Shown here in pieces: positions 1 through 64,000 of a stretch of DNA of 64,000 nucleotides. Position 1 is the stretch's first letter. Each line of letters starts with the position of its first letter. The notes below the pieces were generated by a model that saw only the letters and a list, made by a program, of their open reading frames with translations, was not told the DNA's origin and did not search any database. The position numbers were made by a program, and so were the translations under genes. This DNA comes from Streptomyces pactum (GTDB lineage Bacteria; Actinomycetota; Actinomycetes; Streptomycetales; Streptomycetaceae): assembly GCF_002005225.1 (NCBI RefSeq), contig NZ_CP019724.1, forward strand, positions 2,978,501-3,042,500, given 5' to 3'.

Positions 1-175
1 TGACCACGTCCAGCGTGACGGCGTCAGGCCGCACTTGATGGACGACTTCAAGACACTCGGCACCATCGGCCGCGGTCACGACCTCGAAGCCCTCCAGCTC
101 GAGATTGACCCTGATCAACTGCCGGATGACCTTGTTGTCGTCCACAACAAGAACCCGGCCAGACGCCCTAGGCAC
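1..175 (-). CDS. Response regulator receiver domain protein (5' part only)
   Basis: Read on the minus strand from GTG at 175, this gives the start of a CheY-like receiver domain: a hydrophobic beta strand (RVLVVDDNK) carrying the acidic DD pair, then an amphipathic helix (VIRQLIRVNLELEGFEV), then a second strand running up to the probable phospho-acceptor region (AVTLDVV, where the Asp is expected to be phosphorylated). Only about 58 residues lie in the window and the gene continues beyond the left edge, so the output domain cannot be seen. It is transcribed away from the tRNA gene. The receiver assignment is firm; partner kinase and target are unknown. Confidence 0.85.
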   Translation of the reverse strand, partial: MPRASGRVLVVDDNKVIRQLIRVNLELEGFEVVTAADGAECLEVVHQVRPDAVTLDVV

Positions 176-307
176 AACTCGAGAGTAGGTCCGGACCGGC
201 CACCGCGTCCGGGTTTTCCCCACTTCCACCCCGTGCGGGGGACAACGCCCCCACGGCTGACACACCCGGCCGCCCCCGGACGCCCCACGACCCGCGAAAA
301 CCCGTTC

Positions 308-335
308 ATGACCACCCCGGGGGAGCTGGTAGTGT
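308..335 (+). promoter_or_regulatory. Possible tRNA-Arg promoter
   Basis: A -10-like hexamer TAGTGT (330-335) is preceded at 16 bases by ATGACC (308-313), an acceptable -35 variant. The predicted start would lie about 35 bases before the mature tRNA. This is assigned by pattern only. Confidence 0.3.
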
Positions 336-375
336 TCTACCCGTCGCCGCGAGCAACACCGAACGCGACCGACAC

Positions 376-447
376 GCCCCCGTAGCTCAGGGGATAGAGC
401 AACGGCCTCCGGAGCCGTGTGCGCAGGTTCGAATCCTGCCGGGGGCA
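376..447 (+). tRNA. tRNA-Arg (anticodon CCG)
   Basis: The 72-base sequence folds as a complete cloverleaf: acceptor GCCCCCG/CGGGGGC, D stem GCTC/GAGC, anticodon stem ACGGC/GCCGT around the loop CTCCGGA (anticodon CCG, decoding CGG), a 4-base variable loop, T stem GCAGG/CCTGC with loop TTCGAAT, and discriminator A. The 3' CCA is not completely encoded (the next bases are CCT). The gene is intact although an accessory island begins immediately downstream, and its 3' half recurs in degraded form near 3957-4001. tRNA 3' ends are common integration sites for actinomycete integrative elements. Confidence 0.96.
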
Positions 448-521
448 CCTTGCATGAGGTGCCCAAAGACCCCGCCATCAGCGCTTTCGCTGAAGACGGG
501 GTCTTCGCGTATGTGCAGGCG
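403..521 (+). repeat. Left direct repeat: tRNA 3' half plus terminator (attL-like)
   Basis: This stretch runs from the anticodon stem of tRNA-Arg through its downstream hairpin. It reappears in the same orientation at about 3957-4075. The tRNA part is nearly identical and the terminator and following bases are roughly 75-80% similar by eye. The two copies bracket the restriction-modification genes, as attL and attR would. Confidence 0.75.
466..505 (+). terminator. Rho-independent-type hairpin after tRNA-Arg
   Basis: A perfect 9-bp stem AAGACCCCG (466-474) / CGGGGTCTT (497-505) lies 18 bases after the tRNA. There is no long T-run, which is usual in streptomycetes. The same hairpin is conserved in the right repeat. 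Confidence 0.75.
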
Positions 522-832
522 TATGCCGCTCGGAGCGGGCGTATGCCGGAGGCTGTGGACAGGGGCCCGTCCGCGCTGCGACCAGGTCTTGGCATGCGGC
601 GGCAGAGCCCGCGGACCGCCGTCGTCCCACATCTGCCGCCGCCGTTCGGCGGTCAACCCGCCCCCTTGTGGATACCGCAGGCCTTCGGTGATGCCGCACG
701 GGCGACGAGTCGTCAGCCCCTACGACTCCACGAGTTCAACCCCAGCAGTCGGCAGCAAAGTTCGCGACCGGTCCGAATGACTTCAACGCCCCCCCCACCT
801 GCAGTTCGCATCGATGGGGCATACGAAGTGAA
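506..832. other. Non-coding left flank of the island
   Basis: No convincing complete gene lies between the tRNA terminator and the endonuclease stop. The open frames here are short and out of keeping with codon bias. A possible transposase scrap is described separately. The rest shows no recognisable structure. Confidence 0.5.
600..716 (-). pseudogene. Possible decayed IS630-type transposase N-terminus
   Basis: Read on the minus strand, the peptide RYPQGGGLTAERRRQ followed by WDDGGPRAL resembles two separated parts of the N-terminal helix-turn-helix of IS630-family transposases common in Streptomyces (start ..RYPQGGGLT.., later ..W..A..GGP.AL..), as if the middle were deleted. No catalytic DDE region follows and no terminal inverted repeats are evident. 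This is recalled from family pattern only and could be coincidence. Confidence 0.25.
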
Positions 833-1489
833 TCACTCGACGAATTCTTGGGCTTCCTCAAGCCCATCTTGAATATAATTCGGAAGCATGCCCTGAGCGG
901 GACCATTTGGGGGCCAAACCTGCACACCGTGACGAGCAACGAAATTCAGGGGAATTTTAGGGTTGTTGAGGTGCGGGCGCGCACCTCCGCCCCGACGAGC
1001 ATCAATCTCAATCTGCCGCCGGAGCGCCGCTTCCCACTGAGAGAAGTACGGCTCCAAATTGTGCGGATGAATCTCGTAAATTGCTTCCGGACTCGACTGG
1101 TCGAAAACCGCAACGATCCAGAGATGAACCGACCTGTATCGATCAATATTATCGAGAGTGAGCGTGTGTTCCGTAGTGACACTTAGACTCTTCTTGCGCT
1201 CACCTTTGAAATTCATTCTTGCGACAGTTTTAATTTCATACTCTCGCCCTAGCGCATCCGTTGCATCGTTACCAACTCGCCCTCCCCCCTTGGTGAGGTT
1301 GAACAATTCAAGCAGCAAAAGCTCCTTGTACCCTCCATCGTCAAACACGTTATGAATATGCCGCTCAGAGGCGCTCCTCTGAAGCTGCAACCCTAGTTCT
1401 ACGATCTTGCGGATATCACCTTGCGGACGGAGGAGAGCCCCCTGGTCTTGCGGGTCTCGCTGCCTCGGGACGGGCTGATGATCAGTCAC
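833..1489 (-). CDS. Putative type II restriction endonuclease (PD-(D/E)XK fold)
   Basis: This 218-residue protein carries a nuclease-like signature: an acidic helix (YKELLLLELFNL, residues 54-65), then GND75, then E85-I-K87 in the context GREYEIKTV. That matches the PD-(D/E)XK arrangement of type II restriction enzymes, with D75, E85 and K87 as the predicted metal-binding and catalytic residues. The gene is visibly poorer in G+C than its surroundings and uses A/T-ending codons, so it was probably acquired by transfer. It lies downstream of the methyltransferase on the same strand but has its own promoter-like 20-base sequence (1520-1539), shared with the controller gene. Recognition sequence and exact family cannot be read from the sequence. 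The nuclease call also rests on the adjacent methyltransferase and controller genes. Confidence 0.72.
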   Translation of the reverse strand: MTDHQPVPRQRDPQDQGALLRPQGDIRKIVELGLQLQRSASERHIHNVFDDGGYKELLLLELFNLTKGGGRVGNDATDALGREYEIKTVARMNFKGERKKSLSVTTEHTLTLDNIDRYRSVHLWIVAVFDQSSPEAIYEIHPHNLEPYFSQWEAALRRQIEIDARRGGGARPHLNNPKIPLNFVARHGVQVWPPNGPAQGMLPNYIQDGLEEAQEFVE

Positions 1490-1519
1490 ATAAGAACGGT
1501 CGCCTGCCCCTGGATCAAC

Positions 1520-1540
1520 GTCTACAGACTATAAGTAACA
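1520..1540 (-). promoter_or_regulatory. Controller-protein operator/promoter of the endonuclease gene
   Basis: On the minus strand this reads GTTACTTATAGTCTGTAGAC, ending 31 bases before the endonuclease ATG. It contains a -10-like TATAGT overlapping the palindrome GTCT-GT-AGAC. The same 20 bases, with one mismatch, occur at 3449-3468 in front of the controller gene. Paired sites of this kind are the hallmark of C-protein regulated restriction-modification systems. The binding protein is inferred. Confidence 0.7.
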
Positions 1541-1735
1541 CCACGGATGCGGAGCGTAAGAGTCCGGCGTTCGAGTGCGTAGGGCTGCGGCTTTGAAAGT
1601 CGTGTGCGGGCTTCCCCTGACCCAGGCACTGGCCTGGCGTCTGAGTGAGTGCCGGAAACCAGCGCGGCCACTGGCTTCGAGTAGGGGCGGCACCCGTTGG
1701 CGAGAGGGCAACCGCCCTCCGGCTACCCGAAGCGC
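1541..1735. other. Gap between methyltransferase and endonuclease genes
   Basis: No gene is visible. It contains short hairpin-forming sequence near 1700-1725 (AGGGC..GCCCT) that could end methyltransferase transcription. Confidence 0.35.
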
Positions 1736-3457
1736 CTACTCGGGCTCGACCATGAGGCCTGTCTTCGGGTCGATGCTCCACCCGTCGTCGAGCAGCGTTG
1801 CCGTCGCCGTCTGCAGGCTGAGGTCCGCGACGCCCCATCCTTCACGAAGCGCGCGACGAAGCAGCTCCAGATACAGGTGACTCGGAGAGGCAGGGCCGGC
1901 AGCGCCGGCCAACTCGCGCGTCGCCGCAGCAACAGCCTCGGCCGTCGGCTGCTTGAACGAAGCCTCGGCGTCGTCCTGCGGAACCATCGTCAGGACAAGA
2001 TCGAGCGTAGCTACGTGTTCGAAGCCCGAGGCCAGGCCTTTAACGGAGCGCTGCCCCTTGTTCAGGATAGCGATTTTCTCCGGCTCGATACGCAGGCCGG
2101 CTGCTGCGACTGCTCGCTGGACCACTGCCCAGATCTTGCCCGAGGAGTTACCGAAGACCATTGAAATGCGTCCGCCAGGCTTAAGGATGCGGCGGCACTG
2201 CTTCAGCGACTCCGTCAGCAGCGCTTCATAGCGGCCCGCCGTGCGTTTCGTGCCAGTAGAGCGATCGATGACCGCTTCCTTGCCGACGTCGGTGAAACCA
2301 TCCAGCCAGCCCTCCTGGAACAACGCCATATCCGCGTAGAAGAGGTTCGAACCAAACGGCGGGTCCGTGAACACGTAGTCCACGCTTGCGTCCGGCAGGG
2401 ACAGCTCCGCAGCACTCTCCGTGACGTACTCCGCAGGCACCGAGTCCGCGTCCACGTTGTGCGTGAACGCCTGTCCCCGGATCCATTCATCAGCCTTCAG
2501 CACGGCGGTCGTCTTGCGTTCGAATAGTTCGAAGACGTTCCACTCGTAGAAAACCGGCGCGATGTAGTAATTCTGGTTCGCGGCGTTCAGTGGACGTTTG
2601 TGCGACCACTGATACCGCTTGCTCGCCCGAGTCAATGTTGCGGTGAACGCGAACAGCAGCTTCTGGCTCAGGGCCCGGTCCTCGATACTGCGGATCTCAT
2701 CGCGCAGGGCCACCAGAGTGCGCAAGTTACGCGGCGAATAGAACGAAGCTACGGTTGTGTAGCCGCTCTTGCCCAGCGCAGAGGCCCGATACATCTCCCG
2801 ATCGGGCGTAATCTCAACGTGGGGGAAGTCCAGGCCGTCGACGTCGATGCGCGGCGCGGCGACCGCCGGCTGCTCAAGCTGCTTCGGGGAGCACGCGCAG
2901 TTAACGTAGTCGACCACGGGCTGCTCACCCACGCGCTCGAGCGAACTCGAAATGTGGGCCGAGCAATGGGGGCAAATCATCTTCGGCTTCGACCACTCTG
3001 CGGCCTCGAGTGAGTGGTAGTAGTTCACGGGCTCCTCACAGCCCGCGCACCTCACCAGAACGCTCCAAACGGTTTTCGCAAGTTGGCCATTCCCACCGCA
3101 CCCACTGCAGGGAACCTCGTAGATCTTGCCCACAGCGTCCTTGGCCCGCTTGATAACGGCCTGCGCGGCACCCGTGAACTCGTACCCTTCCACCATGTTC
3201 AGGTAGTTGGACCCGATGTGTCGACCCAGCACAGAGATGTCCGACAGGCGCGCCTGACGCCCGGTGATCCGCGCCGCGATCCCGGTCATGCCGGATCCGG
3301 CGAACGGGTCGACCACGACGCCGCCGGGCGGACAGTATGCCTCGATGAACGGCGTAATCGCAGGCACGGGGACCTTCGTCAGGTAGGCGTGGGCGAGGTA
3401 GGCAGGGTCACCACGACCCACCACGATCTCCTCAGCCATGCCACCACTGTTACTCAT
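1736..3457 (-). CDS. DNA methyltransferase with zinc-ribbon-like insert (R-M system)
   Basis: Residue numbers here count from the longest frame (ATG 3481, 581 aa). The SAM-binding motif is DPFAGSGMTG (58-67) and the catalytic motif is TDPPFG (372-377), typical of amino-methyltransferases making N6-adenine or N4-cytosine. The motif order is I then IV, and about 300 residues separate them. That interval holds C-x2-C pairs at C125/C128, C145/C148 and C170/C173 plus C195/C197, suggesting one or two zinc ribbons. The C-terminal part (GLASGFEHVATLDLVLTM) completes the Rossmann core. Start candidates are ATG 3481, 3472, 3457 and 3439. None has a strong ribosome-binding site; 3457 is given as a compromise. 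The gene is divergent from the controller gene, and the controller operator lies inside or at this 5' end, so its expression is probably coupled to controller level. It is expected to protect host DNA from the adjacent endonuclease. Confidence 0.85.
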   Translation of the reverse strand: MSNSGGMAEEIVVGRGDPAYLAHAYLTKVPVPAITPFIEAYCPPGGVVVDPFAGSGMTGIAARITGRQARLSDISVLGRHIGSNYLNMVEGYEFTGAAQAVIKRAKDAVGKIYEVPCSGCGGNGQLAKTVWSVLVRCAGCEEPVNYYHSLEAAEWSKPKMICPHCSAHISSSLERVGEQPVVDYVNCACSPKQLEQPAVAAPRIDVDGLDFPHVEITPDREMYRASALGKSGYTTVASFYSPRNLRTLVALRDEIRSIEDRALSQKLLFAFTATLTRASKRYQWSHKRPLNAANQNYYIAPVFYEWNVFELFERKTTAVLKADEWIRGQAFTHNVDADSVPAEYVTESAAELSLPDASVDYVFTDPPFGSNLFYADMALFQEGWLDGFTDVGKEAVIDRSTGTKRTAGRYEALLTESLKQCRRILKPGGRISMVFGNSSGKIWAVVQRAVAAAGLRIEPEKIAILNKGQRSVKGLASGFEHVATLDLVLTMVPQDDAEASFKQPTAEAVAAATRELAGAAGPASPSHLYLELLRRALREGWGVADLSLQTATATLLDDGWSIDPKTGLMVEPE

Positions 3458-3468
3458 AGTCTGTAGAC
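3448..3468 (+). promoter_or_regulatory. Controller-protein operator/promoter of the C gene
   Basis: The sequence GTTACTCATAGTCTGTAGAC (3449-3468) holds the GTCT-GT-AGAC palindrome (3459-3468), 33 bases before the controller ATG. It matches the endonuclease upstream site (1520-1540, opposite strand) with one mismatch over 21 bases, at a nearly equal distance from the start codon. It also overlaps the methyltransferase start region. Confidence 0.72.
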
Positions 3469-3501
3469 CCATCGTCTGCACCGTCTTAGCGTCCCCACAT
3501 C

Positions 3502-3741
3502 ATGACGCACGCCTCCGACAAGCTCCGCATCCAGCGGCAGCGTGAGGCGTTCGGCCGCCGCGTGCGGGAGTACCGTCTCTCAGCAGGCCTCTCACAAGAA
3601 GAGCTCGCGGAAGCTGCGGGGATCCACCGCACCTACGTCTCTTCGTTGGAACGAGGTCAGCGCAACGTAAGTCTTGACAACATCATTGCCCTCGCACGTG
3701 CACTCAAGATCGATGCCGCACAATTGCTCGAAGGTATCTGA
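3502..3741 (+). CDS. XRE-family controller (C) protein of the R-M system
   Basis: This 79-residue protein is almost entirely one helix-turn-helix domain: FGRRVREYRLSAGLSQEELAEAAGIHRTYVSSLERGQRN, with the turn near AAGIHRTYVSSLE, ending LKIDAAQLLEGI. The size and sequence style match C proteins of type II restriction systems, which bind as dimers to short operators, activate their own and endonuclease transcription at low dose and repress at high dose, delaying nuclease appearance. No Shine-Dalgarno sequence precedes the ATG, consistent with the leaderless or short-leader mRNAs common for C genes. It is divergent from the methyltransferase. The position of a shared operator before this gene and before the endonuclease supports the role. 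Confidence 0.85.
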   Translation: MTHASDKLRIQRQREAFGRRVREYRLSAGLSQEELAEAAGIHRTYVSSLERGQRNVSLDNIIALARALKIDAAQLLEGI

Positions 3742-3956
3742 TGGGTTCAAGAAGGACGTTCATCTCGCTCGTCTCCTGAGCATGGGAGTCAACGCCGCCG
3801 ACGCGGTCGCCCAAGGCCTCGAGCATCATCAGGGGCACCGCTTCATCAAGCTTGAGCACTCACAGGCGCCGATGAGCCGTGGACCATCTGTGGACTGGCT
3901 GCCCGCGAACGGCCGCGTGTGTATCTCAGCCCTGCTGCTTCGCCCGAGGATCAAGC
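3742..3956. other. Non-coding right flank of the island
   Basis: No gene is supported between the controller stop and the right repeat. A residual 5' tRNA-like stretch (GAGGATCAAGC near 3947-3957) aligns loosely with the tRNA D arm. No integrase, excisionase or recombinase frame was found here or on the left side. Confidence 0.5.
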
Positions 3957-4075
3957 GGCCTTCGAAGCCGTGTGCGCAGGTTTGAATCCTGCCGGGGGCA
4001 CTTCGCAGGAAGTGTCCAAAGACCCCGCCATCGGCGAGTTCGCTGCGGACGGGGTCTTCGCGTATGTGCGGGCGG
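3957..4075 (+). repeat. Right direct repeat: degenerate tRNA-Arg 3' half plus terminator (attR-like)
   Basis: Bases 3957-4001 repeat the tRNA-Arg anticodon arm to acceptor 3' end with a few changes. The anticodon loop reads CTTCGAA instead of CTCCGGA and the T loop TTTGAAT instead of TTCGAAT, losing an invariant C. The 5' half is not conserved, so this is not a functional tRNA. The copy of the downstream hairpin follows (4019-4058). It marks the chromosomal side of the island junction. Confidence 0.75.
4019..4058 (+). terminator. Hairpin in right repeat
   Basis: AAGACCCCG (4019-4027) pairs with CGGGGTCTT (4050-4058). It is the counterpart of the tRNA terminator at 466-505 and is probably the original downstream terminator of the tRNA before the island entered. 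Confidence 0.65.
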
Positions 4076-4210
4076 GTGCCGCCCCGAGCAGGCGTTTGCC
4101 GGTGATCACCGATGACGACGTCATGGTCTGGACGGGCTTCGCCGGCGGCGGGTCGAAGCGGGTTTCGCAAGGCTCTGGGCGACGCCGTGCGGGCCAGTCG
4201 TGGTCGTGGC

Positions 4211-4243
4211 TGAGCCCCGGACCGCTCATGGGTCCGGGGCTCA
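4211..4243 (-). terminator. Terminator downstream of the patatin-like gene
   Basis: A perfect 13-bp stem TGAGCCCCGGACC / GGTCCGGGGCTCA with a 7-base loop lies about 70 bases past the stop of the minus-strand lipase gene. Confidence 0.75.
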
Positions 4244-4311
4244 GCCCATCGGTCAGGTCGCCGGCCCGGTCTCGCCCGTCTTCTCCTTCTCCGCGAGCCC
4301 TGTGTGACGGG

Positions 4312-5151
4312 TCAGCCTTGCCAGGTTGTTCTGATCCGGTCGGCCTGTGCCGTGCCCTGCCGTAGGCCCTCCCGGGCCGCGGCCGGGATGCGGCCGGCGT
4401 CCAGGGGGTTGCGGCCGAAGGCGCGGCGGGCCTGTCGGTCGGGGGTCAGGAGGGCGGCCCGGGCGCCGTTCGAGACGAGGGTCTGTACCTGGGTCGCCGC
4501 GCTCGGACTCGCTCCCGCCCCCTTGGGGATGGGCGCCAGTACGACGACCCGCGCGCAGTCGTCGACCAGGTCTGCGTTGGTCGTGGAGCGTACGCCGCCG
4601 TCCATCCAGCGGCCCGTGCCGATGGTGATCGGCGGGAAGAGGGGCGGCAGTGCGCAGGTGGCCGACATGGCGTGCAGCAGGTCGACGCCGCTGTCGGCGG
4701 TGAAGGCCGTCGGTTCGCCGGTGAGGGCGTCGACGGCGAAGAGGCGTACGGGCCTCTGAGGCCATGTGGAGACCCGGAGTTGAGGGCCTATGGCTTCGAA
4801 GACCTCGGTCTCCGGGACGTCGCGCACGGTGAGTGCCAGTCGGCCGATGCGTTTGATCACGGTCTTGGGGTCGCGCGAACCCAGCGCGGCCCACAGGTAC
4901 CTGACCGTCATGGCGAAGGTGAAGTCCACGTCCAGCATGGCCCGTTCGCGGTTGATCTGTTCCGCGTAGAGCGCGGAGGAGGGCGATCCTTCGGCCAGGT
5001 CCAGCGCCAGCAGTGCGCCGGCCGACGTGCCGGCGAGGACGTCGGCGTCGCCGAGGTCGATCCCCGCCTCCGCCAGTGCCGCCAGTACGCCGATCTGCCA
5101 CGCGTACGCGGTCAGGCCGCCCCCGCCCAGCACCAGTGCCGTGTCCGCCAT
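4312..5151 (-). CDS. Patatin-like phospholipase family protein
   Basis: The 279 residues begin ALVLGGGGLTAYAWQIGVL, the glycine-rich oxyanion segment of patatin hydrolases. The nucleophile elbow GTSAG follows (Ser43), and DGG with Asp184 supplies the other half of the Ser-Asp dyad. The late part is Ala/Arg-rich. Such enzymes cleave acyl esters of lipids. No signal peptide is seen, so it acts in the cytoplasm or at the inner membrane face. It stands alone, with a terminator downstream, between the island and the spore-pigment genes. Start ATG 5151 is preceded by GAGGGGC. The physiological substrate is unknown. Confidence 0.88.
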   Translation of the reverse strand: MADTALVLGGGGLTAYAWQIGVLAALAEAGIDLGDADVLAGTSAGALLALDLAEGSPSSALYAEQINRERAMLDVDFTFAMTVRYLWAALGSRDPKTVIKRIGRLALTVRDVPETEVFEAIGPQLRVSTWPQRPVRLFAVDALTGEPTAFTADSGVDLLHAMSATCALPPLFPPITIGTGRWMDGGVRSTTNADLVDDCARVVVLAPIPKGAGASPSAATQVQTLVSNGARAALLTPDRQARRAFGRNPLDAGRIPAAAREGLRQGTAQADRIRTTWQG

Positions 5152-5265
5152 GCCCGCCCCTCCTCACGTAACGGGGATCACTCCCCGGTAAGCCTGTCGG
5201 CGAGACGCTAGCAGGTAAGCGGGGAGTGGTCCACGTTTTGTGGTGGGCGGGGTGGGCGGCTCATG

Positions 5266-7137
5266 TCACGCCAGTGCCAGTACCGTCCTCACGACCTGGC
5301 GCAGCATCTGCTCCGGGTCCGGGGCCGGGCCCGGGGAGCGCCACGCGACGAAGCCGTCGGGGCGGACGAGGACCGCACCGCCGCGGGTCACTCCGTGGGC
5401 CTTCGCCCAGTCGGCTTCCTCGTCGTCCTGGATGAGGTCGGCCGCCGGTGTTCCGCCCACGCGGTACGACTTCAGCGGGACCCGCAGATCGGCCGCCAGG
5501 CGCGTCGCCGCCTCGTGCCAGCCGGTGGGCTGTGCCGCGTCGCTGAGCAGGACCAGGGAGTCCTCGTAGAGGTCCAGGGTGGAGATGCGGGCCCGGTCGT
5601 CGCCGCGGCGGAGCCAGACGTGGGGGGCCCGGCTGCCCGGTGCGCCGGTGAGGTCGAGGCTCTCCGGGACCACCGGGGTCGCCGGGTCGGCGCCGACCAC
5701 CGCGCCCTGGGGGTAGCGGTAGCCGAGGGCGACGTTGAGGATGCCGCGCTGCGGGCCTCCGCCGGGACCGCCGGGACCGCCGGGACCACCAGGACCGCCC
5801 GCAGGGGGACCGCCGGGACCACCAGGACCGCCCGCAGGAGGACCGCCGGGACCGCCGGGACCGCCCGCAGGGGGACCGCCGGGACCGCCCCCGGGACCGC
5901 CCGCAGGGGGACCGCCGGGACCGCCCTCGGGGCCGCCGGCCGGTGCCCCGCCCCCCATACCGGGCGGTGGTGCGAACCCCGGGTGGCTGTGTTCGACCGA
6001 GCGTCCGGCGGCTCGGGCGCTGGTGGCCTCCGCGACCGGGCGGCGTTCCGCGTCGTAGGTGTCCAGGAGGCCCTCGCCCGCCCAGCCCTCCAGGACCGCG
6101 GCGAGTTTCCAGGCCAGGTTGTGGGCGTCCTGGATGCCGGTGTTGGAACCGAAGGCGCCGGTCGGGGACATCTCGTGGGCCGAGTCGCCGGCCAGGAGGA
6201 CGCGACCGGAGCGGTAGCTGCGGGCGACGCGCTGGGCGGCGTGCCAGGGTGCCTTGCCGGTGATCTCCACGTCGAGGTCCGGGACGCCGATCGCGCGGCT
6301 GATGTGGGCGGCGCAGCGCTCGTCGGTGAAGTCCTCGACCGTTTCACCCTGTTCGGGGTGCCAGGGGGCGTGAAAGACCCAGTTCTCGCGGTTGTCGACC
6401 GGCAGGAGGGCGCCGTCGGCGTCCTCGTTGGTCAGATAGCAGACGATGAAGCGGCGGTCGCCCACGACGTCGGCGAGGCGGCGGGAGCGGAAGGTGATGC
6501 TGACGTTGTGGAAGAGGTCGCCGGGGCCGCTCTGCTCAATGCCCAACTGCTCGCGGACGGGGCTGCGGGGACCGTCGGCGGCGACGAGGTAGTCCGCGCG
6601 GATGGTGGAGTGCTCACCGGTCTCCCGGCTCTTGACGATGGCGGTGACACCCTCGGCGTCGGCCTCGAACGACAGCAGCTCCGTGCCGAAGCGCAGGTCG
6701 CCGCCGAGGTTCGTGGCGTGGGTGAGGAGTTCCGGCTCCAGGTCGTTCTGGGAGCACAGGCACCAGGAGCTGGGGCTGAAGCGGGCCAGTCCGCCCCCTG
6801 CGTCCATCTCCTTGAACAGCCACTCCCCCGCGTCGCCGACCAGGGTGGGTGTCTGGAAGATGCCGTGGTTGTCGGCCAGGACGGCGGCGGCCTTCCTGAT
6901 GTCCGGCTCGGTGCCGGCCACGCGGAAGATCTCCATCGTGCGGACGTTGTTGCCGCGCCCGCGGGGGTGGATGGAGGTGCCGGCGTGGCGCTCCACCAGG
7001 GTGTGCCGGATGCCCAGCCGCCCCAGGAACACCGAGGTCGACAGGCCCACCAGGGATCCGCCGACGATGAGCACCGGGACGCGGTGGACTCCGCCCCCGG
7101 GGGCGGCTCCGCCGGACCGATCGGCTCTTTGGTTCAT
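5266..7137 (-). CDS. whiE ORFVIII: WhiE ORFVIII-type FAD-dependent polyketide hydroxylase
   Basis: A 623-residue group A flavoprotein monooxygenase. The N-terminus holds the FAD Rossmann motif PVLIVGGSLVGLSTSVFL (about 21-38), the middle has the DG motif (LVAADGPRSPVREQLG), and GRVLLAGDSAHEMSP is the second FAD/ribityl motif. It would hydroxylate the aromatic polyketide made by the plus-strand whiE genes. Residues roughly 390-465 are an unusual Gly/Pro tract (PAGGPGGPGGPPAGG repeats) interrupting the region after the FAD fold. A thioredoxin-like C-terminal domain follows. The gene is divergent from ORFI, and in S. coelicolor the corresponding promoter is known to depend on the late sporulation sigma factor SigF. 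A weak RBS (AGGACGA) precedes ATG 7137. Confidence 0.93.
   Translation of the reverse strand: MNQRADRSGGAAPGGGVHRVPVLIVGGSLVGLSTSVFLGRLGIRHTLVERHAGTSIHPRGRGNNVRTMEIFRVAGTEPDIRKAAAVLADNHGIFQTPTLVGDAGEWLFKEMDAGGGLARFSPSSWCLCSQNDLEPELLTHATNLGGDLRFGTELLSFEADAEGVTAIVKSRETGEHSTIRADYLVAADGPRSPVREQLGIEQSGPGDLFHNVSITFRSRRLADVVGDRRFIVCYLTNEDADGALLPVDNRENWVFHAPWHPEQGETVEDFTDERCAAHISRAIGVPDLDVEITGKAPWHAAQRVARSYRSGRVLLAGDSAHEMSPTGAFGSNTGIQDAHNLAWKLAAVLEGWAGEGLLDTYDAERRPVAEATSARAAGRSVEHSHPGFAPPPGMGGGAPAGGPEGGPGGPPAGGPGGGPGGPPAGGPGGPGGPPAGGPGGPGGPPAGGPGGPGGPGGPGGGPQRGILNVALGYRYPQGAVVGADPATPVVPESLDLTGAPGSRAPHVWLRRGDDRARISTLDLYEDSLVLLSDAAQPTGWHEAATRLAADLRVPLKSYRVGGTPAADLIQDDEEADWAKAHGVTRGGAVLVRPDGFVAWRSPGPAPDPEQMLRQVVRTVLALA
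5750..5940. repeat. Gly/Pro-encoding low-complexity repeat in the hydroxylase gene
   Basis: Near-tandem copies of a CCGGGACCGCC-type unit with periodic CCCGCAGGGGG blocks encode the Gly-Pro-rich segment. All units are multiples of three, so the frame stays open. Confidence 0.85.
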
Positions 7138-7510
7138 TGTTCGTCCTCCGTTGTGACGGACGTTCGTCCCGTGTCGTGACGGACGTCGTCTTCCGTTGTG
7201 GCGGACGTGGCCCTTCGTCGTGGCGGACGTCTTCCTCCGTGGTGACAGACGTGCGCGCTCCGTACGCCGGACCCTCGTCGTGTGACTCGCCCCGCGACAG
7301 GTGTGCGCCGGGGGTCTTCATGCATGCCCCCTGCGGCCCGTGGCGGCTCAGGCTTCACCCGCTTAACCCTCCTGGATCGCGGTCCCCGCGGGCACGGCCC
7401 ACGATCGTGCTTACTGCGACCGCCGCACCACGCCGGAGCAATGGCGCACGCCGCGGCGATCGCCTCCCCCCCAGTCCACGAGGAAGTTCCCCGGAGAAGA
7501 GGTGGGCCGG
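7138..7510. promoter_or_regulatory. Divergent whiE promoter region
   Basis: This non-coding stretch separates ORFVIII (minus) from ORFI (plus). By synteny with S. coelicolor it should hold whiEP1 (toward ORFI) and whiEP2 (toward ORFVIII, SigF-dependent). The exact hexamers cannot be fixed by eye. Its left third is the five-copy repeat listed separately. Confidence 0.65.
7141..7252. repeat. Five direct repeats of a 22-23 bp unit in the whiE leader
   Basis: Five consecutive units end in GTGACGGACGT, GTGACGGACGT, GTGGCGGACGT, GTGGCGGACGT and GTGACAGACGT at positions 7163, 7186, 7208, 7230 and 7252. On the minus strand each unit reads ACGTCCGTCAC..CGGAGGA, so the ribosome-binding-site-like segment of ORFVIII is what has been multiplied. 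The spacing is about two helical turns. Confidence 0.85.
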
Positions 7511-8743
7511 ATGTCGGTCTCTCCCGTCGTAGCGACGGATACCGTGTCGGCGGATGCCCTGACCACAGACGCCGCGGCGGCATCGGCCGCCGTGGCCGCG
7601 GACGCGGGCGGCGTGTCGGTATCCGCGTTCGACGGATCCCGCGTGCGGGTCGTCCTGATGCTGGACATCCACGACGGAATGCAGCAGGAGTTCCTGGACG
7701 CCTACGACGGCATCCGGGACCGGGTCGCCGCCGTTCGGGGACACGTCAGCGACCAGTTGTGCCAGTCCGTGGACAATCCCACCCAGTGGCTGCTCACCAG
7801 TGAGTGGGAGAGCGCGGAGCCCTTCCTGGCCTGGGTCAACAGCGAAGAGCACCTGGACACCGTCGAGCCCCTGCAGGACTACGTCCGCGACACCCACTCC
7901 CTGCGCTACAGCGTCCTGCGGGAGACCGCCGGTGCCGAGTCCCCGTCCGCCGCGGCAGGTGAGCCGCCGCCGGCCGCTCCCCGGATCGGGGGCAACGTCG
8001 TACGGCACGCCCTGACCTTCACCGTGCGGTCCGGCAGCGAGGAGGAGGTCGCCCGGCTGCTGTCCGGCTACGCGCCGCCCGACGCCCGCGTCGACGGCTC
8101 CGGTCGGCTGCTGCGCACCTCGGTCTTCCTGCACGGCAACCGGGTCGTACGAGCCGTGGAGGTGCAGGGCGACCTGCAGACCGCACTGCGCCACGTCGCC
8201 GGGCAGCCCGCGGTGCGGGCCGTCGAGGAGGCCCTCAACCCGTTCCTGGAGCAGCGGCGGGACCTGCGCGATCCCCGGGACGCCCGGCGGTTCTTCACAC
8301 GGGCCGCCATGCCGGCGGTCCACCACGTGTCGTCCGCCGCCAGGACCGGCGCGCGCACGCAACGCGTCGCGCTGCTCTACCCGGTCCGCCCCGGCGCCGG
8401 TCCCGAACTGGCCCGGCTGCTCGCCCGCCAGGACGCGCAGGCCGCGCACACACCGGACAGCCCGGTCCTGGCTGCCACCGTCTTCCACCGCGACGACCTG
8501 GTCGTACGGCTCCTCGACATGGACGGTGACCCGGACGACGCGCCCGCTTTCGTCCTGGGTCTGCACGGGTCCGCCGACGCCTCCGGGGCAGCCGCGAGCG
8601 CCGGGGTCGCCGTGGCCGAGCGGCTGCTGGACACCGCCGCCGTCGGTATCGACGGGCCACTGACGGAGGCCCGCACGATGTCCCAGTTGCTCGCGCGGGC
8701 CCGCATGACGCCCTTGACCGACCGGCGTTCCGCAGTCTCCTGA
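7511..8743 (+). CDS. whiE ORFI: WhiE ORFI-type spore-pigment protein (ABM plus SchA/CurD-like domains)
   Basis: The 410-residue protein has an N-terminal ferredoxin-like antibiotic-biosynthesis-monooxygenase domain ([23 protein letters not shown]... to about residue 140). Two repeats of the SchA/CurD-like type follow ([26 protein letters not shown] and [25 protein letters not shown]). It is the first gene of the plus-strand spore-pigment operon. Its precise chemical role in the pigment pathway is not established. Start ATG 7511 is preferred over GTG 7502 because GAAGAGG sits 8 bases before it. The N-terminal 40 residues are Ala/Val/Asp-rich and may be disordered. Confidence 0.9.
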
Positions 8744-8910
8744 ACCAGCGTCCGAAGCGCGCGGCCGAAGCACTCGGCCGCACCAGGCACTCGAACCGCG
8801 CGGCCCCGCCACGCGGCTGGCCGGGCCCAACGGCGCGCCCGCCGGTCCGTGCGGAACTCCCCGACCGCCCCGACCTCCCCCACCGCCTCCCGTCACCCGG
8901 AGTGAACGAC

Positions 8911-9411
8911 ATGACAGACCAGCAGGTACGCATCGTCTCCCTCGGCGACATCGCGCCGAACCGCCGCCGCGGCGGAGACCTCCGCGCCCTTCTCACGCCC
9001 ACCACCGCCGGGTCGACCAGCGGCTTCATGGGCGTGGCCATCGTGCAGCCAGGCGACCGCATCGCCGAGCACTACCACCCGTATTCGGAGGAGTTCGTGT
9101 ACGTCACCGACGGCGCGCTCGAGGTGGACCTGGACGGGGTGCCGCACGCCCTCTCCACCGGGCAGGGGCTGCTGATCCCGCAGGACATGCGCCACCGCTT
9201 CCGCAACGTGGGCGACGTCGAGGCGCGCCTCGTCTTCCACCTGGGGCCGCTGGCCCCACGGCCGGAACTCGGCCACGTCGACACGGAGGACGCGGCCGGC
9301 AACGCCCTCCCGCACGACCGGGACGACGGCCGGGACGACGGCCAGGGCCCCGGCCACGCGGGGTGCGCGGGGCACGGGCAGCCCGCCACCGCGGCCGAGG
9401 CGGTGTCATGA
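8911..9411 (+). CDS. whiE ORFII: WhiE ORFII-type cupin protein
   Basis: A 166-residue small beta-barrel protein. The cupin motif 1 is visible as [29 protein letters not shown] and motif 2 as [19 protein letters not shown], with His residues positioned to bind a metal. Cupins of this kind are found in spore-pigment clusters, where they are thought to help ring closure or stabilise the polyketide; the exact step is unproven. The C-terminus is a short Asp/Gly/His-rich tail. ATG 8911 is chosen because CGGAG lies 9 bases upstream. The last codons overlap the next start (ATGA), indicating translational coupling. Confidence 0.92.
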
Positions 9412-10679
9412 GCAGGCGTCGGGTCGCCGTCACGGGCATAGGCGTCGTCGCCCCGGGCGGGATCGGCGTGCCCCAGTTCTGGGGCCTGCTGTCCGACGGC
9501 CGTACGGCGACGCGCCGCATCTCCCTGTTCGACCCGGCCGGGCTGCGATCGCAGATAGCCGCCGAGTGCGACTTCGAACCGTCCGAGCACGGGCTGGACC
9601 TCGCTACCGTCCAGCGGTCCGACCGCTACGTGCAGTTCGCACTCGTCGCCGCCGCCGAGGCGGTACGGGACGCGGACCTCGACCTGGCGCGGGACGACCC
9701 CTGGCGGGCCGGCGCCACGCTCGGCACGGCCGTCGGCGGCACGACCCGGCTGGAGCACGACTACGTCCTCGTCAGCGAGCGCGGCTCGCGGTGGGACGTG
9801 GACGACCGGCGGGCCGAGCCGCACCTGGAGCGCGCGTTCACGCCCGCCACCCTCTCGTCCGCGGTCGCCGAGGAGTTCGGCGTGCGCGGGCCGGTGCAGA
9901 CCGTGTCGACCGGGTGCACCTCCGGTCTGGACGCGGTGGGGTACGCCTACCACGCCGTCGCCGAGGGCCGCGTCGACGTGTGCCTGGCGGGCGCGGCGGA
10001 CTCGCCGATATCGCCGATCACCATGGCCTGCTTCGACGCCATCAAGGCGACCTCGCCGAACAACGACGACCCCGCGCACGCCTCCCGGCCCTTCGACGCC
10101 GACCGCAACGGCTTCGTCATGGGCGAGGGGGCCGCCGTACTCGTCCTTGAGGACCTGGAGCACGCCCGGGCCCGTGGCGCGGACGTGTACTGCGAGATCT
10201 CCGGCTACGCGACCTTCGGCAACGCGTACCACATGACCGGGCTCACCAAGGAGGGCCTGGAGATGGCGCGGGCCATCGACACGGCACTCGACATGGCCGG
10301 GCTGGACGGGTCCGCCATCGACTACGTGAACGCGCACGGCTCCGGCACCCAGCAGAACGACCGGCACGAGACCGCGGCCGTCAAACGCTCGCTGGGCGAG
10401 CACGCCTACGCGACGCCGATGAGCTCGATCAAGTCCATGGTGGGCCACTCGCTCGGTGCGATCGGCTCGATCGAGCTGGCCGCCTGCGTGCTGGCGATGG
10501 CCCACCAGGTGGTGCCCCCCACCGCCAACTACACGACCCCCGACCCAGAGTGCGACCTGGACTACGTGCCGCGCGAGGCGCGGGAGCGGACGCTGCGGCA
10601 CGTGCTGTCGGTGGGCAGCGGCTTCGGCGGCTTCCAGTCCGCCGTCGTACTGAGCGGTTCCGAAGGAGGGCTGCGATGA
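9408..10679 (+). CDS. whiE ORFIII: WhiE ketosynthase alpha (KS)
   Basis: A 423-residue type II PKS condensing enzyme. The N-terminus [15 protein letters not shown] is typical. The active-site cysteine lies in [13 protein letters not shown] (Cys170), and the two catalytic histidine motifs are VNAHGSGTQ and [11 protein letters not shown]. Together with the chain length factor it forms the heterodimer that condenses malonyl units on the acyl carrier protein to build the spore-pigment poly-beta-ketone. It overlaps the cupin gene by ATGA at the start and the chain length factor by ATGA at the end, giving tight coupling of the minimal PKS. Confidence 0.97.
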
Positions 10680-11968
10680 GCGGACCACAACGGACCAGGA
10701 GCCGGAGCAAGGACTCGGGCCAGGACGGAAGCAGGCGCGCCGTCGTCACCGGACTCGGTGTGGTGTCCCCGCACGGCATCGGGGCCGAGGTCTTCTGGAA
10801 GGCGGTCGCGGACGGCACCAGCAGTCTCGGGCCCGTCACCCGGGAGGGCTGCGAGAACATGCCCCTGCGGGTCGCGGGCGAGGTGCGCGGCTTCGACGCG
10901 GCCGAGACGGTCGAGGAGCGCTATCTCGTCCAGACCGACCGGTTCACGCACTTCGCGCTTGCCGCCACCCAACTGGCCCTGGACGACGCCCGTTACGGGC
11001 GCGCCGACATCGAGTCACCGTTCTCGGTCGGCGTGGTCACCGCCGCGGGATCGGGCGGCGGCGAGTTCGGGCAGCGGGAGCTGCAGAACCTGTGGGGCCA
11101 GGGGTCCCGGTACGTCGGCCCCTACCAGTCGATCGCCTGGTTCTACGCGGCCAGCACCGGTCAGATCTCCATCCGCAACGACTTCAAGGGTCCCTGCGGG
11201 GTCGTGGCCGCCGACGAGGCGGGCGGCCTGGACGCCCTGGCGCACGCGGCGCTGGCCGTGCGGAACGGCACCGACACGGTGGTCTGCGGCGCGACGGAGG
11301 CGCCGCTCGCCCCGTACTCGATCGTCTGCCAACTGGGTTACCCCGAGCTGAGCCGGGCCACCGAACCCGACCGCGCCTACCGTCCGTTCACCGATGCGGC
11401 CTGCGGGTTCGCCCCGGCCGAGGGCGGTGCCGTGCTCGTGGTGGAGGAGGAAGCGGCGGCCCGGGACCGCGGGGCGGACGTGCGGGCGACGGTGGCCGGG
11501 CACGCGGCGACCTTCACCGGCCCGTCCCGCTGGGCGGAGTCCCGGCAGGGGCTGGCCCGCGCGATCGAGGGCGCGCTGGCCGAGGCGGGGTGCCGGCCCG
11601 AGGAGGTGGACGTGGTGTTCGCGGACGCCCTCGGCGTCCCGGAGGCCGACCGGGCCGAGGCCCTGGCCCTCGCCGACGCGCTCGGCCCGCACGCGCGGCG
11701 CGTGCCGGTCACCGCGCCGAAGACCGGGATGGGGCGGGCGTACTGCGCGGCGCCGGTGCTGGACGTGGCGACCGCGGTGCTGGCCATGGAGCACGGGCTG
11801 GTCCCGCCCACACCGCACGTGTTCGACGTGTGCCACGACCTGGACGTGGTGGCCGGCCGGGCCCGCCCCGCCCAGACGCACACCGCCCTGATCCTCGGCC
11901 GCGGCCTGATGGGCTCCAACTCGGCGCTCGTCCTGCGGCAGGGCGCCGTGCCGTCCACGGACCGATGA
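10676..11968 (+). CDS. whiE ORFIV: WhiE chain length factor (KS beta)
   Basis: The 430-residue partner of the ketosynthase has the same thiolase fold ([17 protein letters not shown]) but lacks the catalytic Cys. The equivalent site reads [16 protein letters not shown], with Glu where most chain length factors have Gln (..EQAGG..). The histidine motifs are also lost (NAHG becomes FADALG and GHSLG becomes TGMGRAY). It sets polyketide length and may decarboxylate malonyl-ACP for initiation. ATG 10676 overlaps the KS stop. A tandem repeat follows its stop before the ACP gene. Confidence 0.95.
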
Positions 11969-11973
11969 CCTAC

Positions 11974-12046
11974 CCGACCCGACCCGACCGGCACCGACCC
12001 GACCGGCACCGACCCGACCGACACCGACCCGACCGACACCGACCCA
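11974..12046. repeat. 15-bp tandem repeat between chain length factor and ACP genes
   Basis: About four to five copies of GACCGRCACCGACCC follow the chain length factor stop. They fill most of the otherwise unusual 128-base gap inside this operon. Confidence 0.85.
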
Positions 12047-12096
12047 CAAGCGCCGCTCTAGGGCGCGCGCCGAACCGAGTCAAGGAGGACATCCAC

Positions 12097-12847
<751 letters not shown>

Positions 12848-12937
12848 CCCCGCCGGCCGGCGGCGGCGACGGACGACAGGGCCGAACCGCAGCGCCGCAC
12901 GACAGCGACGAACGACCCCGACGGAGGGCACCTCCCC

Positions 12938-13273
12938 ATGCACCACACCCTGATCGTCGCCCGGATGGCACCGGGCGCCGCCCCGGACATCGCGAAGGTG
13001 TTCGCCGAGTCCGACAGCGGCGAGCTGCCGCACCTGGTGGGCGTCAACCGGCGCAGTCTCTTCGAGTTCGGTGACGGCGTGTACCTGCACCTCATCGAGA
13101 GCGACGAGGACCCGGCCCCCACCATCGGCAGGCTGACCGGGCATCCGGAGTTCCGGCAGGTCAGCGAGCGGCTGGAGCCGTACGTCTCGGCGTACGACCC
13201 GGCGACCTGGCGCGGTCCGAAGGACGCGATGGCGCGCTGCTTCTACCGCTGGGAGCGGACCGCCGCCGGCTGA
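12938..13273 (+). CDS. whiE ORFVII: WhiE ORFVII-type polyketide cyclase (TcmI family)
   Basis: A 111-residue ferredoxin-like protein: HHTLIVARMAPGAAPDIAKVFAESDSGELPHLVGVNRRSLF, followed by HLIESDEDP and WRGPKDAMARCFYRWE. This matches TcmI/spore-pigment cyclases that close later rings of the aromatic polyketide. It is the last gene of the plus-strand whiE operon and has GGAGGGC upstream of ATG 12938. Confidence 0.94.
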   Translation: MHHTLIVARMAPGAAPDIAKVFAESDSGELPHLVGVNRRSLFEFGDGVYLHLIESDEDPAPTIGRLTGHPEFRQVSERLEPYVSAYDPATWRGPKDAMARCFYRWERTAAG

Positions 13274-13325
13274 CGGTCCCCGTCCCGCACCGCGTCGGGG
13301 CCGCCCGGCAACCGCTGGGCGGCCC

Positions 13326-13430
13326 CGACGCACGTGCGCCCGCACGACATGCCGACGCACGTGCGCCCGCACGACATGCCGACGCACGTGTGCGCGTACG
13401 ACCCCCGACGCACGTGTGCGCGTACGACGG
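13326..13430. repeat. 27-bp tandem repeat with CACGTG cores, four copies
   Basis: Units beginning CGACGCACGTG start at 13326, 13353, 13380 and 13406 (periods 27, 27, 26). Each contains the hexamer palindrome CACGTG. The repeat starts about 50 bases after the whiE ORFVII stop. Confidence 0.88.
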
Positions 13431-13508
13431 GACCGGGGCTCGCGGACCCCCCGGGACGCCGAAAGGTTGTACCGCCGGGACCGAACGCGTGCGTGAGAAG
13501 CCCCACTC

Positions 13509-13576
13509 GGAGTCCTGTGATGTTTTCGCACATCCTTCCGCTTTGATTTTGGGGGCACAAAAGCACACAGGACTCC
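13509..13576. promoter_or_regulatory. 11-bp inverted repeat upstream of the DUF3152 gene
   Basis: GGAGTCCTGTG (13509-13519) is the exact reverse complement of CACAGGACTCC (13566-13576). The 46-base interval is AT-rich for this genome. It could be a long-range operator or an RNA stem in the leader; nothing further can be said. Confidence 0.5.
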
Positions 13577-13614
13577 ACTGTGCGCCCCGCCGGCCAGCAG
13601 AGAGGACGCACGTC

Positions 13615-14547
13615 GTGGGCCGACCCACACCCCGCCGGACCAGCCGAAGAGCCGTGCCGGAAGGTGCGGGGCGCAGGTCCCGCGCCCGCAGACGGAGACG
13701 CCGCGGTTCCGCCCGCGTCGTCCTGGCCGGCCTGACCTTAGGGGTCGTACTGCTCGCGGCGGGCGCCGCCGTCGCGTACTGGCGGGACACCAGGTTCCCG
13801 GCGACGGACGACCAGGCGGCCGACGTGGCGGACGCCCTGGACGCCGCCGAGCGCACGGCCGGCCCCGGCGCCGCCGACGGGACGCCCTCCGTGTCGCCGA
13901 GCCCCTCCGCCTCGCCGTCGGCGAAGGTCTCCCCATCGCCGACGTCCTCGCCCTCGCCCTCGCCCTCCACCATCGCGATCCCCGCCACCGGCCCCGGCAC
14001 CTTCGTCACCGCCGAGTCCGACGGCACGACCGTGGGCACCGGCAGCCGCGTGCGCCGCTACAAGGTGCTGGTCGAGGAGGGCATCGACGTCCGGGCGAGC
14101 GCCGCCGCGGCCGAGATATCCGACGTGCTCGCCGACCGCCGCGGCTGGACCCGGGACGGGGTCAACTCCTTCCGGCTGGTCAGCTCGGGCTCGTACGACT
14201 TCGTGGTGAAGATCGCCACGCCGGGCACCGTGGACGAGATCTGCGGCGCCTACGGTCTGCTCACCCGGGGCGAGGTGAACTGCGCGGTCGGCACGGACGT
14301 CGTGGTGAACCTCAAGCGCTGGGTGCTGGGCTCCCCGCAGTTCGACGGCCCGATCGGCGAGTACCGGGCGCTGATCATCAACCACGAGGTCGGCCACCGC
14401 CTCGGCCACGGCCACGAGACCTGCCCCGGCCCCGGACTGCCGGCCCCGGCGATGATGCAGCAGATCAAGGGTCTCAAGGGATGCGTCGCCAACGCCTGGC
14501 CCCACGACGACGACGGTAACTATCTGAGTGGGCCGTCGGTCCCCTGA
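13615..14547 (+). CDS. DUF3152-type membrane-anchored putative zinc metalloprotease
   Basis: This 310-residue protein has an Arg-rich N-terminus, one membrane segment (VVLAGLTLGVVLLAAGAAVAYW, about 37-58) and a Ser/Pro-rich low-complexity stretch (SVSPSPSASPSAKVSPSPTS...). An extracytoplasmic domain containing INHEVGHRLGHGHE follows; the HExGH-x3-GH pattern is like a metzincin zinc site. Paired Cys residues nearby may form disulfides. It matches the DUF3152 family of actinobacterial secreted proteins, whose substrate is unknown. Start GTG 13615 is chosen for GAGAGGA upstream and because the basic tail before the membrane helix starts there. Confidence 0.82.
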   Translation: MGRPTPRRTSRRAVPEGAGRRSRARRRRRRGSARVVLAGLTLGVVLLAAGAAVAYWRDTRFPATDDQAADVADALDAAERTAGPGAADGTPSVSPSPSASPSAKVSPSPTSSPSPSPSTIAIPATGPGTFVTAESDGTTVGTGSRVRRYKVLVEEGIDVRASAAAAEISDVLADRRGWTRDGVNSFRLVSSGSYDFVVKIATPGTVDEICGAYGLLTRGEVNCAVGTDVVVNLKRWVLGSPQFDGPIGEYRALIINHEVGHRLGHGHETCPGPGLPAPAMMQQIKGLKGCVANAWPHDDDGNYLSGPSVP

Positions 14548-14616
14548 ATCACCCGGTGGGGCGCTCGGCGGGCGGTTCGCGGGACAGTCGGCGGGGCGAG
14601 GGGTGATGATCGGTCC

Positions 14617-15051
14617 ATGACCACCACACCGCGCTTCGACCCCCGCACCCTGCTGGCGGAGAGCCGGCTCGGCGTGCTCGCGACGATCAAGTCGGACGGC
14701 CGCCCGCAGCTCTCCCCCGTCATGCCCGCCTACGATCCGCAGGCCGGCGTCATCCGCGTCTCGACCCGGGAGGGGCTGGCCAAGACGGCGAACCTGCGCC
14801 GCGACCCGCGGGCCACCCTCGAGGTGACCGCCCCGGACGGCAGGTCCTGGGCCACCGCCGAGGGCGTGGCGACCCTCACCGGGCCGGGCACCGACCCGCA
14901 CGGACCGGAGGTCGAGGCGCTGGTGGAGTACTACCACGCCGCCGCCGGCGAGCACCCGGACTGGGACGAGTACCGGATGACGATGGTGTCCGACCGGCGG
15001 GTGCTGATCACGATGACGGTGGAGCGCGTGTACGGGGCCGACGTCGGCTGA
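14617..15051 (+). CDS. PPOX-class F420/FMN-dependent oxidoreductase
   Basis: The 144-residue split-barrel protein reads LLAESRLGVLATIKSDGRPQLSPVMPAYD, the opening of F420-dependent pyridoxamine-oxidase-like enzymes, with IRVSTREGLAKTANLRRDPRATLEV as the second signature. A member of this class would reduce an unknown substrate with F420H2 or FMN. It is monocistronic. The exact cofactor is inferred from family resemblance. Confidence 0.85.
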   Translation: MTTTPRFDPRTLLAESRLGVLATIKSDGRPQLSPVMPAYDPQAGVIRVSTREGLAKTANLRRDPRATLEVTAPDGRSWATAEGVATLTGPGTDPHGPEVEALVEYYHAAAGEHPDWDEYRMTMVSDRRVLITMTVERVYGADVG

Positions 15052-15182
15052 ACGGGCGCCGGTCGGCGACCCGAGATTTGTGCCCCAGCGGTGATAGATC
15101 CGCCCGCCGTTTCCGTACCTCCTGGCGAACGAGTACGAGTACGAGTCGAGTGCGAGTCGCTCGCGTCGCCCCTGGAGGCATC

Positions 15183-15929
15183 ATGCGCCTGTCCCGCAGC
15201 AGGATCGGAGTCGTCGTCCTGTTCGGTGCGATGACCCTGACCCTCACCGCGCTGGCCTTCCCGGCCATGCTCGGTCTGGACAAGGCCGACGGCAACCAGA
15301 ACCGGGTCGTGGCCGCCACCAAGTTCGGGCCGCTCACCGAGGCCGACCGCGACTTCGTGGTCAAGGTCCGGGCCGCCGGGCTGTGGGAGTACCCGCTGGG
15401 CGAGATCGTGATGGAGCGCGGTTCCACGAAGGCCATGAAGACGGCCGGGGAGCACCTGGTGGTCGGCCACGCCGGTCTCGACGCGATGTGCCGGGAGATC
15501 TCCCCCGAGCTGGGCATCACGCTGCCCAACCGGGCCTCACCGCAGCAGGAGGGCTTCGTGACGACGGTGAAGTCCAAGAGCGGCAAGGAGTTCGACTCGT
15601 CGGCGGTCAACATCATGCGGGTGACCCACGGCCAGATCTTCCCGGCGATCGCCAAGATCCGTGCCACCACCAAGAACACCCTGGTGCGGCAACTGGCCGA
15701 CCTGGCCAACGACACCGTCCTGGACCACATCACGGTGCTGGAGAAGACCGGGCTGGTCGAGTACGACCAGGTCACCTTCCAGCAGACCGGCCCGGCGAAG
15801 CTGCCGAGGGAGAAGGTCACCCCGCCCCCGCCGCAGCCGGGCGAGCGAGTGCTGGTGCTCAAGCCGCGGCCCGACCTGAACGTGAACACGGCCTCCCCGA
15901 CGCCCACCCCCTCACCGGCGGCCCCGTGA
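15183..15929 (+). CDS. Secreted DUF4142-type protein
   Basis: A 248-residue protein with a signal sequence (RIGVVVLFGAMTLTLTALAFPAMLG). A helical domain follows, with the DUF4142 pattern LTEADRDFVVKVRAAGLWEYPLGEIVMERG, then KTAGEHLVVGHAGLD and the C-terminal part of the bundle. The tail is Pro-rich (PTPTPSPAAP). DUF4142 domains are ferritin-like bundles of unclear function in the cell envelope. Start ATG 15183 has TGGAGG six bases upstream. Confidence 0.8.
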   Translation: MRLSRSRIGVVVLFGAMTLTLTALAFPAMLGLDKADGNQNRVVAATKFGPLTEADRDFVVKVRAAGLWEYPLGEIVMERGSTKAMKTAGEHLVVGHAGLDAMCREISPELGITLPNRASPQQEGFVTTVKSKSGKEFDSSAVNIMRVTHGQIFPAIAKIRATTKNTLVRQLADLANDTVLDHITVLEKTGLVEYDQVTFQQTGPAKLPREKVTPPPPQPGERVLVLKPRPDLNVNTASPTPTPSPAAP

Positions 15930-15934
15930 CCCCG

Positions 15935-16002
15935 TGAACGCGTCGCGCGTCTGAACGCGTCGGGCGTCTGAACGCGTCGCGCGTCTGAACGCGTCGGGCG
16001 TC
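15935..16002. repeat. 17-bp tandem repeat, four copies, between convergent genes
   Basis: Four contiguous copies of TGAACGCGTCGSGCGTC start at 15935, 15952, 15969 and 15986 and differ only by C/G at one position in alternating order. They begin six bases after the preceding stop. Confidence 0.92.
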
Positions 16003-16015
16003 GCGGGCCGACGCG

Positions 16016-16552
16016 TCAGGCGTCGCGGGCCGGGGCGACGTCCGCGGCCCAGCCGAGCGGGTGCGGCTGAGGATCGTCCGGTGCCGGGGCGAGGGGCTCG
16101 CCGCCCGCCTCGCTGAAGGCGGTGAGCGCCTCCACCAGGGCCGCCCGCTGGGCCGGGGCGAGGCGTTCGACGATCGCTGCGATCTCGGCGCGGCGCCGGG
16201 CGCTGACGTTCGCGACGGTGCGCCGGCCCTCGTCGGTGAGCCGCAGGAGGGTCTCGCGCCGGTTGGCGGGGTTGGTCTGCCGGTCGGCGAGCCCGGCCGC
16301 GATCAGCCGGTCGACCATGCGCATCGCCGTCGACGGGGCGACCTGGAGGTGGTCGGCGAGCGCGACGAGCTTGGTGGCGCCTCTCGTGGAGAGGACCATC
16401 AGCATCCGGAACTGGGGCAGCGTCACCCGTTCCTCGACCTCGGCGAGCGACCGCGCGGAGACGGCCACCAGCAGTCGCGACGCGGACAGTACGGCCCTGG
16501 TGACCGCGTCGACGTCGTCCAGGCCCCCGACGGGCATCTCACGCTCCGGCAT
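16016..16552 (-). CDS. MarR-family transcriptional regulator
   Basis: A 178-residue winged-helix protein. LPQFRMLMVLSTRGATKLVALADHLQVAPSTAMRMVDRLIAAGLADRQ holds the MarR DNA-recognition helix, and NRRETLLRLTDEGRRTV is the wing. Dimerisation helices flank it. It is divergent from an F420-type reductase gene, and a CACCTTT-N9-AAAGGTG inverted repeat in the shared gap is a likely operator, so it probably controls itself and that reductase. Confidence 0.92.
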   Translation of the reverse strand: MPEREMPVGGLDDVDAVTRAVLSASRLLVAVSARSLAEVEERVTLPQFRMLMVLSTRGATKLVALADHLQVAPSTAMRMVDRLIAAGLADRQTNPANRRETLLRLTDEGRRTVANVSARRRAEIAAIVERLAPAQRAALVEALTAFSEAGGEPLAPAPDDPQPHPLGWAADVAPARDA

Positions 16553-16742
16553 GTGTCCTTTTTACCGTGCCGAAGTCCCTGCTCACCCACCTGATCGGCA
16601 GGAGGGAGGGGTGCGCCTCGACGGCGGAGGGGCCCGCCTCGACGGCGAGGGCCCGTGCCGGTGACGGAGGGGACCGGCCTGGTGACGGAGGGTCCGGCCG
16701 GGTGACCGGACCGGCGCAAAAGGACGGTGGCCACTGCCCGTA

Positions 16743-16765
16743 CACCTTTCCCCTGTGCAAAGGTG
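16743..16765. promoter_or_regulatory. Inverted repeat CACCTTT-N9-AAAGGTG (candidate MarR operator)
   Basis: It lies 31 bases upstream of the reductase ATG, in the gap between the divergent MarR and reductase genes. Perfect 7-bp arms with a 9-base spacer suit a dimeric winged-helix repressor. Confidence 0.5.
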
Positions 16766-16795
16766 GACGCCGGGTCCCGAATCAGGAGGGCGGGA

Positions 16796-17407
16796 ATGGC
16801 ACGCACGGACACCACACCCCACCGGCCCCGGCCGCCCGCCGGCCTGCGGCGCGCCGTCGCACGGCTGCCCGTCCTCCTCTTCCGCGGAGGGCTGGGTCCC
16901 CTGTTCGGCAAGCGGCTGCTCCTGCTGCACCACACCGGCCGGATCAGCGGCAGGGACCACCGGGTCGTCCTCGAAGTGGTCTCCTACGACCCCGACGGCT
17001 CCGGTGAGCCCACCGGCCCCCACGACTCCCGCAACCCCGACGGCCCCTCCGACTCCTCCGACTCCTCCGACTCCTCCGACTCCGACTCCCGCGAGCCGCA
17101 CGGACGGAGTTGGACCGTCGCCTCCGGCTTCGGTCCGGAGGCGGACTGGTACCGGAACCTGCGGCGGCAGCCCAAGACGGTCATCCAGTTCGGCAACCGC
17201 CACCACGCCGTCACCGCCCGTTTCCTGCCCGCCGAGGAGGGCGCCGGGATCATGGCGGAGTACGCCCGGCGGCACCCGGGAACGGCCCGGCGTCTTTGCG
17301 CGTTCATGGGATTGGCGGTGGACGGCGGCGAGGCGTCGTTCCGTGACGCCGGACGGGCCGTCCCCTTCGTGCGGCTCGTCGCGGCCGACGGAGACCGCCG
17401 GCCATGA
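16796..17407 (+). CDS. Deazaflavin (F420)-dependent nitroreductase/DUF385-type protein
   Basis: This 203-residue protein has the core pattern LLLHHTGRISGRDHRVVLEVV... then WTVASGFGPEADWYRNLRRQPKTVIQFGNR, typical of F420H2-dependent quinone/nitro reductases (Ddn family). Between the two halves it carries an inserted Asp/Ser run (DSSDSSDSSDSSDSDS) encoded by a GACTCCTCC 9-bp repeat at 17048-17095. The insert probably forms a disordered loop. AGGAGG lies before ATG 16796. A link to the divergent MarR regulator is likely; the substrate is unknown. Confidence 0.82.
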   Translation: MARTDTTPHRPRPPAGLRRAVARLPVLLFRGGLGPLFGKRLLLLHHTGRISGRDHRVVLEVVSYDPDGSGEPTGPHDSRNPDGPSDSSDSSDSSDSDSREPHGRSWTVASGFGPEADWYRNLRRQPKTVIQFGNRHHAVTARFLPAEEGAGIMAEYARRHPGTARRLCAFMGLAVDGGEASFRDAGRAVPFVRLVAADGDRRP

Positions 17408-17657
17408 CCACCGGGCCGCGGGACCGGCGGTGGGTGGAAGAGGAGGGCCGGAGACCCTGGCGATCTGTTTTTGCACTGTGCAATGATCCAGCGGGGGGCC
17501 GGTCTGCGGCCGGCTGCCGTACGGCGCCCGGGAGTGACACCGAAACGGTGCTGCGGCACAGGACGGCACACCGGCCGCCGGCGGGCTCCCCTCCCGCTCC
17601 CACTCCCGCCCGGCCGCCGTACGGACCGAAGACGAGAGCGAGAGGACGAGGGGCATC

Positions 17658-18158
17658 ATGACCACTTCCGGACCGGGCGAGCCGGACGGTACGCCGTCCG
17701 TGCCGGACCACGTCTGGCGGAAGTTCCTGGAGGACGACGAGCACGCCATCCGCGCCTCCGCCCCCAGGGAACCCGCCGCGCGCGAGCGGACTTCGGGATG
17801 GCGTCCGGGGCCGCCCCCGGACGTGGTCGGCGAGCCCTGGGATCCGGAGGACCCGTGGGCCGGCCCGGTCTGGCGCGAGCTGGACGGGCGGGCCCGGATC
17901 CGACGGGTCGGCCGGGTGATCGGCACGGCCGCCGCGGTCGCCCTCGCCCTGACCGCGTGGTCGCAGTTGTCCACCGGCCCCGGCACACCGGGCGGCGGAC
18001 CGGCCGACACCATCGGGCAGCATCTCGAGGAGAGCCCCGTCCTGCCCACCGTCGCCTCTCTCGCGCCGACGGCCTCCGGCGACGCCAGCCCCGCGGCCTT
18101 CGAACCCGACCCGTCCGCCGCCCCCCGGATGTCGGCCTCTCCCTGGACAATCGACTGA
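17658..18158 (+). CDS. Hypothetical single-pass membrane protein
   Basis: I do not recognise a named family. The 166 residues have an acidic/Pro-rich cytoplasmic part with W residues (VWRKFLEDDEHAIR, PWDPEDPWAGPVWRELDGRARI), one predicted membrane helix (VIGTAAAVALALTAWSQL, about 86-103) and an Ala/Ser/Pro-rich outer tail. The gene ends 22 bases before the TetR gene start, with the palindromic operator covering the junction. A role with the downstream regulator and exporter is possible. Confidence 0.6.
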   Translation: MTTSGPGEPDGTPSVPDHVWRKFLEDDEHAIRASAPREPAARERTSGWRPGPPPDVVGEPWDPEDPWAGPVWRELDGRARIRRVGRVIGTAAAVALALTAWSQLSTGPGTPGGGPADTIGQHLEESPVLPTVASLAPTASGDASPAAFEPDPSAAPRMSASPWTID

Positions 18159-18189
18159 ACGCTTGTTTAGCATGTTGTACATGCGTTCA
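18156..18189. promoter_or_regulatory. Nested palindromes at the TetR gene start (operator)
   Basis: Outer arms TGAACGC (18156-18162) and GCGTTCA (18183-18189) enclose an inner palindrome GCATGT-TGT-ACATGC (18170-18184). The element covers the upstream stop and the likely TetR start codon, as expected for an autorepressing TetR operator. Confidence 0.6.
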
Positions 18190-18834
18190 ATCCCGGAGGA
18201 CCGGACCACCCGGGCCCTCATCCGCGACGAGGCCCTCGGCCTGTTCGCCGCCCACGGGCCGGAGTCGGTGACCGTACGGCAGATCGCCACCGCGGCCGGT
18301 GTGTCGCCCGGGCTCGTGGTGCACCACTTCGGCTCGAAGGACGGACTGCGCCAGGAGATCGACCAGTACGTCGTGGGCGCCTTCGAGGCCGTGCTGGGCG
18401 AACTGACCGGCGAGGACGGAGTGGAGTCGCTCGACTCCGGCGCCGGAGCGGCGTCGCTGAGCGCGGCGTTCACCCGTCACTTCCCGGCCGGATCGCCGCT
18501 GCCCGGCTACCTCCGCCGCCTGCTGCTGGGCGACTCGGAGGGCGGCAGGCTGCTGTTCGGCCGCCTGTACGAGCTGAGCCGGGCCGCCCTGGACGACCTG
18601 GCGGCGGCCGGGCTGGCGGTGCCGGGCCGGGACCCGGCGGCCCGCGCGGCCGTCCTGCTCGCCAACGACCTGGCCGTGTTCCTGCTGCGCGACCGTCTCG
18701 GCGAAGTCCTGGGCACCGACCCCCTGTCGGCCGACGGCATGGCCCGCTGGGCGCCCGAGGTGCTCGGCATCTACACGGGCGGGCTGAACGCTTCGCCTCC
18801 CGGACCCACCCGAGAGGCGCCCCCGGAAGCCTGA
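18181..18834 (+). CDS. TetR-family regulator of the adjacent ABC exporter
   Basis: A 217-residue regulator. The N-terminal helix-turn-helix reads ALGLFAAHGPESVTVRQIATAAGVSPGLVVHHFGSKDGLRQEI, and the rest is the ligand-binding helical domain. ATG 18181 (MRSIPEDRTTR) is preferred; ATG 18172 and TTG 18163 are in frame upstream but lie inside the operator. It precedes an ABC ATPase and permease on the same strand, so it probably senses the exporter's substrate. Confidence 0.9.
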   Translation: MRSIPEDRTTRALIRDEALGLFAAHGPESVTVRQIATAAGVSPGLVVHHFGSKDGLRQEIDQYVVGAFEAVLGELTGEDGVESLDSGAGAASLSAAFTRHFPAGSPLPGYLRRLLLGDSEGGRLLFGRLYELSRAALDDLAAAGLAVPGRDPAARAAVLLANDLAVFLLRDRLGEVLGTDPLSADGMARWAPEVLGIYTGGLNASPPGPTREAPPEA

Positions 18835-18863
18835 GAAGCACAGGAAGGCCATGGTGACCGCAC

Positions 18864-19601
18864 GTGCCGACCGACCCCGCACCCGCAGCGCCCGCTTCAC
18901 CCACGCCCACGCCCACGCCCACGCCCACGCCCACGCCCACGCCCACGCCCACGCCCACGCCCACGGCACCCGTACTCCGCGCCCGTGACCTGCACAAGTC
19001 GTACGGCTCCCACCGCGTCCTGCGCGGCGCCGACCTCACCGTCGCCCCCGGGCAACTGGTCGCCATCGTCGGTGAGAACGGCGCCGGGAAGTCCACCCTG
19101 CTCAAGGCGCTGGCCGGCACCCTGCCGCTGGACCGCGGCGAGGTCGCCCTGACCGGGACGCTCGGCTACTGCCCCCAGGAACCGGTGCTGAGCGGCAGCC
19201 TGACGGTCGAACAGCACCTGCGCTACTTCGCCGCCGCGCACCGCCTCCCCGGCCTGGACCGCGGCCGGGAGCTCGTCCGGGCCCTGGGCTACGAGCGCTA
19301 CGCACAGACCCCCGCGGCCGAACTCTCCGGCGGTACCCGTCAAAAGCTCAACCTCACCCTGGCCCTGCTGCACGACCCCGGCGTGCTGCTCCTCGACGAG
19401 CCGTACCAGGGGTTCGACTGGGAGACGTATCTGCGCTTCTGGGACCTGGTCGAGGACCTGCGCACGCGCGGCAAGGCCGTCGTGGTCATCACCCACCTCG
19501 TCTTCGAGCAGGACCGCTTCGACCTGCTGGCCGACCTGGCCGACGGCCGCCTCACCGCCCGCACGGCGGCCGGAAGGGAGCACCACCGTGTCGACGCCTG
19601 A
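18864..19601 (+). CDS. ABC transporter ATP-binding protein with N-terminal (PT)n tract
   Basis: A 245-residue ATPase with Walker A GENGAGKS, a Q-loop region (YCPQEPVLSG), the signature LSGGTRQKLNLTLALL, Walker B VLLLDEPYQG and the switch histidine in VITHL. It resembles exporters of the drug/antibiotic (DrrA-like) class and pairs with the downstream membrane protein. Residues 14-34 are an alternating Pro-Thr run encoded by ten CACGCC copies. GTG 18864 is the only start in this frame before the ATPase core. A better placed AGGAAGG plus ATG (18851) opens a different frame through the repeat that stops at 18988. Confidence 0.9.
   Translation: MPTDPAPAAPASPTPTPTPTPTPTPTPTPTPTPTAPVLRARDLHKSYGSHRVLRGADLTVAPGQLVAIVGENGAGKSTLLKALAGTLPLDRGEVALTGTLGYCPQEPVLSGSLTVEQHLRYFAAAHRLPGLDRGRELVRALGYERYAQTPAAELSGGTRQKLNLTLALLHDPGVLLLDEPYQGFDWETYLRFWDLVEDLRTRGKAVVVITHLVFEQDRFDLLADLADGRLTARTAAGREHHRVDA
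18902..18967. repeat. Hexanucleotide repeat (CACGCC)10 plus one imperfect copy
   Basis: Ten exact CACGCC units (18902-18961) are followed by CACGGC. It encodes Pro-Thr in the ATPase frame and His-Ala in the overlapping frame. Copy number changes would alter length without breaking the frame. Confidence 0.95.
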
Positions 19602-20382
19602 CCTGACGACCCGCCCGGGACCGCTGTACGGGCAGTTCCCCACCGCCCTGCGCTTCTCGGTGCGCGACCAGACCCGCAACCGGCTCGCCGGGCTGCTCCT
19701 CGTGGTGTTCGTGCCGGTCTGGTACCTGGTGATGAACGCGATGGCCGGAGGCGAGGTGCTCGACTTCAAGCTGTACGCCACCGGCGAGGTGCTGCACGTC
19801 GACGGCGGGCACCTCACCCTGATCACGGCCGGGCTCAACTCCGTGACGATGATCGCCGGGTTCGTCGTCTTCGACGCCGTGCGCAAGTCGCTCGCCTTCG
19901 ACCGGCGGCTCGTCTTCGCCGGGTACCGGCAGTCCACCCTGATCGGCGCCAAGACCCTCGCCGTCGCCGGGGTCGCCACCGGCATCGCCCTCTACACCGC
20001 GCTGGCGGTCCTGTTCTTCTGGCGCCCGGCGGCGGGTGCCTGGTTCGCCGTACTCGCCGGATTCACCGTCATCGCGCTCGCCTACGGCGCCCTCGGCCTG
20101 CTCCTCGGGGTCCTGGTCAAGCGGGACCTGGAGGGCTTCTTCCTGATCATCATGGGCGGGCTGATGGACACGTTCCTGCAGAACCCGCTGGGCAACCCGC
20201 TCGCCAACGAGCCGATCCTGCAGTGGTTCCCGTCCTTCGGACCGATGCAGTTCGCGTCCGGCGGCGCCTTCGCGGACTCCGCCCTGTGGGGACACCTCGG
20301 TCTGGGGCTGGCCTGGGCGGCCGGGTTCAGCGCGGTGGGGCTGGTCATCTTCCGGGTCCGGACGCGGGACCGCACCCGCTGA
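19588..20382 (+). CDS. ABC-2 type transporter permease
   Basis: The 264-residue integral membrane protein has about six hydrophobic helices, for example AGLLLVVFVPVWYLVMNAMA, MIAGFVVFDAV, GVATGIALYTALAVLFFW, VLAGFTVIALAYGALGLLLGVL and LGLGLAWAAGFSAVGLVIF. Its gene starts at GTG 19588, inside the last 14 bases of the ATPase gene, so the two are translationally coupled. Together they form an exporter, probably controlled by the TetR protein upstream. The substrate is unknown. Confidence 0.85.
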   Translation: MSTPDLTTRPGPLYGQFPTALRFSVRDQTRNRLAGLLLVVFVPVWYLVMNAMAGGEVLDFKLYATGEVLHVDGGHLTLITAGLNSVTMIAGFVVFDAVRKSLAFDRRLVFAGYRQSTLIGAKTLAVAGVATGIALYTALAVLFFWRPAAGAWFAVLAGFTVIALAYGALGLLLGVLVKRDLEGFFLIIMGGLMDTFLQNPLGNPLANEPILQWFPSFGPMQFASGGAFADSALWGHLGLGLAWAAGFSAVGLVIFRVRTRDRTR

Positions 20383-20388
20383 GCGGCG

Positions 20389-21510
20389 TCAGGCGCTGCG
20401 CTTGCGGGACGGCGTCTTCTTGGCGGGGTTCTTGGCGGGGTTCTTGGCGCTGCTCCTGGCGGTGCTCCTTGCGGGCGCACCCTTGCCGGCCGTCTCCTTG
20501 CCGGCCGTCTCCTTGGCGGCTCCCTTGGCCGCCGTCTTCTTCGCGGGCCGGGCGGACTTCGCCGTCGCCTTCCCGGCGCCCGAGGCGGTCGCCTTCGTCG
20601 CCGCCGTCTTCTTCGCGGCCGTGGACGTCGACTTCTTGCCGCCGGTCTCCTTGGGGGTCTGCCGGGACGACGTCCTGCGCTGCGGCAGGGTTCTGACCTC
20701 GGCCTCCTCGGCCGCTCCGGCACCTTCTCCCCCGCCCCTGGACTCCCGCGCCGCCCGCACGCTGCTCTCCAGCGCGGCCATCAGGTCCAGCACCTTGCCG
20801 GGCGCGGCCGCCTCGCGGGTCTCCGGGGGCGCCTCACCGGCCGCCTTCGCGGCGATCACCTCCTCCAGCGCCTCGCGGTACTCGTCGTGCAGGTCGTCCA
20901 GGTCGATCTCGCCGAGGGTGTCCATCAGTGCGTCCGCGAGGTCCAGCTCCTGGTCGCGGACAGTGACGCCGGTGTCCGGGGCGACGTTCTCGGGTGCGCG
21001 TACCTCGTCCGGCCACAGCAGGCCGTGCATCGCGATGGCGTCGCCGACGACCCGGAGCATGCCGAGGCGCTCACGGCCGCGCAGCGCGAACTTGGCGATG
21101 GCCACCCGGTTGCTGCGCTTGAGGGCCTCGCGCAGCAGCGTGTACGGCTTGGCGGCGGGGGCGCCGCTCGCCGCGAGGTAGTAGGCGGAGCCCATCTGGA
21201 GCGGGTCGATGCGTTCCTCGGGCACGAAGGCCACGATCTCGATCGTCCGCGCGGTCGGGATCGGCAGGTGGGACAGGTCCTCGTCGGTGATCGGGATCAT
21301 CGAGCCGTCGGCGTCCTCGTAGGCCTTGCCGATCTCGTCCTGGGCGACCTCGCGGTCCTCCAGCTCGCAGACCTTGCGGTAGCGGATCCGGCCGCCGTCC
21401 TCCGTGTGGATCTGGCGGAAGGAGACCGCGTGGCTCTCGGTCGCGTTCACCAGCTTGATGGGGATGCTGACCAGGCCGAAGGAGATGGCGCCGTTCCAGA
21501 TGGATCGCAC
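20389..21510 (-). CDS. ku: Ku DNA end-binding protein
   Basis: A 373-residue bacterial Ku. The start RSIWNGAISFGLVSIPIKLVNATE is the family hallmark, and the core contains KPYTLLREALKRSNRVAIAKFALRGRERLGMLR. After the Ku ring a long Lys/Ala-rich tail (TAAKKTAATKATAS..., ending KTPSRKRSA) is expected to bind DNA. Ku encircles double-strand breaks and recruits LigD-type enzymes for non-homologous end joining. GTG 21510 is preferred to GTG 21519 because GGAAAGG then sits 9 bases away. It is divergent from the polymerase-domain gene. Confidence 0.97.
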   Translation of the reverse strand: MRSIWNGAISFGLVSIPIKLVNATESHAVSFRQIHTEDGGRIRYRKVCELEDREVAQDEIGKAYEDADGSMIPITDEDLSHLPIPTARTIEIVAFVPEERIDPLQMGSAYYLAASGAPAAKPYTLLREALKRSNRVAIAKFALRGRERLGMLRVVGDAIAMHGLLWPDEVRAPENVAPDTGVTVRDQELDLADALMDTLGEIDLDDLHDEYREALEEVIAAKAAGEAPPETREAAAPGKVLDLMAALESSVRAARESRGGGEGAGAAEEAEVRTLPQRRTSSRQTPKETGGKKSTSTAAKKTAATKATASGAGKATAKSARPAKKTAAKGAAKETAGKETAGKGAPARSTARSSAKNPAKNPAKKTPSRKRSA

Positions 21511-21595
21511 GTGCAGCACCCTTTCCAGCTTCCAGCCGGCCGACTGCCGGAGGACCGTCGGGCGGTTTGTCCGTGTTTCATGAGATTCTCATGGT

Positions 21596-22477
21596 ATGGC
21601 GCCTATCACAGAGGTGGAGGGGCGACGGGTCGCCCTCAGCAACCTGGACAAGGTGCTGTATCCCGCGACCGGCTTCACCAAGGGCGAGCTGCTGCACTAC
21701 TACGCGACGACCGCCGAGGTGCTGCTGCCGCACCTGCGGGACCGGCCGGTGTCCTTCCTGCGGTACCCGGACGGTCCGGACGGCCAGGTGTTCTTCGCCA
21801 AGAACGTGCCGCCGGGTACGCCCGAGTGGGTCACCACGGCGGAGGTGCCCCGCTCGGAGGGGCCGGCCCGGATGGTGCTGGTGCAGGACCTCGCGTCCCT
21901 GATGTGGGCGGCGAACCTGGTGACCGAGTTCCACACGCATCAGTGGACCGCGGACGACCCCGGCGAGGCCGACCGGCTGGTGTTCGACCTCGACCCCGGT
22001 CCGCCCGCGACCGTCGTGCACTGCTGCGAGGTCGCGCTGTGGCTGCGGGAGCGGCTGGCGGCGGACGGGATCGAGGCGTACGCGAAGACCTCCGGGGCCA
22101 AGGGGCTGCATCTGCTGGCGGGGGTGCGGGGGGCCTCGTCGGAGCGGGTGTCGGAGTACGCGAAGGCGCTGGCCACGGAGGCGGAGCGGGCACTGCCGCG
22201 GTTGGTGGTGCACCGGATGACGCGCAGCCTGCGGCCGGGGAAGGTCTTCGTCGACTGGAGCCAGAACGCCGCCCGCAAGACCACGGCCACTCCGTACACG
22301 ATGCGGGCCCGCTCCGCGCCGGCGGTCTCCACACCGGTCACGTGGGAGGAGGTGGCCGGGTGCCGGCGGGCCGAGCAGTTCGTCTTCGGGGCGGACGACA
22401 TCGGGCCGCGGGTGCAGGACTACGGCGACCTGCTGGCACCGCTGTTCGAGCGGCGGCGAGCGGCGTCCCTGCCCTGA
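21596..22477 (+). CDS. Stand-alone LigD-type NHEJ polymerase (primase-polymerase)
   Basis: The 293-residue protein equals only the polymerase domain of LigD: LSNLDKVLYPATGFTKGELLHYY at the start, the metal-binding VFDLDPG (Asp131, Asp133), KTSGAKGLHL (164-172) and VFVDWSQNA with the third Asp. It adds ribo- or deoxynucleotides at broken ends during non-homologous end joining. No ligase or 3'-phosphoesterase domain is attached or nearby. It is divergent from ku with an 85-base gap, so they probably share control. Confidence 0.95.
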   Translation: MAPITEVEGRRVALSNLDKVLYPATGFTKGELLHYYATTAEVLLPHLRDRPVSFLRYPDGPDGQVFFAKNVPPGTPEWVTTAEVPRSEGPARMVLVQDLASLMWAANLVTEFHTHQWTADDPGEADRLVFDLDPGPPATVVHCCEVALWLRERLAADGIEAYAKTSGAKGLHLLAGVRGASSERVSEYAKALATEAERALPRLVVHRMTRSLRPGKVFVDWSQNAARKTTATPYTMRARSAPAVSTPVTWEEVAGCRRAEQFVFGADDIGPRVQDYGDLLAPLFERRRAASLP

Positions 22478-22491
22478 CGCGCACCGGCCGG

Positions 22492-22806
22492 CACCGACAC
22501 ACGGCAGCTCCGCCCCGACGCACGCCGACCCGGCCCTGGCACACGGCAGCTCCGCCCCGACGCACGCCGACCCGGCCCTGACACGCACTACTCCGCCCGA
22601 GCGTGCCGACCCGGCCCTGACACGCACGGCTCCGCCCGAGCGTGCCGACCCGGCCCTGACACGCACGACTCCGCCCGAGCGTGCCGACCCGGCCCTGGCA
22701 CGCACGACTCCGCCCGAGCGTGCCGATCCGGCCCTGACACGCACAATTCCGCCCGAGCGTGGCGGCCCGGCCCTGACACGCACGACTCCGCCCCGGCGTG
22801 GCGGCC
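22492..22806. repeat. 39-bp minisatellite, about seven copies
   Basis: The marker CGGCCCTG recurs at 22531, 22573, 22612, 22651, 22690, 22729 and 22768. The last six are exactly 39 bases apart. Each unit contains CACGCACGACTCCGCCCGAG followed by CGTGCCGACC. It fills the gap between two convergent genes. No gene is supported here. Confidence 0.93.
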
Positions 22807-22807
22807 C

Positions 22808-23611
22808 TCAGACGCGCGTCCAGGTGGCGCGGTCGCGGGCCATGGCGTGCAGGGCCTCCACGTCCGCCGGTTTCAGCATCCCGCCCAGGCGGGCCAGCTC
22901 CGGCAGCTCCGTGTCCGTGAGCAGGCGGACCGAGCGGGGCGGCGCGGTGACGGTCACGCGCGCCGCGCCGACCAGGACGAGGACCGGACGGACCTCCGCC
23001 GTCAGGGCGTACGAGGACCGGTCGGCGTCGGAACGGACCCGGCGCAGCAGGGGAAGCGGTTCGCGGCGGCCCAGTGCGACCAGGGGGTCGGTGACGTGGA
23101 CGCGTTGCCCGCGGGCGGGCAGCACGTGCAGGGCGAAGAGGCCGCCGGGGCCGATCACCAGGTGGTGGACGCGGTCGCCGCCGGGCAGCGGGACGGAGTG
23201 CAGGGTGTGCCACCCGGCGCCTTCGAGGCGGTCGAGGGCCGCTCCCGTCGCCTGCTCGGCCGCCAGCGCCCGGCGCCGCGGGTCGGGCCGCAGCCGGTGC
23301 GCCGGGCCGGGGTCGCGCTCCAGGGCGACCAGGAGCGCCTCGCCGGGCCGGTTGGGGGCGAGGTCGTCGTCCGGGTGGAGGGAGAGCCGGGCCAGCTCGG
23401 CGGGGGTCGGGACCGGGGGCGGGCCTACGGTGACCGGGCCGGTGAGGAAGGGGCCCAGGGCCTCGAGTACCTCGTTCTCGCGGTCGTCGCCGAGCAGGTT
23501 GACGCGGGCCGTCTCACGGTCGTACCAGGCGACGTTCCCGCCGTCCGGGAGGCAGACGTACAGCCGTTCCCGACCGTGCCGCCGGGACGGTATGACGCGC
23601 AGTCCGTTCAT
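22808..23611 (-). CDS. NERD-domain protein (nuclease-related)
   Basis: A 267-residue protein. The central part AAEQATGAALDRLEGAGWHTLHSVPLPGGDRVHHLVIGPGGLFALHVLP matches the nuclease-related (NERD) domain, a PD-(D/E)XK-like fold. The classical catalytic acids are not clear, so activity is uncertain. The N-terminal part (VIPSRRHGRERLYVCLPDGGNVAWYDRETARVNLL) is conserved in similar actinobacterial proteins but unassigned. It is transcribed toward the ku/polymerase pair, across the minisatellite. Confidence 0.75.
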   Translation of the reverse strand: MNGLRVIPSRRHGRERLYVCLPDGGNVAWYDRETARVNLLGDDRENEVLEALGPFLTGPVTVGPPPVPTPAELARLSLHPDDDLAPNRPGEALLVALERDPGPAHRLRPDPRRRALAAEQATGAALDRLEGAGWHTLHSVPLPGGDRVHHLVIGPGGLFALHVLPARGQRVHVTDPLVALGRREPLPLLRRVRSDADRSSYALTAEVRPVLVLVGAARVTVTAPPRSVRLLTDTELPELARLGGMLKPADVEALHAMARDRATWTRV

Positions 23612-23718
23612 GCACCATCACCCCGGTCCATGGGAACAGGCGGGGTGCTGCGGGGGCAAGAAGGCGGCTACCTTTGGCAGCGGTCGGGCAGACTCTCGGG
23701 CGGCATGGGGAGGCGCTG

Positions 23719-24225
23719 TTGCGTACCCGTGGGAAGGGACCGGACGCACCGGCTCCGGACAGGCCGTGGGACGAGATCGTGCCGGGGCTGTGGATGGGCG
23801 GGCACGAGTTCCGGCGGCAGGCGGGGGAGTCGGCGTTCGCCGTCGTGCGGGACGAGTTCGATCTCGTACAGACTCTGCTCCGGCTGCCCGGACACGGGCC
23901 GGACGACGGCGTCGAGCACCATGTGTGGCCGATCCCCGACGGTCCCCTCGACGGGACGCAGCTCGCGGGGGTGATCCGGCTGGCGGAGGCCGCGGGCGAG
24001 GCGCTGGACGGGGGCCGCAAGGTCCTCGTGCGCTGTTACCACGGGTACAACCGCTCCGGTCTCGTCGTCGCCCACACCCTGATGCGCCGGGGCGGCACCG
24101 CCGACGAGGCGGTCCGGCTGATCCGGGCCCGGCGTTCGCCGTGGGCGCTGCACAACGACCTGTTCGTGGAGTACCTGCGGGCCGGGCTCGACACCGCGCG
24201 TCTGCTGGAGGAGCTGGCCGAGTAG
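23719..24225 (+). CDS. Dual-specificity/PTP-like phosphatase
   Basis: The 168-residue protein contains VRCYHGYNRSGLVVAHTLM, a Cys-x5-Arg phosphatase loop of the (H)CxxGxxRS type with C-Y-H-G-Y-N-R-S. The following LMRRGGTADEAVRLIRARR is the usual helix, and the WPIPDGPLD segment is a candidate general-acid loop. It may dephosphorylate proteins or a small molecule. The best start is TTG 23719 with GGGGAGG five bases upstream; an alternative TTG lies at 23674. It is monocistronic. Confidence 0.82.
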   Translation: MRTRGKGPDAPAPDRPWDEIVPGLWMGGHEFRRQAGESAFAVVRDEFDLVQTLLRLPGHGPDDGVEHHVWPIPDGPLDGTQLAGVIRLAEAAGEALDGGRKVLVRCYHGYNRSGLVVAHTLMRRGGTADEAVRLIRARRSPWALHNDLFVEYLRAGLDTARLLEELAE

Positions 24226-24333
24226 CCCGGCACGCCTGTGGGCACGCAAAATGGACTTCCGTCCGAATAAGGTGTAGCGGATCACCGATGCCGATCACCT
24301 GACGTCGTCAGACGACCGAACCCCAGGAGTGCA

Positions 24334-25140
24334 GTGCCCCCGAGCCGCCGCGGGCGCCCCGCCCGCGTCACCGCCGTCCTCGCGCTGCTCCTGGCGGCCG
24401 CGGCGGCCGGCGCGCTGACCGCCTGCGGTGACTCGGGCGGGCTGCGGAGCGCGGGGGCGACACCGGCCGCGCGGAGCCCGGCCCGGCTCTGGCCCGACCT
24501 GGCCCCGGCGTCGAGCCCGGCCTACGACATCGGCGAGGTGGACAACGAGGTCGTCAAGGGTGTCGCCGTGCCCGGCGGTGACATCCGCGAGGCCGACCCG
24601 GTGGCCGCCGTGCGGGCCGAGATCGCCGCGCACCCGGACGACTACGAGGGCGACGAGGCGCCGTACCGCGAGACGGCCCGCCGGATGGCGGACTGCGGCC
24701 CGGGCTGGGCCGACGGTGCGGACGGCCGGTGCCCGGTGCTCAGGCCGTACTACCGCGACCTGACCGGCGACGGGCGCCCCGAGATGACCCTGGGCTTCCG
24801 GCTGCTGCCCGAGAACATGACCGCCGTGCGCGTCTACACCGTCGACAAGGACCGGCTCGTACGGGTCATGTCCTACGACGACGCGGTGAGCTCGGTCGCG
24901 CTGGCCGGGCGGACGGTGATCCTCCGCTCGCCGTCGGAGGTCGCGGGCTACGAGTACCGGCTCCGGTGGACGTGGGACCCCGACCAGCGGGCCATGCTCC
25001 TCACGAGCGACGAGATGCTGCGCACGGACGACGGCGGGAAGCCCGCCAAGCGTCCGTCCCCGTCCCCGTCCCCGTCCATGCCCCCGTCCCCGTCCCCGTC
25101 GGCGTCCCGGTCCGCGTCCCCGTCGGTGAGCGCCCGGTGA
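24334..25140 (+). CDS. Putative lipoprotein preceding a sensor kinase
   Basis: A 268-residue exported protein. An Arg-rich start and the hydrophobic run AVLALLLAAAAAGALTAC end in a lipobox (L-T-A-C), so it is probably a lipoprotein. A globular part with YYRDLTGDGRPEMTLGFRLLPENMTAVRVYTVDKDRLVRVMSY follows, and the tail is a (PS)n run. The stop overlaps the kinase start (GTGA). By analogy with lipoprotein-kinase pairs such as CseA/CseC, it may modulate the kinase. The family name is not recognised with certainty. Confidence 0.72.
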   Translation: MPPSRRGRPARVTAVLALLLAAAAAGALTACGDSGGLRSAGATPAARSPARLWPDLAPASSPAYDIGEVDNEVVKGVAVPGGDIREADPVAAVRAEIAAHPDDYEGDEAPYRETARRMADCGPGWADGADGRCPVLRPYYRDLTGDGRPEMTLGFRLLPENMTAVRVYTVDKDRLVRVMSYDDAVSSVALAGRTVILRSPSEVAGYEYRLRWTWDPDQRAMLLTSDEMLRTDDGGKPAKRPSPSPSPSMPPSPSPSASRSASPSVSAR

Positions 25141-26381
25141 GACTCGCCCTCCCCCGGTGGACCGGCCCGCTCGCGGTGAAGGCCGCCGTCTTCATCACCG
25201 TGATGTGCTGCGCGCTCGCCGCGCTGCTCGGCGTCCTGGTGCACGTCTCGGTCACCGACCAGGCCGTGGGCCAGGCCCGCGACGCCGCCCTGTCCAGACT
25301 GGGGGAGGCGACGAAGGCGTACGAGGCCGGAGACCCGTTGCGGCGGGGGGCCGGCGTCGATCCGCCGGGGCTGCCGCGGCCGCTGCGGGAGCTGGCCGTC
25401 TCGGGCCTGCGCGGCACGATGGTCGCCGAGCACGACGGGCGCCCCACCATGTGGGCGGCGGGCCCCGCCGACGGTGGCCGGGCGCTCGCGGTACAGGTCG
25501 ACCACACGCAGGGGCAGCGCACCATCGACGGCCTGGACGGCGCGATCGTGTGGTCGTCGGCGCTGGCGATCGGGGCGACGCTGCTGGTCGGGGCGTTCGC
25601 GGTGACGCGGGTGACGCGCCGGCTGCACACGACGGCGCGGGTGGCCCGGCGGATCAGCACGGGCGACCTGGACGCGCGCGTGGGCGACCCCCGTGCGCAG
25701 GATCCGACGCGCCCGCAGGACGAGGTGGCCTCGGTCGCCGCCGCGCTGGACTCCATGGCGTCGTCACTGCAGGGCAAGCTGCTGGCCGAGCAGCGGTTCA
25801 CCGCGGACGTGGCGCACGAGCTGCGCACTCCGCTGACCGGCCTGCACGCGGCGGCCGAGCTGCTGCCGCCGGGCCGCCCGACCGAGTTGGTCCAGGACCG
25901 GGTGGCGGCCCTGCGCACACTCACCGAGGACCTGCTGGAGATCTCCCGGTTGGACAGCGGACGGGAGCGGCTGGAGACGGAGCCGGAGGCGCTGGGCGAC
26001 CTGGCCGCGCGGGTCGTGCGGGGCTCCGGCACCGACACCCGCGTGGACGTCGTACGGGACGTGCGGGTGGAGACCGACCGGCGGCGGCTGGAGCGGGTGC
26101 TCGGCAACCTGGTCGCCAACGCGCAGCGGCACGGTCGGGCGCCGGTGGTGCTGACCGTCGACGGGCCGGTGATCACCGTACGGGACCACGGGGACGGCTA
26201 TCCGGAATACCTCCTCGCCCACGGGCCGCAGCGGTTCCGCACCGAGGGCGGGACCAAGGGGCACGGCCTCGGGCTGACGATCGCCCTGGGGCAGGCGGAG
26301 GTGCTCGGCGCGCGGCTGGAGTTCACGAACCCGCCGGACGGCGGGGCGCTGGCGGTCCTGAGCCTGCCTCGGCAGCCCTGA
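25137..26381 (+). CDS. Sensor histidine kinase (no adjacent response regulator)
   Basis: A 414-residue HisKA-type kinase. There are two membrane helices (about 13-38 and 137-158) enclosing a short outer domain, a HAMP region (VTRRLHTTARVARRISTGDLDARVG), a phosphorylation box FTADVAHELRTPLTG (His227), an N-box NLVANAQRHG and G-boxes VRDHGDGYP and GHGLGL. GTG 25137 overlaps the lipoprotein stop by four bases. No response regulator lies on either side, so it is an orphan whose partner is elsewhere. Confidence 0.9.
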   Translation: MRLALPRWTGPLAVKAAVFITVMCCALAALLGVLVHVSVTDQAVGQARDAALSRLGEATKAYEAGDPLRRGAGVDPPGLPRPLRELAVSGLRGTMVAEHDGRPTMWAAGPADGGRALAVQVDHTQGQRTIDGLDGAIVWSSALAIGATLLVGAFAVTRVTRRLHTTARVARRISTGDLDARVGDPRAQDPTRPQDEVASVAAALDSMASSLQGKLLAEQRFTADVAHELRTPLTGLHAAAELLPPGRPTELVQDRVAALRTLTEDLLEISRLDSGRERLETEPEALGDLAARVVRGSGTDTRVDVVRDVRVETDRRRLERVLGNLVANAQRHGRAPVVLTVDGPVITVRDHGDGYPEYLLAHGPQRFRTEGGTKGHGLGLTIALGQAEVLGARLEFTNPPDGGALAVLSLPRQP

Positions 26382-26502
26382 CCCGGGCTCGGTGACCGGG
26401 GGCGGTTCCCCGATGGCTCAGTGCGGCGGGCGGTCCGCGCCGAGCGCTCCTAATGTGGCGATCAGTCACCTGAAGACCCGTTCGCTCCCGGGAGGAACTC
26501 CC

Positions 26503-26979
26503 ATGTCCCTGTTGTCCGCACGCTCCACGCGCTCACCGCTCCTGCGCGGCCTCGCCACCGCGGTCGCCGCCGGCGCGCTCGCCACCGCCGTCGCCGTCAC
26601 GCCCGCCGTCGCGAACGACGAATGGGGCGGCGGGGATGCCGGTTCCGGCAGCGCCACCACCGGCCCGTCCGGTGGAAACGGTGGTGGAAACGGCGGTGGA
26701 AACGGCGGCGACGAATGGGGCGGGAACGGCGGCCGCCAGGAGCAGGGCAGCTACCGGGGTGTCGTCACGGCCGACCGGCTCGCCCTGCGCACCTCGCCGA
26801 GCCGCGGCGGGGAGGTCATCCGGTACGCCCACCGGGGCGAGACCGTCCACATCTACTGCAAGACCCCCGGGGACAAGGTGAAGGGCAACCCCCTCTGGTA
26901 CCTCCTCACGGACGGCACCTGGGCCTGGGGCCCGGCCCGCCACATCGACAACATCGGTCCCGCGCCGCGCTGGTGCTGA
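26503..26979 (+). CDS. Secreted SH3-like domain protein
   Basis: A 158-residue protein with a signal sequence (LLRGLATAVAAGALATAVAVTPAVA). A Gly/Asn-rich linker (GGNGGGNGGGNGG) follows, and then a bacterial SH3 domain: RGVVTADRLALRTSPSRGGEVIRYAHRGETVHIYCKTPGDKVKGNPLWYLL. It probably binds cell wall peptides. GGGAGGAAC precedes ATG 26503. It stands before the FtsW/PBP genes in the same direction. Confidence 0.85.
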   Translation: MSLLSARSTRSPLLRGLATAVAAGALATAVAVTPAVANDEWGGGDAGSGSATTGPSGGNGGGNGGGNGGDEWGGNGGRQEQGSYRGVVTADRLALRTSPSRGGEVIRYAHRGETVHIYCKTPGDKVKGNPLWYLLTDGTWAWGPARHIDNIGPAPRWC

Positions 26980-27022
26980 TGCCAACGAACCCCACACCAC
27001 ACCATTTGGGTAAGTTCCGGAC

Positions 27023-28405
27023 ATGACCAAGGCCGGAACCGGAACCGGAATCACCGTGGCACAGGCGGACACGCCCGCTCCCGTCGCCCGTCTCCCCCGG
27101 CGCCGCGGCATCGAACTCGCGCTCATCGTCGTGGCCGTCCTGCTGTCGGTGTTCGGCTACTGCAACGTCGGCCTCGCCCAGCACGGCACCCTCCCGCCCG
27201 GCGCCGCCGGTTACGGCGCCGGGCTCGGCGTGCTCGCGCTCCTCGCCCATCTGGCGGTGCGGCTGCGCGCCCCCTGGGCCGACCCGCTGCTGCTGCCCAT
27301 CGGGGTGCTGCTCAACGGCCTGGGCCTGGTGCTGATCTACCGGCTCGACCTGGAGACGCCGGGCGACCGGGCGGCCCCGACCCAACTGGTGTGGTCGACG
27401 CTGGGCGTCGGGCTGTTCATCGTGGTCGTGCTGCTCCTGCGCGACCACCGCGTGCTCCAGCGCTACGCCTACGTCTGCGTCGCCGCCGCGCTCGTCCTGC
27501 TCACCGTGCCGATCTTCTTCCCGGCCGTGAACGGCGCCCGCATCTGGATCCGGATCGAGGGCTTCTCCATCCAGCCCGGCGAGTTCGCCAAGGTCCTCCT
27601 GGCCGTGTTCTTCGCCGCCTACCTGGCCGCCAACCGCAGCGCGCTGGCGTACGCGGGCCGCCGTGTGTGGCGGCTGCAACTGCCCACCGGCCGCGTCCTC
27701 GGCCCGATCCTCGCCGTATGGCTGGTCAGCGTCGGCGTTCTGGTCCTGGAACGCGACCTCGGCACCTCGCTGCTCTTCTTCGGCCTCTTCGTGGTCCTTC
27801 TCTACGTCGCCACCGGCCGCACCGGCTGGATCGCCGTCGGTCTGGTGCTGGCCTCGCTGGGCGCGGTGGCCGTGGGCTGGCTGGAGCCGCACGTGCACAG
27901 CAGGGTGGAGGACTGGCTGCACCCCTTCGCGTCGATCGAGGCGGGCCGGGGGCCCAACCAACTGGCCCAGTCGCTGTTCGCCTTCGCGGCGGGCGGGGTG
28001 ACCGGCACGGGCCTGGGCCTCGGGCACTCCGTCCTGATCGGGTTCGCCGTCAAGTCCGACTTCATCCTGGCGACCGCCGGGGAGGAGCTGGGCTTCCTCG
28101 GCCTGACCGCGGTCTTCCTGCTCTACGCGCTGCTGGTGGAGCGCGGCTACCGGGCGGGCCTCGCCGCCCGCGACCCCTTCGGCCGGCTGCTCGCGGTCGG
28201 CCTCTCCTCGATCGTGGCGCTCCAGGTGTTCGTCATCGCGGGCGGGGTGACCGGGCTGATCCCGCTGACCGGCATGGCGATGCCGTTCCTCGCCCAGGGC
28301 GGCTCCTCGGTCGTCACCAACTGGGCGATCGTGGCGCTGCTGATCCGGGTCAGCCACGCGGCCCGCAGCCAGGCCGGCCGAGCCGACGGACGGGTGGCAC
28401 CGTGA
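27023..28405 (+). CDS. FtsW/RodA/SpoVE-family peptidoglycan polymerase
   Basis: The 460-residue membrane protein has about ten to twelve helices. The SEDS-family hallmarks are FFPAVNGARIWIRIEGFSIQPGEFAKVLLAVFFAAYLA and, late in the protein, DFILATAGEELGFLGLTAVFLLYALL with GLIPLTGMAMPFLAQGGSS. SEDS proteins polymerise glycan strands from lipid II with a class B PBP partner. The next gene, 16 bases downstream, encodes such a PBP. The pair resembles RodA/PbpA but is probably a secondary set in Streptomyces. Confidence 0.95.
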   Translation: MTKAGTGTGITVAQADTPAPVARLPRRRGIELALIVVAVLLSVFGYCNVGLAQHGTLPPGAAGYGAGLGVLALLAHLAVRLRAPWADPLLLPIGVLLNGLGLVLIYRLDLETPGDRAAPTQLVWSTLGVGLFIVVVLLLRDHRVLQRYAYVCVAAALVLLTVPIFFPAVNGARIWIRIEGFSIQPGEFAKVLLAVFFAAYLAANRSALAYAGRRVWRLQLPTGRVLGPILAVWLVSVGVLVLERDLGTSLLFFGLFVVLLYVATGRTGWIAVGLVLASLGAVAVGWLEPHVHSRVEDWLHPFASIEAGRGPNQLAQSLFAFAAGGVTGTGLGLGHSVLIGFAVKSDFILATAGEELGFLGLTAVFLLYALLVERGYRAGLAARDPFGRLLAVGLSSIVALQVFVIAGGVTGLIPLTGMAMPFLAQGGSSVVTNWAIVALLIRVSHAARSQAGRADGRVAP

Positions 28406-28421
28406 GAACGGACGGGCTCCG

Positions 28422-29879
28422 GTGACCCGGAACATCCGGCACGCCGCCGTCTTCTGCGCCCTGCTGCTGGTCGCCCTGCTGGTGAACGCGGCCCGGGTGC
28501 AGATCGTCCAGGCGCCTCAGTACGACGGCAACCCGGCCAACCGCCGCCCGGACATCGCCCGCTACCAGCAGCCGCGCGGCGACATCCTGGTCGGCGGCGA
28601 GCCGGTCACCGGCTCCCGGGACACCGGCGAGCATCTGCGTTTCGAACGGACGTACCAGGAGGGGCCGCTGTACGCGCCGATCACCGGCTTCGCCTCGCAG
28701 GCCTACGGGACGACCCTGCTGGAGGACGCCGAGGACGGCCTCCTGTCCGGCGCCGACCCGATGCTCGCGCCGCTCCCCCTGTGGAACGACGTCACCGGGG
28801 TCCACAATCCGGGCGGCGACGTGGTGACGACCATCAACGGGGCCGCGCAGCGGGCGGCGTTCGAGGGGCTCGGCCCGCACAAGGGGGCGGTGGCCGCGAT
28901 CGAACCGTCGACCGGCCGGATCCTGGCACTGGTCTCCACGCCGTCGTACGACCCGCAGCTACTCTCCGGGAACAGCACCGCGGCCACCCGGACCTGGAAC
29001 CGGCTGAACGGCGACCCGGACAAGCCGATGCTCAACCGGGCCGTGCGCCGGACCTATCCGCCGGGTTCCACCTTCAAGGTGGTCACCGCGGCGGCGGCAC
29101 TGGACGCGGGCGTGATCCGGGGCCTCGACACGCCGACCCGCTCGCCCGACCCGTACACCCTCCCCGGCACCCGGACCCGGCTGACCAACGAGGCCGACGG
29201 CTGCCGGAACGCCTCGCTGCGGGAGGCGTTCGAGTGGTCCTGCAACACGGTGTTCGCCAAGCTCGGCGTGGACGTGGGCGTGCGCGGCATGGCGGCCACG
29301 GCCGAGGCCTTCGGCTTCAACGACGACGGTGTGCGGATCCCCTTCGCCGTCTCGCCGAGCACCTTCGACACCTCGGTGGACCGGGCGCAGCTCGGGCTGT
29401 CGTCGATCGGGCAGTACAACACGCGGGCCACTCCGCTCCAGATGGCGATGGTGGCGGCGGCGGTGGCCGACGGCGGCCGGGTGCGCTCGCCGTACCTGGT
29501 GGAGCGGACCCTGCGGGCGGGCGGCAGCGTGGTGGCGACGGCCGGGTCACGGCCCACCCGGGAGGCGATGCGCCCCTCGACGGCGGCACGGCTCAAGGAG
29601 CTGATGACCGGCGTGGTGGAGGAGGGCACCGGCGCGAACGCCGCGATCCGCGGCGCCACCGTCGGCGGCAAGACCGGCACCGCCCAGCACGGCGTCGGCA
29701 ACTCGGGCACGCCGTACGCGTGGTTCGTCTCCTGGGCGCAGGGCGACGGCGACCTGGAACCGAAGGTCGCGGTCGCGGTGGTGGTCGAGGGCTCCGCGGC
29801 GGACCGCGAGGGCATCAGCGGGGGCGGGCTGGCGGCACCGATCGCGCGGGCGGTGATGGCGGCGGTGCTCGAGTCGTGA
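28422..29879 (+). CDS. Class B penicillin-binding protein (transpeptidase)
   Basis: A 485-residue PbpA-like protein. It has an N-terminal membrane anchor (HAAVFCALLLVALLVNAARVQ), a dimerisation part (RYQQPRGDIL..) and a transpeptidase domain with the SxxK motif PGSTFKV, SxN as WSCNTVF and KTG as GGKTGTAQ. All three catalytic motifs are intact. It cross-links glycan made by the adjoining SEDS polymerase. The start is GTG 28422. Confidence 0.96.
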   Translation: MTRNIRHAAVFCALLLVALLVNAARVQIVQAPQYDGNPANRRPDIARYQQPRGDILVGGEPVTGSRDTGEHLRFERTYQEGPLYAPITGFASQAYGTTLLEDAEDGLLSGADPMLAPLPLWNDVTGVHNPGGDVVTTINGAAQRAAFEGLGPHKGAVAAIEPSTGRILALVSTPSYDPQLLSGNSTAATRTWNRLNGDPDKPMLNRAVRRTYPPGSTFKVVTAAAALDAGVIRGLDTPTRSPDPYTLPGTRTRLTNEADGCRNASLREAFEWSCNTVFAKLGVDVGVRGMAATAEAFGFNDDGVRIPFAVSPSTFDTSVDRAQLGLSSIGQYNTRATPLQMAMVAAAVADGGRVRSPYLVERTLRAGGSVVATAGSRPTREAMRPSTAARLKELMTGVVEEGTGANAAIRGATVGGKTGTAQHGVGNSGTPYAWFVSWAQGDGDLEPKVAVAVVVEGSAADREGISGGGLAAPIARAVMAAVLES

Positions 29880-30038
29880 GGCGGGGTCACCACGACGCCG
29901 GCACGTGCCGTTCTCCGGCGACAACGGGCTCGTCGTCCACCTGACGGCACGGCGGGAGGCGAACGCCCCGACGCCGTTGGCGCCCGGTCCCATCTTTACT
30001 CCCGGTCAACAAGTCCCGTCCAGGGGATTGACGGGCTT

Positions 30039-30061
30039 ACTGACACGCAGTCTCATAAGAC
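30039..30061. promoter_or_regulatory. Operator-like palindromes before the diiron oxygenase gene
   Basis: ACTG-ACACG-CAGT (30039-30051) overlaps GTCT-CATA-AGAC (30050-30061), a short distance after a TTGACG -35-like hexamer (30029-30034). A TetR gene lies just beyond the oxygenase gene, so this is a candidate binding site. Confidence 0.4.
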
Positions 30062-30115
30062 GAAGTGAGTGAGTGACCGCGGGTAACCCGAACCGTACGA
30101 CGAGGTGGGACAGCC

Positions 30116-31054
30116 ATGACGACCCTGACGGAAGCCGACGCGCTCGATGGTCTGCGCGACGCGCTCGGCCTGCTCAAGGACCGGGAGCAGGTGGCCGAAC
30201 GGCTGCTCGACTCTTCCGCCAAGCACTCCTTCGACCCGGACAAGGAGCTGGACTGGGAGGCGCCCTTCGAGGAGGGCAAGTGGTTCTGGCCGCCGGAGCT
30301 GGTGTCGTTGTACGACACCCCGATGTGGAAGCGGATGAGCGAGGAGCAGCGCATCGTGCTCTCCCAGCACGAGGCCGCGGCGCTCGCCTCGCTCGGCATC
30401 TGGTTCGAGCTGATCCTCATGCAGCTCCTGGTCCGGCACATCTACGACAAGGCCGCGACGAGCGCGCACGTGCGCTACGCGCTGACCGAGATCGAGGACG
30501 AGTGCCGGCACTCGAAGATGTTCGCCCGGCTGATATCGCGCGGCGAGACTCCCTGGTACCCCGTGAGCCCGGTCCACCAGCACCTGGGGCGCCTGTTCAA
30601 GACGATCTCCACCACGCCCGGCTCCTTCACCGCCACGCTGCTCGGCGAGGAGGTGCTGGACTGGATGCAGCGGCTGACCTTCCCCGACGAGCGGGTCCAG
30701 CCGCTGATCCGGGGCGTCACGCGCATCCACGTCGTGGAGGAGGCCCGCCACGTGCGCTACGCCCGTGAGGAGCTGCGCCGCCAGATGGTGACGGCGCCGA
30801 AGTGGTCGCAGGAGTTCACCCGGATCACCTCCGGCGAGTTCGCCCGCGTCTTCTCCATCGCCTTCATCAACCCCGAGGTCTACACGAACGTCGGCCTGGA
30901 CAAGCGCGAGGCCCTGGCCCAGGTCAAGGCCAGCGGCCACCGCAAGGAGATCATGCAGACCGGAGCCAAGCGCCTGACGGACTTCCTGGACGACATCGGG
31001 GTGCTGCGCGGGGTCGGACGGAAGCTGTGGAGGTCGTCGGGACTGCTGGCGTAG
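30116..31054 (+). CDS. AurF-like diiron N-oxygenase
   Basis: The 312-residue ferritin-like protein carries two metal-binding helices with E-x2-H signatures: EIEDECRHSKMF (Glu129, His132) and HVVEEARHVRYAREEL. Further acidic residues fall on other helices (LSQHEAAAL, LLGEEVLDWMQ). This is the AurF/p-aminobenzoate N-oxygenase family, and such enzymes oxidise amines or related substrates with O2. The gene is followed by a TetR regulator and preceded by palindromes. The natural substrate is unknown, and no biosynthetic cluster surrounds it. Confidence 0.86.
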   Translation: MTTLTEADALDGLRDALGLLKDREQVAERLLDSSAKHSFDPDKELDWEAPFEEGKWFWPPELVSLYDTPMWKRMSEEQRIVLSQHEAAALASLGIWFELILMQLLVRHIYDKAATSAHVRYALTEIEDECRHSKMFARLISRGETPWYPVSPVHQHLGRLFKTISTTPGSFTATLLGEEVLDWMQRLTFPDERVQPLIRGVTRIHVVEEARHVRYAREELRRQMVTAPKWSQEFTRITSGEFARVFSIAFINPEVYTNVGLDKREALAQVKASGHRKEIMQTGAKRLTDFLDDIGVLRGVGRKLWRSSGLLA

Positions 31055-31116
31055 TCGGGCCGGTCCGGGCCGCTCACGCGCGAGGCGTCGGCGGTGTGCG
31101 GGTTACGCTGCGGTTC

Positions 31117-31770
31117 ATGACCCCGCAGGCCCCCACCCCCGCCTACCGCCGGCTCAGCGTCGAGGAGCGCCGCGTCCAACTGCTCGACGCGGCGCTCGCC
31201 CTCTTCGCGCACCGGCCACCGGAGGAGGTCTCCCTGGACGACGTGGCGGAGCAGGCCGGGGTGTCGCGGCCACTGGTGTACCGGTACTTCCCCGGCGGCA
31301 AGCAGCAGCTCTACGAGGCGGCGCTCAGGTCGGCCGCCGACGAGCTGCGGCTGTGCTTCGACGAGCCCCGCGAGGGCCCGCTGCTGGCCCGGCTCTCCCG
31401 CGCCCTGGACCGCTACCTCGCCTTCGTCGACGAGCACGACACCGGCTTCAGCGCCCTGCTGCGCGGCGGCAGCGTGGCGGAGACCTCCCGGACCTCCTCC
31501 ATAGTGGACGGCGTACGCCGGGCCGCCGCCGACCACATCATGAGCCATCTGGCCGTCGCCGAACCCGGACCCCGGCTGCGGATGACCGTCCGGATGTGGA
31601 TCACCGCGGTGGAGGCGGCCTCGCTGATCTGGCTGGACGAGGGCAAGCAGCCGCCCGTGGACGAGCTGCGGGACTGGCTCGTGGAGCAGTTCCTCGCCGT
31701 GCTGACGGTCACCGCCCGCCGCGACCCGCAGACCGCGGCGCTGGTCGAGGCGCTGGCGGCGGACGTCTGA
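31117..31770 (+). CDS. TetR-family regulator
   Basis: A 217-residue regulator whose helix-turn-helix is LLDAALALFAHRPPEEVSLDDVAEQAGVSRPLVYRYFPGGKQQLYEAAL. The C-terminal domain is helical with WITAVEAASLIWLDEGKQPPVDELRDWLVEQFLAVL. Start ATG 31117 has no clear RBS but lies a few bases after a TACGCT -10-like element, so it may be leaderless. It probably controls the neighbouring diiron oxygenase. Confidence 0.9.
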   Translation: MTPQAPTPAYRRLSVEERRVQLLDAALALFAHRPPEEVSLDDVAEQAGVSRPLVYRYFPGGKQQLYEAALRSAADELRLCFDEPREGPLLARLSRALDRYLAFVDEHDTGFSALLRGGSVAETSRTSSIVDGVRRAAADHIMSHLAVAEPGPRLRMTVRMWITAVEAASLIWLDEGKQPPVDELRDWLVEQFLAVLTVTARRDPQTAALVEALAADV

Positions 31771-31801
31771 CACCGGTGCCCGGATCACTGACACTGGGTG
31801 C

Positions 31802-32125
31802 GTGAAGAGCGAAGACACCCCCTTCGAGGGCGGCCCCATGGACGGGCGGGTGCTGCCCGTGCTGGTCGGGATGACCGGGCACCCGCCGAAGACCTACCGC
31901 ATCCCCGTACCGGACCCGGACGGCGGCCCGCCCACCGTGCTGGTGTACCGGCGGGTGCCCCGGGGCGCCCGGGGCGGGCTGCGGTTCGCCCGCTGGAAGT
32001 ACGCGTACGACCCCGAGGGCCGGAAGGGTGCCGGCCGGAAGTGGCCCTGGTCCAGACCGGGCGCCGGGCCGGCCGGCGAGCCAGACGCCACGCCGGGTGG
32101 CAAGCCGGACGACGCCCACGGGTGA
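31802..32125 (+). CDS. Small hypothetical protein
   Basis: I do not recognise the family. The 107 residues start SEDTPFEGGPMDGRVLPVLVGMTGHPPKTYRIPVP and include a Tyr/Arg-rich middle (VLVYRRVPRGARGGLRFARWKYAYDPEGRK) and a low-complexity Gly/Ala/Pro tail. No signal or membrane segment is seen. Codon bias fits a real gene and the start is GTG 31802. It may be co-transcribed with the TetR gene 31 bases upstream. Confidence 0.6.
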   Translation: MKSEDTPFEGGPMDGRVLPVLVGMTGHPPKTYRIPVPDPDGGPPTVLVYRRVPRGARGGLRFARWKYAYDPEGRKGAGRKWPWSRPGAGPAGEPDATPGGKPDDAHG

Positions 32126-32228
32126 CCCCGTTGCGCCGAACCGCGCACACTCGCCGCGCGGAGCCCGGAAACACGCCACATGCTCACCGTGCGGAGCGGA
32201 CCCACCGCTGCGCGACGGAGGTGATGGC

Positions 32229-33386
32229 GTGTCAGGAAGGCTTCTGCGTCTGGCGTGTACGGCGGTGGTGGCGGCCGGGATCGTCCTCGCGCCCGTGCCC
32301 GCCGCGGCCGAACCCGAGCCGGGCGCCGGCGGCGACCGGTCCGTGGCCGGACTGCTGACGGACCTTCAGCGGCTGTACCGGGAGGCGGAGAAGGCCACCG
32401 AGACCTACAACGGCACCGAGGAGCGGCTGAAGGAGCAGCGTGCCGAGGTCGAGCGGCTGGACACCGCGCTGGCCCGGACCCGGCTGTCCCTGCACGACAG
32501 CCGGGGCGCGGCCGGACGGCTGGCCCGGCAGCAGTACCGCAACAGCGGCGACCTCTCCCCCTACCTGCGGCTGCTGCTCGCCCGTGACCCGCAGCGCGCG
32601 CTCGCCCAGGGACACGTGATCGGGCGGCTGGCCCGGGAGCGGGCCGACACGGTGGGCCGCCTGACCGGCGACGAGAAGAGGGCCGGCGAGCTGGCCCGCC
32701 GGGCCCGCGAGGCACTGGACCGGCAACTCGTCCTGGCCGAACGGCGGGAGCGGGAGCGGGACGACGTACACGAGCGGCTGCGTGCCGTGGAGGAGCTGCT
32801 CGCCTCGCTCACCCCCGGGGAACTGGCCGCGCTGGCGGAGTTCGAGAAGAGCGGGATCGCCGAGGCACAGGAGCGGTTCATGGCGTCCGGCGCGCTCGGG
32901 GACGACGACAAGCCGTCCGCCGAGGGCGACCGGGCGGTGCGCTTCGCGGTGGAGCAGCTCGGCAAGCCGTACGAGTGGGGCGCGGAGGGACCGGCGTCGT
33001 ACGACTGCTCGGGGCTGACCTCCGTGGCCTGGGAGCGGGCCGGTACGCCGATCCCGCGGACCAGCCAGGAGCAGTGGGCGCGGCTGGACCGGGTGCCGCT
33101 GGGCGAGCTGCGGCCCGGCGACCTGGTCGTGTACTTCCCCGAGGCCACCCATGTGGCCATGTACCTCGGCGACGGCATGGTCGTCCAGGCACCGCGCCCC
33201 GGCGCCGAGGTCAAGGTGTCGCCGATCGCGGCCAACCCGGTCCTGGGCGCCGTACGCCCCGACCCCGGCGGGGAGCCGCTGCGGCGGTACACGCCGCCGC
33301 GGCTCCCCGAGGGGGCGACGGACGGGTCCGACGAGGGGTACGCGGCCGCCTACGCGCCGGCCGCGCCCGAGACCTCCGTCAGGTAG
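32229..33386 (+). CDS. Secreted NlpC/P60 endopeptidase with coiled-coil domain
   Basis: A 385-residue protein. It has a signal peptide (LLRLACTAVVAAGIVLAPVPAAA), a long coiled coil (about 35-220; LLTDLQRLYREAEKATETYN...ERRERERDDVHERLRAVEELL) and a C-terminal NlpC/P60 domain with the catalytic Cys in SYDCSGLTSVAWERAG, His in VVYFPEATHVAMYLGDG and the third residue further on. It cleaves peptidoglycan stem peptides, and the coiled coil is RipA/CwlO-like. GGAGGTGAT precedes GTG 32229. Its 3' end overlaps the convergent StyA-like gene by 37 bases. Confidence 0.93.
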   Translation: MSGRLLRLACTAVVAAGIVLAPVPAAAEPEPGAGGDRSVAGLLTDLQRLYREAEKATETYNGTEERLKEQRAEVERLDTALARTRLSLHDSRGAAGRLARQQYRNSGDLSPYLRLLLARDPQRALAQGHVIGRLARERADTVGRLTGDEKRAGELARRAREALDRQLVLAERRERERDDVHERLRAVEELLASLTPGELAALAEFEKSGIAEAQERFMASGALGDDDKPSAEGDRAVRFAVEQLGKPYEWGAEGPASYDCSGLTSVAWERAGTPIPRTSQEQWARLDRVPLGELRPGDLVVYFPEATHVAMYLGDGMVVQAPRPGAEVKVSPIAANPVLGAVRPDPGGEPLRRYTPPRLPEGATDGSDEGYAAAYAPAAPETSVR

Positions 33387-34612
33387 CCCTCGGTCTTCGC
33401 CGGGTCGTAGAAGAAGTTCTCGAAGTCGGCCGGGTCGTTGAAGCCGTTGGCGAAGCGGTCGGCGACGGGCTGGAGCTGGCCGGCGGCGCCGATCAGGTTC
33501 AGGACGTGCTCCGGCGGCGGGGCGAGCATCGTGTTCGTCCACTTGGTGACGTGCCGGGCCGTGTCCCAGTAGCGGTCGAAGGTCTGCCGCATCCAGGCCT
33601 CGTCGAACTCCTTCTCCCCCTGCTCCAGGATGGAGGCGAGGTAGGAGGCGGCGCACTTGGAGGCGGAGTTGGAGCCCTGGCCGGTGATCGGGTCGTTGGC
33701 GACGACCACGTCGGCCACGCCGAGGACCAGGCCGCCGCCGGGGAGGCGGCCGACCGGGTTGCGGACGGTGGGGGCGTAGCGGCCGGCGAGGGTGCCGCCG
33801 GCGTCGGTCAGTTCGACCTTGGTGGCCCGCGCGTACTCCCAGGGGAGGAACTTCTCCATGAGTTCCAGGGTCAGGGAGAGGTGCTCCGCCGGGTCCTTGA
33901 CGTCCTTGAAGGCGTCCAGCGGGCCGCCGGGTATGCCCTCCCAGAACAGGATGTCGGCGCGGCCCGAGGTCGTGAACGTCGGCATGATGAACATCTCGCC
34001 GACGCCCGGGACCAGGTTGCAGCGGACGGCCTCCGTCTCCGGGTGCTCCGGGCGCGGGCCCATCCCGTGGACGTAGGCCACCGCGAGCGCGCGCTGCGGT
34101 TCGCTGTACGGGGAGCGGGAGGCGTCGCGGCCGAACATCTGCACCAGCTCGCCCTTGCCCGCCGAGACGAGGACGAGGTCGTAGGCACGGGCGAAGTAGT
34201 CCAGGTCGCCGACGGCCGCGCCGTGAATGACCAACTGGCCGCCGCGCTGCGCGAAGGTCTCCATCCAGCCGGCCATCTTCACCCGCTGGTCGACCGACTG
34301 CGCGAAGCCGTCGAGGTGCCCCAGCCAGTCGATCGCGCGCTGCGAGGGGCCCGGGTCGAAGGAGCCGGGGGCCGCCACCGAGACGCCGAGTCCCTCGATC
34401 TTCGGGGCCTGGGACTCCCAGAAGTTCAGTTGGAGGTCGCGCTCGTGCTGGAGTGCCGTGTGGAACATGCACTGCGTCGACATGACCCGGCCGGTGCGGA
34501 TCTCGTCGGCGGTCCGGTTGGACATCAGGGTGACCTCGTAGCCGTGCGACTGGAGGCCGAGGGCGAGCTGGAGTCCGGACTGGCCGGCTCCGACGACGAG
34601 TATCTTCCGCAT
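33350..34612 (-). CDS. StyA-like FAD-dependent monooxygenase linked to the conservon
   Basis: A 420-residue group E flavoprotein. The FAD-binding start is KILVVGAGQSGLQLALGLQSHGYEVTLMSNR, and STQCMFHTALQHERDLQLNFW is typical of styrene/indole monooxygenases (StyA). The second FAD segment is PGGGLVLGVADVVVANDPITGQGSNSASKCAASYLASI. Such enzymes epoxidise small aromatics using FADH2 from a reductase; no reductase gene is nearby. The gene follows cvnD by 15 bases on the same strand and appears to be the fifth gene of that operon. The substrate is unknown. Confidence 0.9.
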   Translation of the reverse strand: MRKILVVGAGQSGLQLALGLQSHGYEVTLMSNRTADEIRTGRVMSTQCMFHTALQHERDLQLNFWESQAPKIEGLGVSVAAPGSFDPGPSQRAIDWLGHLDGFAQSVDQRVKMAGWMETFAQRGGQLVIHGAAVGDLDYFARAYDLVLVSAGKGELVQMFGRDASRSPYSEPQRALAVAYVHGMGPRPEHPETEAVRCNLVPGVGEMFIMPTFTTSGRADILFWEGIPGGPLDAFKDVKDPAEHLSLTLELMEKFLPWEYARATKVELTDAGGTLAGRYAPTVRNPVGRLPGGGLVLGVADVVVANDPITGQGSNSASKCAASYLASILEQGEKEFDEAWMRQTFDRYWDTARHVTKWTNTMLAPPPEHVLNLIGAAGQLQPVADRFANGFNDPADFENFFYDPAKTEGYLTEVSGAAGA

Positions 34613-34627
34613 GCGGGGTTCCGTCTC

Positions 34628-35266
34628 CTACTCGGGGGTTTCGTCGAGCGCGTGGCCCACGAGGGACAAGAGGGTCTCGATGGCCGAGATCCGGCGGCGC
34701 GCATCCATGATCATTACAGGTATGTGCGCGGGGATCGTCAACGCCTCCCGCACGTCCTCCGCCTCGAACAGCTCACTGCCGTCGAAGTGGTTCACCGCGA
34801 CGACGTACGGCAGTCCGCAGCTCTCGAAGTAGTCCAGCGCCGGGAAGCAGTCCTTCAGGCGGCGGGTGTCGGCCAGCACGACGGCGCCGATCGCGCCGCG
34901 CACCAGGTCGTCCCACATGAACCAGAACCGCTGCTGCCCCGGCGTGCCGAACAGGTAGAGCACCAGGTCGTCGTCGAGCGTGATGCGGCCGAAGTCCATG
35001 GCCACGGTGGTGGTGAGCTTGCCCGGGGTGTCGGTGAGGTCGTCGGTCTCCTGGCTCGCCTCGGTCATCAGCGCCTCGGTCTGCAGGGGCGTGATCTCCG
35101 AGACGGCGGTGACCAGCGTGGTCTTGCCGACGCCGAACCCTCCCGCCACCACGATCTTCGTGGCTATGGGCGCGCGGGTGCGATCCGTCTGCCAGGGCTG
35201 CATGGGCTCGTCGGGGTCGACGAGCGGGGAGACGCCGTAGGCGGCGTCAGAGACGGCGGAGTCCAC
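34628..35266 (-). CDS. cvnD: Conservon Ras-like ATP/GTP-binding protein CvnD
   Basis: The 212-residue small GTPase-like protein has the P-loop KIVVAGGFGVGKTTLVTAVSE, a switch region (TTTVAMDFGRITL), G3 LYLFGTPGQQRFWFMWDDL and NHFD in place of NKxD. This is the MglA/CvnD type of the conservons, thought to relay signals from the CvnA kinase at the membrane. GTG 35266 lies within the last codons of cvnC (20-base overlap). Confidence 0.95.
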   Translation of the reverse strand: MDSAVSDAAYGVSPLVDPDEPMQPWQTDRTRAPIATKIVVAGGFGVGKTTLVTAVSEITPLQTEALMTEASQETDDLTDTPGKLTTTVAMDFGRITLDDDLVLYLFGTPGQQRFWFMWDDLVRGAIGAVVLADTRRLKDCFPALDYFESCGLPYVVAVNHFDGSELFEAEDVREALTIPAHIPVMIMDARRRISAIETLLSLVGHALDETPE

Positions 35267-35717
35267 TGAGCACCCTTTCGAGCAGAGCGCGGTCCGGGCG
35301 GCCCGTTCCGTGGCCGGTCCCGGTTCCGTACACACGGATCTTTCCCTGGTCCGCGAGGTCGCTGAGGAGCACGCGGACCACGCCGAGCGGCATCTTCAGC
35401 AGCGCGGCGATCTCGGCCACCGTACGCATACGGCGGCACAGTTCGACGATGGCCCGCATCTCCGGCATCACGCGGGAGGTGAGCGAGCCTCCCCCACTGC
35501 CAAATGCGTGGGAGGTACCCCCAGTCAGTTCCTTGCGCTCCTCGGCGGCTTCCAGCGCGGCGGTGCCGGCCGTGGCGCCGACGAACGTCTCGACGAGCAG
35601 GACGTGCCCGAAGCGGGTACGGCCGCCGGTGAGCGAGTAGGGGCGTACGCGGGCGGACTTGCGGTCCGAGCCGCGTACGGGGAGGGACTTCGGGGGTTTC
35701 CTGGGGCTGCTGCTCAT
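35247..35717 (-). CDS. cvnC: Conservon DUF742 protein CvnC (with palindromic insertion)
   Basis: The 156-residue protein holds the DUF742 winged-helix part: RPYSLTGGRTRFGHVLLVETFV at the start and MRAIVELCRRMRTVAEIAALLKMPLGVVRVLLSDLADQGKIRV near the end. Between these, residues reading GGTSHAFGSGGGS are encoded by a palindromic element (35487-35523) that looks inserted in frame. The start overlaps the cvnB stop by four bases. In conservons CvnC forms part of a membrane-associated complex with CvnA, B and D. Confidence 0.93.
   Translation of the reverse strand: MSSSPRKPPKSLPVRGSDRKSARVRPYSLTGGRTRFGHVLLVETFVGATAGTAALEAAEERKELTGGTSHAFGSGGGSLTSRVMPEMRAIVELCRRMRTVAEIAALLKMPLGVVRVLLSDLADQGKIRVYGTGTGHGTGRPDRALLERVLSGLRRL
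35487..35523. repeat. Intragenic palindromic element in cvnC
   Basis: The sequence has CTCCCAC-type arms: CCTCCCCCAC, then TGCCAAATGC, then GTGGGAGG and ACCCCC. It forms a hairpin and resembles short palindromic elements dispersed in Streptomyces genomes. An inverted relative lies in cvnB (36074-36117). Confidence 0.7.
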
Positions 35718-36259
35718 CGGGTACTCCCCGTCGAGGTCGTCTCGGTCTCCAGGGATTTCCGCAGCTCGCTGCGGAGTTCGGGGGTCAGGACGTGGCCGGC
35801 GCGGCCGACGAACAGCGCCATGTGGTACGCGATGACGCTCATGTCGGCGTCCGCGGAGCCGTGCACACCGAGCAGCGAGCCGTCGCTGATCGACATCACG
35901 AACAGGCTGCCCTCGTCCATGGCGACCATCGTGTGCTTCACGTTGCCGAAGTCCATCAGCCGGGCGGCGCCGATGGTGAGGCTGCCGACGCCGGAGACGA
36001 CGGTGGCGAGGTCGGCGACGGATCCCCGCGGGCCGCTGCGGCGCACGGCCTGGGCCTCGCGGGCCGCGTCGATGGGGGTCCCCCCGCGCGAGCTCGTTCG
36101 AGCGTGGGGGAGGTCCTGATCGGAGGAGAGCAGCAGCAGGCCGTCGGAGGAGACGACCGCGACCGAGAGGATGCCGGGCACCTCCTCGACCAGGTTGGTC
36201 AGCAGCCAGTGCAGATTGCGGGCTTCACTGCTGAGTCCGAAGGTACTGGGCGCGCTCAA
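35714..36259 (-). CDS. cvnB: Conservon roadblock/LC7 protein CvnB (with palindromic insertion)
   Basis: This 181-residue roadblock/LC7 (MglB-like) protein reads LHWLLTNLVEEVPGILSVAVVSSDGLLLLSS, then SVADLATVVSGVGSLTIGAARLMDFGNVKHTMVAMDEGSLFVMSISDGSLLGVHG. It is thought to regulate the CvnD GTPase. It is about 40 residues longer than typical CvnB proteins. Part of this is the segment PHARTSSRGGTPIDAA, encoded by a palindromic element at 36074-36117. Four-base overlaps join it to cvnA and cvnC. Confidence 0.94.
   Translation of the reverse strand: MSAPSTFGLSSEARNLHWLLTNLVEEVPGILSVAVVSSDGLLLLSSDQDLPHARTSSRGGTPIDAAREAQAVRRSGPRGSVADLATVVSGVGSLTIGAARLMDFGNVKHTMVAMDEGSLFVMSISDGSLLGVHGSADADMSVIAYHMALFVGRAGHVLTPELRSELRKSLETETTSTGSTR
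36074..36117. repeat. Intragenic palindromic element in cvnB
   Basis: GGGGGTCCCCCC, a GC-rich loop with GAGCTC and TTCGAGC, then GTGGGGGAGG form a hairpin. On the opposite strand it starts CCTCCCCCAC, like the element in cvnC. The host frame remains open through it. Confidence 0.7.
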
Positions 36260-39200
36260 CTACTTGCCTCCTCGACAGTGCCCCCCGTGGCTTCTTCGGT
36301 TTTCCCCGCTTCGGCGGTCGGCGCCTCGGTCTGAGCGGTCCGGTCGGCGATCTCCGCCTCGACGTCGCGGCGACCTGCCTCCGCGCCCCGGCGGAAACCG
36401 CCCAGGCGGCGGCGGAGTGCGTCGGCGTCGACGGAACCCGCCGAGCGCGGCCGCGGGTCCGCCGCGGGTGTGCTGAGCTTCGGGGTCCGCTTGGGCAGCC
36501 CCTTGTCGGTGACGGGCTCGGCCGGTCCGGCGTCCTCGGCGGTACCGGCGGTCTCGGCGGTACCGGCAGTCTCAGCGGTCTCGGCGGTACCGGCAATCTC
36601 GGCGGTACCGGCAGTCTCGGCCCGCGCGGTGCCCTCGTCCGGGGTGCGGTCGTGGGTGTCGGGGCCGATGGCGTAGGGGCCGGCGGAGCGCTGTCCCGGG
36701 AGCTCGATCGCGGTGGGCTCCTGCGGGGCGGGCTCCGGCGTGGATTCCTCCGGTGCCGGTGCCGGTTCCGGTGCCGGTTCCGTGGTCTGGGCCTCTGCCT
36801 GGTCCGGTGCCTGTCCTCGGTCCGGTGCCTGTTCCGTGGTCTGTGCCGGTTCCGGTTCCGTGGGCTCTGCCGGTTCCGGTGTCGGCGTCGGCAGCAGGAG
36901 GGCCATCGTGGCGTCGTCGGGGAGGTCGCGGCCCGGTCGGGAGGACGCGGAGTCCTCCGCTTCCGGGACGGGCTCCGGGGCCGCCTCCGGGGCGGGCTCC
37001 GGGTCCGCGCCCGGGCCGGCTTCCCGTGCCCGGTCCGTCTCCGGTGCCGCCGGCGGGACCGGGGAGGGAGCCGGTGCGGGCGCCGCGGCCGCTTCCGCCT
37101 CCGGGGCCGCCTCCTCGCTCTTGGCCTCGTCGGCCTCCGCGCGCCGTACGGCCTGTTCCGCCGAGGCGACCAACGGGTCCACGCCGTCCAGCGGACCCTT
37201 CTCCGCGCGGCCGTGCAGGACGTTGGAGTTGGCCTCCGCGTCGGCGCCCGGCAGGGAGAAGGAGCCGGTGCCCTCGGACATCGGCACGGTCGGGGCGACG
37301 GCGGCCGGCGGGGCCGCCGCGAGCAGGGTGTCCGGAAGGACCACGACGGCCGCGACGCCGCCCTGCTTCTGCTCCCGCAGCCGCACGCGCGCACCGTGCC
37401 GGTGGGCCAGCCGGGCCACCACGTACAGGCCGAGCCCGAGACCGTCGTCGCCCTCCTGGTCGTAGGGCGCGTCCGGGTCGAAGTCGGTGAGTCGGGCGTT
37501 GAGCCGCTGGAGCCGCTCGGTGACCATGCCGATGCCCTCGTCCTGGACGGAGAGCATCACCTCGCCGTTCTCCAGCAGCCAGCCGGAGACCTCGACGGGC
37601 AGGTCCGGCGGCGAGAAGGAGGTGGCGTTCTCCATCAGCTCGGCCAGCAGGTGGGAGAGGTCGTCGGCGGCGAATCCGGCCACGTGCGCGTGCGGCGGCA
37701 GCGCGGCGATGCGGACCCGCTCGTAGCGTTCGATCTCGCTGACCGCGGCCCGGACCACGTCGACCAGCGGCACCGGCCCGGCGCTGTGCTGGACATGCTC
37801 GGTGCCGGCGAGGACGAGGAGGTTCTCGCTGTGCCGGCGCATGACCGTGGCGAAGTGGTCGAGCTTGAACAGGGTGGAGAGACGGTCCGGGTCCTGCTCG
37901 CGCTCCTCCAGGCTCTCGATGACCGCGAGTTGCCGCTCGACCAGGCCGAGGGTGCGCAGCGCGAGGTTCACGAAGGTGGAGCCGATGCTCTTGCGCACGA
38001 CCTCGAGCTGGGCGGCGGACTCGGCGAGTTCGGCGCGCAGTTCCTCGCGGGCGTCGGCCATCTTCTGCCGCTGGCCGACGAGGTGCTTGCGGTCGGCCTC
38101 CAGCGTGTTGACGCGCTCGGCGAGCGTGGCGGCGTGCGTGTGCAGGGCGTTGACGGAGCGGACGACCTGGGCGAACTCGTCGTTGCGGCCGGTGAAGGTG
38201 ACGGGCTCTTCGGCTGTGGGGTCCTCCGCGCCGGCCAGCCGGGCCGAGCCGCGGCGCAGCACCGACAGCGGGCGGGTGAGGGTGCGGGCCATGGCGGTGG
38301 CGACGCCGACGGCGAGCAGGATCAGGCCGCCGAGGGCCGCGATGCGGATCTCCAGCGCGGTGACGTCGTCGTCGCGCAGTTGCTCCAGGGCCGTGGTGCG
38401 CTTCTCGTACAGGGCGGACTCGGCGCCGCGCATGGCGTCGACGCGGGCGGAGAGCGCGGCGTCCAGCCTCTTGGTGCTGGTGCCGAGGTCGTCGTCGGAG
38501 AGCGTCGGCTCGTCCGTGAGGCCGGCGAGGTACTTCTCGGCGGAGTTGACCTCGGGGCCGGCGACCGTGGTGTCGAAGCTGCCGCGCGCCTCCTTGGGCG
38601 CGCCCTCGCGGAAGTCGGCGAGGGCGGCGTCGGAGCGCACCCGGGCCTGCTGGGCGGCGGCGGCGAGCGCGTCGCGCTGCTCGGCGTCGGCGTCCGAGGA
38701 GGTGGTCGTCTCGGTCGGCAGGCCCGTGATCGGGTCGATGACCGTCTGGGTGCTGCTCGGCACGTTCAGCGCCGCGAGCAGCAGGCCGCGGGTGGCGGCG
38801 GCCTGCTGGACGGCGGTGTCCAGCTCGGCCAGGGCGTACGCGCCGGCGCCCGCGCGGGGCGGCATGCGCTCGGCCAGCTCCTCCGCCAGGGCGTGGAGTT
38901 CGGTGATCGCCTCCGAGTACGCCTCGTGGGCCTCGAGGGCGCTGCTCTTGCCGGTGAGCGCCGCCCGGCGCAGCGCCGCGATGGCGTCCAGGTCCTCGCG
39001 CAGGGAGGCCGGCGTGTCGGTGTCGGCGCGCAGCTCCTCCACCTGCCGGTCGACGCGGGCGCTGCGCTGCTCGGAGGGCGCCTTGGACTCGGGGCGGTCG
39101 GCGGCGATGTACGGGGTGACCTCGTCCCGCTCGTCGGCGAGGGAGTGGGCGAGGGTCAGCGCGCCCTGGGTCTGCTCGGCGAGCGTCACCAGTTCCTGGG

Positions 39201-39438
39201 AGTCGTGCAGTTGCCCGGAGGCGGCCACGACCGACGGGGCTCCGGCCCCGGCGATGGCCGCGGCGACGACCGCCACGGCGACGATGAGGCGGTTGCGTAC
39301 GTGGGTCGGACGGCCCTTGCCGACGGGGGCCTGAGGCGGCGCCGGGGTGGAGGTGCCGGGGGTGCGCTCCGCGCTCCCCACGGGGGCCGTCTGCTTGCCT
39401 GTGCGACGAGGCCGCGTCTTGTGCACCGGTGCTCGCAT
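36256..39438 (-). CDS. cvnA: Conservon sensor kinase-like protein CvnA
   Basis: A protein of about 1060 residues. It has a basic N-terminus, a membrane helix (LIVAVAVVAAAIAGAGAPSVVAAS), a nitrate/nitrite-sensing-type outer domain, a second membrane helix (IAALGGLILLAVGVATAMARTLT), a HAMP region, a dimerisation/H-box-like part (FKLDHFATVMRRHSENLLVLAG) and a GHKL ATPase (HLLAELMENATSFSPP, VQDEGIGM, GLGLYVVARLAHRHGA). A long Glu/Pro/Ala-rich tail follows, with an AETAGT-type repeat. The start could be ATG 39438 or GTG 39426; the latter has AGGA 11 bases upstream. It heads the five-gene conservon operon. Confidence 0.9.
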   Translation of the reverse strand: MRAPVHKTRPRRTGKQTAPVGSAERTPGTSTPAPPQAPVGKGRPTHVRNRLIVAVAVVAAAIAGAGAPSVVAASGQLHDSQELVTLAEQTQGALTLAHSLADERDEVTPYIAADRPESKAPSEQRSARVDRQVEELRADTDTPASLREDLDAIAALRRAALTGKSSALEAHEAYSEAITELHALAEELAERMPPRAGAGAYALAELDTAVQQAAATRGLLLAALNVPSSTQTVIDPITGLPTETTTSSDADAEQRDALAAAAQQARVRSDAALADFREGAPKEARGSFDTTVAGPEVNSAEKYLAGLTDEPTLSDDDLGTSTKRLDAALSARVDAMRGAESALYEKRTTALEQLRDDDVTALEIRIAALGGLILLAVGVATAMARTLTRPLSVLRRGSARLAGAEDPTAEEPVTFTGRNDEFAQVVRSVNALHTHAATLAERVNTLEADRKHLVGQRQKMADAREELRAELAESAAQLEVVRKSIGSTFVNLALRTLGLVERQLAVIESLEEREQDPDRLSTLFKLDHFATVMRRHSENLLVLAGTEHVQHSAGPVPLVDVVRAAVSEIERYERVRIAALPPHAHVAGFAADDLSHLLAELMENATSFSPPDLPVEVSGWLLENGEVMLSVQDEGIGMVTERLQRLNARLTDFDPDAPYDQEGDDGLGLGLYVVARLAHRHGARVRLREQKQGGVAAVVVLPDTLLAAAPPAAVAPTVPMSEGTGSFSLPGADAEANSNVLHGRAEKGPLDGVDPLVASAEQAVRRAEADEAKSEEAAPEAEAAAAPAPAPSPVPPAAPETDRAREAGPGADPEPAPEAAPEPVPEAEDSASSRPGRDLPDDATMALLLPTPTPEPAEPTEPEPAQTTEQAPDRGQAPDQAEAQTTEPAPEPAPAPEESTPEPAPQEPTAIELPGQRSAGPYAIGPDTHDRTPDEGTARAETAGTAEIAGTAETAETAGTAETAGTAEDAGPAEPVTDKGLPKRTPKLSTPAADPRPRSAGSVDADALRRRLGGFRRGAEAGRRDVEAEIADRTAQTEAPTAEAGKTEEATGGTVEEASS
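36540..36623. repeat. 18-bp tandem repeat in the cvnA tail
   Basis: About four and a half units of GGTACCGGCRRTCTCGGC encode the AETAGT repeat in the acidic C-terminal tail. Confidence 0.8.
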
Positions 39439-39878
39439 TCCTGACTCGTGTACCCGTGGGCCCGGGTGGCGCTCCGTCAACTGGCCGGTCGGCGCGTGCA
39501 CCCTCCGCCACGCTCTGGGCTGCTCCCCGGCCGCCGACTGCGCATCGGACGGGGAGACCGCGTGAGCAGGGCAGGCCCTCCACCGGGTCCCGACCCTCCC
39601 AGTGCCGGTGGGCGGTGGGCGTGCATCATCCGACCCGCCACCCGAAGGAGTGAACCCCGGACGGGAGTTGGGGAGCAAGTTCCCCCGGCTCGGGCGACGC
39701 GGGTGCGCGGCGCGCCGGTTGGACGTCTGGGACGGGCGGTGGCACTATGTGCCGCCACGTGTTGCCGGAGTGCCGAATTCCACCCCAAATCCGGCGTCTG
39801 ACCTGCGCGCCTGCGTCGGTCCCGGGAAAGTCACCGGCCATTTGCGGACACCGTGAAGAGGTCGTGCAGACTGGCCGG
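39439..39878. other. Gap between cvnA and the PP2C-like gene
   Basis: This non-coding stretch is less GC-biased near 39770-39860 and should hold the two divergent promoters. No clear hexamers or palindromes were fixed. Confidence 0.5.
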
Positions 39879-40670
39879 ATGCGCACGGAACTCGTCTCGG
39901 AACCCGGCCTGCCCGACCACCCCAACGAGGACTTCGCGAGCGTCGGACTTCCGGCCTCGGGACAGGGTGGTTCGCTCGTCGTGCTGGACGGCGTGACCCC
40001 GCCGCGGACCGCGACGGGATGTCTGCATTCCGTGCCCTGGTTCACCGCGCACCTCGGCGGCGCCCTGACCGAACTGACCGTTTCACTGCCGGATGTCCCC
40101 CTCGCCGAAGCCCTGTCCCGCGCCATCGCTCGTACCTCGGCGGCACACGCGGAAACCTGTGACCTTTCTCACCCGCGGACTCCGCAGGCAACCGTGGCCC
40201 TGGCCCGCTGGTCCCCCGCCGCCGTCGAGTACCTGGTCCTGTCCGACTCGGCCCTGCTGGTCGAGGCCCCCGACGGCACGGTCACGGCCGTCCTCGACGA
40301 CCGGCTGGCCAGGCTGCCCCGGGCGGCCCTCGCCAGCGACGCGCTGGTCGACGCCAACCTGCGCAACAGGGAGGGCGGTTTCTTCACGGCCGCGGCCGAC
40401 CCGGCGGTGGCGGCGCGGGCGGTGACGGGCGTGCTGCCGCGCGACGAGGTGCGCACGCTGGCGGCGCTCACCGACGGGGCCGCGCGGTGGGTGGAGAAGT
40501 TCCGGGAGGGCGACTGGGCGGACTGGCTCGCGCTGGTACGGAAGCAGGGCGCGCAGGCGCTGGTGGACCGGGTGCGGGAGCTGGAGCGGTCGGACGCGGC
40601 GGGGGGCCGGGCGTTCCTGGGGGGCGGCAAGACGCACGACGACGCGACGGTGGTGTACGCGGAACTGTGA
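39879..40670 (+). CDS. PP2C-like phosphatase family protein
   Basis: The 263-residue protein resembles a compact PP2C fold: PDHPNEDFASVGLPASGQGGSLVVLDGVTPP contains the early Asp residues (NEDF, VVLDG), LVLSDSALLVEAPDG the central strand, and KTHDDATVVYAEL the closing DD motif that binds metal. It may dephosphorylate Ser/Thr in an unknown partner. Start ATG 39879 has a weak RBS. It is alone on this strand before the MarR gene. Confidence 0.75.
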   Translation: MRTELVSEPGLPDHPNEDFASVGLPASGQGGSLVVLDGVTPPRTATGCLHSVPWFTAHLGGALTELTVSLPDVPLAEALSRAIARTSAAHAETCDLSHPRTPQATVALARWSPAAVEYLVLSDSALLVEAPDGTVTAVLDDRLARLPRAALASDALVDANLRNREGGFFTAAADPAVAARAVTGVLPRDEVRTLAALTDGAARWVEKFREGDWADWLALVRKQGAQALVDRVRELERSDAAGGRAFLGGGKTHDDATVVYAEL

Positions 40671-40688
40671 ACGCGCCCGGGGGGCGCG

Positions 40689-41183
40689 CTACTTCTCCAT
40701 CCCCCGGTTCAGCTCGCGCAGCAGCCGGGCCAGTTCCGTCACCTCACGCGGGTCCCAGTCGGCGAGCCGGCGGGCGTACCGGGCGCGGCGCGCCTCCCGC
40801 ACCCGGCCGACGCGTGACTGGCCCTCCGGGGTCAGGGTGATCAGCCAGGCGCGGCCGTCCGCGGGGTCGGGTTCGCGGGCGACGAGACCGAGGTCCTCCA
40901 GGGCGCGCAGTTGGCGGGACATCGTCGCCTTGCCGACGCCGATGTAGGCGGCGAGCTCCGTGGCCCGCTGCCCGCCGCACTCGCCGAGCCGGACGAGAAG
41001 GCCGTACGCGGACGACTCCAGGTCGGGGTGGACCTCCCGGGCCATCTCGCCCTGATTGGCACGAGCCCGCCGGAGCAGGACCGTCAACTCCCGCTCCAGC
41101 GCCAGGAACTCCGGCTGGTTCACACCACTGCCGGACAGGTCGGATTCGACTCCGCGACCGCCGCCGTTCCCGTTTTCGTGCAC
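40689..41183 (-). CDS. MarR-family transcriptional regulator
   Basis: A 164-residue winged-helix regulator: SSAYGLLVRLGECGGQRATELAAYIGVGKATMSRQLRALEDLGLVARE is the DNA-binding core, and DPADGRAWLITLTPEGQSRV the wing. GTG 41183 with AGGGG upstream is chosen; ATG 41228 is an alternative adding 15 residues. It is convergent with the PP2C-like gene. Its target is unknown. Confidence 0.9.
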   Translation of the reverse strand: MHENGNGGGRGVESDLSGSGVNQPEFLALERELTVLLRRARANQGEMAREVHPDLESSAYGLLVRLGECGGQRATELAAYIGVGKATMSRQLRALEDLGLVAREPDPADGRAWLITLTPEGQSRVGRVREARRARYARRLADWDPREVTELARLLRELNRGMEK

Positions 41184-41421
41184 GTCAGCCCCTGCCTCGA
41201 TTTTCCCGGTCCTGAAAGTTTCCGCCACGGGCCACCATCACCGCAGCTTGGCAAGTATTTCGCAGGCTTAGACCAACGGCGTCTTCCGGGCCCTCTTCCC
41301 ACCCCCCGTTCTACGTGCGTAGCGTCTCCACCGGATCCACGATGGCATGCCCACGCCACCTGCGGGTCCTCCCCACTCACGCAACCCCCACCGAGCACCA
41401 CCGAGCCATCGGAGGCACGTC

Positions 41422-42249
41422 ATGCTCGTGCACAGATCCGGATCGGCCCGCGGCCGGCGCTTCGCCGTCACCGGGATCCTGCTCGCCGCCTTCTCCCTGG
41501 TGTCCGCCCTCCCCGCACAGGCGTCGTCGGCCGCCGACACCCCGCCGCGCGGCTCCGCCCACATGGGCATGGGCGTCCTCGAGCACGACGGGCGGCAGGG
41601 CACCCCCGTCCCGGGCGACGCCACCCAGACGGAGGGCGTCGACGTCTCCAGCCACCAGGGCAACGTCGCCTGGTCGACCCTGTGGAACAGCGGGGTCAAG
41701 TGGGCGTACGTCAAGGCCACCGAGGGGACGTACTACACCAACCCCTACTTCGCCCAGCAGTACAACGGCTCGTACAACGTCGGCATGATCCGCGGCGCCT
41801 ACCACTTCGCGACCCCGGACACGACGAGCGGCGCCGCCCAGGCCAACTACTTCGTCGACCACGGCGGCGGCTGGTCCCGCGACGGCAAGACGCTGCCGGG
41901 CGCCCTGGACATCGAGTGGAACCCGTACGGGGCCGCCTGCTACGGCAAGTCGCAGAGCCAGATGGTCTCCTGGATCCGCGACTTCCTGAACACCTACAAG
42001 GCGCGCACCGGCCGCGACGCCGTGATCTACACGGCCACGAGCTGGTGGACCCAGTGCACCGGCAACTACGGCGGCTTCGCGGCGAACAACCCGCTGTGGA
42101 TCGCCCGGTACGCCTCCTCGGTGGGGACGCTGCCGGCGGGCTGGCCGTACTACACGATGTGGCAGTACACCTCGTCCGGGCCGACGGTCGGGGACCACAA
42201 CAAGTTCAACGGGGCCCTGGACCGCGTCCGGGCGCTCGCCAACGGCTGA
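41422..42249 (+). CDS. Secreted GH25 lysozyme (N-acetylmuramidase)
   Basis: The 275-residue protein has a signal peptide (FAVTGILLAAFSLVSALPAQASSA) and a GH25 catalytic barrel. The barrel contains GVDVSSHQGNVAWSTLWNSGVKWAYVKATEGTYY, the acidic pair in ALDIEWNP, and YTMWQYTSSGPTVGDHNKFNG at the end. It cleaves MurNAc-GlcNAc bonds like the Streptomyces cellosyl enzymes. GGAGG lies six bases before ATG 41422. It has its own terminator. Confidence 0.95.
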   Translation: MLVHRSGSARGRRFAVTGILLAAFSLVSALPAQASSAADTPPRGSAHMGMGVLEHDGRQGTPVPGDATQTEGVDVSSHQGNVAWSTLWNSGVKWAYVKATEGTYYTNPYFAQQYNGSYNVGMIRGAYHFATPDTTSGAAQANYFVDHGGGWSRDGKTLPGALDIEWNPYGAACYGKSQSQMVSWIRDFLNTYKARTGRDAVIYTATSWWTQCTGNYGGFAANNPLWIARYASSVGTLPAGWPYYTMWQYTSSGPTVGDHNKFNGALDRVRALANG

Positions 42250-42261
42250 TCGGGCGGGGCA

Positions 42262-42296
42262 AGGGCCCGGGCCTCCCCACGGGAGCCCCGGGCCCT
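42262..42296. terminator. Terminator between the GH25 and lon genes
   Basis: The stem AGGGCCCGGG / CCCGGGCCCT continues with CTCCC/GGGAG around a 3-base loop. It is probably bidirectional for the convergent genes. Confidence 0.75.
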
Positions 42297-42325
42297 GTCC
42301 TTGCGGTCGCGTCCTCCCCAAGTGC

Positions 42326-44824
<2,499 letters not shown>

Positions 44825-44846
44825 GATCTCCCCTTCGGCAGTCAAG

Positions 44847-44865
44847 TTGAGTTACATCGACTCAA
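44847..44865 (-). promoter_or_regulatory. HAIR-type HspR operator upstream of lon
   Basis: TTGAGT-N7-ACTCAA matches the HspR-associated inverted repeat CTTGAGT-N7-ACTCAAG apart from the outermost bases. It ends 23 bases before the lon start. HspR control of lon has been reported in Streptomyces. Confidence 0.85.
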
Positions 44866-44898
44866 TGAAAGCGAGCCCTTGATTGTTCCCCACAGCGT

Positions 44899-44912
44899 GT
44901 TCGCTCTGAGCG
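44899..44912 (-). promoter_or_regulatory. ClgR-like box upstream of lon
   Basis: GTTCGC-TCTGA-GCG on the plus strand matches the ClgR consensus GTTCGC-N5-GCG. ClgR activates clp and lon genes in actinobacteria. It lies upstream of the HAIR element. Confidence 0.7.
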
Positions 44913-45077
44913 ATCAAGGGGGCGGGAGCCTCGGGACCCGCGGCGGGGAGCCCCGGGGCCCGGTACCGCCAGGGCCCGGTACCGCCAGGGCCCGGGGCCC
45001 GTGGCGGCAGGCGCTTCGGACCCCTTGGACGGGAGCACGGGCGAAGGCCCCGGCATTCCCCCTGCCAGGATGGGCCG

Positions 45078-45776
45078 ATGCCCACCACTTCCCACGACTC
45101 CTACGACATCCCCGAAGTGCTGGACCGTCGCGAGGGCCCGCACGGCGAGGTCGTCCTGCGCCGGCACGGGGCGCTGCTGCAGATCATCGCGAACGGCTGC
45201 TTCCTGATGGACACCTCCGACGGACGCTCGGAGCGGCACCTGGTCGACGCGGCGGCCGACGCCCTCGCCGCCTCCGCCGGACGGAGCGCGCCGCACCTGC
45301 TCATCGGCGGGCTCGGCGTCGGCTTCTCGCTCGCACACGCCGCCGCCGACCCCCGCTGGGGCCGGATCGCGGTCGTCGAGCGCGAGCGCGCCATCATCGA
45401 CTGGCACCGGGACGGACCGCTGGCCGCGCTGTCCACCGAGGCGCTGGCCGATCCGCGCGCGGAGATCGTGGAAGCGGATCTCGTGGAGTACGTCAATGAG
45501 ACATCCGACACGTACGACGCGCTCTGTCTCGACATCGACAACGGCCCCGGCTGGACCGTCACCGAGGGCAACGACGGGCTCTACGCGCCGGCCGGACTCG
45601 CGGGCTGCGCAAGGGTGTTGAGGCCCGGCGGGGTGCTTGCCGTATGGTCTGCGCAGCCCTCTGTGGAATTCGAAGAAACCTTGCGTAATGCCGGGTTCCA
45701 ACACGTGCGTACCGAAGAGATCCCCGTTGCCCGGGGCGTTCCGGACGTCGTCCACCTCGGCATCGGGCCTGGATAG
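45078..45776 (+). CDS. Spermidine-synthase-like/SAM-binding protein
   Basis: A 232-residue Rossmann protein. LLIGGLGVGFSLAHAAADPRWGRIAVVERERAIIDWH is the SAM/dcSAM-binding segment, DALCLDIDNGPGWTV the acidic active-site region, and CARVLRPGGVLAVWSAQPS the post-motif strand. It resembles spermidine synthase-type proteins but may be a methyltransferase. It is divergent from lon and upstream of the two-component pair on the same strand. Confidence 0.8.
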   Translation: MPTTSHDSYDIPEVLDRREGPHGEVVLRRHGALLQIIANGCFLMDTSDGRSERHLVDAAADALAASAGRSAPHLLIGGLGVGFSLAHAAADPRWGRIAVVERERAIIDWHRDGPLAALSTEALADPRAEIVEADLVEYVNETSDTYDALCLDIDNGPGWTVTEGNDGLYAPAGLAGCARVLRPGGVLAVWSAQPSVEFEETLRNAGFQHVRTEEIPVARGVPDVVHLGIGPG

Positions 45777-45889
45777 CAAAGGCGCGGTGCCTCCCCGTAC
45801 GCTGCTGCTCTGACGCGGATCATTCAAGCGTCAAGCGCAGTCATGGGATCACCCCACGGATTCCGGAAAGCACACCTCAGGGGCGGGCG

Positions 45890-46630
45890 ATGGAGCAGAC
45901 ACAGACCTCCCACAACGGCACGGCGACGGCAACTCCGGGCGCACAGCGACGGGTGCTGGTGGTCGAGGACGACCAGACGATCGTGGACGCCATCGCGACC
46001 CGCCTGCGCGCCGAGGGGTTCCTGGTGCAAACGGCGGGCGACGGTCCGTCCGCGGTCGACACGGCCGAGGCATGGCAGCCCGACCTGCTGATCCTCGACA
46101 TCATGCTGCCCGGCTTCGACGGCCTGGAGGTCTGCCGGCGCGTGCAGGCCCAGCGTCCGGTGCCGGTGCTGATGCTCACCGCGCGCGACGACGAGACGGA
46201 CATGCTGGTCGGGCTCGGCGTGGGCGCCGACGACTACATGACCAAGCCGTTCTCGATGCGCGAGCTGGCCGCGCGCGTGCACGTCCTGCTGCGCCGGGTG
46301 GAGCGGGCCGTCGTGGCCGCCTCCACGCCGCGCAGCGGCATCCTGCGCCTCGGCGAACTGGAGATCGACCACGCGCAGCGCCGGGTGCGGGTGCGCAGCG
46401 ACGACGTGCACCTCACCCCCACCGAGTTCGACCTGCTGGTCTGCCTGGCGAACACCCCGCGCGCGGTGCTCTCCCGTGAGCAGTTGCTGGCCGAGGTGTG
46501 GGACTGGGCGGACGCCTCCGGCACCCGGACCGTCGACAGCCACATCAAGGCGCTGCGGCGCAAGATCGGCGCCGAGCGCATCCGCACGGTGCACGGCGTG
46601 GGCTACGCGCTGGAGACACCGACGCCATGA
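45890..46630 (+). CDS. OmpR/PhoB-type response regulator
   Basis: A 246-residue regulator. Its receiver domain has the acidic pocket EDD and phospho-acceptor Asp70 in LLILDIMLPGFDG, with Lys in TKPFS. The winged-helix output domain includes LTPTEFDLLVCLANTPRAVLSREQLLAEVW and TVDSHIKALRRKIG. The stop overlaps the kinase start (ATGA), so the two are a co-translated pair. The stimulus is unknown. Confidence 0.96.
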   Translation: MEQTQTSHNGTATATPGAQRRVLVVEDDQTIVDAIATRLRAEGFLVQTAGDGPSAVDTAEAWQPDLLILDIMLPGFDGLEVCRRVQAQRPVPVLMLTARDDETDMLVGLGVGADDYMTKPFSMRELAARVHVLLRRVERAVVAASTPRSGILRLGELEIDHAQRRVRVRSDDVHLTPTEFDLLVCLANTPRAVLSREQLLAEVWDWADASGTRTVDSHIKALRRKIGAERIRTVHGVGYALETPTP

Positions 46631-47751
46631 GCCGAGGGCGTCAGGCCGCACGGAGGAGCCCCGGCCCCCGGAGCACCGGGGATCCCTGGGGCGGCGTACG
46701 CCCGTTCTCGATCAAGACCAAGCTGGGCGCGCTGGTCGTCACGTCGGTGCTGATCACCACCGGCCTTTCGGTGATAGCGGTGCACACCAAGACGGAGCTG
46801 CGCTTCATCACCGTCTTCTCGATGATCGCCACGCTGCTGATCACCCAGTTCGTCGCGCACTCGCTCACCGCACCGCTGGACGAGATGAACGCCGTGGCCC
46901 GCTCCATCTCGCACGGGGACTACACGCGCCGGGTGCGGGAGAACCGCCGGGACGAACTGGGCGACCTCGCCGTCACCATCAACCGCATGGCCGACGACCT
47001 GGAGGCCCAGGACCTCCAGCGCAAGGAGCTGGTGGCGAACGTCTCGCACGAGCTGCGCACCCCCATCGCGGGCCTGCGCGCGGTGCTGGAGAACATCGTC
47101 GACGGGGTCACCGAGGCCGATCCGGAGACCATGCGCACGGCGCTCGGGCAGACGGAGCGGCTCGGCCGGCTGGTGGAGACGCTGCTGGACCTCTCCCGCC
47201 TGGACAACGGCGTCATACCGCTGCGCAAGCGGCGCTTCGAGGTGTGGCCGTACCTGTCCGGCGTCCTGAAGGAGGCCAACATGGTCGCGTCGGCACGCGC
47301 GGGCATCGCCTCCGGCTCCGGCAACCACACCCGTACCGACGTGCATCTGGCCCTCGACGTCTTCCCGCCCGAGCTGACCGCGCACGCCGACCCCGAGCGC
47401 ATCCACCAGGTCGTCGCCAACCTCATCGACAACGCGGTCAAGCACAGCCCGCCGCACGGCCGGGTGACGGTCAGGGCGCGGCGCGGGGAACTGCCGGAGT
47501 CGCTGGAACTGGAGGTTCTCGACGAGGGACCCGGCATTCCGCGCTCGGAGTGGCGCCGGGTGTTCGAGCGCTTCAACCGGGGTTCGGTGTCCCGACCGCA
47601 CGGTCCGGGCAGCGACGGGGGCACCGGGCTCGGCCTGGCGATCGCGCGCTGGGCGGTGGATCTGCACGGCGGCCGGATCGGGGTGGCCGAATCCGAGCGG
47701 GGCTGCCGGATTCTCATCACTCTTCCGGGCCTGTCATCGGCGTCGAGTTGA
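46627..47751 (+). CDS. Sensor histidine kinase paired with the upstream regulator
   Basis: A 374-residue HisKA kinase. Two adjacent membrane helices (about 32-52 and 57-77) leave almost no outer loop, so it may sense within or through the membrane. The other parts are a HAMP segment ([22 protein letters not shown]), the H-box [16 protein letters not shown] (His141), N-box [11 protein letters not shown] and G-boxes DEGPGIP and [11 protein letters not shown]. Start ATG 46627. Confidence 0.95.
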
Positions 47752-47787
47752 CGTAGGGTTCGAAGCGGAGCGTCAAGATCCACTGAC

Positions 47788-47803
47788 GTCCGCGCTGGCG
47801 GAC
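47788..47803. terminator. Short hairpin after the kinase gene
   Basis: GTCCGC-GCTG-GCGGAC forms a 6-bp stem with a 4-base loop 37 bases past the stop. The rest of the gap to kgd shows no gene. Confidence 0.4.
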
Positions 47804-48046
47804 ACGTGTGATCAGGCGCAGACCAGGCACAGACCCGCGTTTTCTCGGCGCCGGGTCCCGGTCTCCCCTTCCCTCATGCAGCAGAACCTCGCTTGTTTCC
47901 CGCCATTTCCAGCGCCGAAACGCGGTCTGCGATGTGACTTACGCGACGATGAACCGGCCCGGTCTGACCTTCCGGGTCCGGGAGGCGTAGCCTTGATTCC
48001 CGCTGTCCACCATCTTGTGAAGAAGCGGAAGAGGGCGGTTCTCGCC

Positions 48047-51000
48047 GTGTCGCCACAGTCCCCCAGTAACTCGAGCATCTCGACCGACACCGACCAAGCG
48101 GGCAACGCGGGCAAGAACCCCGCCGCCGCGTTCGGTGCCAATGAGTGGCTCGTCGACGAGATCTATCAGCAGTACCTCCAGGATCCGAATTCCGTGGACC
48201 GAGCCTGGTGGGACTTCTTCGCCGACTACAAGCCGGGAGCGGCCGCGGCCCAGTCCGCCTCCGGTGCCGCGAGCGCGGACTCCGGCAGCGCCCCCCAGGC
48301 CGCCCCCGCGCCGCAGGCGCAGGCTCCCGCCCCGGCTCGGCCCCAGGCCGCCCCCCAGCAGGCCGCCGCGCCCGCACAGCAGGCCGCGCAGCCCGCCGCC
48401 GCCCCGGCGGCTCCGGCCGCGAAGCCCGCCCCGGCCAAGCCCGCCGCCAAGCCGCAGGCGAAGGCCGCCGCGCCCGCCAAGGACGCCACCGCCGCCGAGG
48501 CCCCCGAGGGGCCCGAGCTGGTGACGCTGCGCGGTCCCGCCGCCGCGGTCGCGAAGAACATGAACGCCTCGCTGGAGCTGCCCACGGCCACGTCCGTGCG
48601 CGCGGTCCCGGTGAAGCTGCTGTTCGACAACCGCATCGTCATCAACAACCACCTCAAGCGCGCCCGGGGCGGGAAGATCTCCTTCACGCACCTGATCGGC
48701 TACGCGATGGTGCAGGCCATCAAGGCCATGCCCTCGATGAACTACGCGTTCGGCGAGAAGGACGGCAAGCCGACGCTCATCAAGCCGGCACACGTCAACC
48801 TCGGTCTCGCCATCGACCTGGTCAAGCCCAACGGCGACCGCCAGCTCGTCGTCGCGGCGATCAAGAAGGCCGAGACGCTGAACTTCTTCGAGTTCTGGCA
48901 GGCCTACGAGGACATCGTCCGCCGCGCCCGCGACGGCAAGCTGACGATGGACGACTTCTCCGGCGTCACGGTCTCCCTGACCAACCCCGGCGGCCTCGGC
49001 ACCGTCCACTCGGTGCCGCGCCTGATGCCCGGCCAGGCCGTCATCATGGGCGTCGGCTCGATGGACTACCCCGCGGAGTTCCAGGGCACCAGCCAGGACA
49101 CCCTGAACAAGCTCGGCATCTCGAAGGTCATGACGCTCACGTCGACCTACGACCACCGGGTCATCCAGGGCGCCGCCTCCGGCGAGTTCCTGCGCCAGGT
49201 CGCCAACCTCCTCCTCGGCGAGAACGGCTTCTACGACGAGATCTTCGAGGCACTGCGCATCCCCTACGAGCCGGTCCGCTGGCTCAAGGACATCGACGCC
49301 TCGCACGACGACGACGTCACCAAGGCCGCCCGCGTCTTCGAGCTGATCCACTCCTACCGGGTCCGCGGCCACGTCATGGCCGACACCGACCCGCTGGAGT
49401 ACCAGCAGCGCAAGCACCCCGACCTGGACATCACCGAGCACGGGCTCACCCTGTGGGACCTGGAGCGCGAGTTCGCGGTCGGCGGCTTCGCCGGCAAGTC
49501 CCTGATGAAGCTGCGCGACATCCTCGGCGTGCTGCGCGACTCGTACTGCCGCACCACCGGCGTCGAGTTCATGCACATCCAGGACCCCAAGCAGCGCAAG
49601 TGGATCCAGGACCGCATCGAGCGCTCGCACACCAAGCCGGAGCGCGAGGAGCAGCTCCGCATCCTGCGCCGCCTGAACGCCGCCGAGGCGTTCGAGACGT
49701 TCCTCCAGACCAAGTACGTCGGCCAGAAGCGCTTCTCCCTGGAGGGCGGCGAGTCCGTCATCCCGCTGCTGGACGCGGTCATCGACTCGGCGGCCGAGTC
49801 CCGCCTGGACGAGGTCGTCATCGGCATGGCCCACCGCGGCCGGCTGAACGTGCTGGCCAACGTCGTCGGCAAGTCGTACGCGCAGATCTTCCGCGAGTTC
49901 GAGGGCAACCTCGACCCGAAGTCGATGCACGGCTCCGGTGACGTGAAGTACCACCTGGGCGCCGAGGGCACCTTCACCGGCCTGGACGGCGAGCAGATCA
50001 AGGTCTCGCTGGTCGCCAACCCCTCGCACCTGGAGGCGGTGGACCCTGTCCTGGAGGGCGTCGCGCGCGCCAAGCAGGACATCATCAACAAGGGCGGCAC
50101 GGACTTCACCGTCCTGCCCGTCGCGGTCCACGGCGACGCGGCCTTCGCGGGCCAGGGCGTGGTGGCCGAGACCCTGAACATGTCGCAGTTGCGCGGCTAC
50201 CGCACCGGCGGCACGGTCCACGTCGTCATCAACAACCAGGTCGGCTTCACCGCCGCCCCGGAGTCCTCGCGCTCCTCGATGTACGCGACGGACGTGGCCC
50301 GCATGATCGAGGCCCCGATCTTCCACGTGAACGGCGACGACCCGGAGGCCTGCGTCCGCGTGGCGCGCCTGGCCTTCGAGTTCCGCCAGGCGTTCAACAA
50401 GGACGTGGTGATCGACCTCATCTGCTACCGCCGCCGCGGTCACAACGAGACCGACAACCCGGCCTTCACCCAGCCGCTGATGTACGACCTGATCGACAAG
50501 AAGCGCTCGGTGCGCAAGCTGTACACCGAGTCCCTCATCGGTCGCGGCGACATCACCCTGGAAGAGGCCGAGCAGGCGCTGCAGGACTACCAGGGCCAGC
50601 TCGAGAAGGTCTTCACCGAGGTGCGCGAGGCCGCCTCCCAGCCGGCCGCCGCCGAGCCCTCGGACCCGCAGGCCGAGTTCCCGGTCTCCGTGAACACCGC
50701 GGTCACCGCCGAGACCGTCAAGCGGATCGCCGAGTCCCAGGTCAACATCCCCGACCACGTCACCGTGCACCCGCGGCTGCTGCCGCAGCTCCAGCGCCGG
50801 GCGGCGATGGTCGAGGACGGCACGATCGACTGGGGCATGGGCGAGACCCTCGCCGTCGGCTCGCTCCTCCTGGAGGGCGTCCCGGTCCGGCTGTCCGGCC
50901 AGGACTCGCAGCGCGGGACCTTCGGCCAGCGGCACGCGGTGCTCATCAACCGCGAGACCGGTGACGAGTTCACGCCGCTGCTGTACCTGTCCGAGGACCA

Positions 51001-51874
51001 GGCCCGGTACAACGTCTACAACTCCCTGCTCTCCGAGTACGCGGTGATGGGCTTCGAGTACGGCTACTCGCTGGCCCGCCCCGACGCGCTGGTGATGTGG
51101 GAGGCGCAGTTCGGCGACTTCGTCAACGGCGCCCAGACGGTCGTGGACGAGTTCATCTCGTCGGCCGAGCAGAAGTGGAACCAGACCTCCGGTGTCACCC
51201 TCCTCCTGCCGCACGGCTACGAGGGCCAGGGCCCGGACCACTCCTCGGCCCGCCCGGAGCGCTTCCTGCAGCTCTGCGCGCAGAACAACATGACGGTCGC
51301 GATGCCGACCCTGCCGTCGAACTACTTCCACCTCCTGCGGTGGCAGGTGCACAACCCGCACCACAAGCCGCTGGTCGTCTTCACCCCGAAGTCGATGCTG
51401 CGCCTCAAGGCCGCCGCCTCGAAGGCGGAGGAGTTCACAACGGGCCAGTTCCGCCCGGTCATCGGCGACGACTCGGTCGAGGCGGCCGCGGTCAAGAAGG
51501 TCGTCTTCTGCGCGGGCAAGGTCTACTACGACCTCGACGCCGAGCGGAAGAAGCGCGGTGTGACGGACACGGCCATCATCCGCATCGAGCGCCTGTACCC
51601 GCTGCCGGGTGCCGAGCTCCAGGCGGAGATCGCCAAGTACCCGAACGCCGAGAAGTACCTGTGGACCCAGGAGGAGCCGGCGAACCAGGGTGCCTGGCCG
51701 TTCATCGCGCTCAACCTGATCGACCACCTGGACCTGGCGGTCGGCGCCGACGTCCCGCACGGCGAGCGCCTGCGCCGCATCTCGCGCCCGCACGGCTCCT
51801 CCCCGGCCGTCGGTTCCGCCAAGCGGCACCAGGCCGAGCAGGAGCAACTGGTGCGTGAGGTGTTCGAGGCCTGA
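48047..51874 (+). CDS. kgd: Multifunctional 2-oxoglutarate dehydrogenase/decarboxylase (Kgd, SucA with E2 domain)
   Basis: This 1275-residue protein is a TCA cycle enzyme. The E1-type N-terminal segment ([28 protein letters not shown]) is followed by a long Ala/Pro linker. Next is an E2 succinyltransferase catalytic domain with the active-site [16 protein letters not shown] (His370), but no lipoyl domain. The C-terminal half is the thiamine-diphosphate E1 with [23 protein letters not shown]. This is the fused KGD/OdhA architecture of actinobacteria. GTG 48047 with GAGGGCGG upstream is preferred; a longer frame from ATG 47876 would include a TTA codon and non-conserved residues. Confidence 0.97.
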
Positions 51875-51907
51875 GCCCGCGAACCCGCCTGACGTGACCT
51901 GACGGGC

Positions 51908-51961
51908 ACGCCGAAGGGCCCGGTCCCCGTTCCTGTGAACGCGGACCGGGCCCTTCGGCGT
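51908..51961 (+). terminator. Strong terminator after kgd
   Basis: A perfect 19-bp stem ACGCCGAAGGGCCCGGTCC / GGACCGGGCCCTTCGGCGT with a 16-base loop starts 33 bases after the kgd stop. Confidence 0.9.
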
Positions 51962-52049
51962 GTCGCACACGTCCTATCCTGGGACCAGCGGTTCCACAGA
52001 TCCGGCCTTGTTCGACCCCATCCTTCGACCCCATCCGACGGAGAGCACG

Positions 52050-52229
52050 TTGTACTTCACCGACCGCGGCATCGAGGAACTGGAGAAGCGGCGCGGCGAG
52101 GAGGAGGTCACCTTCGAGTGGCTCGCCGAGCAGTTGCGGACCTTCGTCGACCTCAACCCGGACTTCGAGGTGCCGGTGGAGCGGCTGGCGACGTGGCTGG
52201 CGCGGCTGGACGACGAGGAAGACGAGTAG
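52050..52229 (+). CDS. Small DUF6104-type protein
   Basis: A 59-residue acidic protein (YFTDRGIEELEKRRGEEEVTFEWLAEQ..., ending LARLDDEEDE) conserved downstream of kgd in streptomycetes. It is helical and has no membrane segment; its function is unknown. Start TTG 52050 with GGAGAG nine bases upstream; the upstream in-frame residues overlap the terminator and are not conserved in type. Confidence 0.8.
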   Translation: MYFTDRGIEELEKRRGEEEVTFEWLAEQLRTFVDLNPDFEVPVERLATWLARLDDEEDE

Positions 52230-52253
52230 CTCCGCCGCGCCTCCTCGGGGTTG

Positions 52254-52436
52254 TCGCGGACGCCGGGCCGGGTCGTACGCCACGCCGCCGCCTCCGCCGC
52301 CGCCTCGCCTCCTCGCGGTGGTCACGGACGCCGGGCCGGGTCGTACGCCACGCCGCCGCCTCCGCGGAATTGTCACGGACGCCGTGCCCCCGCCGCCTCG
52401 CGGTTGTCACGGACGCCGGGCCAGACCGTACGCCAC
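52254..52436. repeat. Imperfect repeats copying the 3' end of the next minus-strand gene
   Basis: GTCACGGACGCCGGGCC plus GTACGCCAC recurs at about 52254, 52320, 52375 (shortened) and 52407. On the minus strand each copy reads GVAYxxARRP followed by a stop, i.e. the last ten codons and stop of the 52407-53222 gene. Confidence 0.85.
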
Positions 52437-53222
52437 TCCCAGCGCGCCGTGCGCGACCAGCAGCGCCCCCGCCGTGGTCCAGCCTCCGGCACGGCGGCGC
52501 AGGCCCCAGACGGTGAGCGGCAGGCCGGCCGCCACCTGGGCCACGGCCAGGGCACGGGCGCCCGGGCCGCCCACCCAGGGCATCCAGGGGGCGAGGCGGC
52601 TCTCGTCGGCGGTGGGATGACGCCCGGCCGCCTCGGTCCACCGGACCTCGGGCAGGGCGCGGGCGGCCTCTTCGAGGCGGTCGGCGGGCTCGCCGGGGTC
52701 GAGGCCCGCGGGGAGCGCGACGCCCGCACGCGTGAGCACCGCGAGCAGTCCGCGCAGCCTGGCACGGGCGTCCGCCCCGGGCTCCGGCTCCGTCAGCCGG
52801 TCCAGCGACTGGACGTCCAGGACGGGGTCCAGGCCGAGACGGGCGGCGAAGGTGCGCATCGCCTCGTCCTCGCCGGCCGGAGTGCCGCCCGCGAGCCACA
52901 CGTAGCCGACGGGGCGGCGGAATCCCGACGCGAGGGCGTAGCCGGCCCGGTCGGCGTCCCACCACAGGGCGAGTACGGGCCACGGAGCGCCGACCGCGAG
53001 GGCGGCGGCCCAGCCGGTGACCACCCGGTCGACCGGTTCGCCGCCGTGCCGCCAGGGCCGGCCCTCCGGGACGAGCACGCTCCACTCCTCGCCGGCCCGG
53101 ACCAGCGGCATGCGTTCGCCCAGCAGCGGGGCGACGGCGGCGACGGAGTCCGGCTCGGCGCGGCACAGCAGCAGAGCACCGGGAGCGGGATCGGACACGG
53201 ACTCTTCCGTCGACATGCTCAC
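52407..53222 (-). CDS. Hypothetical protein with C-terminal membrane segments
   Basis: I do not recognise a named family. The 271 residues include an N-terminal domain (ALLLCRAEPDSVAAVAPLLGERMPLVRAGEEWSVLVPEG...) with several Trp residues (WPVLALWWDADRAG, YVWLAGG) and two hydrophobic helices near the end (ALAVAQVAAGLPLTVWGL and TTAGALLVAHGALGVAYGL). It is probably membrane-attached. GTG 53222 or ATG 53216 may be the start. It is divergent from the DUF4097 gene. Confidence 0.65.
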   Translation of the reverse strand: MSMSTEESVSDPAPGALLLCRAEPDSVAAVAPLLGERMPLVRAGEEWSVLVPEGRPWRHGGEPVDRVVTGWAAALAVGAPWPVLALWWDADRAGYALASGFRRPVGYVWLAGGTPAGEDEAMRTFAARLGLDPVLDVQSLDRLTEPEPGADARARLRGLLAVLTRAGVALPAGLDPGEPADRLEEAARALPEVRWTEAAGRHPTADESRLAPWMPWVGGPGARALAVAQVAAGLPLTVWGLRRRAGGWTTAGALLVAHGALGVAYGLARRP

Positions 53223-53276
53223 AAACTAGGTCAATCCAGCACCTTCGGCCGATCGCAGGTCACCAGAACGAGTGTC

Positions 53277-53325
53277 TTGACTTTCCGGGTCCGCGATATA
53301 TCGTGAATTGCGGAGGACGCGATAT
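53277..53325 (+). promoter_or_regulatory. Promoter and CGCGATAT sites before the DUF4097/PadR operon
   Basis: A -35 TTGACT (53277-53282) is followed by the palindrome CGATATATCG (53294-53303) in the -10 area and by a second CGCGATAT at 53318-53325. Sites of ATAT-type symmetry are typical of PadR regulators, and a PadR gene is in the operon. Confidence 0.55.
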
Positions 53326-53353
53326 GGCGCGTTCGGTCGAGGAGGTCTGCACC

Positions 53354-54298
53354 ATGTCCGAGTGGTCTGTCGCGGAGCCCGGGAAACTCACCTTCGACGA
53401 GCCCGTGAGCGAGCTCCAGGTACGCGTCGTCAATGGAACAGTCAACGTGGTGGGTACGGACGAGGGTTCCGCCCGCCTGGAGGTCTCCGAGATCGAGGGA
53501 CCACCCTTGATCGTGACCCACCAGGACGGCGTGCTCACGGTGGCCTACGAGGACCTGCCCTGGAAGGGCTTCCTCAAATGGCTCGACCGCAAGGGCTGGC
53601 GCCGCAGCGCGGTGGTCTCCCTGGCCGTGCCGACCGGCACCCGCGTGGAGGTGGGGGTCGTCAGCGCCGCGGCCGTGGTCTCCGGGCTCGACGGGCGCGC
53701 GGAGGTGAAGGGCATCTCCGGCGACACCACGCTGGTGAGCCTCACGGGCCCGGTCCGCGCCGACACCGTCTCCGGGAGCGTGGAGGCGCAGGCCCTCACC
53801 GGAGACCTTCGGTTCAACTCCGTCTCCGGCGACCTGACGGTGGTCGAGGCGGGCTCCTCCGTCCGGGCGGACTCGGTGAGCGGTTCGATGATCGTGGACC
53901 TGGACACCGCCGGCGAGCCCACCGACATCAGCCTGACCAGCGTCTCGGGGGAGATCGCCATCCGGCTGCCGCAGCCCGCCGACGCGGAGGTGGAGGCGAA
54001 CACGGCGAGCGGCACCGTCTCCAGCGCCTTCGAGGACCTCCGAGTGGGCGGTCAGTGGGGCGCCAAGCGGATCACCGGCCGGCTCGGCGCGGGCAACGGC
54101 CGCCTGAAGGCCACGACTGTCTCCGGCTCGATCGCCCTGCTGCGCCGTCCGGCGGACACCCCGTGGGAGCCGGAGCCGCGGGACACCGGCCCGGCGGGCG
54201 GCGCCCAGGACGACCCGGGGGACAATTCCGGTTCCGGCCGGGACCACGGCGCGACCGGCGCCCCGGCCGACTGCACGACCGACAAGAAGGTGCTCTGA
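53354..54298 (+). CDS. DUF4097 family beta-helical protein
   Basis: A 314-residue protein of repeated short strands (SGDTTLVSLTGPVRADTVSGSVEAQALTGDLRFNSVSGDLTVVEAGSS...) forming a DUF4097-type beta helix often called a putative adhesin. No signal peptide or membrane helix is visible, so a cytoplasmic role is more likely. The Gly/Asp/Pro-rich tail is variable. GAGGAGG lies nine bases before ATG 53354. One base separates it from the PadR gene, and the two probably work together. Confidence 0.85.
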   Translation: MSEWSVAEPGKLTFDEPVSELQVRVVNGTVNVVGTDEGSARLEVSEIEGPPLIVTHQDGVLTVAYEDLPWKGFLKWLDRKGWRRSAVVSLAVPTGTRVEVGVVSAAAVVSGLDGRAEVKGISGDTTLVSLTGPVRADTVSGSVEAQALTGDLRFNSVSGDLTVVEAGSSVRADSVSGSMIVDLDTAGEPTDISLTSVSGEIAIRLPQPADAEVEANTASGTVSSAFEDLRVGGQWGAKRITGRLGAGNGRLKATTVSGSIALLRRPADTPWEPEPRDTGPAGGAQDDPGDNSGSGRDHGATGAPADCTTDKKVL

Positions 54299-54299
54299 C

Positions 54300-55355
54300 A
54301 TGTCCCCCGTCTTCGCGCACGGCCGCCTCCGCCTCTACCTCCTCAAGCTCCTGGACGAGGCCCCGCGCCACGGCTACGAGGTGATCCGGCTCCTCGAAGA
54401 GCGCTTCCAGGGGCTGTACGCGCCATCGGCGGGCACGGTGTACCCGCGCCTGGCCAAGCTGGAGGCCGAGGGCCTGGTCACACACACCACCGAGGGCGGA
54501 CGGAAGGTGTACGCCATCACGGACGCCGGCCGCGCCGAGCTGTCCGAGCGCAGCGGTGAGCTGGCCGACCTGGAGCTGGAGATCCGGGAGTCGGTCGCCG
54601 AGCTCGCCGCCGAGATCCGGGCCGACGTGCGCGGCGCCGCGGGTGATCTGCGCCGGGAGATGCGGGCGGCGGCCAGCGCGGCCCGCCGGGGCACCGGCTC
54701 GGGCGCACCCGGCGAGGCGGACGGCTCCGCGGACACCGACGAAAAGGAGGCCTGGCGTGCCGCGAAGGAGGAGATGCGGCGCGTCAAGCAGGAGTGGAAG
54801 GAGCAGGCCCGCCGCGCCAAGGACGAGAGCCGCCGCGCCCGTGACGAGGCACAACGGGCCCGGCTCCAGGCCAAGGAGGCCCAGGAGCGGGCCCGGGCAC
54901 AGGCCCAGGAAGAGGTGCAGCGCATCGCCCAGCGGGTCCAGGAACAGGTGCAGGACCACTTCTCGCGGGGTGACTGGCCGACGGGCCTGCGCGAGGGGTT
55001 GAGCGAACTGGCCAAGGAGGTCGGCGACTTCGGAAAGGACTTCGGGAAGGAGTTCGGCAAGGACTGGGGCTTCGGCCGCACCGACGCCGCCACGACCGCC
55101 CACCGGCCCGAGTACTCCGCCACCCCCGAGGACTTCCCGGCCGGTTACACCCCGGCCTGGGCCCACGAGGACGCGGCGGAGGCCACCGGCGATCCGGCCC
55201 GGGACCTGGACCGGCTGCTCGACCGTTTCCGGGACGACATCCGCGATGCGGCCCGGGACCACGGTGTCACGGCCGACCAGCTCCGCGACGCCCGCCACCG
55301 GTTGTCGACGGCCGCCGCGCACATCGGAGCGATACTGCGGGCACCGAAGACCTGA
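54300..55355 (+). CDS. PadR-family regulator with long coiled-coil extension
   Basis: The 351-residue protein opens with a PadR winged helix: RLRLYLLKLLDEAPRHGYEVIRLLEERFQGLYAPSAGTVYPRLAKLEAEGLVTH. Unlike the usual ~110-180 residue PadR proteins, it continues with a charged coiled coil (about 145-225; RAAKEEMRRVKQEWKEQARRAKDESRRARDEAQRARLQAKEAQERARAQAQ) and a C-terminal helical part. It probably regulates its own operon and may be sequestered by the DUF4097 partner. Confidence 0.88.
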   Translation: MSPVFAHGRLRLYLLKLLDEAPRHGYEVIRLLEERFQGLYAPSAGTVYPRLAKLEAEGLVTHTTEGGRKVYAITDAGRAELSERSGELADLELEIRESVAELAAEIRADVRGAAGDLRREMRAAASAARRGTGSGAPGEADGSADTDEKEAWRAAKEEMRRVKQEWKEQARRAKDESRRARDEAQRARLQAKEAQERARAQAQEEVQRIAQRVQEQVQDHFSRGDWPTGLREGLSELAKEVGDFGKDFGKEFGKDWGFGRTDAATTAHRPEYSATPEDFPAGYTPAWAHEDAAEATGDPARDLDRLLDRFRDDIRDAARDHGVTADQLRDARHRLSTAAAHIGAILRAPKT

Positions 55356-55484
55356 ACCCCGGCGCGGCGCACAGCCGGGGGCGCCTGGCCGGGGACACCT
55401 CACCGAGGGCGCCCCGGGGCGCCCCGTCGGGGCGCCCCGCTGGGGCCCCCGACGAGGGTGCCCCGTTGGGGGACGCCACGCACG

Positions 55485-56048
55485 TCAGGCGCAGGCCTCG
55501 TCGGTGCCCTCACCCAGGACCCTGAGCAGCGACTCGTGGGTCACCCCGTGGTCGGCGAGCACCTCGGCGGGCACACCGGGGCGGACGGTCAGGGCGAGGA
55601 GAATGTGCTCGTCCCCGATGTGCCGGTCGCGCCGGGCGACGGCGACCCGCAAGGCCTGCTCCAGCACCCCCTTGGCACCCTTGCTGAACCCGCGGTGCCC
55701 GGACCACCAGCGCTTGCCCTTCCGGCCGCCGGACATCGCACCGACACCATGGGCCTCCTCCACCCGGGCGACGATCTCGGAGACGTCGATCCCCAGCCCG
55801 GCGAGGGCGTCGGTCTCGGCCTGCGACAGCCCGGCCCGGCGTCGTGCCTCCGCGAGGGCCCGCCGGACCGCGCCCTTGCGCTCGCCGGCCCCGAGCGCAG
55901 ACAGCGCGAAGGAGGCACGGCTTCCCTCGCGATCCAGCAGGGCGAGCAGCAGATGCTCGGCATCAACGGTCTGCGCCCGCGCCCCCTCCGCGTACTCGAC
56001 CGCCCCCTGCACCACGTCCCGGGCGTCCTTCGTGAACCGCTCGAACAT
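55485..56048 (-). CDS. Stand-alone Clp N-domain protein
   Basis: A 187-residue protein consisting of the double Clp-N repeat: MFERFTKDARDVVQGAVEYAEGARAQTVDAEHLLLALLDREGSRAS and later LEQALRVAVARRDRHIGDEHILLALTVRPGVPAEVLADHGV. It lacks the AAA+ module of ClpC, so it cannot unfold proteins by itself and may act as an adaptor or inhibitor. GGGAGG lies before ATG 56048, whose first base is the last base of the HTH gene's stop. Confidence 0.9.
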   Translation of the reverse strand: MFERFTKDARDVVQGAVEYAEGARAQTVDAEHLLLALLDREGSRASFALSALGAGERKGAVRRALAEARRRAGLSQAETDALAGLGIDVSEIVARVEEAHGVGAMSGGRKGKRWWSGHRGFSKGAKGVLEQALRVAVARRDRHIGDEHILLALTVRPGVPAEVLADHGVTHESLLRVLGEGTDEACA

Positions 56049-56257
56049 CAATGCCTCCCGTACTTCTTGTGCACGGCCTGCCTGCTGACCCCGAGTTCGG
56101 TGGCGATCTCCTGCCACGACCACCCCTGATTGCGCGCGCTGCGCACCTGCACCGCCTCGAGCTGCTCCAGCAGCCTCCGCAGTGCGGCGACGGCCCGCAG
56201 CCCGACCCGAGGATCGCGATCACCCGCACGCGCGGCGAGATCCGTTGCTTCACTCAT
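56048..56257 (-). CDS. Small HTH regulator co-transcribed with the Clp-N gene
   Basis: A 69-residue protein ending in a helix-turn-helix: ARNQGWSWQEIATELGVSRQAVHKKYGRH. The first part is a helical dimerisation segment (RAVAALRRLLEQLEAVQVRSAR). Twin GTCAAC-N4-GTTGAC sites lie directly upstream, so autoregulation is likely. Such a gene next to a Clp-N protein is a conserved streptomycete pair; its targets are otherwise unknown. Confidence 0.9.
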   Translation of the reverse strand: MSEATDLAARAGDRDPRVGLRAVAALRRLLEQLEAVQVRSARNQGWSWQEIATELGVSRQAVHKKYGRH

Positions 56258-56260
56258 GCG

Positions 56261-56304
56261 GTCAACATAGGTTGACAGCCTCGAGCATGTCAACCCCCGT
56301 TGAC
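56261..56304 (-). promoter_or_regulatory. Twin operators GTCAAC-N4-GTTGAC
   Basis: Perfect 6-bp palindromic arms occur at 56261-56276 (spacer ATAG) and 56289-56304 (spacer CCCC), with centres 28 bases apart. They lie in the promoter of the HTH/Clp-N operon and are its likely autoregulatory sites. Confidence 0.85.
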
Positions 56305-56331
56305 ATCCTGGCTGCCGTACGGGGAACGCGA

Positions 56332-56361
56332 ACGGCGGGCCCGGACGACCGGGCCCGCCGT
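56332..56361 (-). terminator. Terminator of the MDR oxidoreductase gene
   Basis: A 13-bp perfect stem ACGGCGGGCCCGG / CCGGGCCCGCCGT with a 4-base loop lies 30 bases after the minus-strand stop at 56391. Confidence 0.85.
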
Positions 56362-56390
56362 AGACGCTCTGGACGGTTCGGGGGAACGCG

Positions 56391-57356
56391 TCAGGAACCG
56401 CTGAGCACGATCTTGCCGAACTGCTCCCCGGAGGCCATCCGCTCGAACCCCTCGCGGGCCCGGTCCATCGGAAGCACCTCGTCGATGACGGGACGCACAC
56501 CCGTCGCGGCGCAGAAGGACAGCAGGTCCTCCAGCTCGTCCTTGGTGCCCATCGTGGAGCCGACGATCCTGAGCTCCAGGAAGAAGACCCGGGTGAGCTC
56601 GGCATGGGAGGGCCGGTCGCCGCTGGTGGCGCCGGAGATGACGAGCGTGCCACCCGGCCGCAGCGACTTCACCGAGTGGGACCAGGTGGCGGCGCCCACG
56701 GTCTCGATGACGGCATCGACCCGCCGCGACAGCCGCGCGCCCGGCTCGACGGCCTCCACGGCGCCCAGCTCCAGGGCCCGCTTGCGCTTGGCCTCGTCCC
56801 GGCTGGTGGCGAAGACACGCAGTCCGGCCGCCTTGCCGAGCACGATCGCGGCCGTGGCGACCCCACCGCCGGCGCCCTGCACCAGCACCGAGTCACCCGG
56901 ACGCACCCCGGCGTTGGTGAACAGCATCCGGTACGCCGTCAGCCAGGCGGTCGGCAGACAGGCCGCCTCCTCGAAGGAGAGCTCCTTAGGCTTGGGCAGG
57001 ATGTTCCAGGTCGGCACGGCGACCCGCTCGGCGAACGTTCCCGGATAGCGCTCGGTGAGGATGGAGCGGGGCTCCTTGGGACCGACCCCGTGTCCGGTCT
57101 GGCCGATCACGGAGTGCAGGACGACCTCGTTGCCGTCCTCGTCGACACCGGCGGCGTCACAGCCGAGGATCATCGGCAGCCGGTCCTCGGGGAGGCCGAC
57201 GCCGCGCAGGGACCACAGGTCGTGGTGGTTGAGGGAGGCGGCCCTGACATCGACGACACTCCAGCCGGGGCGGGCCTCGGGAGCGGGACGCTCTCCCAAC
57301 TCGAGGCCGGTCAGCGGCTGGTCGCGGTCGATGCGGGCGGCGTAGACAGCGAACAT
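56391..57356 (-). CDS. Medium-chain (zinc-type) NAD(P)H oxidoreductase
   Basis: A 321-residue MDR enzyme. SLNHHDLWSLRGVGLPEDRLPMILGCDAAG is the GroES-like start, SVLVQGAGGGVATAAIVLGKAAGLRVFATSRDEAKRKRALELGA the NAD(P)-binding Rossmann, and the end is GQFGKIVLSGS-like. Only some catalytic Zn ligands are evident, so it may be a quinone-oxidoreductase-type member. ATG 57356 with AAGG upstream is chosen. The substrate is unknown. Confidence 0.9.
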   Translation of the reverse strand: MFAVYAARIDRDQPLTGLELGERPAPEARPGWSVVDVRAASLNHHDLWSLRGVGLPEDRLPMILGCDAAGVDEDGNEVVLHSVIGQTGHGVGPKEPRSILTERYPGTFAERVAVPTWNILPKPKELSFEEAACLPTAWLTAYRMLFTNAGVRPGDSVLVQGAGGGVATAAIVLGKAAGLRVFATSRDEAKRKRALELGAVEAVEPGARLSRRVDAVIETVGAATWSHSVKSLRPGGTLVISGATSGDRPSHAELTRVFFLELRIVGSTMGTKDELEDLLSFCAATGVRPVIDEVLPMDRAREGFERMASGEQFGKIVLSGS

Positions 57357-57570
57357 GACCTTGACGATAGGTTCCCCACCCGCCATCCGGAACCGTACGC
57401 CCCTGTGACACACGCCCTCTTGTCACCGCGGCCGGCCGCTCCCGGCAAAGGTGCGGGCATCGCGCCCCCACGCGTGACCGGAAGACCCCGGCCACTCCCG
57501 GCCGCCCACCCGCCCCGCACACCCACGTCACGTCCCGAGCCCGCGAGAACGCGGTCCGCGAAAGCAGACG

Positions 57571-57600
57571 GCCCCGTCCACCGAGGACGAGGCCGTTCAC
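57571..57600 (-). terminator. Probable terminator after the malic enzyme gene
   Basis: GACGGCCCCGTCC and GGACGAGGCCGTT form an imperfect stem just past the minus-strand stop. Confidence 0.5.
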
Positions 57601-57619
57601 CCCACGCGGAGTCACACCG

Positions 57620-58849
57620 TCACCGGCGCGCGACCCCCTCCGCCCGAGCCGCCGCCGCCACCGCGGCCGTGACGGCCGGCGCGACGCGCTCGTCGAACGG
57701 GGACGGGATGACGTAGTCCGCGGCGAGGTCGTCGCCCACCACCGAGGCCAGCGCCTCGGCCGCCGCGAGCTTCATACCCTCGGTGATCCGGGACGCCCGC
57801 ACCTGCAGCGCGCCCGCGAAGATGCCCGGGAACGCCAGCACGTTGTTGATCTGGTTCGGGAAGTCCGACCGCCCCGTCGCGACGACCGCCGCGTACTTGT
57901 GGGCGACCTCCGGGTGCACCTCGGGGTTCGGGTTGGCCATCGCGAAGACGAACGCGCCCTTCGCCATCGAGGCGACCGCCGGCTCCGGCACCGTACCGCC
58001 GGAGACGCCGATGAAGACGTCGGCGCCGGACAGGGCCGCCTCCAGCGAGCCGGACAGCCCCGCCTTGTTGGTGAAGGAGGCCACTTCCCGCTTGACCGGG
58101 GTCAGGTCGTCCCGGTCGGCCGAGACGACGCCCTTGCGGTCGGCCACCGCGACGTCCCCGATGCCGGCCTCGACCAGCATCTTGGCGATGGCGACACCGG
58201 CCGCGCCCGCACCCGAGATCACCGCCCGCAGCTCACCCAGCGTCCGCCCGCTCAGCCGCGCGGCGTTCCGCAGGGCCGCCAGCGTCACGACCGCCGTGCC
58301 GTGCTGGTCGTCGTGGAAGACCGGGATGTCCAGGCGCTCCTGGAGCTTGCGCTCGATCTCGAAGCACCGCGGCGCCGAGATGTCCTCCAGGTTCACGCCA
58401 CCGAAGGAGGGCGCGAGCCGCACCACCGTCTCGACGATCTCGTCGGCGTCCGTGCAGTTCAGCGCGATCGGAACCGCGTCCACACCGCCGAACTGCTTGA
58501 ACAGGATCGCCTTCCCTTCCATCACCGGAAGAGAGGCCTCGGGCCCGATGTCCCCGAGCCCCAGAACGGCCGTACCGTCCGTCACGACCGCCACGACCGA
58601 CGACTTCCACGTGTAGTCGTGCACGAGGTCGGGCTGCTCGGCGATCGCGCTGCACACTTTCGCGACGCCGGGCGTGTACGCCAGGGACAGGTCGTCCTTG
58701 TCACGGACCGGCACGGTGGCCTGCACGGCCATCTTGCCGCCGCGGTGCAGCGCGAACGCGGGGTCGAAGGAGTCGAGGGGCTCGGCGCCCGCCTCCTGCT
58801 CCGCACTGGCGCCGCTGTCGCTGCGAGGATTGACGATCTCCGCTGCCAC
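57620..58849 (-). CDS. Malic enzyme (NAD(P)-dependent malate decarboxylating)
   Basis: A 409-residue enzyme: LSLAYTPGVAKVCSAIAEQPDLVHDYTWKSSVVAVVTDGTAVLGLGDIGP holds the substrate-binding N-domain, DIPVFHDDQHGTAVVTLAALRNAARL the metal site, and AVISGAGAAGVAIAKMLVEAGIGDVAVADRKG the dinucleotide-binding fold. It lacks the phosphotransacetylase-like C-terminal domain of MaeB. It makes pyruvate and NAD(P)H from malate. S. coelicolor has two such enzymes of different cofactor preference; which one this matches is not certain. Start GTG 58849, AAGGGG upstream. Confidence 0.95.
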   Translation of the reverse strand: MAAEIVNPRSDSGASAEQEAGAEPLDSFDPAFALHRGGKMAVQATVPVRDKDDLSLAYTPGVAKVCSAIAEQPDLVHDYTWKSSVVAVVTDGTAVLGLGDIGPEASLPVMEGKAILFKQFGGVDAVPIALNCTDADEIVETVVRLAPSFGGVNLEDISAPRCFEIERKLQERLDIPVFHDDQHGTAVVTLAALRNAARLSGRTLGELRAVISGAGAAGVAIAKMLVEAGIGDVAVADRKGVVSADRDDLTPVKREVASFTNKAGLSGSLEAALSGADVFIGVSGGTVPEPAVASMAKGAFVFAMANPNPEVHPEVAHKYAAVVATGRSDFPNQINNVLAFPGIFAGALQVRASRITEGMKLAAAEALASVVGDDLAADYVIPSPFDERVAPAVTAAVAAAARAEGVARR

Positions 58850-59489
58850 TTTGTCTTACCCCTTAAGAGTTCATGGTTTGAGGGTTTGTCCACTCCTGGT
58901 GAGGAATGGGCGGGCACCGCGCAGGAAGATGGCTGTCTGGGCCACACGGACCCCTGCGCGACGGGCGCGCCGCACACGCGCCCTGAGCCCCTGATGAGGG
59001 GTGTAAAGAACCTTCTTACCCGACGGACACCCCCCGCGACGAGTCCGATAAGTGCAAGCTCACATGTCGGACCCCGGACGCCGCATGTCGGTGACATGGC
59101 TCATACCCAGTGATCCGGACAACTTCTCGCCGCCCCTTGACAGGCCTGGAGAACACGCCTTCAGCAGCCGCGCGCGCCGGTGAACCATGCCCACATATCG
59201 AGAAATGCCGAAGATCTTTCGGCCGGAAGGGCCGATTCCCGTAAAGGTTCGGTCGTGATGTACCGACCTGGTGCGGTTCGGGCGGTGACCCGTTATCCGA
59301 TTTTGACATGGCGTCCCCCCTGAATGGCCGAGTCCGAATGGCAAGATGCCGTAATCACACGAGGTCGCGACACTCGAAGGCGTGTGCTCTCGTCGACCCA
59401 CGGCGCCTGCCGGTACCCGGCCGGCGTCCCGTCCCACCGGAAGTCCACCGCCCCCATCGGCAACTCCCTTCACCGCCGGAGGAACCACC
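58850..59489. other. Long gap with divergent promoters
   Basis: No gene is supported in these 640 bases. There are short palindromes (CCGAA-GATC-TTTCGG near 59210; GGTCG..CGACC near 59252) and a -35-like TTGACA at 59304-59309, which could serve the ABC importer operon. Confidence 0.5.
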
Positions 59490-60452
59490 ATGACCGCAAG
59501 CTCCACCCGTCGTACGACCGCCGCGCACTCCCGGATAGCAGCGGTCGGTGCGATCGCGGTCGCAGGCGCTCTGCTGCTCACCGGATGCGGCGACCAGACC
59601 GAGAGCAGCGACTCCGGCAGCAGCGACAACCAGTCCGCGGCGGGCGCCCCCCTGGCCGACCGGCTCCCGCAGTCCATCCGTGACAAGGGCGTCATCAAGG
59701 TCGGCTCCGACATCGCCTACGCCCCGGTCGAGTTCAAGGACAAGTCCGGCAAGACGGTCGGCATCGACCCAGATCTCGCGGACGCCATGGGCAAGCAGCT
59801 CGGGGTGAAGTTCGAGTTCGAGAACGGCACCTTCGACACCCTGATCACCGGTCTGCGCTCCAAGCGCTACGACATCGCCATGTCGGCGATGACCGACACC
59901 AAGGACCGCCAGGAGGGCATCGACTCGGACACCGGCAAGAAGGTCGGCCAGGGCGTCGACTTCGTGGACTACTTCACCGCCGGTGTCTCGATCTACACCA
60001 AGAAGGGCGACGACCAGGGCATCAAGACCTGGGCCGACCTCTGCGGCAAGAAGCTCGTGCTCCAGCGCGGCACGGTCTCGGAGGACCTCGCCAAGGCCGA
60101 GAACGAGAAGTGCCCGGCGGGCAAGAAGATCTCCATGCAGCCCTTCGACAACGACCAGCAGGCCCAGACCCGCCTGCGCGCGGGCGGCGCCGACGCCGGT
60201 TCGTCCGACTTCCCGGTCGCGGCGTACGCGGTGAAGACCTCCGGCGGCGGCGACGACTTCCAGATCGTCGGCGAGCAGGTCGAGGCCGCGCCGTACGGCA
60301 TCGCGGTCGCCAAGGACAACACGAAGCTGCGGGACGCCCTGAAGGCGGCGATGGACGCGGTGATCGCGAACGGCGAGTACAAGAAGGTCCTCGACAAGTG
60401 GGGCGTCGCGGAAGGCGCCGTCACGGAGGCCACCATCAACGGCGGCAAGTGA
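59490..60452 (+). CDS. Amino-acid ABC transporter substrate-binding lipoprotein
   Basis: A 320-residue lipoprotein. The signal with lipobox is VAGALLLTGC, and the mature part is a family 3 solute-binding protein: KVGSDIAYAPVEFKDKSGKTVGIDPDLADAMGKQLGVKFEFENGTFDTLITGLRSKRYDIAMSAM. It binds an amino acid (glutamate/glutamine class likely) for the downstream permease. CGGAGGA precedes ATG 59490. It heads a three-gene operon. Confidence 0.93.
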   Translation: MTASSTRRTTAAHSRIAAVGAIAVAGALLLTGCGDQTESSDSGSSDNQSAAGAPLADRLPQSIRDKGVIKVGSDIAYAPVEFKDKSGKTVGIDPDLADAMGKQLGVKFEFENGTFDTLITGLRSKRYDIAMSAMTDTKDRQEGIDSDTGKKVGQGVDFVDYFTAGVSIYTKKGDDQGIKTWADLCGKKLVLQRGTVSEDLAKAENEKCPAGKKISMQPFDNDQQAQTRLRAGGADAGSSDFPVAAYAVKTSGGGDDFQIVGEQVEAAPYGIAVAKDNTKLRDALKAAMDAVIANGEYKKVLDKWGVAEGAVTEATINGGK

Positions 60453-60482
60453 CCGCGCGGCGGGCACTGAAAGGCAACATCC

Positions 60483-61433
60483 GTGACTGTTGACATCGAC
60501 AAGACGGCGGGCGGCCCGGCCGACACCCCGCCGGCCGGACCGGAGGCCATCAAGGCCATCCCGGTCCGGCACTACGGGCGGTACGTCTCCGCGGTCGTCG
60601 CGATCGCGCTGCTGGCCGCGGTCGTCTACGCGTTCTCCCAGGGCAAGATCAACTGGGGTGCGATCCCGGACTACTTCTTCGACGACCGCGTCCTGACCGG
60701 CATGGGCAAGACGCTCCTGATCACCGTCCTCGCGATGCTGATCGGCGTCTTCGGCGGCATCCTGCTCGCCGTGATGCGGCTGTCGAAGAACCCGGTGACC
60801 TCGTCCATCGCGTGGTTCTACATCTGGTTCTTCCGCGGCACGCCCGTCCTGGTGCAGCTCGTCGTCTGGTTCAACCTGGGCCTGGTCTTCGAGTACATCA
60901 ACCTCGGCCCGTTCTACCGCGACGAGTGGTCGGACTTCATGACGCCGTTCCTGACGGCGCTGCTCGGTCTCGGTCTCAACGAGGCCGCGTACATGGCGGA
61001 GATCTGCCGCGCCGGTCTGCTGGCGGTCGACGAGGGCCAGACCGAGGCGGCCCACGCGCTCGGCATGAGCCACACCAAGACGCTGCGCCGGATCGTGGTC
61101 CCGCAGGCGATGCGCGTGATCGTGCCGCCGACGGGCAACGAGGTCATCAACATGCTGAAGACGACCTCGCTGGTGTCGGTCGTCCAGTACGCCGAGTTGT
61201 TCCGGGTCGCCCAGGACATCGGCCAGACCTCCGGCGCGCCGGCCGAGATGCTGTTCCTGGCCGCGGCCTGGTACCTGCTGCTGACTTCGGTCTTCAGCGT
61301 CGGCCAGTACTACCTGGAGCGCTACTACGCGCGCGGCTCCAGCCGCAGCCTGCCGAAGACCCCGATGCAGAAGATCAGGGCGAACCTGCTGTCCCTGTCG
61401 AACCGCTCCAGCACGACGGGAGGCGCGGCATGA
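60483..61433 (+). CDS. Amino-acid ABC transporter permease
   Basis: A 316-residue HisM/GlnP-type permease. It has membrane helices such as [34 protein letters not shown] and [18 protein letters not shown]. The cytoplasmic EAA loop is [39 protein letters not shown], which contacts the ATPase. As a single permease gene it probably forms a homodimer. GTG 60483; the stop overlaps the ATPase start. Confidence 0.94.
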
Positions 61434-62191
61434 CCGCCATGGTGAAGGCCGAGGGCGTCCACAAGTCCTTCGGCGCGGTCGAGGTCCTCAAGGGCATCGA
61501 CCTGGAGGTGAAGCAGGGCGAGGTGTTCTGCCTCATCGGCCCCTCCGGCTCCGGCAAGTCGACCTTCCTGCGCTGCATCAACCACCTGGAGAAGATCAAC
61601 GCCGGGCGGCTGTACGTCGACGGCGAGCTGGTCGGCTACCGCCAGAAGGGCGACAAGCTCTACGAGCTCAAGGACAGCGAGGTCGCCGTCAAGCGGCGGG
61701 ACATCGGCATGGTCTTCCAGCGCTTCAACCTGTTCCCGCACATGACGGCCCTGGAGAACGTCATGGAGGCGCCGGTGCAGGTCAAGGGCGTGAGCAAGGC
61801 CCAGGCCAGGGACCGCGCGCGCCAGCTCCTGGAGCGGGTGGGCCTGGGCGACAAGGCCGGCAACTACCCCTCGCAGCTCTCCGGCGGCCAGCAGCAGCGC
61901 GTCGCCATCGCACGGGCCCTCGCCATGGACCCGAAGCTGATGCTGTTCGACGAGCCGACCTCGGCGCTCGACCCCGAGCTGGTCGGCGACGTCCTCGACG
62001 TCATGCGCGACCTCGCCGAGTCCGGCATGACGATGGTCGTCGTCACCCACGAGATGGGCTTCGCCCGGGAGGTCGGCGACAGCCTGGTCTTCATGGACGA
62101 CGGCGTGGTGGTCGAGTCGGGCAACCCGCGCGACGTCCTGACCGACCCGCAGCACGAGCGGACGAAGGCGTTCCTGTCCAAGGTCCTCTGA
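61430..62191 (+). CDS. Amino-acid ABC transporter ATP-binding protein
   Basis: A 253-residue GlnQ-type ATPase: Walker [11 protein letters not shown]-loop [10 protein letters not shown], signature [15 protein letters not shown], Walker [13 protein letters not shown] and H-switch VVTHEM. It energises the adjoining permease. ATG 61430 overlaps the permease stop (ATGA). Confidence 0.96.
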
Positions 62192-62228
62192 ACGCCCGCG
62201 AGGCGGCGGACCGCACGACGACAGGCCG

Positions 62229-62258
62229 AGGGGCGGTACGGAGATCCGTACCGCCCCT
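62229..62258. terminator. Bidirectional terminator
   Basis: A perfect 13-bp stem AGGGGCGGTACGG / CCGTACCGCCCCT with a 4-base loop lies between the convergent ATPase and methyltransferase genes. Confidence 0.9.
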
Positions 62259-62274
62259 TCGGGCTGCTCCCGGG

Positions 62275-63054
62275 CTACTTGAGGGCCAGCAGCAGCGTGT
62301 CCGACGGCGAGCACCACACCGGCCGCACCTCGCCGAATCCCTTCTCGCGCAGCACGCGCGCGTGCCACGCCGCCGAGGGCGTGTCACCGTCGGCGTGCTC
62401 GCCGTAGATCTCGAAGCGGCGGGCCGTGGGCCCGGCGAGGACCGGGTCCTTGGCGGCGAGCTGCCACCATTGGGCCCAGTCGAGCGCGCCGTCGCGCTTG
62501 GCCGCCTCCATCTGCGCGTGCCGCTGGGCGCGCTCGGCCTCGTTGATCCGTGGCGTCGTCTCGTCGATCATGTGATCCGCGTTCATGAGGACACCACCGT
62601 CGCGGACCAGTTCCGCGACCTGACCGTAGAGGGCCGCGAGGGGTTCGGCGTGGAGCCAGTGCAGGGCCGTGGCGGTCAGGACGGCGTCGTAGGAGCCGTA
62701 AGGCAGTCGCGCCGTCCAGTCGGGGTCCTTCAGGTCGGCGGCGACCAGGGAGACTCGTTCGTCACCCGCGAAGGTGCCCTCGGCGATGGCCAGGAGCGCC
62801 GGGTCGAGGTCCACGCCGGTGCTGGTGGCCCTGGGGAACCGGGCGAGCAGCCGGGCGGTGATGGTCCCGGTGCCGCAGGCGAGGTCGAGCACCCGCGGCG
62901 CGGGGCCGACCAGGGCCTCGACCATGTCCAGCATGGTCCGGAAGCGTTGCTCGCGGTCCGGCATGTACCACTCCTGCTGCCGGTCCCAGCTCACCTGCCA
63001 GGCCCGCCAGTCAGCGGCGGTCGTGATGGTAGTGGTGGTGTCCGCGTCCGTCAT
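62275..63054 (-). CDS. Class I SAM-dependent methyltransferase
   Basis: A 259-residue protein: RVLDLACGTGTITARLLARFPRATSTGVDLDPALLAIAEG is motif I and post I, SYDAVLTATALHWLHAEPLAALYGQVAELVRDGGVLMNADHMID motif II to III. Trans-aconitate or small-molecule methylation is possible; the substrate is not apparent. It is divergent from the CGNR gene. Confidence 0.88.
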   Translation of the reverse strand: MTDADTTTTITTAADWRAWQVSWDRQQEWYMPDREQRFRTMLDMVEALVGPAPRVLDLACGTGTITARLLARFPRATSTGVDLDPALLAIAEGTFAGDERVSLVAADLKDPDWTARLPYGSYDAVLTATALHWLHAEPLAALYGQVAELVRDGGVLMNADHMIDETTPRINEAERAQRHAQMEAAKRDGALDWAQWWQLAAKDPVLAGPTARRFEIYGEHADGDTPSAAWHARVLREKGFGEVRPVWCSPSDTLLLALK

Positions 63055-63154
63055 CGAGCCCCTCCGTCGCGTACGAGACGTAATACCCTGGAAGCACGAT
63101 CAGCCGTTACCTGATCGCAGGCACGACCATAGAGCCCCTTCGTAAGGACTACAA

Positions 63155-63784
63155 GTGGAACTGGCCTATTACTCGGATTACGCCGTACGTCTCGTCAACA
63201 CCGAGGAACCGGCCCGGGGGCAGGACTCACTGACCTCGGTCGAGGCCGTCCGCGAGCTCTTCGGCATCAACCAGTCGGCGGCCCGGCGCGCGACGGACGC
63301 GGACGTGACCCGGTTCCGTTCGGTGCGGGGACGGCTGCGCTCGGTCTTCGAGGCGGCCGACGGCGGCGACGAGACGCTTGCCGTGGACCTCCTCAACTCC
63401 CTCCTGCTGGAGTTCCCGGTGAGCCCGCAGATCTCCGGCCACGACCACCGCGACGACGACGGCAGCCCGCTGTGGCACATGCACCTGGCGGATCATCCGT
63501 CCAACGCGACGGCCGGTTTCGCCGCCATCGCGGCGATGGGCCTGGCCTTCCACCTCACCGAGTACGGCGTGGACCGCCTGGGCCTGTGCGAGGCCTCCCC
63601 CTGCCGCAACGCCTACCTGGACACCTCCACCAACCGCTCCCGGCGGTACTGCTCCGACCGCTGCGCCACCCGTGCCAACGTGGCGGCCTACCGCGCCCGC
63701 AAGCGCCTGGAGGCGGACCGGTCGGTCAGCACCGGCCTGAGCGCCGACAGCACCCAGCGGACCACGGCGAACGGCGAGCGCTGA
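63155..63784 (+). CDS. CGNR-type zinc finger regulator
   Basis: A 209-residue protein with an N-terminal ABATE-like stress-response domain (MELAYYSDYAVRLVNTEEPARGQDSLTSVEAVRELFG). Its C-terminus carries the CGNR motif RLGLCEASPCRNAYLDTSTNRSRRYCSDRCATRANVAAYRARKR, a zinc finger with four Cys. It probably binds DNA. Its 3' end overlaps the convergent sodX gene by 97 bases. The start is GTG 63155. Confidence 0.9.
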   Translation: MELAYYSDYAVRLVNTEEPARGQDSLTSVEAVRELFGINQSAARRATDADVTRFRSVRGRLRSVFEAADGGDETLAVDLLNSLLLEFPVSPQISGHDHRDDDGSPLWHMHLADHPSNATAGFAAIAAMGLAFHLTEYGVDRLGLCEASPCRNAYLDTSTNRSRRYCSDRCATRANVAAYRARKRLEADRSVSTGLSADSTQRTTANGER

Positions 63785-64000
63785 CCCGGCCTGAGCGGCC
63801 GGTACCGCAGCCGCGCCCTGCCGAGCACGAGCTCCCCGGGGACCACCCCGTAGTCGGTGCTGTCCCCGCCCGCGAACGCGTTGTCCCCCAGTACCCACCA
63901 GCCGGTCCCGCGCCGCTCGACGGCGCGTTTGACCACGAGGAGGTCCTGCTGGAAGGGATGCCTCAGCACGACCACGTCACCGGGCCGCACCCTGGCCCCC
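63688..64000 (-). CDS. sodX: Nickel-type SOD maturation protease SodX (3' part)
   Basis: The visible C-terminal part of an S26 signal-peptidase-like protein reads GARVRPGDVVVLRHPFQQDLLVVKRAVERRGTGWWVLGDNAFAGGDSTDYG. It includes the Lys of the Ser-Lys dyad (VVKRA) and the GDN box. The N-terminal catalytic Ser (usually GPSMVPTL) lies beyond the right edge. SodX trims the leader of nickel superoxide dismutase (SodN), so sodN probably lies just outside the window. The frame has no stop up to base 64000, so the gene is cut by the edge. Confidence 0.9.
   Translation of the reverse strand, partial: GARVRPGDVVVLRHPFQQDLLVVKRAVERRGTGWWVLGDNAFAGGDSTDYGVVPGELVLGRARLRYRPLRPGQRSPFAVVRWVLSALRPVLTDRSASRRLRAR

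Follow-up and report, generated by a model that had tools for sequence, protein, structure and literature searches.

A PvuII-related restriction-modification locus of Streptomyces pactum in which a separate endonuclease gene probably follows an activation-only C-box

Introduction

The controller (C) proteins of restriction-modification (R-M) systems are a textbook example of an activation-repression switch, in which the operator for repression is generally regarded as necessary for the endonuclease to remain harmless. In the standard C-regulated layout, as described in an extract of PMC3850674, the endonuclease gene (R) lies downstream of the C gene without a promoter of its own. For PvuII, C-dependent transcription yields a leaderless mRNA that begins at the initiator codon of C (PMC2997769, in the portion used here), and a 2025 review states, in the portion consulted, that PvuII without its repression site was impaired in establishment through overexpression of the endonuclease (PMC12707154). 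We analysed a 64,000-nucleotide stretch of Streptomyces pactum (contig NZ_CP019724.1, hereafter the window) that departs from this layout, since R lies beyond the methyltransferase gene (M) and is preceded by its own box.

Results

The endonuclease R (833..1489, reverse strand, 218 aa, predicted GTG start) belongs to the PvuII family, as it matched PF09225 over the curated cut-off (E 9.1e-30, 104.1 bits, cut-off 25) and PvuII in the PDB (3ksk, E 1.3e-38), with 35% identity to R.PvuII and an alignment that conserves D-x9-E-x-K, which we take to be the PvuII catalytic residues. CAGCTG is the predicted target of R: two R relatives (57% and 63% identity), for which no C was found, adjoin methyltransferases of the M.PvuII type (L007, 55% identical, and L015, whose type was judged from the translation), an indirect pointer in its favour, whereas only one of the three histidines of the STHHHM stretch of PvuII is kept, which speaks against it. 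The methyltransferase of the window (1736..3457, reverse strand, 573 aa) carries zinc-ribbon-like CxxC pairs and a DPPF motif, which suggests N6-adenine methylation, and, when searched in the form starting from 3439, matched N6_N4_Mtase (2.3e-17) and had MTase_II PDLC03312 (4.4e-95) as its best PADLOC model; it is thus not of the M.PvuII type, for which PDLC03323 is best. The controller protein (3502..3741, forward strand, 79 aa) is a small helix-turn-helix protein that adjoins R and M and is related to characterised C proteins, with matches to C.BclI (1.3e-15) and C.AhdI (4e-15) in the PDB and to the PADLOC model Control_protein (1.1e-20). It is 42% identical to C.PvuII, and HRTY, presumably the recognition helix, is invariant in 5/5. 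The protein also contains an SQE motif, described as a sigma-70 contact in the part of PMC4824078 used here. The gene coordinates and directions of an earlier, sequence-only reading of this DNA were correct, including the opposite directions of C and R, with R on the opposite strand beyond M, but the start of M was not: it is most likely the ATG at 3455-3457, inside the controller C-box, and an in-frame ATG lies within the box in 14/14 loci.

That reading had also placed one 20-base sequence, with one mismatch, before both the controller and the endonuclease genes. Indeed, GTTACTYATAGTCTGTAGAC occurs exactly twice in the window, at 3449-3468 (forward) and 1520-1539 (reverse), with Y as the sole difference between the copies; there is no third copy at up to 3 mismatches, and the mean over 100 shuffles is 0. 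The 17-nt core, at up to 2 mismatches, has no further match anywhere in the 8,550,793-base genome. The gap to the start codons, given as 31-33 bases, measured 33 for the controller (ATG 3502) and 30 for the endonuclease (GTG 1489). A box search at the genus level matched six genomes, half of them with a pair of boxes (G000, G337, G844) and half with a single box (G006, G772, G177), and the single-box genomes had no PF09225 match. The 16-mer TACTCATAGTCTGTAG was found in 15 viral contigs, with a C relative in six of them and a PvuII-type M alone in three; within the fetched stretch, one contig had weak M matches only and five had nothing. Since five of the 15, and a sixth with the weak M matches, showed no C relative there, TACTCATAGTCTGTAG alone proves little and is not diagnostic by itself.

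The C-box of the controller gene (3452..3477, forward strand) was aligned with 13 other controller sites, including that of PvuII. It comprises a left operator (3452-3460), a -35-like TAGACC (3464-3469) and a right operator, OR (3467-3477), followed by a predicted -10, TAGCGT (3487..3492, forward strand). Over columns 1-15 it shows no difference from the site that precedes the controller gene in pPvu1 of Proteus, and its left half reads ACT-N3-AGT. Judged from its letters, the operator is a PvuII-type C-box with paired operators upstream of the C gene and not, as had been proposed, a new type differing from GACTN3AGTC. The same alignment contradicts two further suggestions, namely GTCT-N2-AGAC as the operator core, which really marks where the left and right operators of a classical C-box meet, and TATAGT or CATAGT as the -10, which belongs to the operator and is off the -10 position. 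A better fit for the -10 is NANNNT with its first base 36 or 37 bases into the site. This hexamer, a loose motif, is present at column 36 or 37 in 13/13 controller promoters and 7/7 endonuclease promoters, compared with a maximum of 7/13 and 4/7, respectively, at the other offsets (20-34 and 38-55). What stands of the sequence-only interpretation is a C-protein R-M locus with a C-box before both genes.

The C-box of R (1520..1536, reverse strand), composed of the left operator ACTTATAGT and of CTGTAGAC, has 1 mismatch to the 17-nt consensus, and none of 1000 shuffles matched this consensus as well. It holds the left operator and spacer only, whereas the controller site has both operators: at R, the right half of OR is missing, with TTGATCC in place of the CATCGTC of the controller site, so that the two sites are not identical duplicates. 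The predicted -10 of R (GACCGT, 1496..1501, reverse strand) is spaced from the box exactly as its counterpart in the C promoter is.

This arrangement recurs: in each of the seven loci examined (window included) that have a C gene with R lying apart from it, R had its own C-box, in which 0-2 of the 17 positions were mismatched. A chance origin of the second box is improbable, since 0/1000 shuffles per locus were as good and the reversed pattern was absent among the matches listed in the genus and class searches. In 7/7 loci, the -10-like hexamer and the predicted start codon of R are spaced as in the controller promoter, and the right half of OR is absent from R, its place being taken, depending on the lineage, by TTGATC or TTGGTC, CTCAGG, ATTAGG or GTCGGA. 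The GTC of OR (columns 23-25) is present in 13/13 C sites versus 0/7 R sites (Fisher p 1.3e-5, relatedness ignored), and a fourteenth C site, in the enlarged alignment, also has it. Because the window and three Streptomycetaceae whose R is 87-90% identical to that of the window account for four of these seven R sites, the set represents about three to four independent lineages. No second box was found in the two C-R operons (best match 8 mismatches), nor any box before R in the two relatives without C (best match 7 mismatches).

The start of a second candidate nuclease gene (R2) persists at 3743..3859 (forward strand; 39 aa, 56% identity, E 2e-8). R2, a 489-aa HEAT-repeat protein, is a broken remnant in the window and intact in seven relatives, in the sense of no internal stop over the matched part. 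R2 may be more than a mere neighbour, as it follows C directly in five loci (L006, L008, L027, L029, L032) and follows R in a C-R operon in two (L009, L010; residues 1-466 match). Most of these loci had been retrieved by way of R or the C-box and give no unbiased count; a search by R2 itself found 1/394 genomes (G716, the source of L032). D59, E70 and K74 are conserved in 40/40 sequences and P58 in 37/40, with K (23/40) or R (17/40) at position 72; these are putative catalytic residues. The later part of the R2 profile matches HEAT/alphaRep structures and a few marginal others, and PADLOC, NCBIfam and PHROGs named no nuclease for R2. A tree of 11 M proteins left six Streptomycetaceae rows unresolved and gives no order for the losses of R and R2. 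The locus is flanked by a 147-nt direct repeat (86%), of which the left copy (403..549, forward strand) covers the 3′ part of a tRNA-Arg(CCG) gene (376-449) and downstream sequence, and the right copy lies at 3956..4102 (forward strand).

Discussion

We consider, with a probability of roughly 70%, that the locus encodes a PvuII-related type II R-M system whose R stands apart from the controller operon and is governed by a C-box that only activates. In such a circuit, a C dimer would bind the left operator at both promoters, adjoining the -35-like TAGACN, and the bound C would activate C and R transcripts that start at or near their start codons, both being probably leaderless. Limitation of C would then come from a second dimer, bound to OR between the -35 and the -10 of the controller promoter. 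As R lacks the right half of OR, it would be switched on by C yet not directly repressed, and its level would stay low only through the limited amount of C. In addition, the start of M lies within the left operator of the controller site, so that a C dimer bound at this position may influence M as well. In a toy model with 300 random parameter sets, of which 192 switched on and the other 108 were dropped, the R promoter had 1.5-12 times (5-95%) the activity of the C promoter, and copy-number buffering was lost for R; this outcome follows from the assumed equations and counts as a prediction rather than as evidence.

C proteins tolerate degenerate right operators, and two dimers might occupy the R box through a diverged OR, so that R would be activated and then repressed like C, as an ordinary circuit split in two. 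A diverged, weak OR at R could still bind C, the GAC left half being kept in 7/7 R sites, and the harm caused by OR loss in PvuII (PMC12707154, in the portion consulted) also favours this explanation, since otherwise the tolerance of an R promoter without OR must have another reason. However, every R site departs from the C sites in the right half of OR, which varies by lineage, while GTC is found in 14/14 C sites. The GAC is also part of the -35-like TAGACN, and this could be why it is kept at R. Overall, we regard direct repression of R as unlikely.

Still less probable is that the R box represents a functionless leftover of duplication or rearrangement, with R under a weak constitutive promoter, in the manner of Kpn2I or Csp231I. 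C-independent R promoters do have precedents, according to extracts of PMC6237814 and PMC4824078, but the box persists across lineages that share about 60% identity in R, and its distances to the start codon and to the -10-like hexamer are likewise conserved. It is highly improbable that the core GTCT-N2-AGAC (GTCTGTAGAC), overlapping a -10, defines a new operator class: although this core is the same in both window sites, columns 1-15 of the controller site are those of the PvuII C-box, the second arm is AGCC in 4/13 C sites and AGAT in PvuII instead of AGAC, and NANNNT lies at columns 36-42.

If R is under activation only, natural R promoters with an activating but without a repressing operator would separate the two roles of the C protein, which leads to a testable expectation: C limits itself and R follows. 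More tentatively, one controller and one methyltransferase may serve two interchangeable nucleases, with a PvuII-type R placed behind a movable, activation-only half C-box, R2 belonging to the controller operon, and lineages losing one or the other. We find this possible rather than probable; if true, the half C-box would allow a new endonuclease, whatever its position or direction, to be added to a circuit already in place, and lineages would carry R only, R2 only or both. The locus also illustrates how R-M parts (methyltransferase, nuclease and operator) can be exchanged while the timing of control may be kept.

Among known systems, we found no C-box-controlled endonuclease gene apart from C in the portions of the literature on C-regulated systems that were consulted, and an earlier mention is possible. 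Kpn2I resembles our locus in the separate transcription of R, C and M and in the divergence of C and M, but its R promoter is C-independent and its C site lies inside the C gene (PMC6237814, in part), whereas our locus has a C-box before R and its C site ahead of the C gene, so that Kpn2I-type regulation is not what the sequence indicates. Esp1396I also has more than one C-box, but its extra box is at the M gene (PMC4824078 and PMC3758141, in part) and here it is at R; C represses M through that box in the Esp1396I type, and in our locus the M start lies in the C-box. Csp231I shares R promoters separate from C and a leaderless C transcript; however, these promoters work without C, and R is partly co-transcribed with C (PMC4824078, in part). 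With PvuII (Proteus vulgaris pPvu1, NC_002632), the locus shares C-box columns 1-15, the -10 spacing, the C family (42%), the R family with its active site (35%), and an M divergent from C with its ATG within the C-box. It differs in that C and R form an operon in pPvu1, which also has an M type of its own, whereas here M is of another family, with CxxC pairs and DPPF, and R is separate. The wiring is thus the unusual part, namely a PvuII-type R apart from C with its own half C-box.

Genes of the locus and its C-boxes

The locus lies on a Streptomyces chromosome and encodes a PvuII-type endonuclease (R, 833-1489, minus strand), a methyltransferase (M, 1736-3457, minus strand) and a controller protein (C, 3502-3741, plus strand). 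R matched PF09225 (Endonuc-PvuII, E 9.1e-30) as well as PvuII structures, and the D-x9-E-x-K residues are present in its alignment with PvuII; C matched C.BclI and C.AhdI and displays 42% identity to C.PvuII. M contains an N6_N4_Mtase domain, and its top PADLOC model is PDLC03312, not the PDLC03323 that ranks first for M.PvuII.

The sequence-only reading had noticed a 20-mer before both C and R, and this pairing is upheld: the window contains two copies and no third at ≤3 mismatches, with zero expected, and the 17-nt core occurs in the 8.55 Mb genome solely in these two copies. The proposal of a new operator type with a GTCT-N2-AGAC core must be abandoned, since the operator contains ACT-N3-AGT and corresponds to the PvuII C-box (left operator, spacer and right operator, OR), the supposed core being the seam of the left and right operators. 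Indeed, with column 1 set at the box's first A, columns 1-15 are invariant in 14/14 boxes upstream of C (C sites), which include the window, its relatives and the Proteus plasmid pPvu1, whose site reads ACTCATAGTCTGTAGATTCAAAGTC; the right-operator GTC is likewise present in all 14. The boxes upstream of R (R sites) retained columns 1-17 with few changes and lost the right half of OR: columns 23-25 read GTC in 13/13 C sites vs 0/7 R sites (p 1.3e-5, ignoring relatedness). As far as the literature searched shows, a separate, putatively activation-type C-box at R is new, key older papers lying outside that search.

Relatives and gene layouts

Two peptide patterns derived from the R alignment matched 8 loci in a scan of 84,980 species genomes. 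Only 2/391 genomes of the order sample and 2/394 of the class sample were positive (the window's genome being counted in both), and the system is therefore rare in the species samples. Within the genus, a pattern search identified the box in 6/392 genomes, as pairs in 3 and singles in 3. The locus of G844, a genome of the same genus, also occurs in Streptomyces niphimycinicus (L006 = L028); these identical sequences, like L011/L018, were counted once per pair.

Loci with R, M and C displayed three layouts: (a) R and M on the same strand with C at the far end, divergent from M (window, L005, L006, L017); (b) R convergent with C, and C divergent from M (L008, L012, L018); and (c) a C-R operon with M divergent from it (L009, L010). 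A C-box precedes R in 7/7 loci of layouts a and b, with 0-2 mismatches of 17 and 0/1000 shuffles as good for each locus. No C-box was found at R in 2/2 loci of layout c (best match 8 mismatches), nor before R in 2/2 loci where no C was found (L007, L015; best match 7 mismatches).

C-boxes were also observed elsewhere. In G006 (same genus), L026:3772-5972 carries the same C-box, a C protein with 67% identity over 60 aa, a D12-class methyltransferase whose tail is Lsr2-like, and a DUF7687 protein matching a PADLOC type II endonuclease model. On three viral contigs (L038, L039, L046), the C-box adjoins a PvuII-type methyltransferase, and tblastn found no C or R relatives in these stretches. Another genus, g46, carries three tandem C-like HTH genes with a C-box in 10 of its 12 class-sample genomes (hand count), with the left operator kept and OR not in 10/10 loci (L050-L059); the two wider stretches read (L062:5851-6730 and L063:6099-7001) have CAGCGT and GTG at columns 36 and 48, respectively (hand count). 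With nine protein queries, tblastn found no R, M or R2 (candidate nuclease, see below) relatives in these two 13-kb stretches, and these C-like proteins are possibly domesticated C proteins.

Promoters and start codons

NANNNT starts at column 36 or 37 in 13/13 C promoters and 7/7 R promoters, and at other offsets from 20 to 55 (overlapping 35 and 37 apart) it reaches at most 4/7 R and 7/13 C promoters. Columns 13-18, 17 bases ahead of NANNNT, read TAGACN, replaced by TAGCCN or TGGACN in some sites. Start codons fall at column 51 (C) and column 48 (R) in the window and at columns ~48-54 in other loci (hand counts). The C-dependent PvuII transcript starts at the C initiator codon (PMC2997769), and leaderless transcripts are common in C systems of the PvuII and EcoRV families (PMC4824078); by analogy, leaderless transcripts would be the simplest reading for C and R of the window.

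In 14/14 C sites, the CAT within ACTCATAGT supplies an ATG in frame with M (MSN or MSS), and M proteins starting in the C-box belong to three families, represented by the M of the window, that of L026 (D12 class) and M.PvuII. This upstream start is favoured because L028 lacks a start codon where the window has ATG 3439. Column 4 is C in 14/14 C sites vs 3/7 R sites (p 0.006, ignoring relatedness), as expected if this base is set by the M start codon and not by C binding.

Predicted target, candidate second nuclease and possible mobility

In L007 and L015, R adjoins a convergent methyltransferase, with 55% identity to M.PvuII in L007 and similar in L015 by the look of its translation. These M.PvuII-like neighbours suggest, by analogy, CAGCTG as the predicted target of the R family, and also that the methyltransferase partner changed between the branches of L007/L015 and that of the window locus. 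The R target could have shifted, since R retains a single histidine out of the three in the PvuII STHHHM stretch.

A candidate second nuclease (R2, 487-489 aa) with HEAT repeats (PF13646) and a conserved D-x10-E-x-K/R-x-K stretch with CxxC comes after C in genomes G177, G772 and G716. PvuII-type R was not found in G177 and G772 (0/2 searched), nor in G716, part of the class sample searched for R. R2 without internal stops lies beside R in L006, L008 (between R and C), L009 and L010, and was undetected by tblastn in L012 and L018. What is left of R2 immediately after C in the window (3743-3859, 39 residues), L017 (5111-5338) and L005 (3648-3743) is truncated or carries internal deletions. From this distribution, the streptomycete loci probably descend from an ancestor that carried R as well as R2.

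Direct repeats of 147 nt (86%) flank the cassette (403-549 and 3956-4102), the left one beginning inside tRNA-Arg(CCG). The stretches retrieved for L005, L006 and L017 also contain this tRNA gene, which was not found in 10 other loci scanned; one of these 10 is L028, which covers less of the L006 locus. The arrangement is compatible with a mobile cassette sitting at a tRNA gene. Other repeats, of the GGACCGCCG type (5756-5940), encode a Gly/Pro-rich insert within ORF 5266-7137 (minus strand), which resembles an FAD monooxygenase, the family name being guessed from its translation.

Proposed regulation of R compared with known systems

As described earlier (PMC6237814; PMC3850674), the distal operator of C systems activates and the proximal one represses, at a promoter common to C and R. 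In the present locus, C would limit its own expression via OR at the C promoter, and R, with the left operator only, would follow C without direct repression, a behaviour whose consequence is illustrated by a toy model. For PvuII, a review (PMC12707154) reports that loss of the repression site was harmful through REase overexpression; unlike in that case, an R promoter without OR may be tolerated here, possibly because C itself would stay limited.
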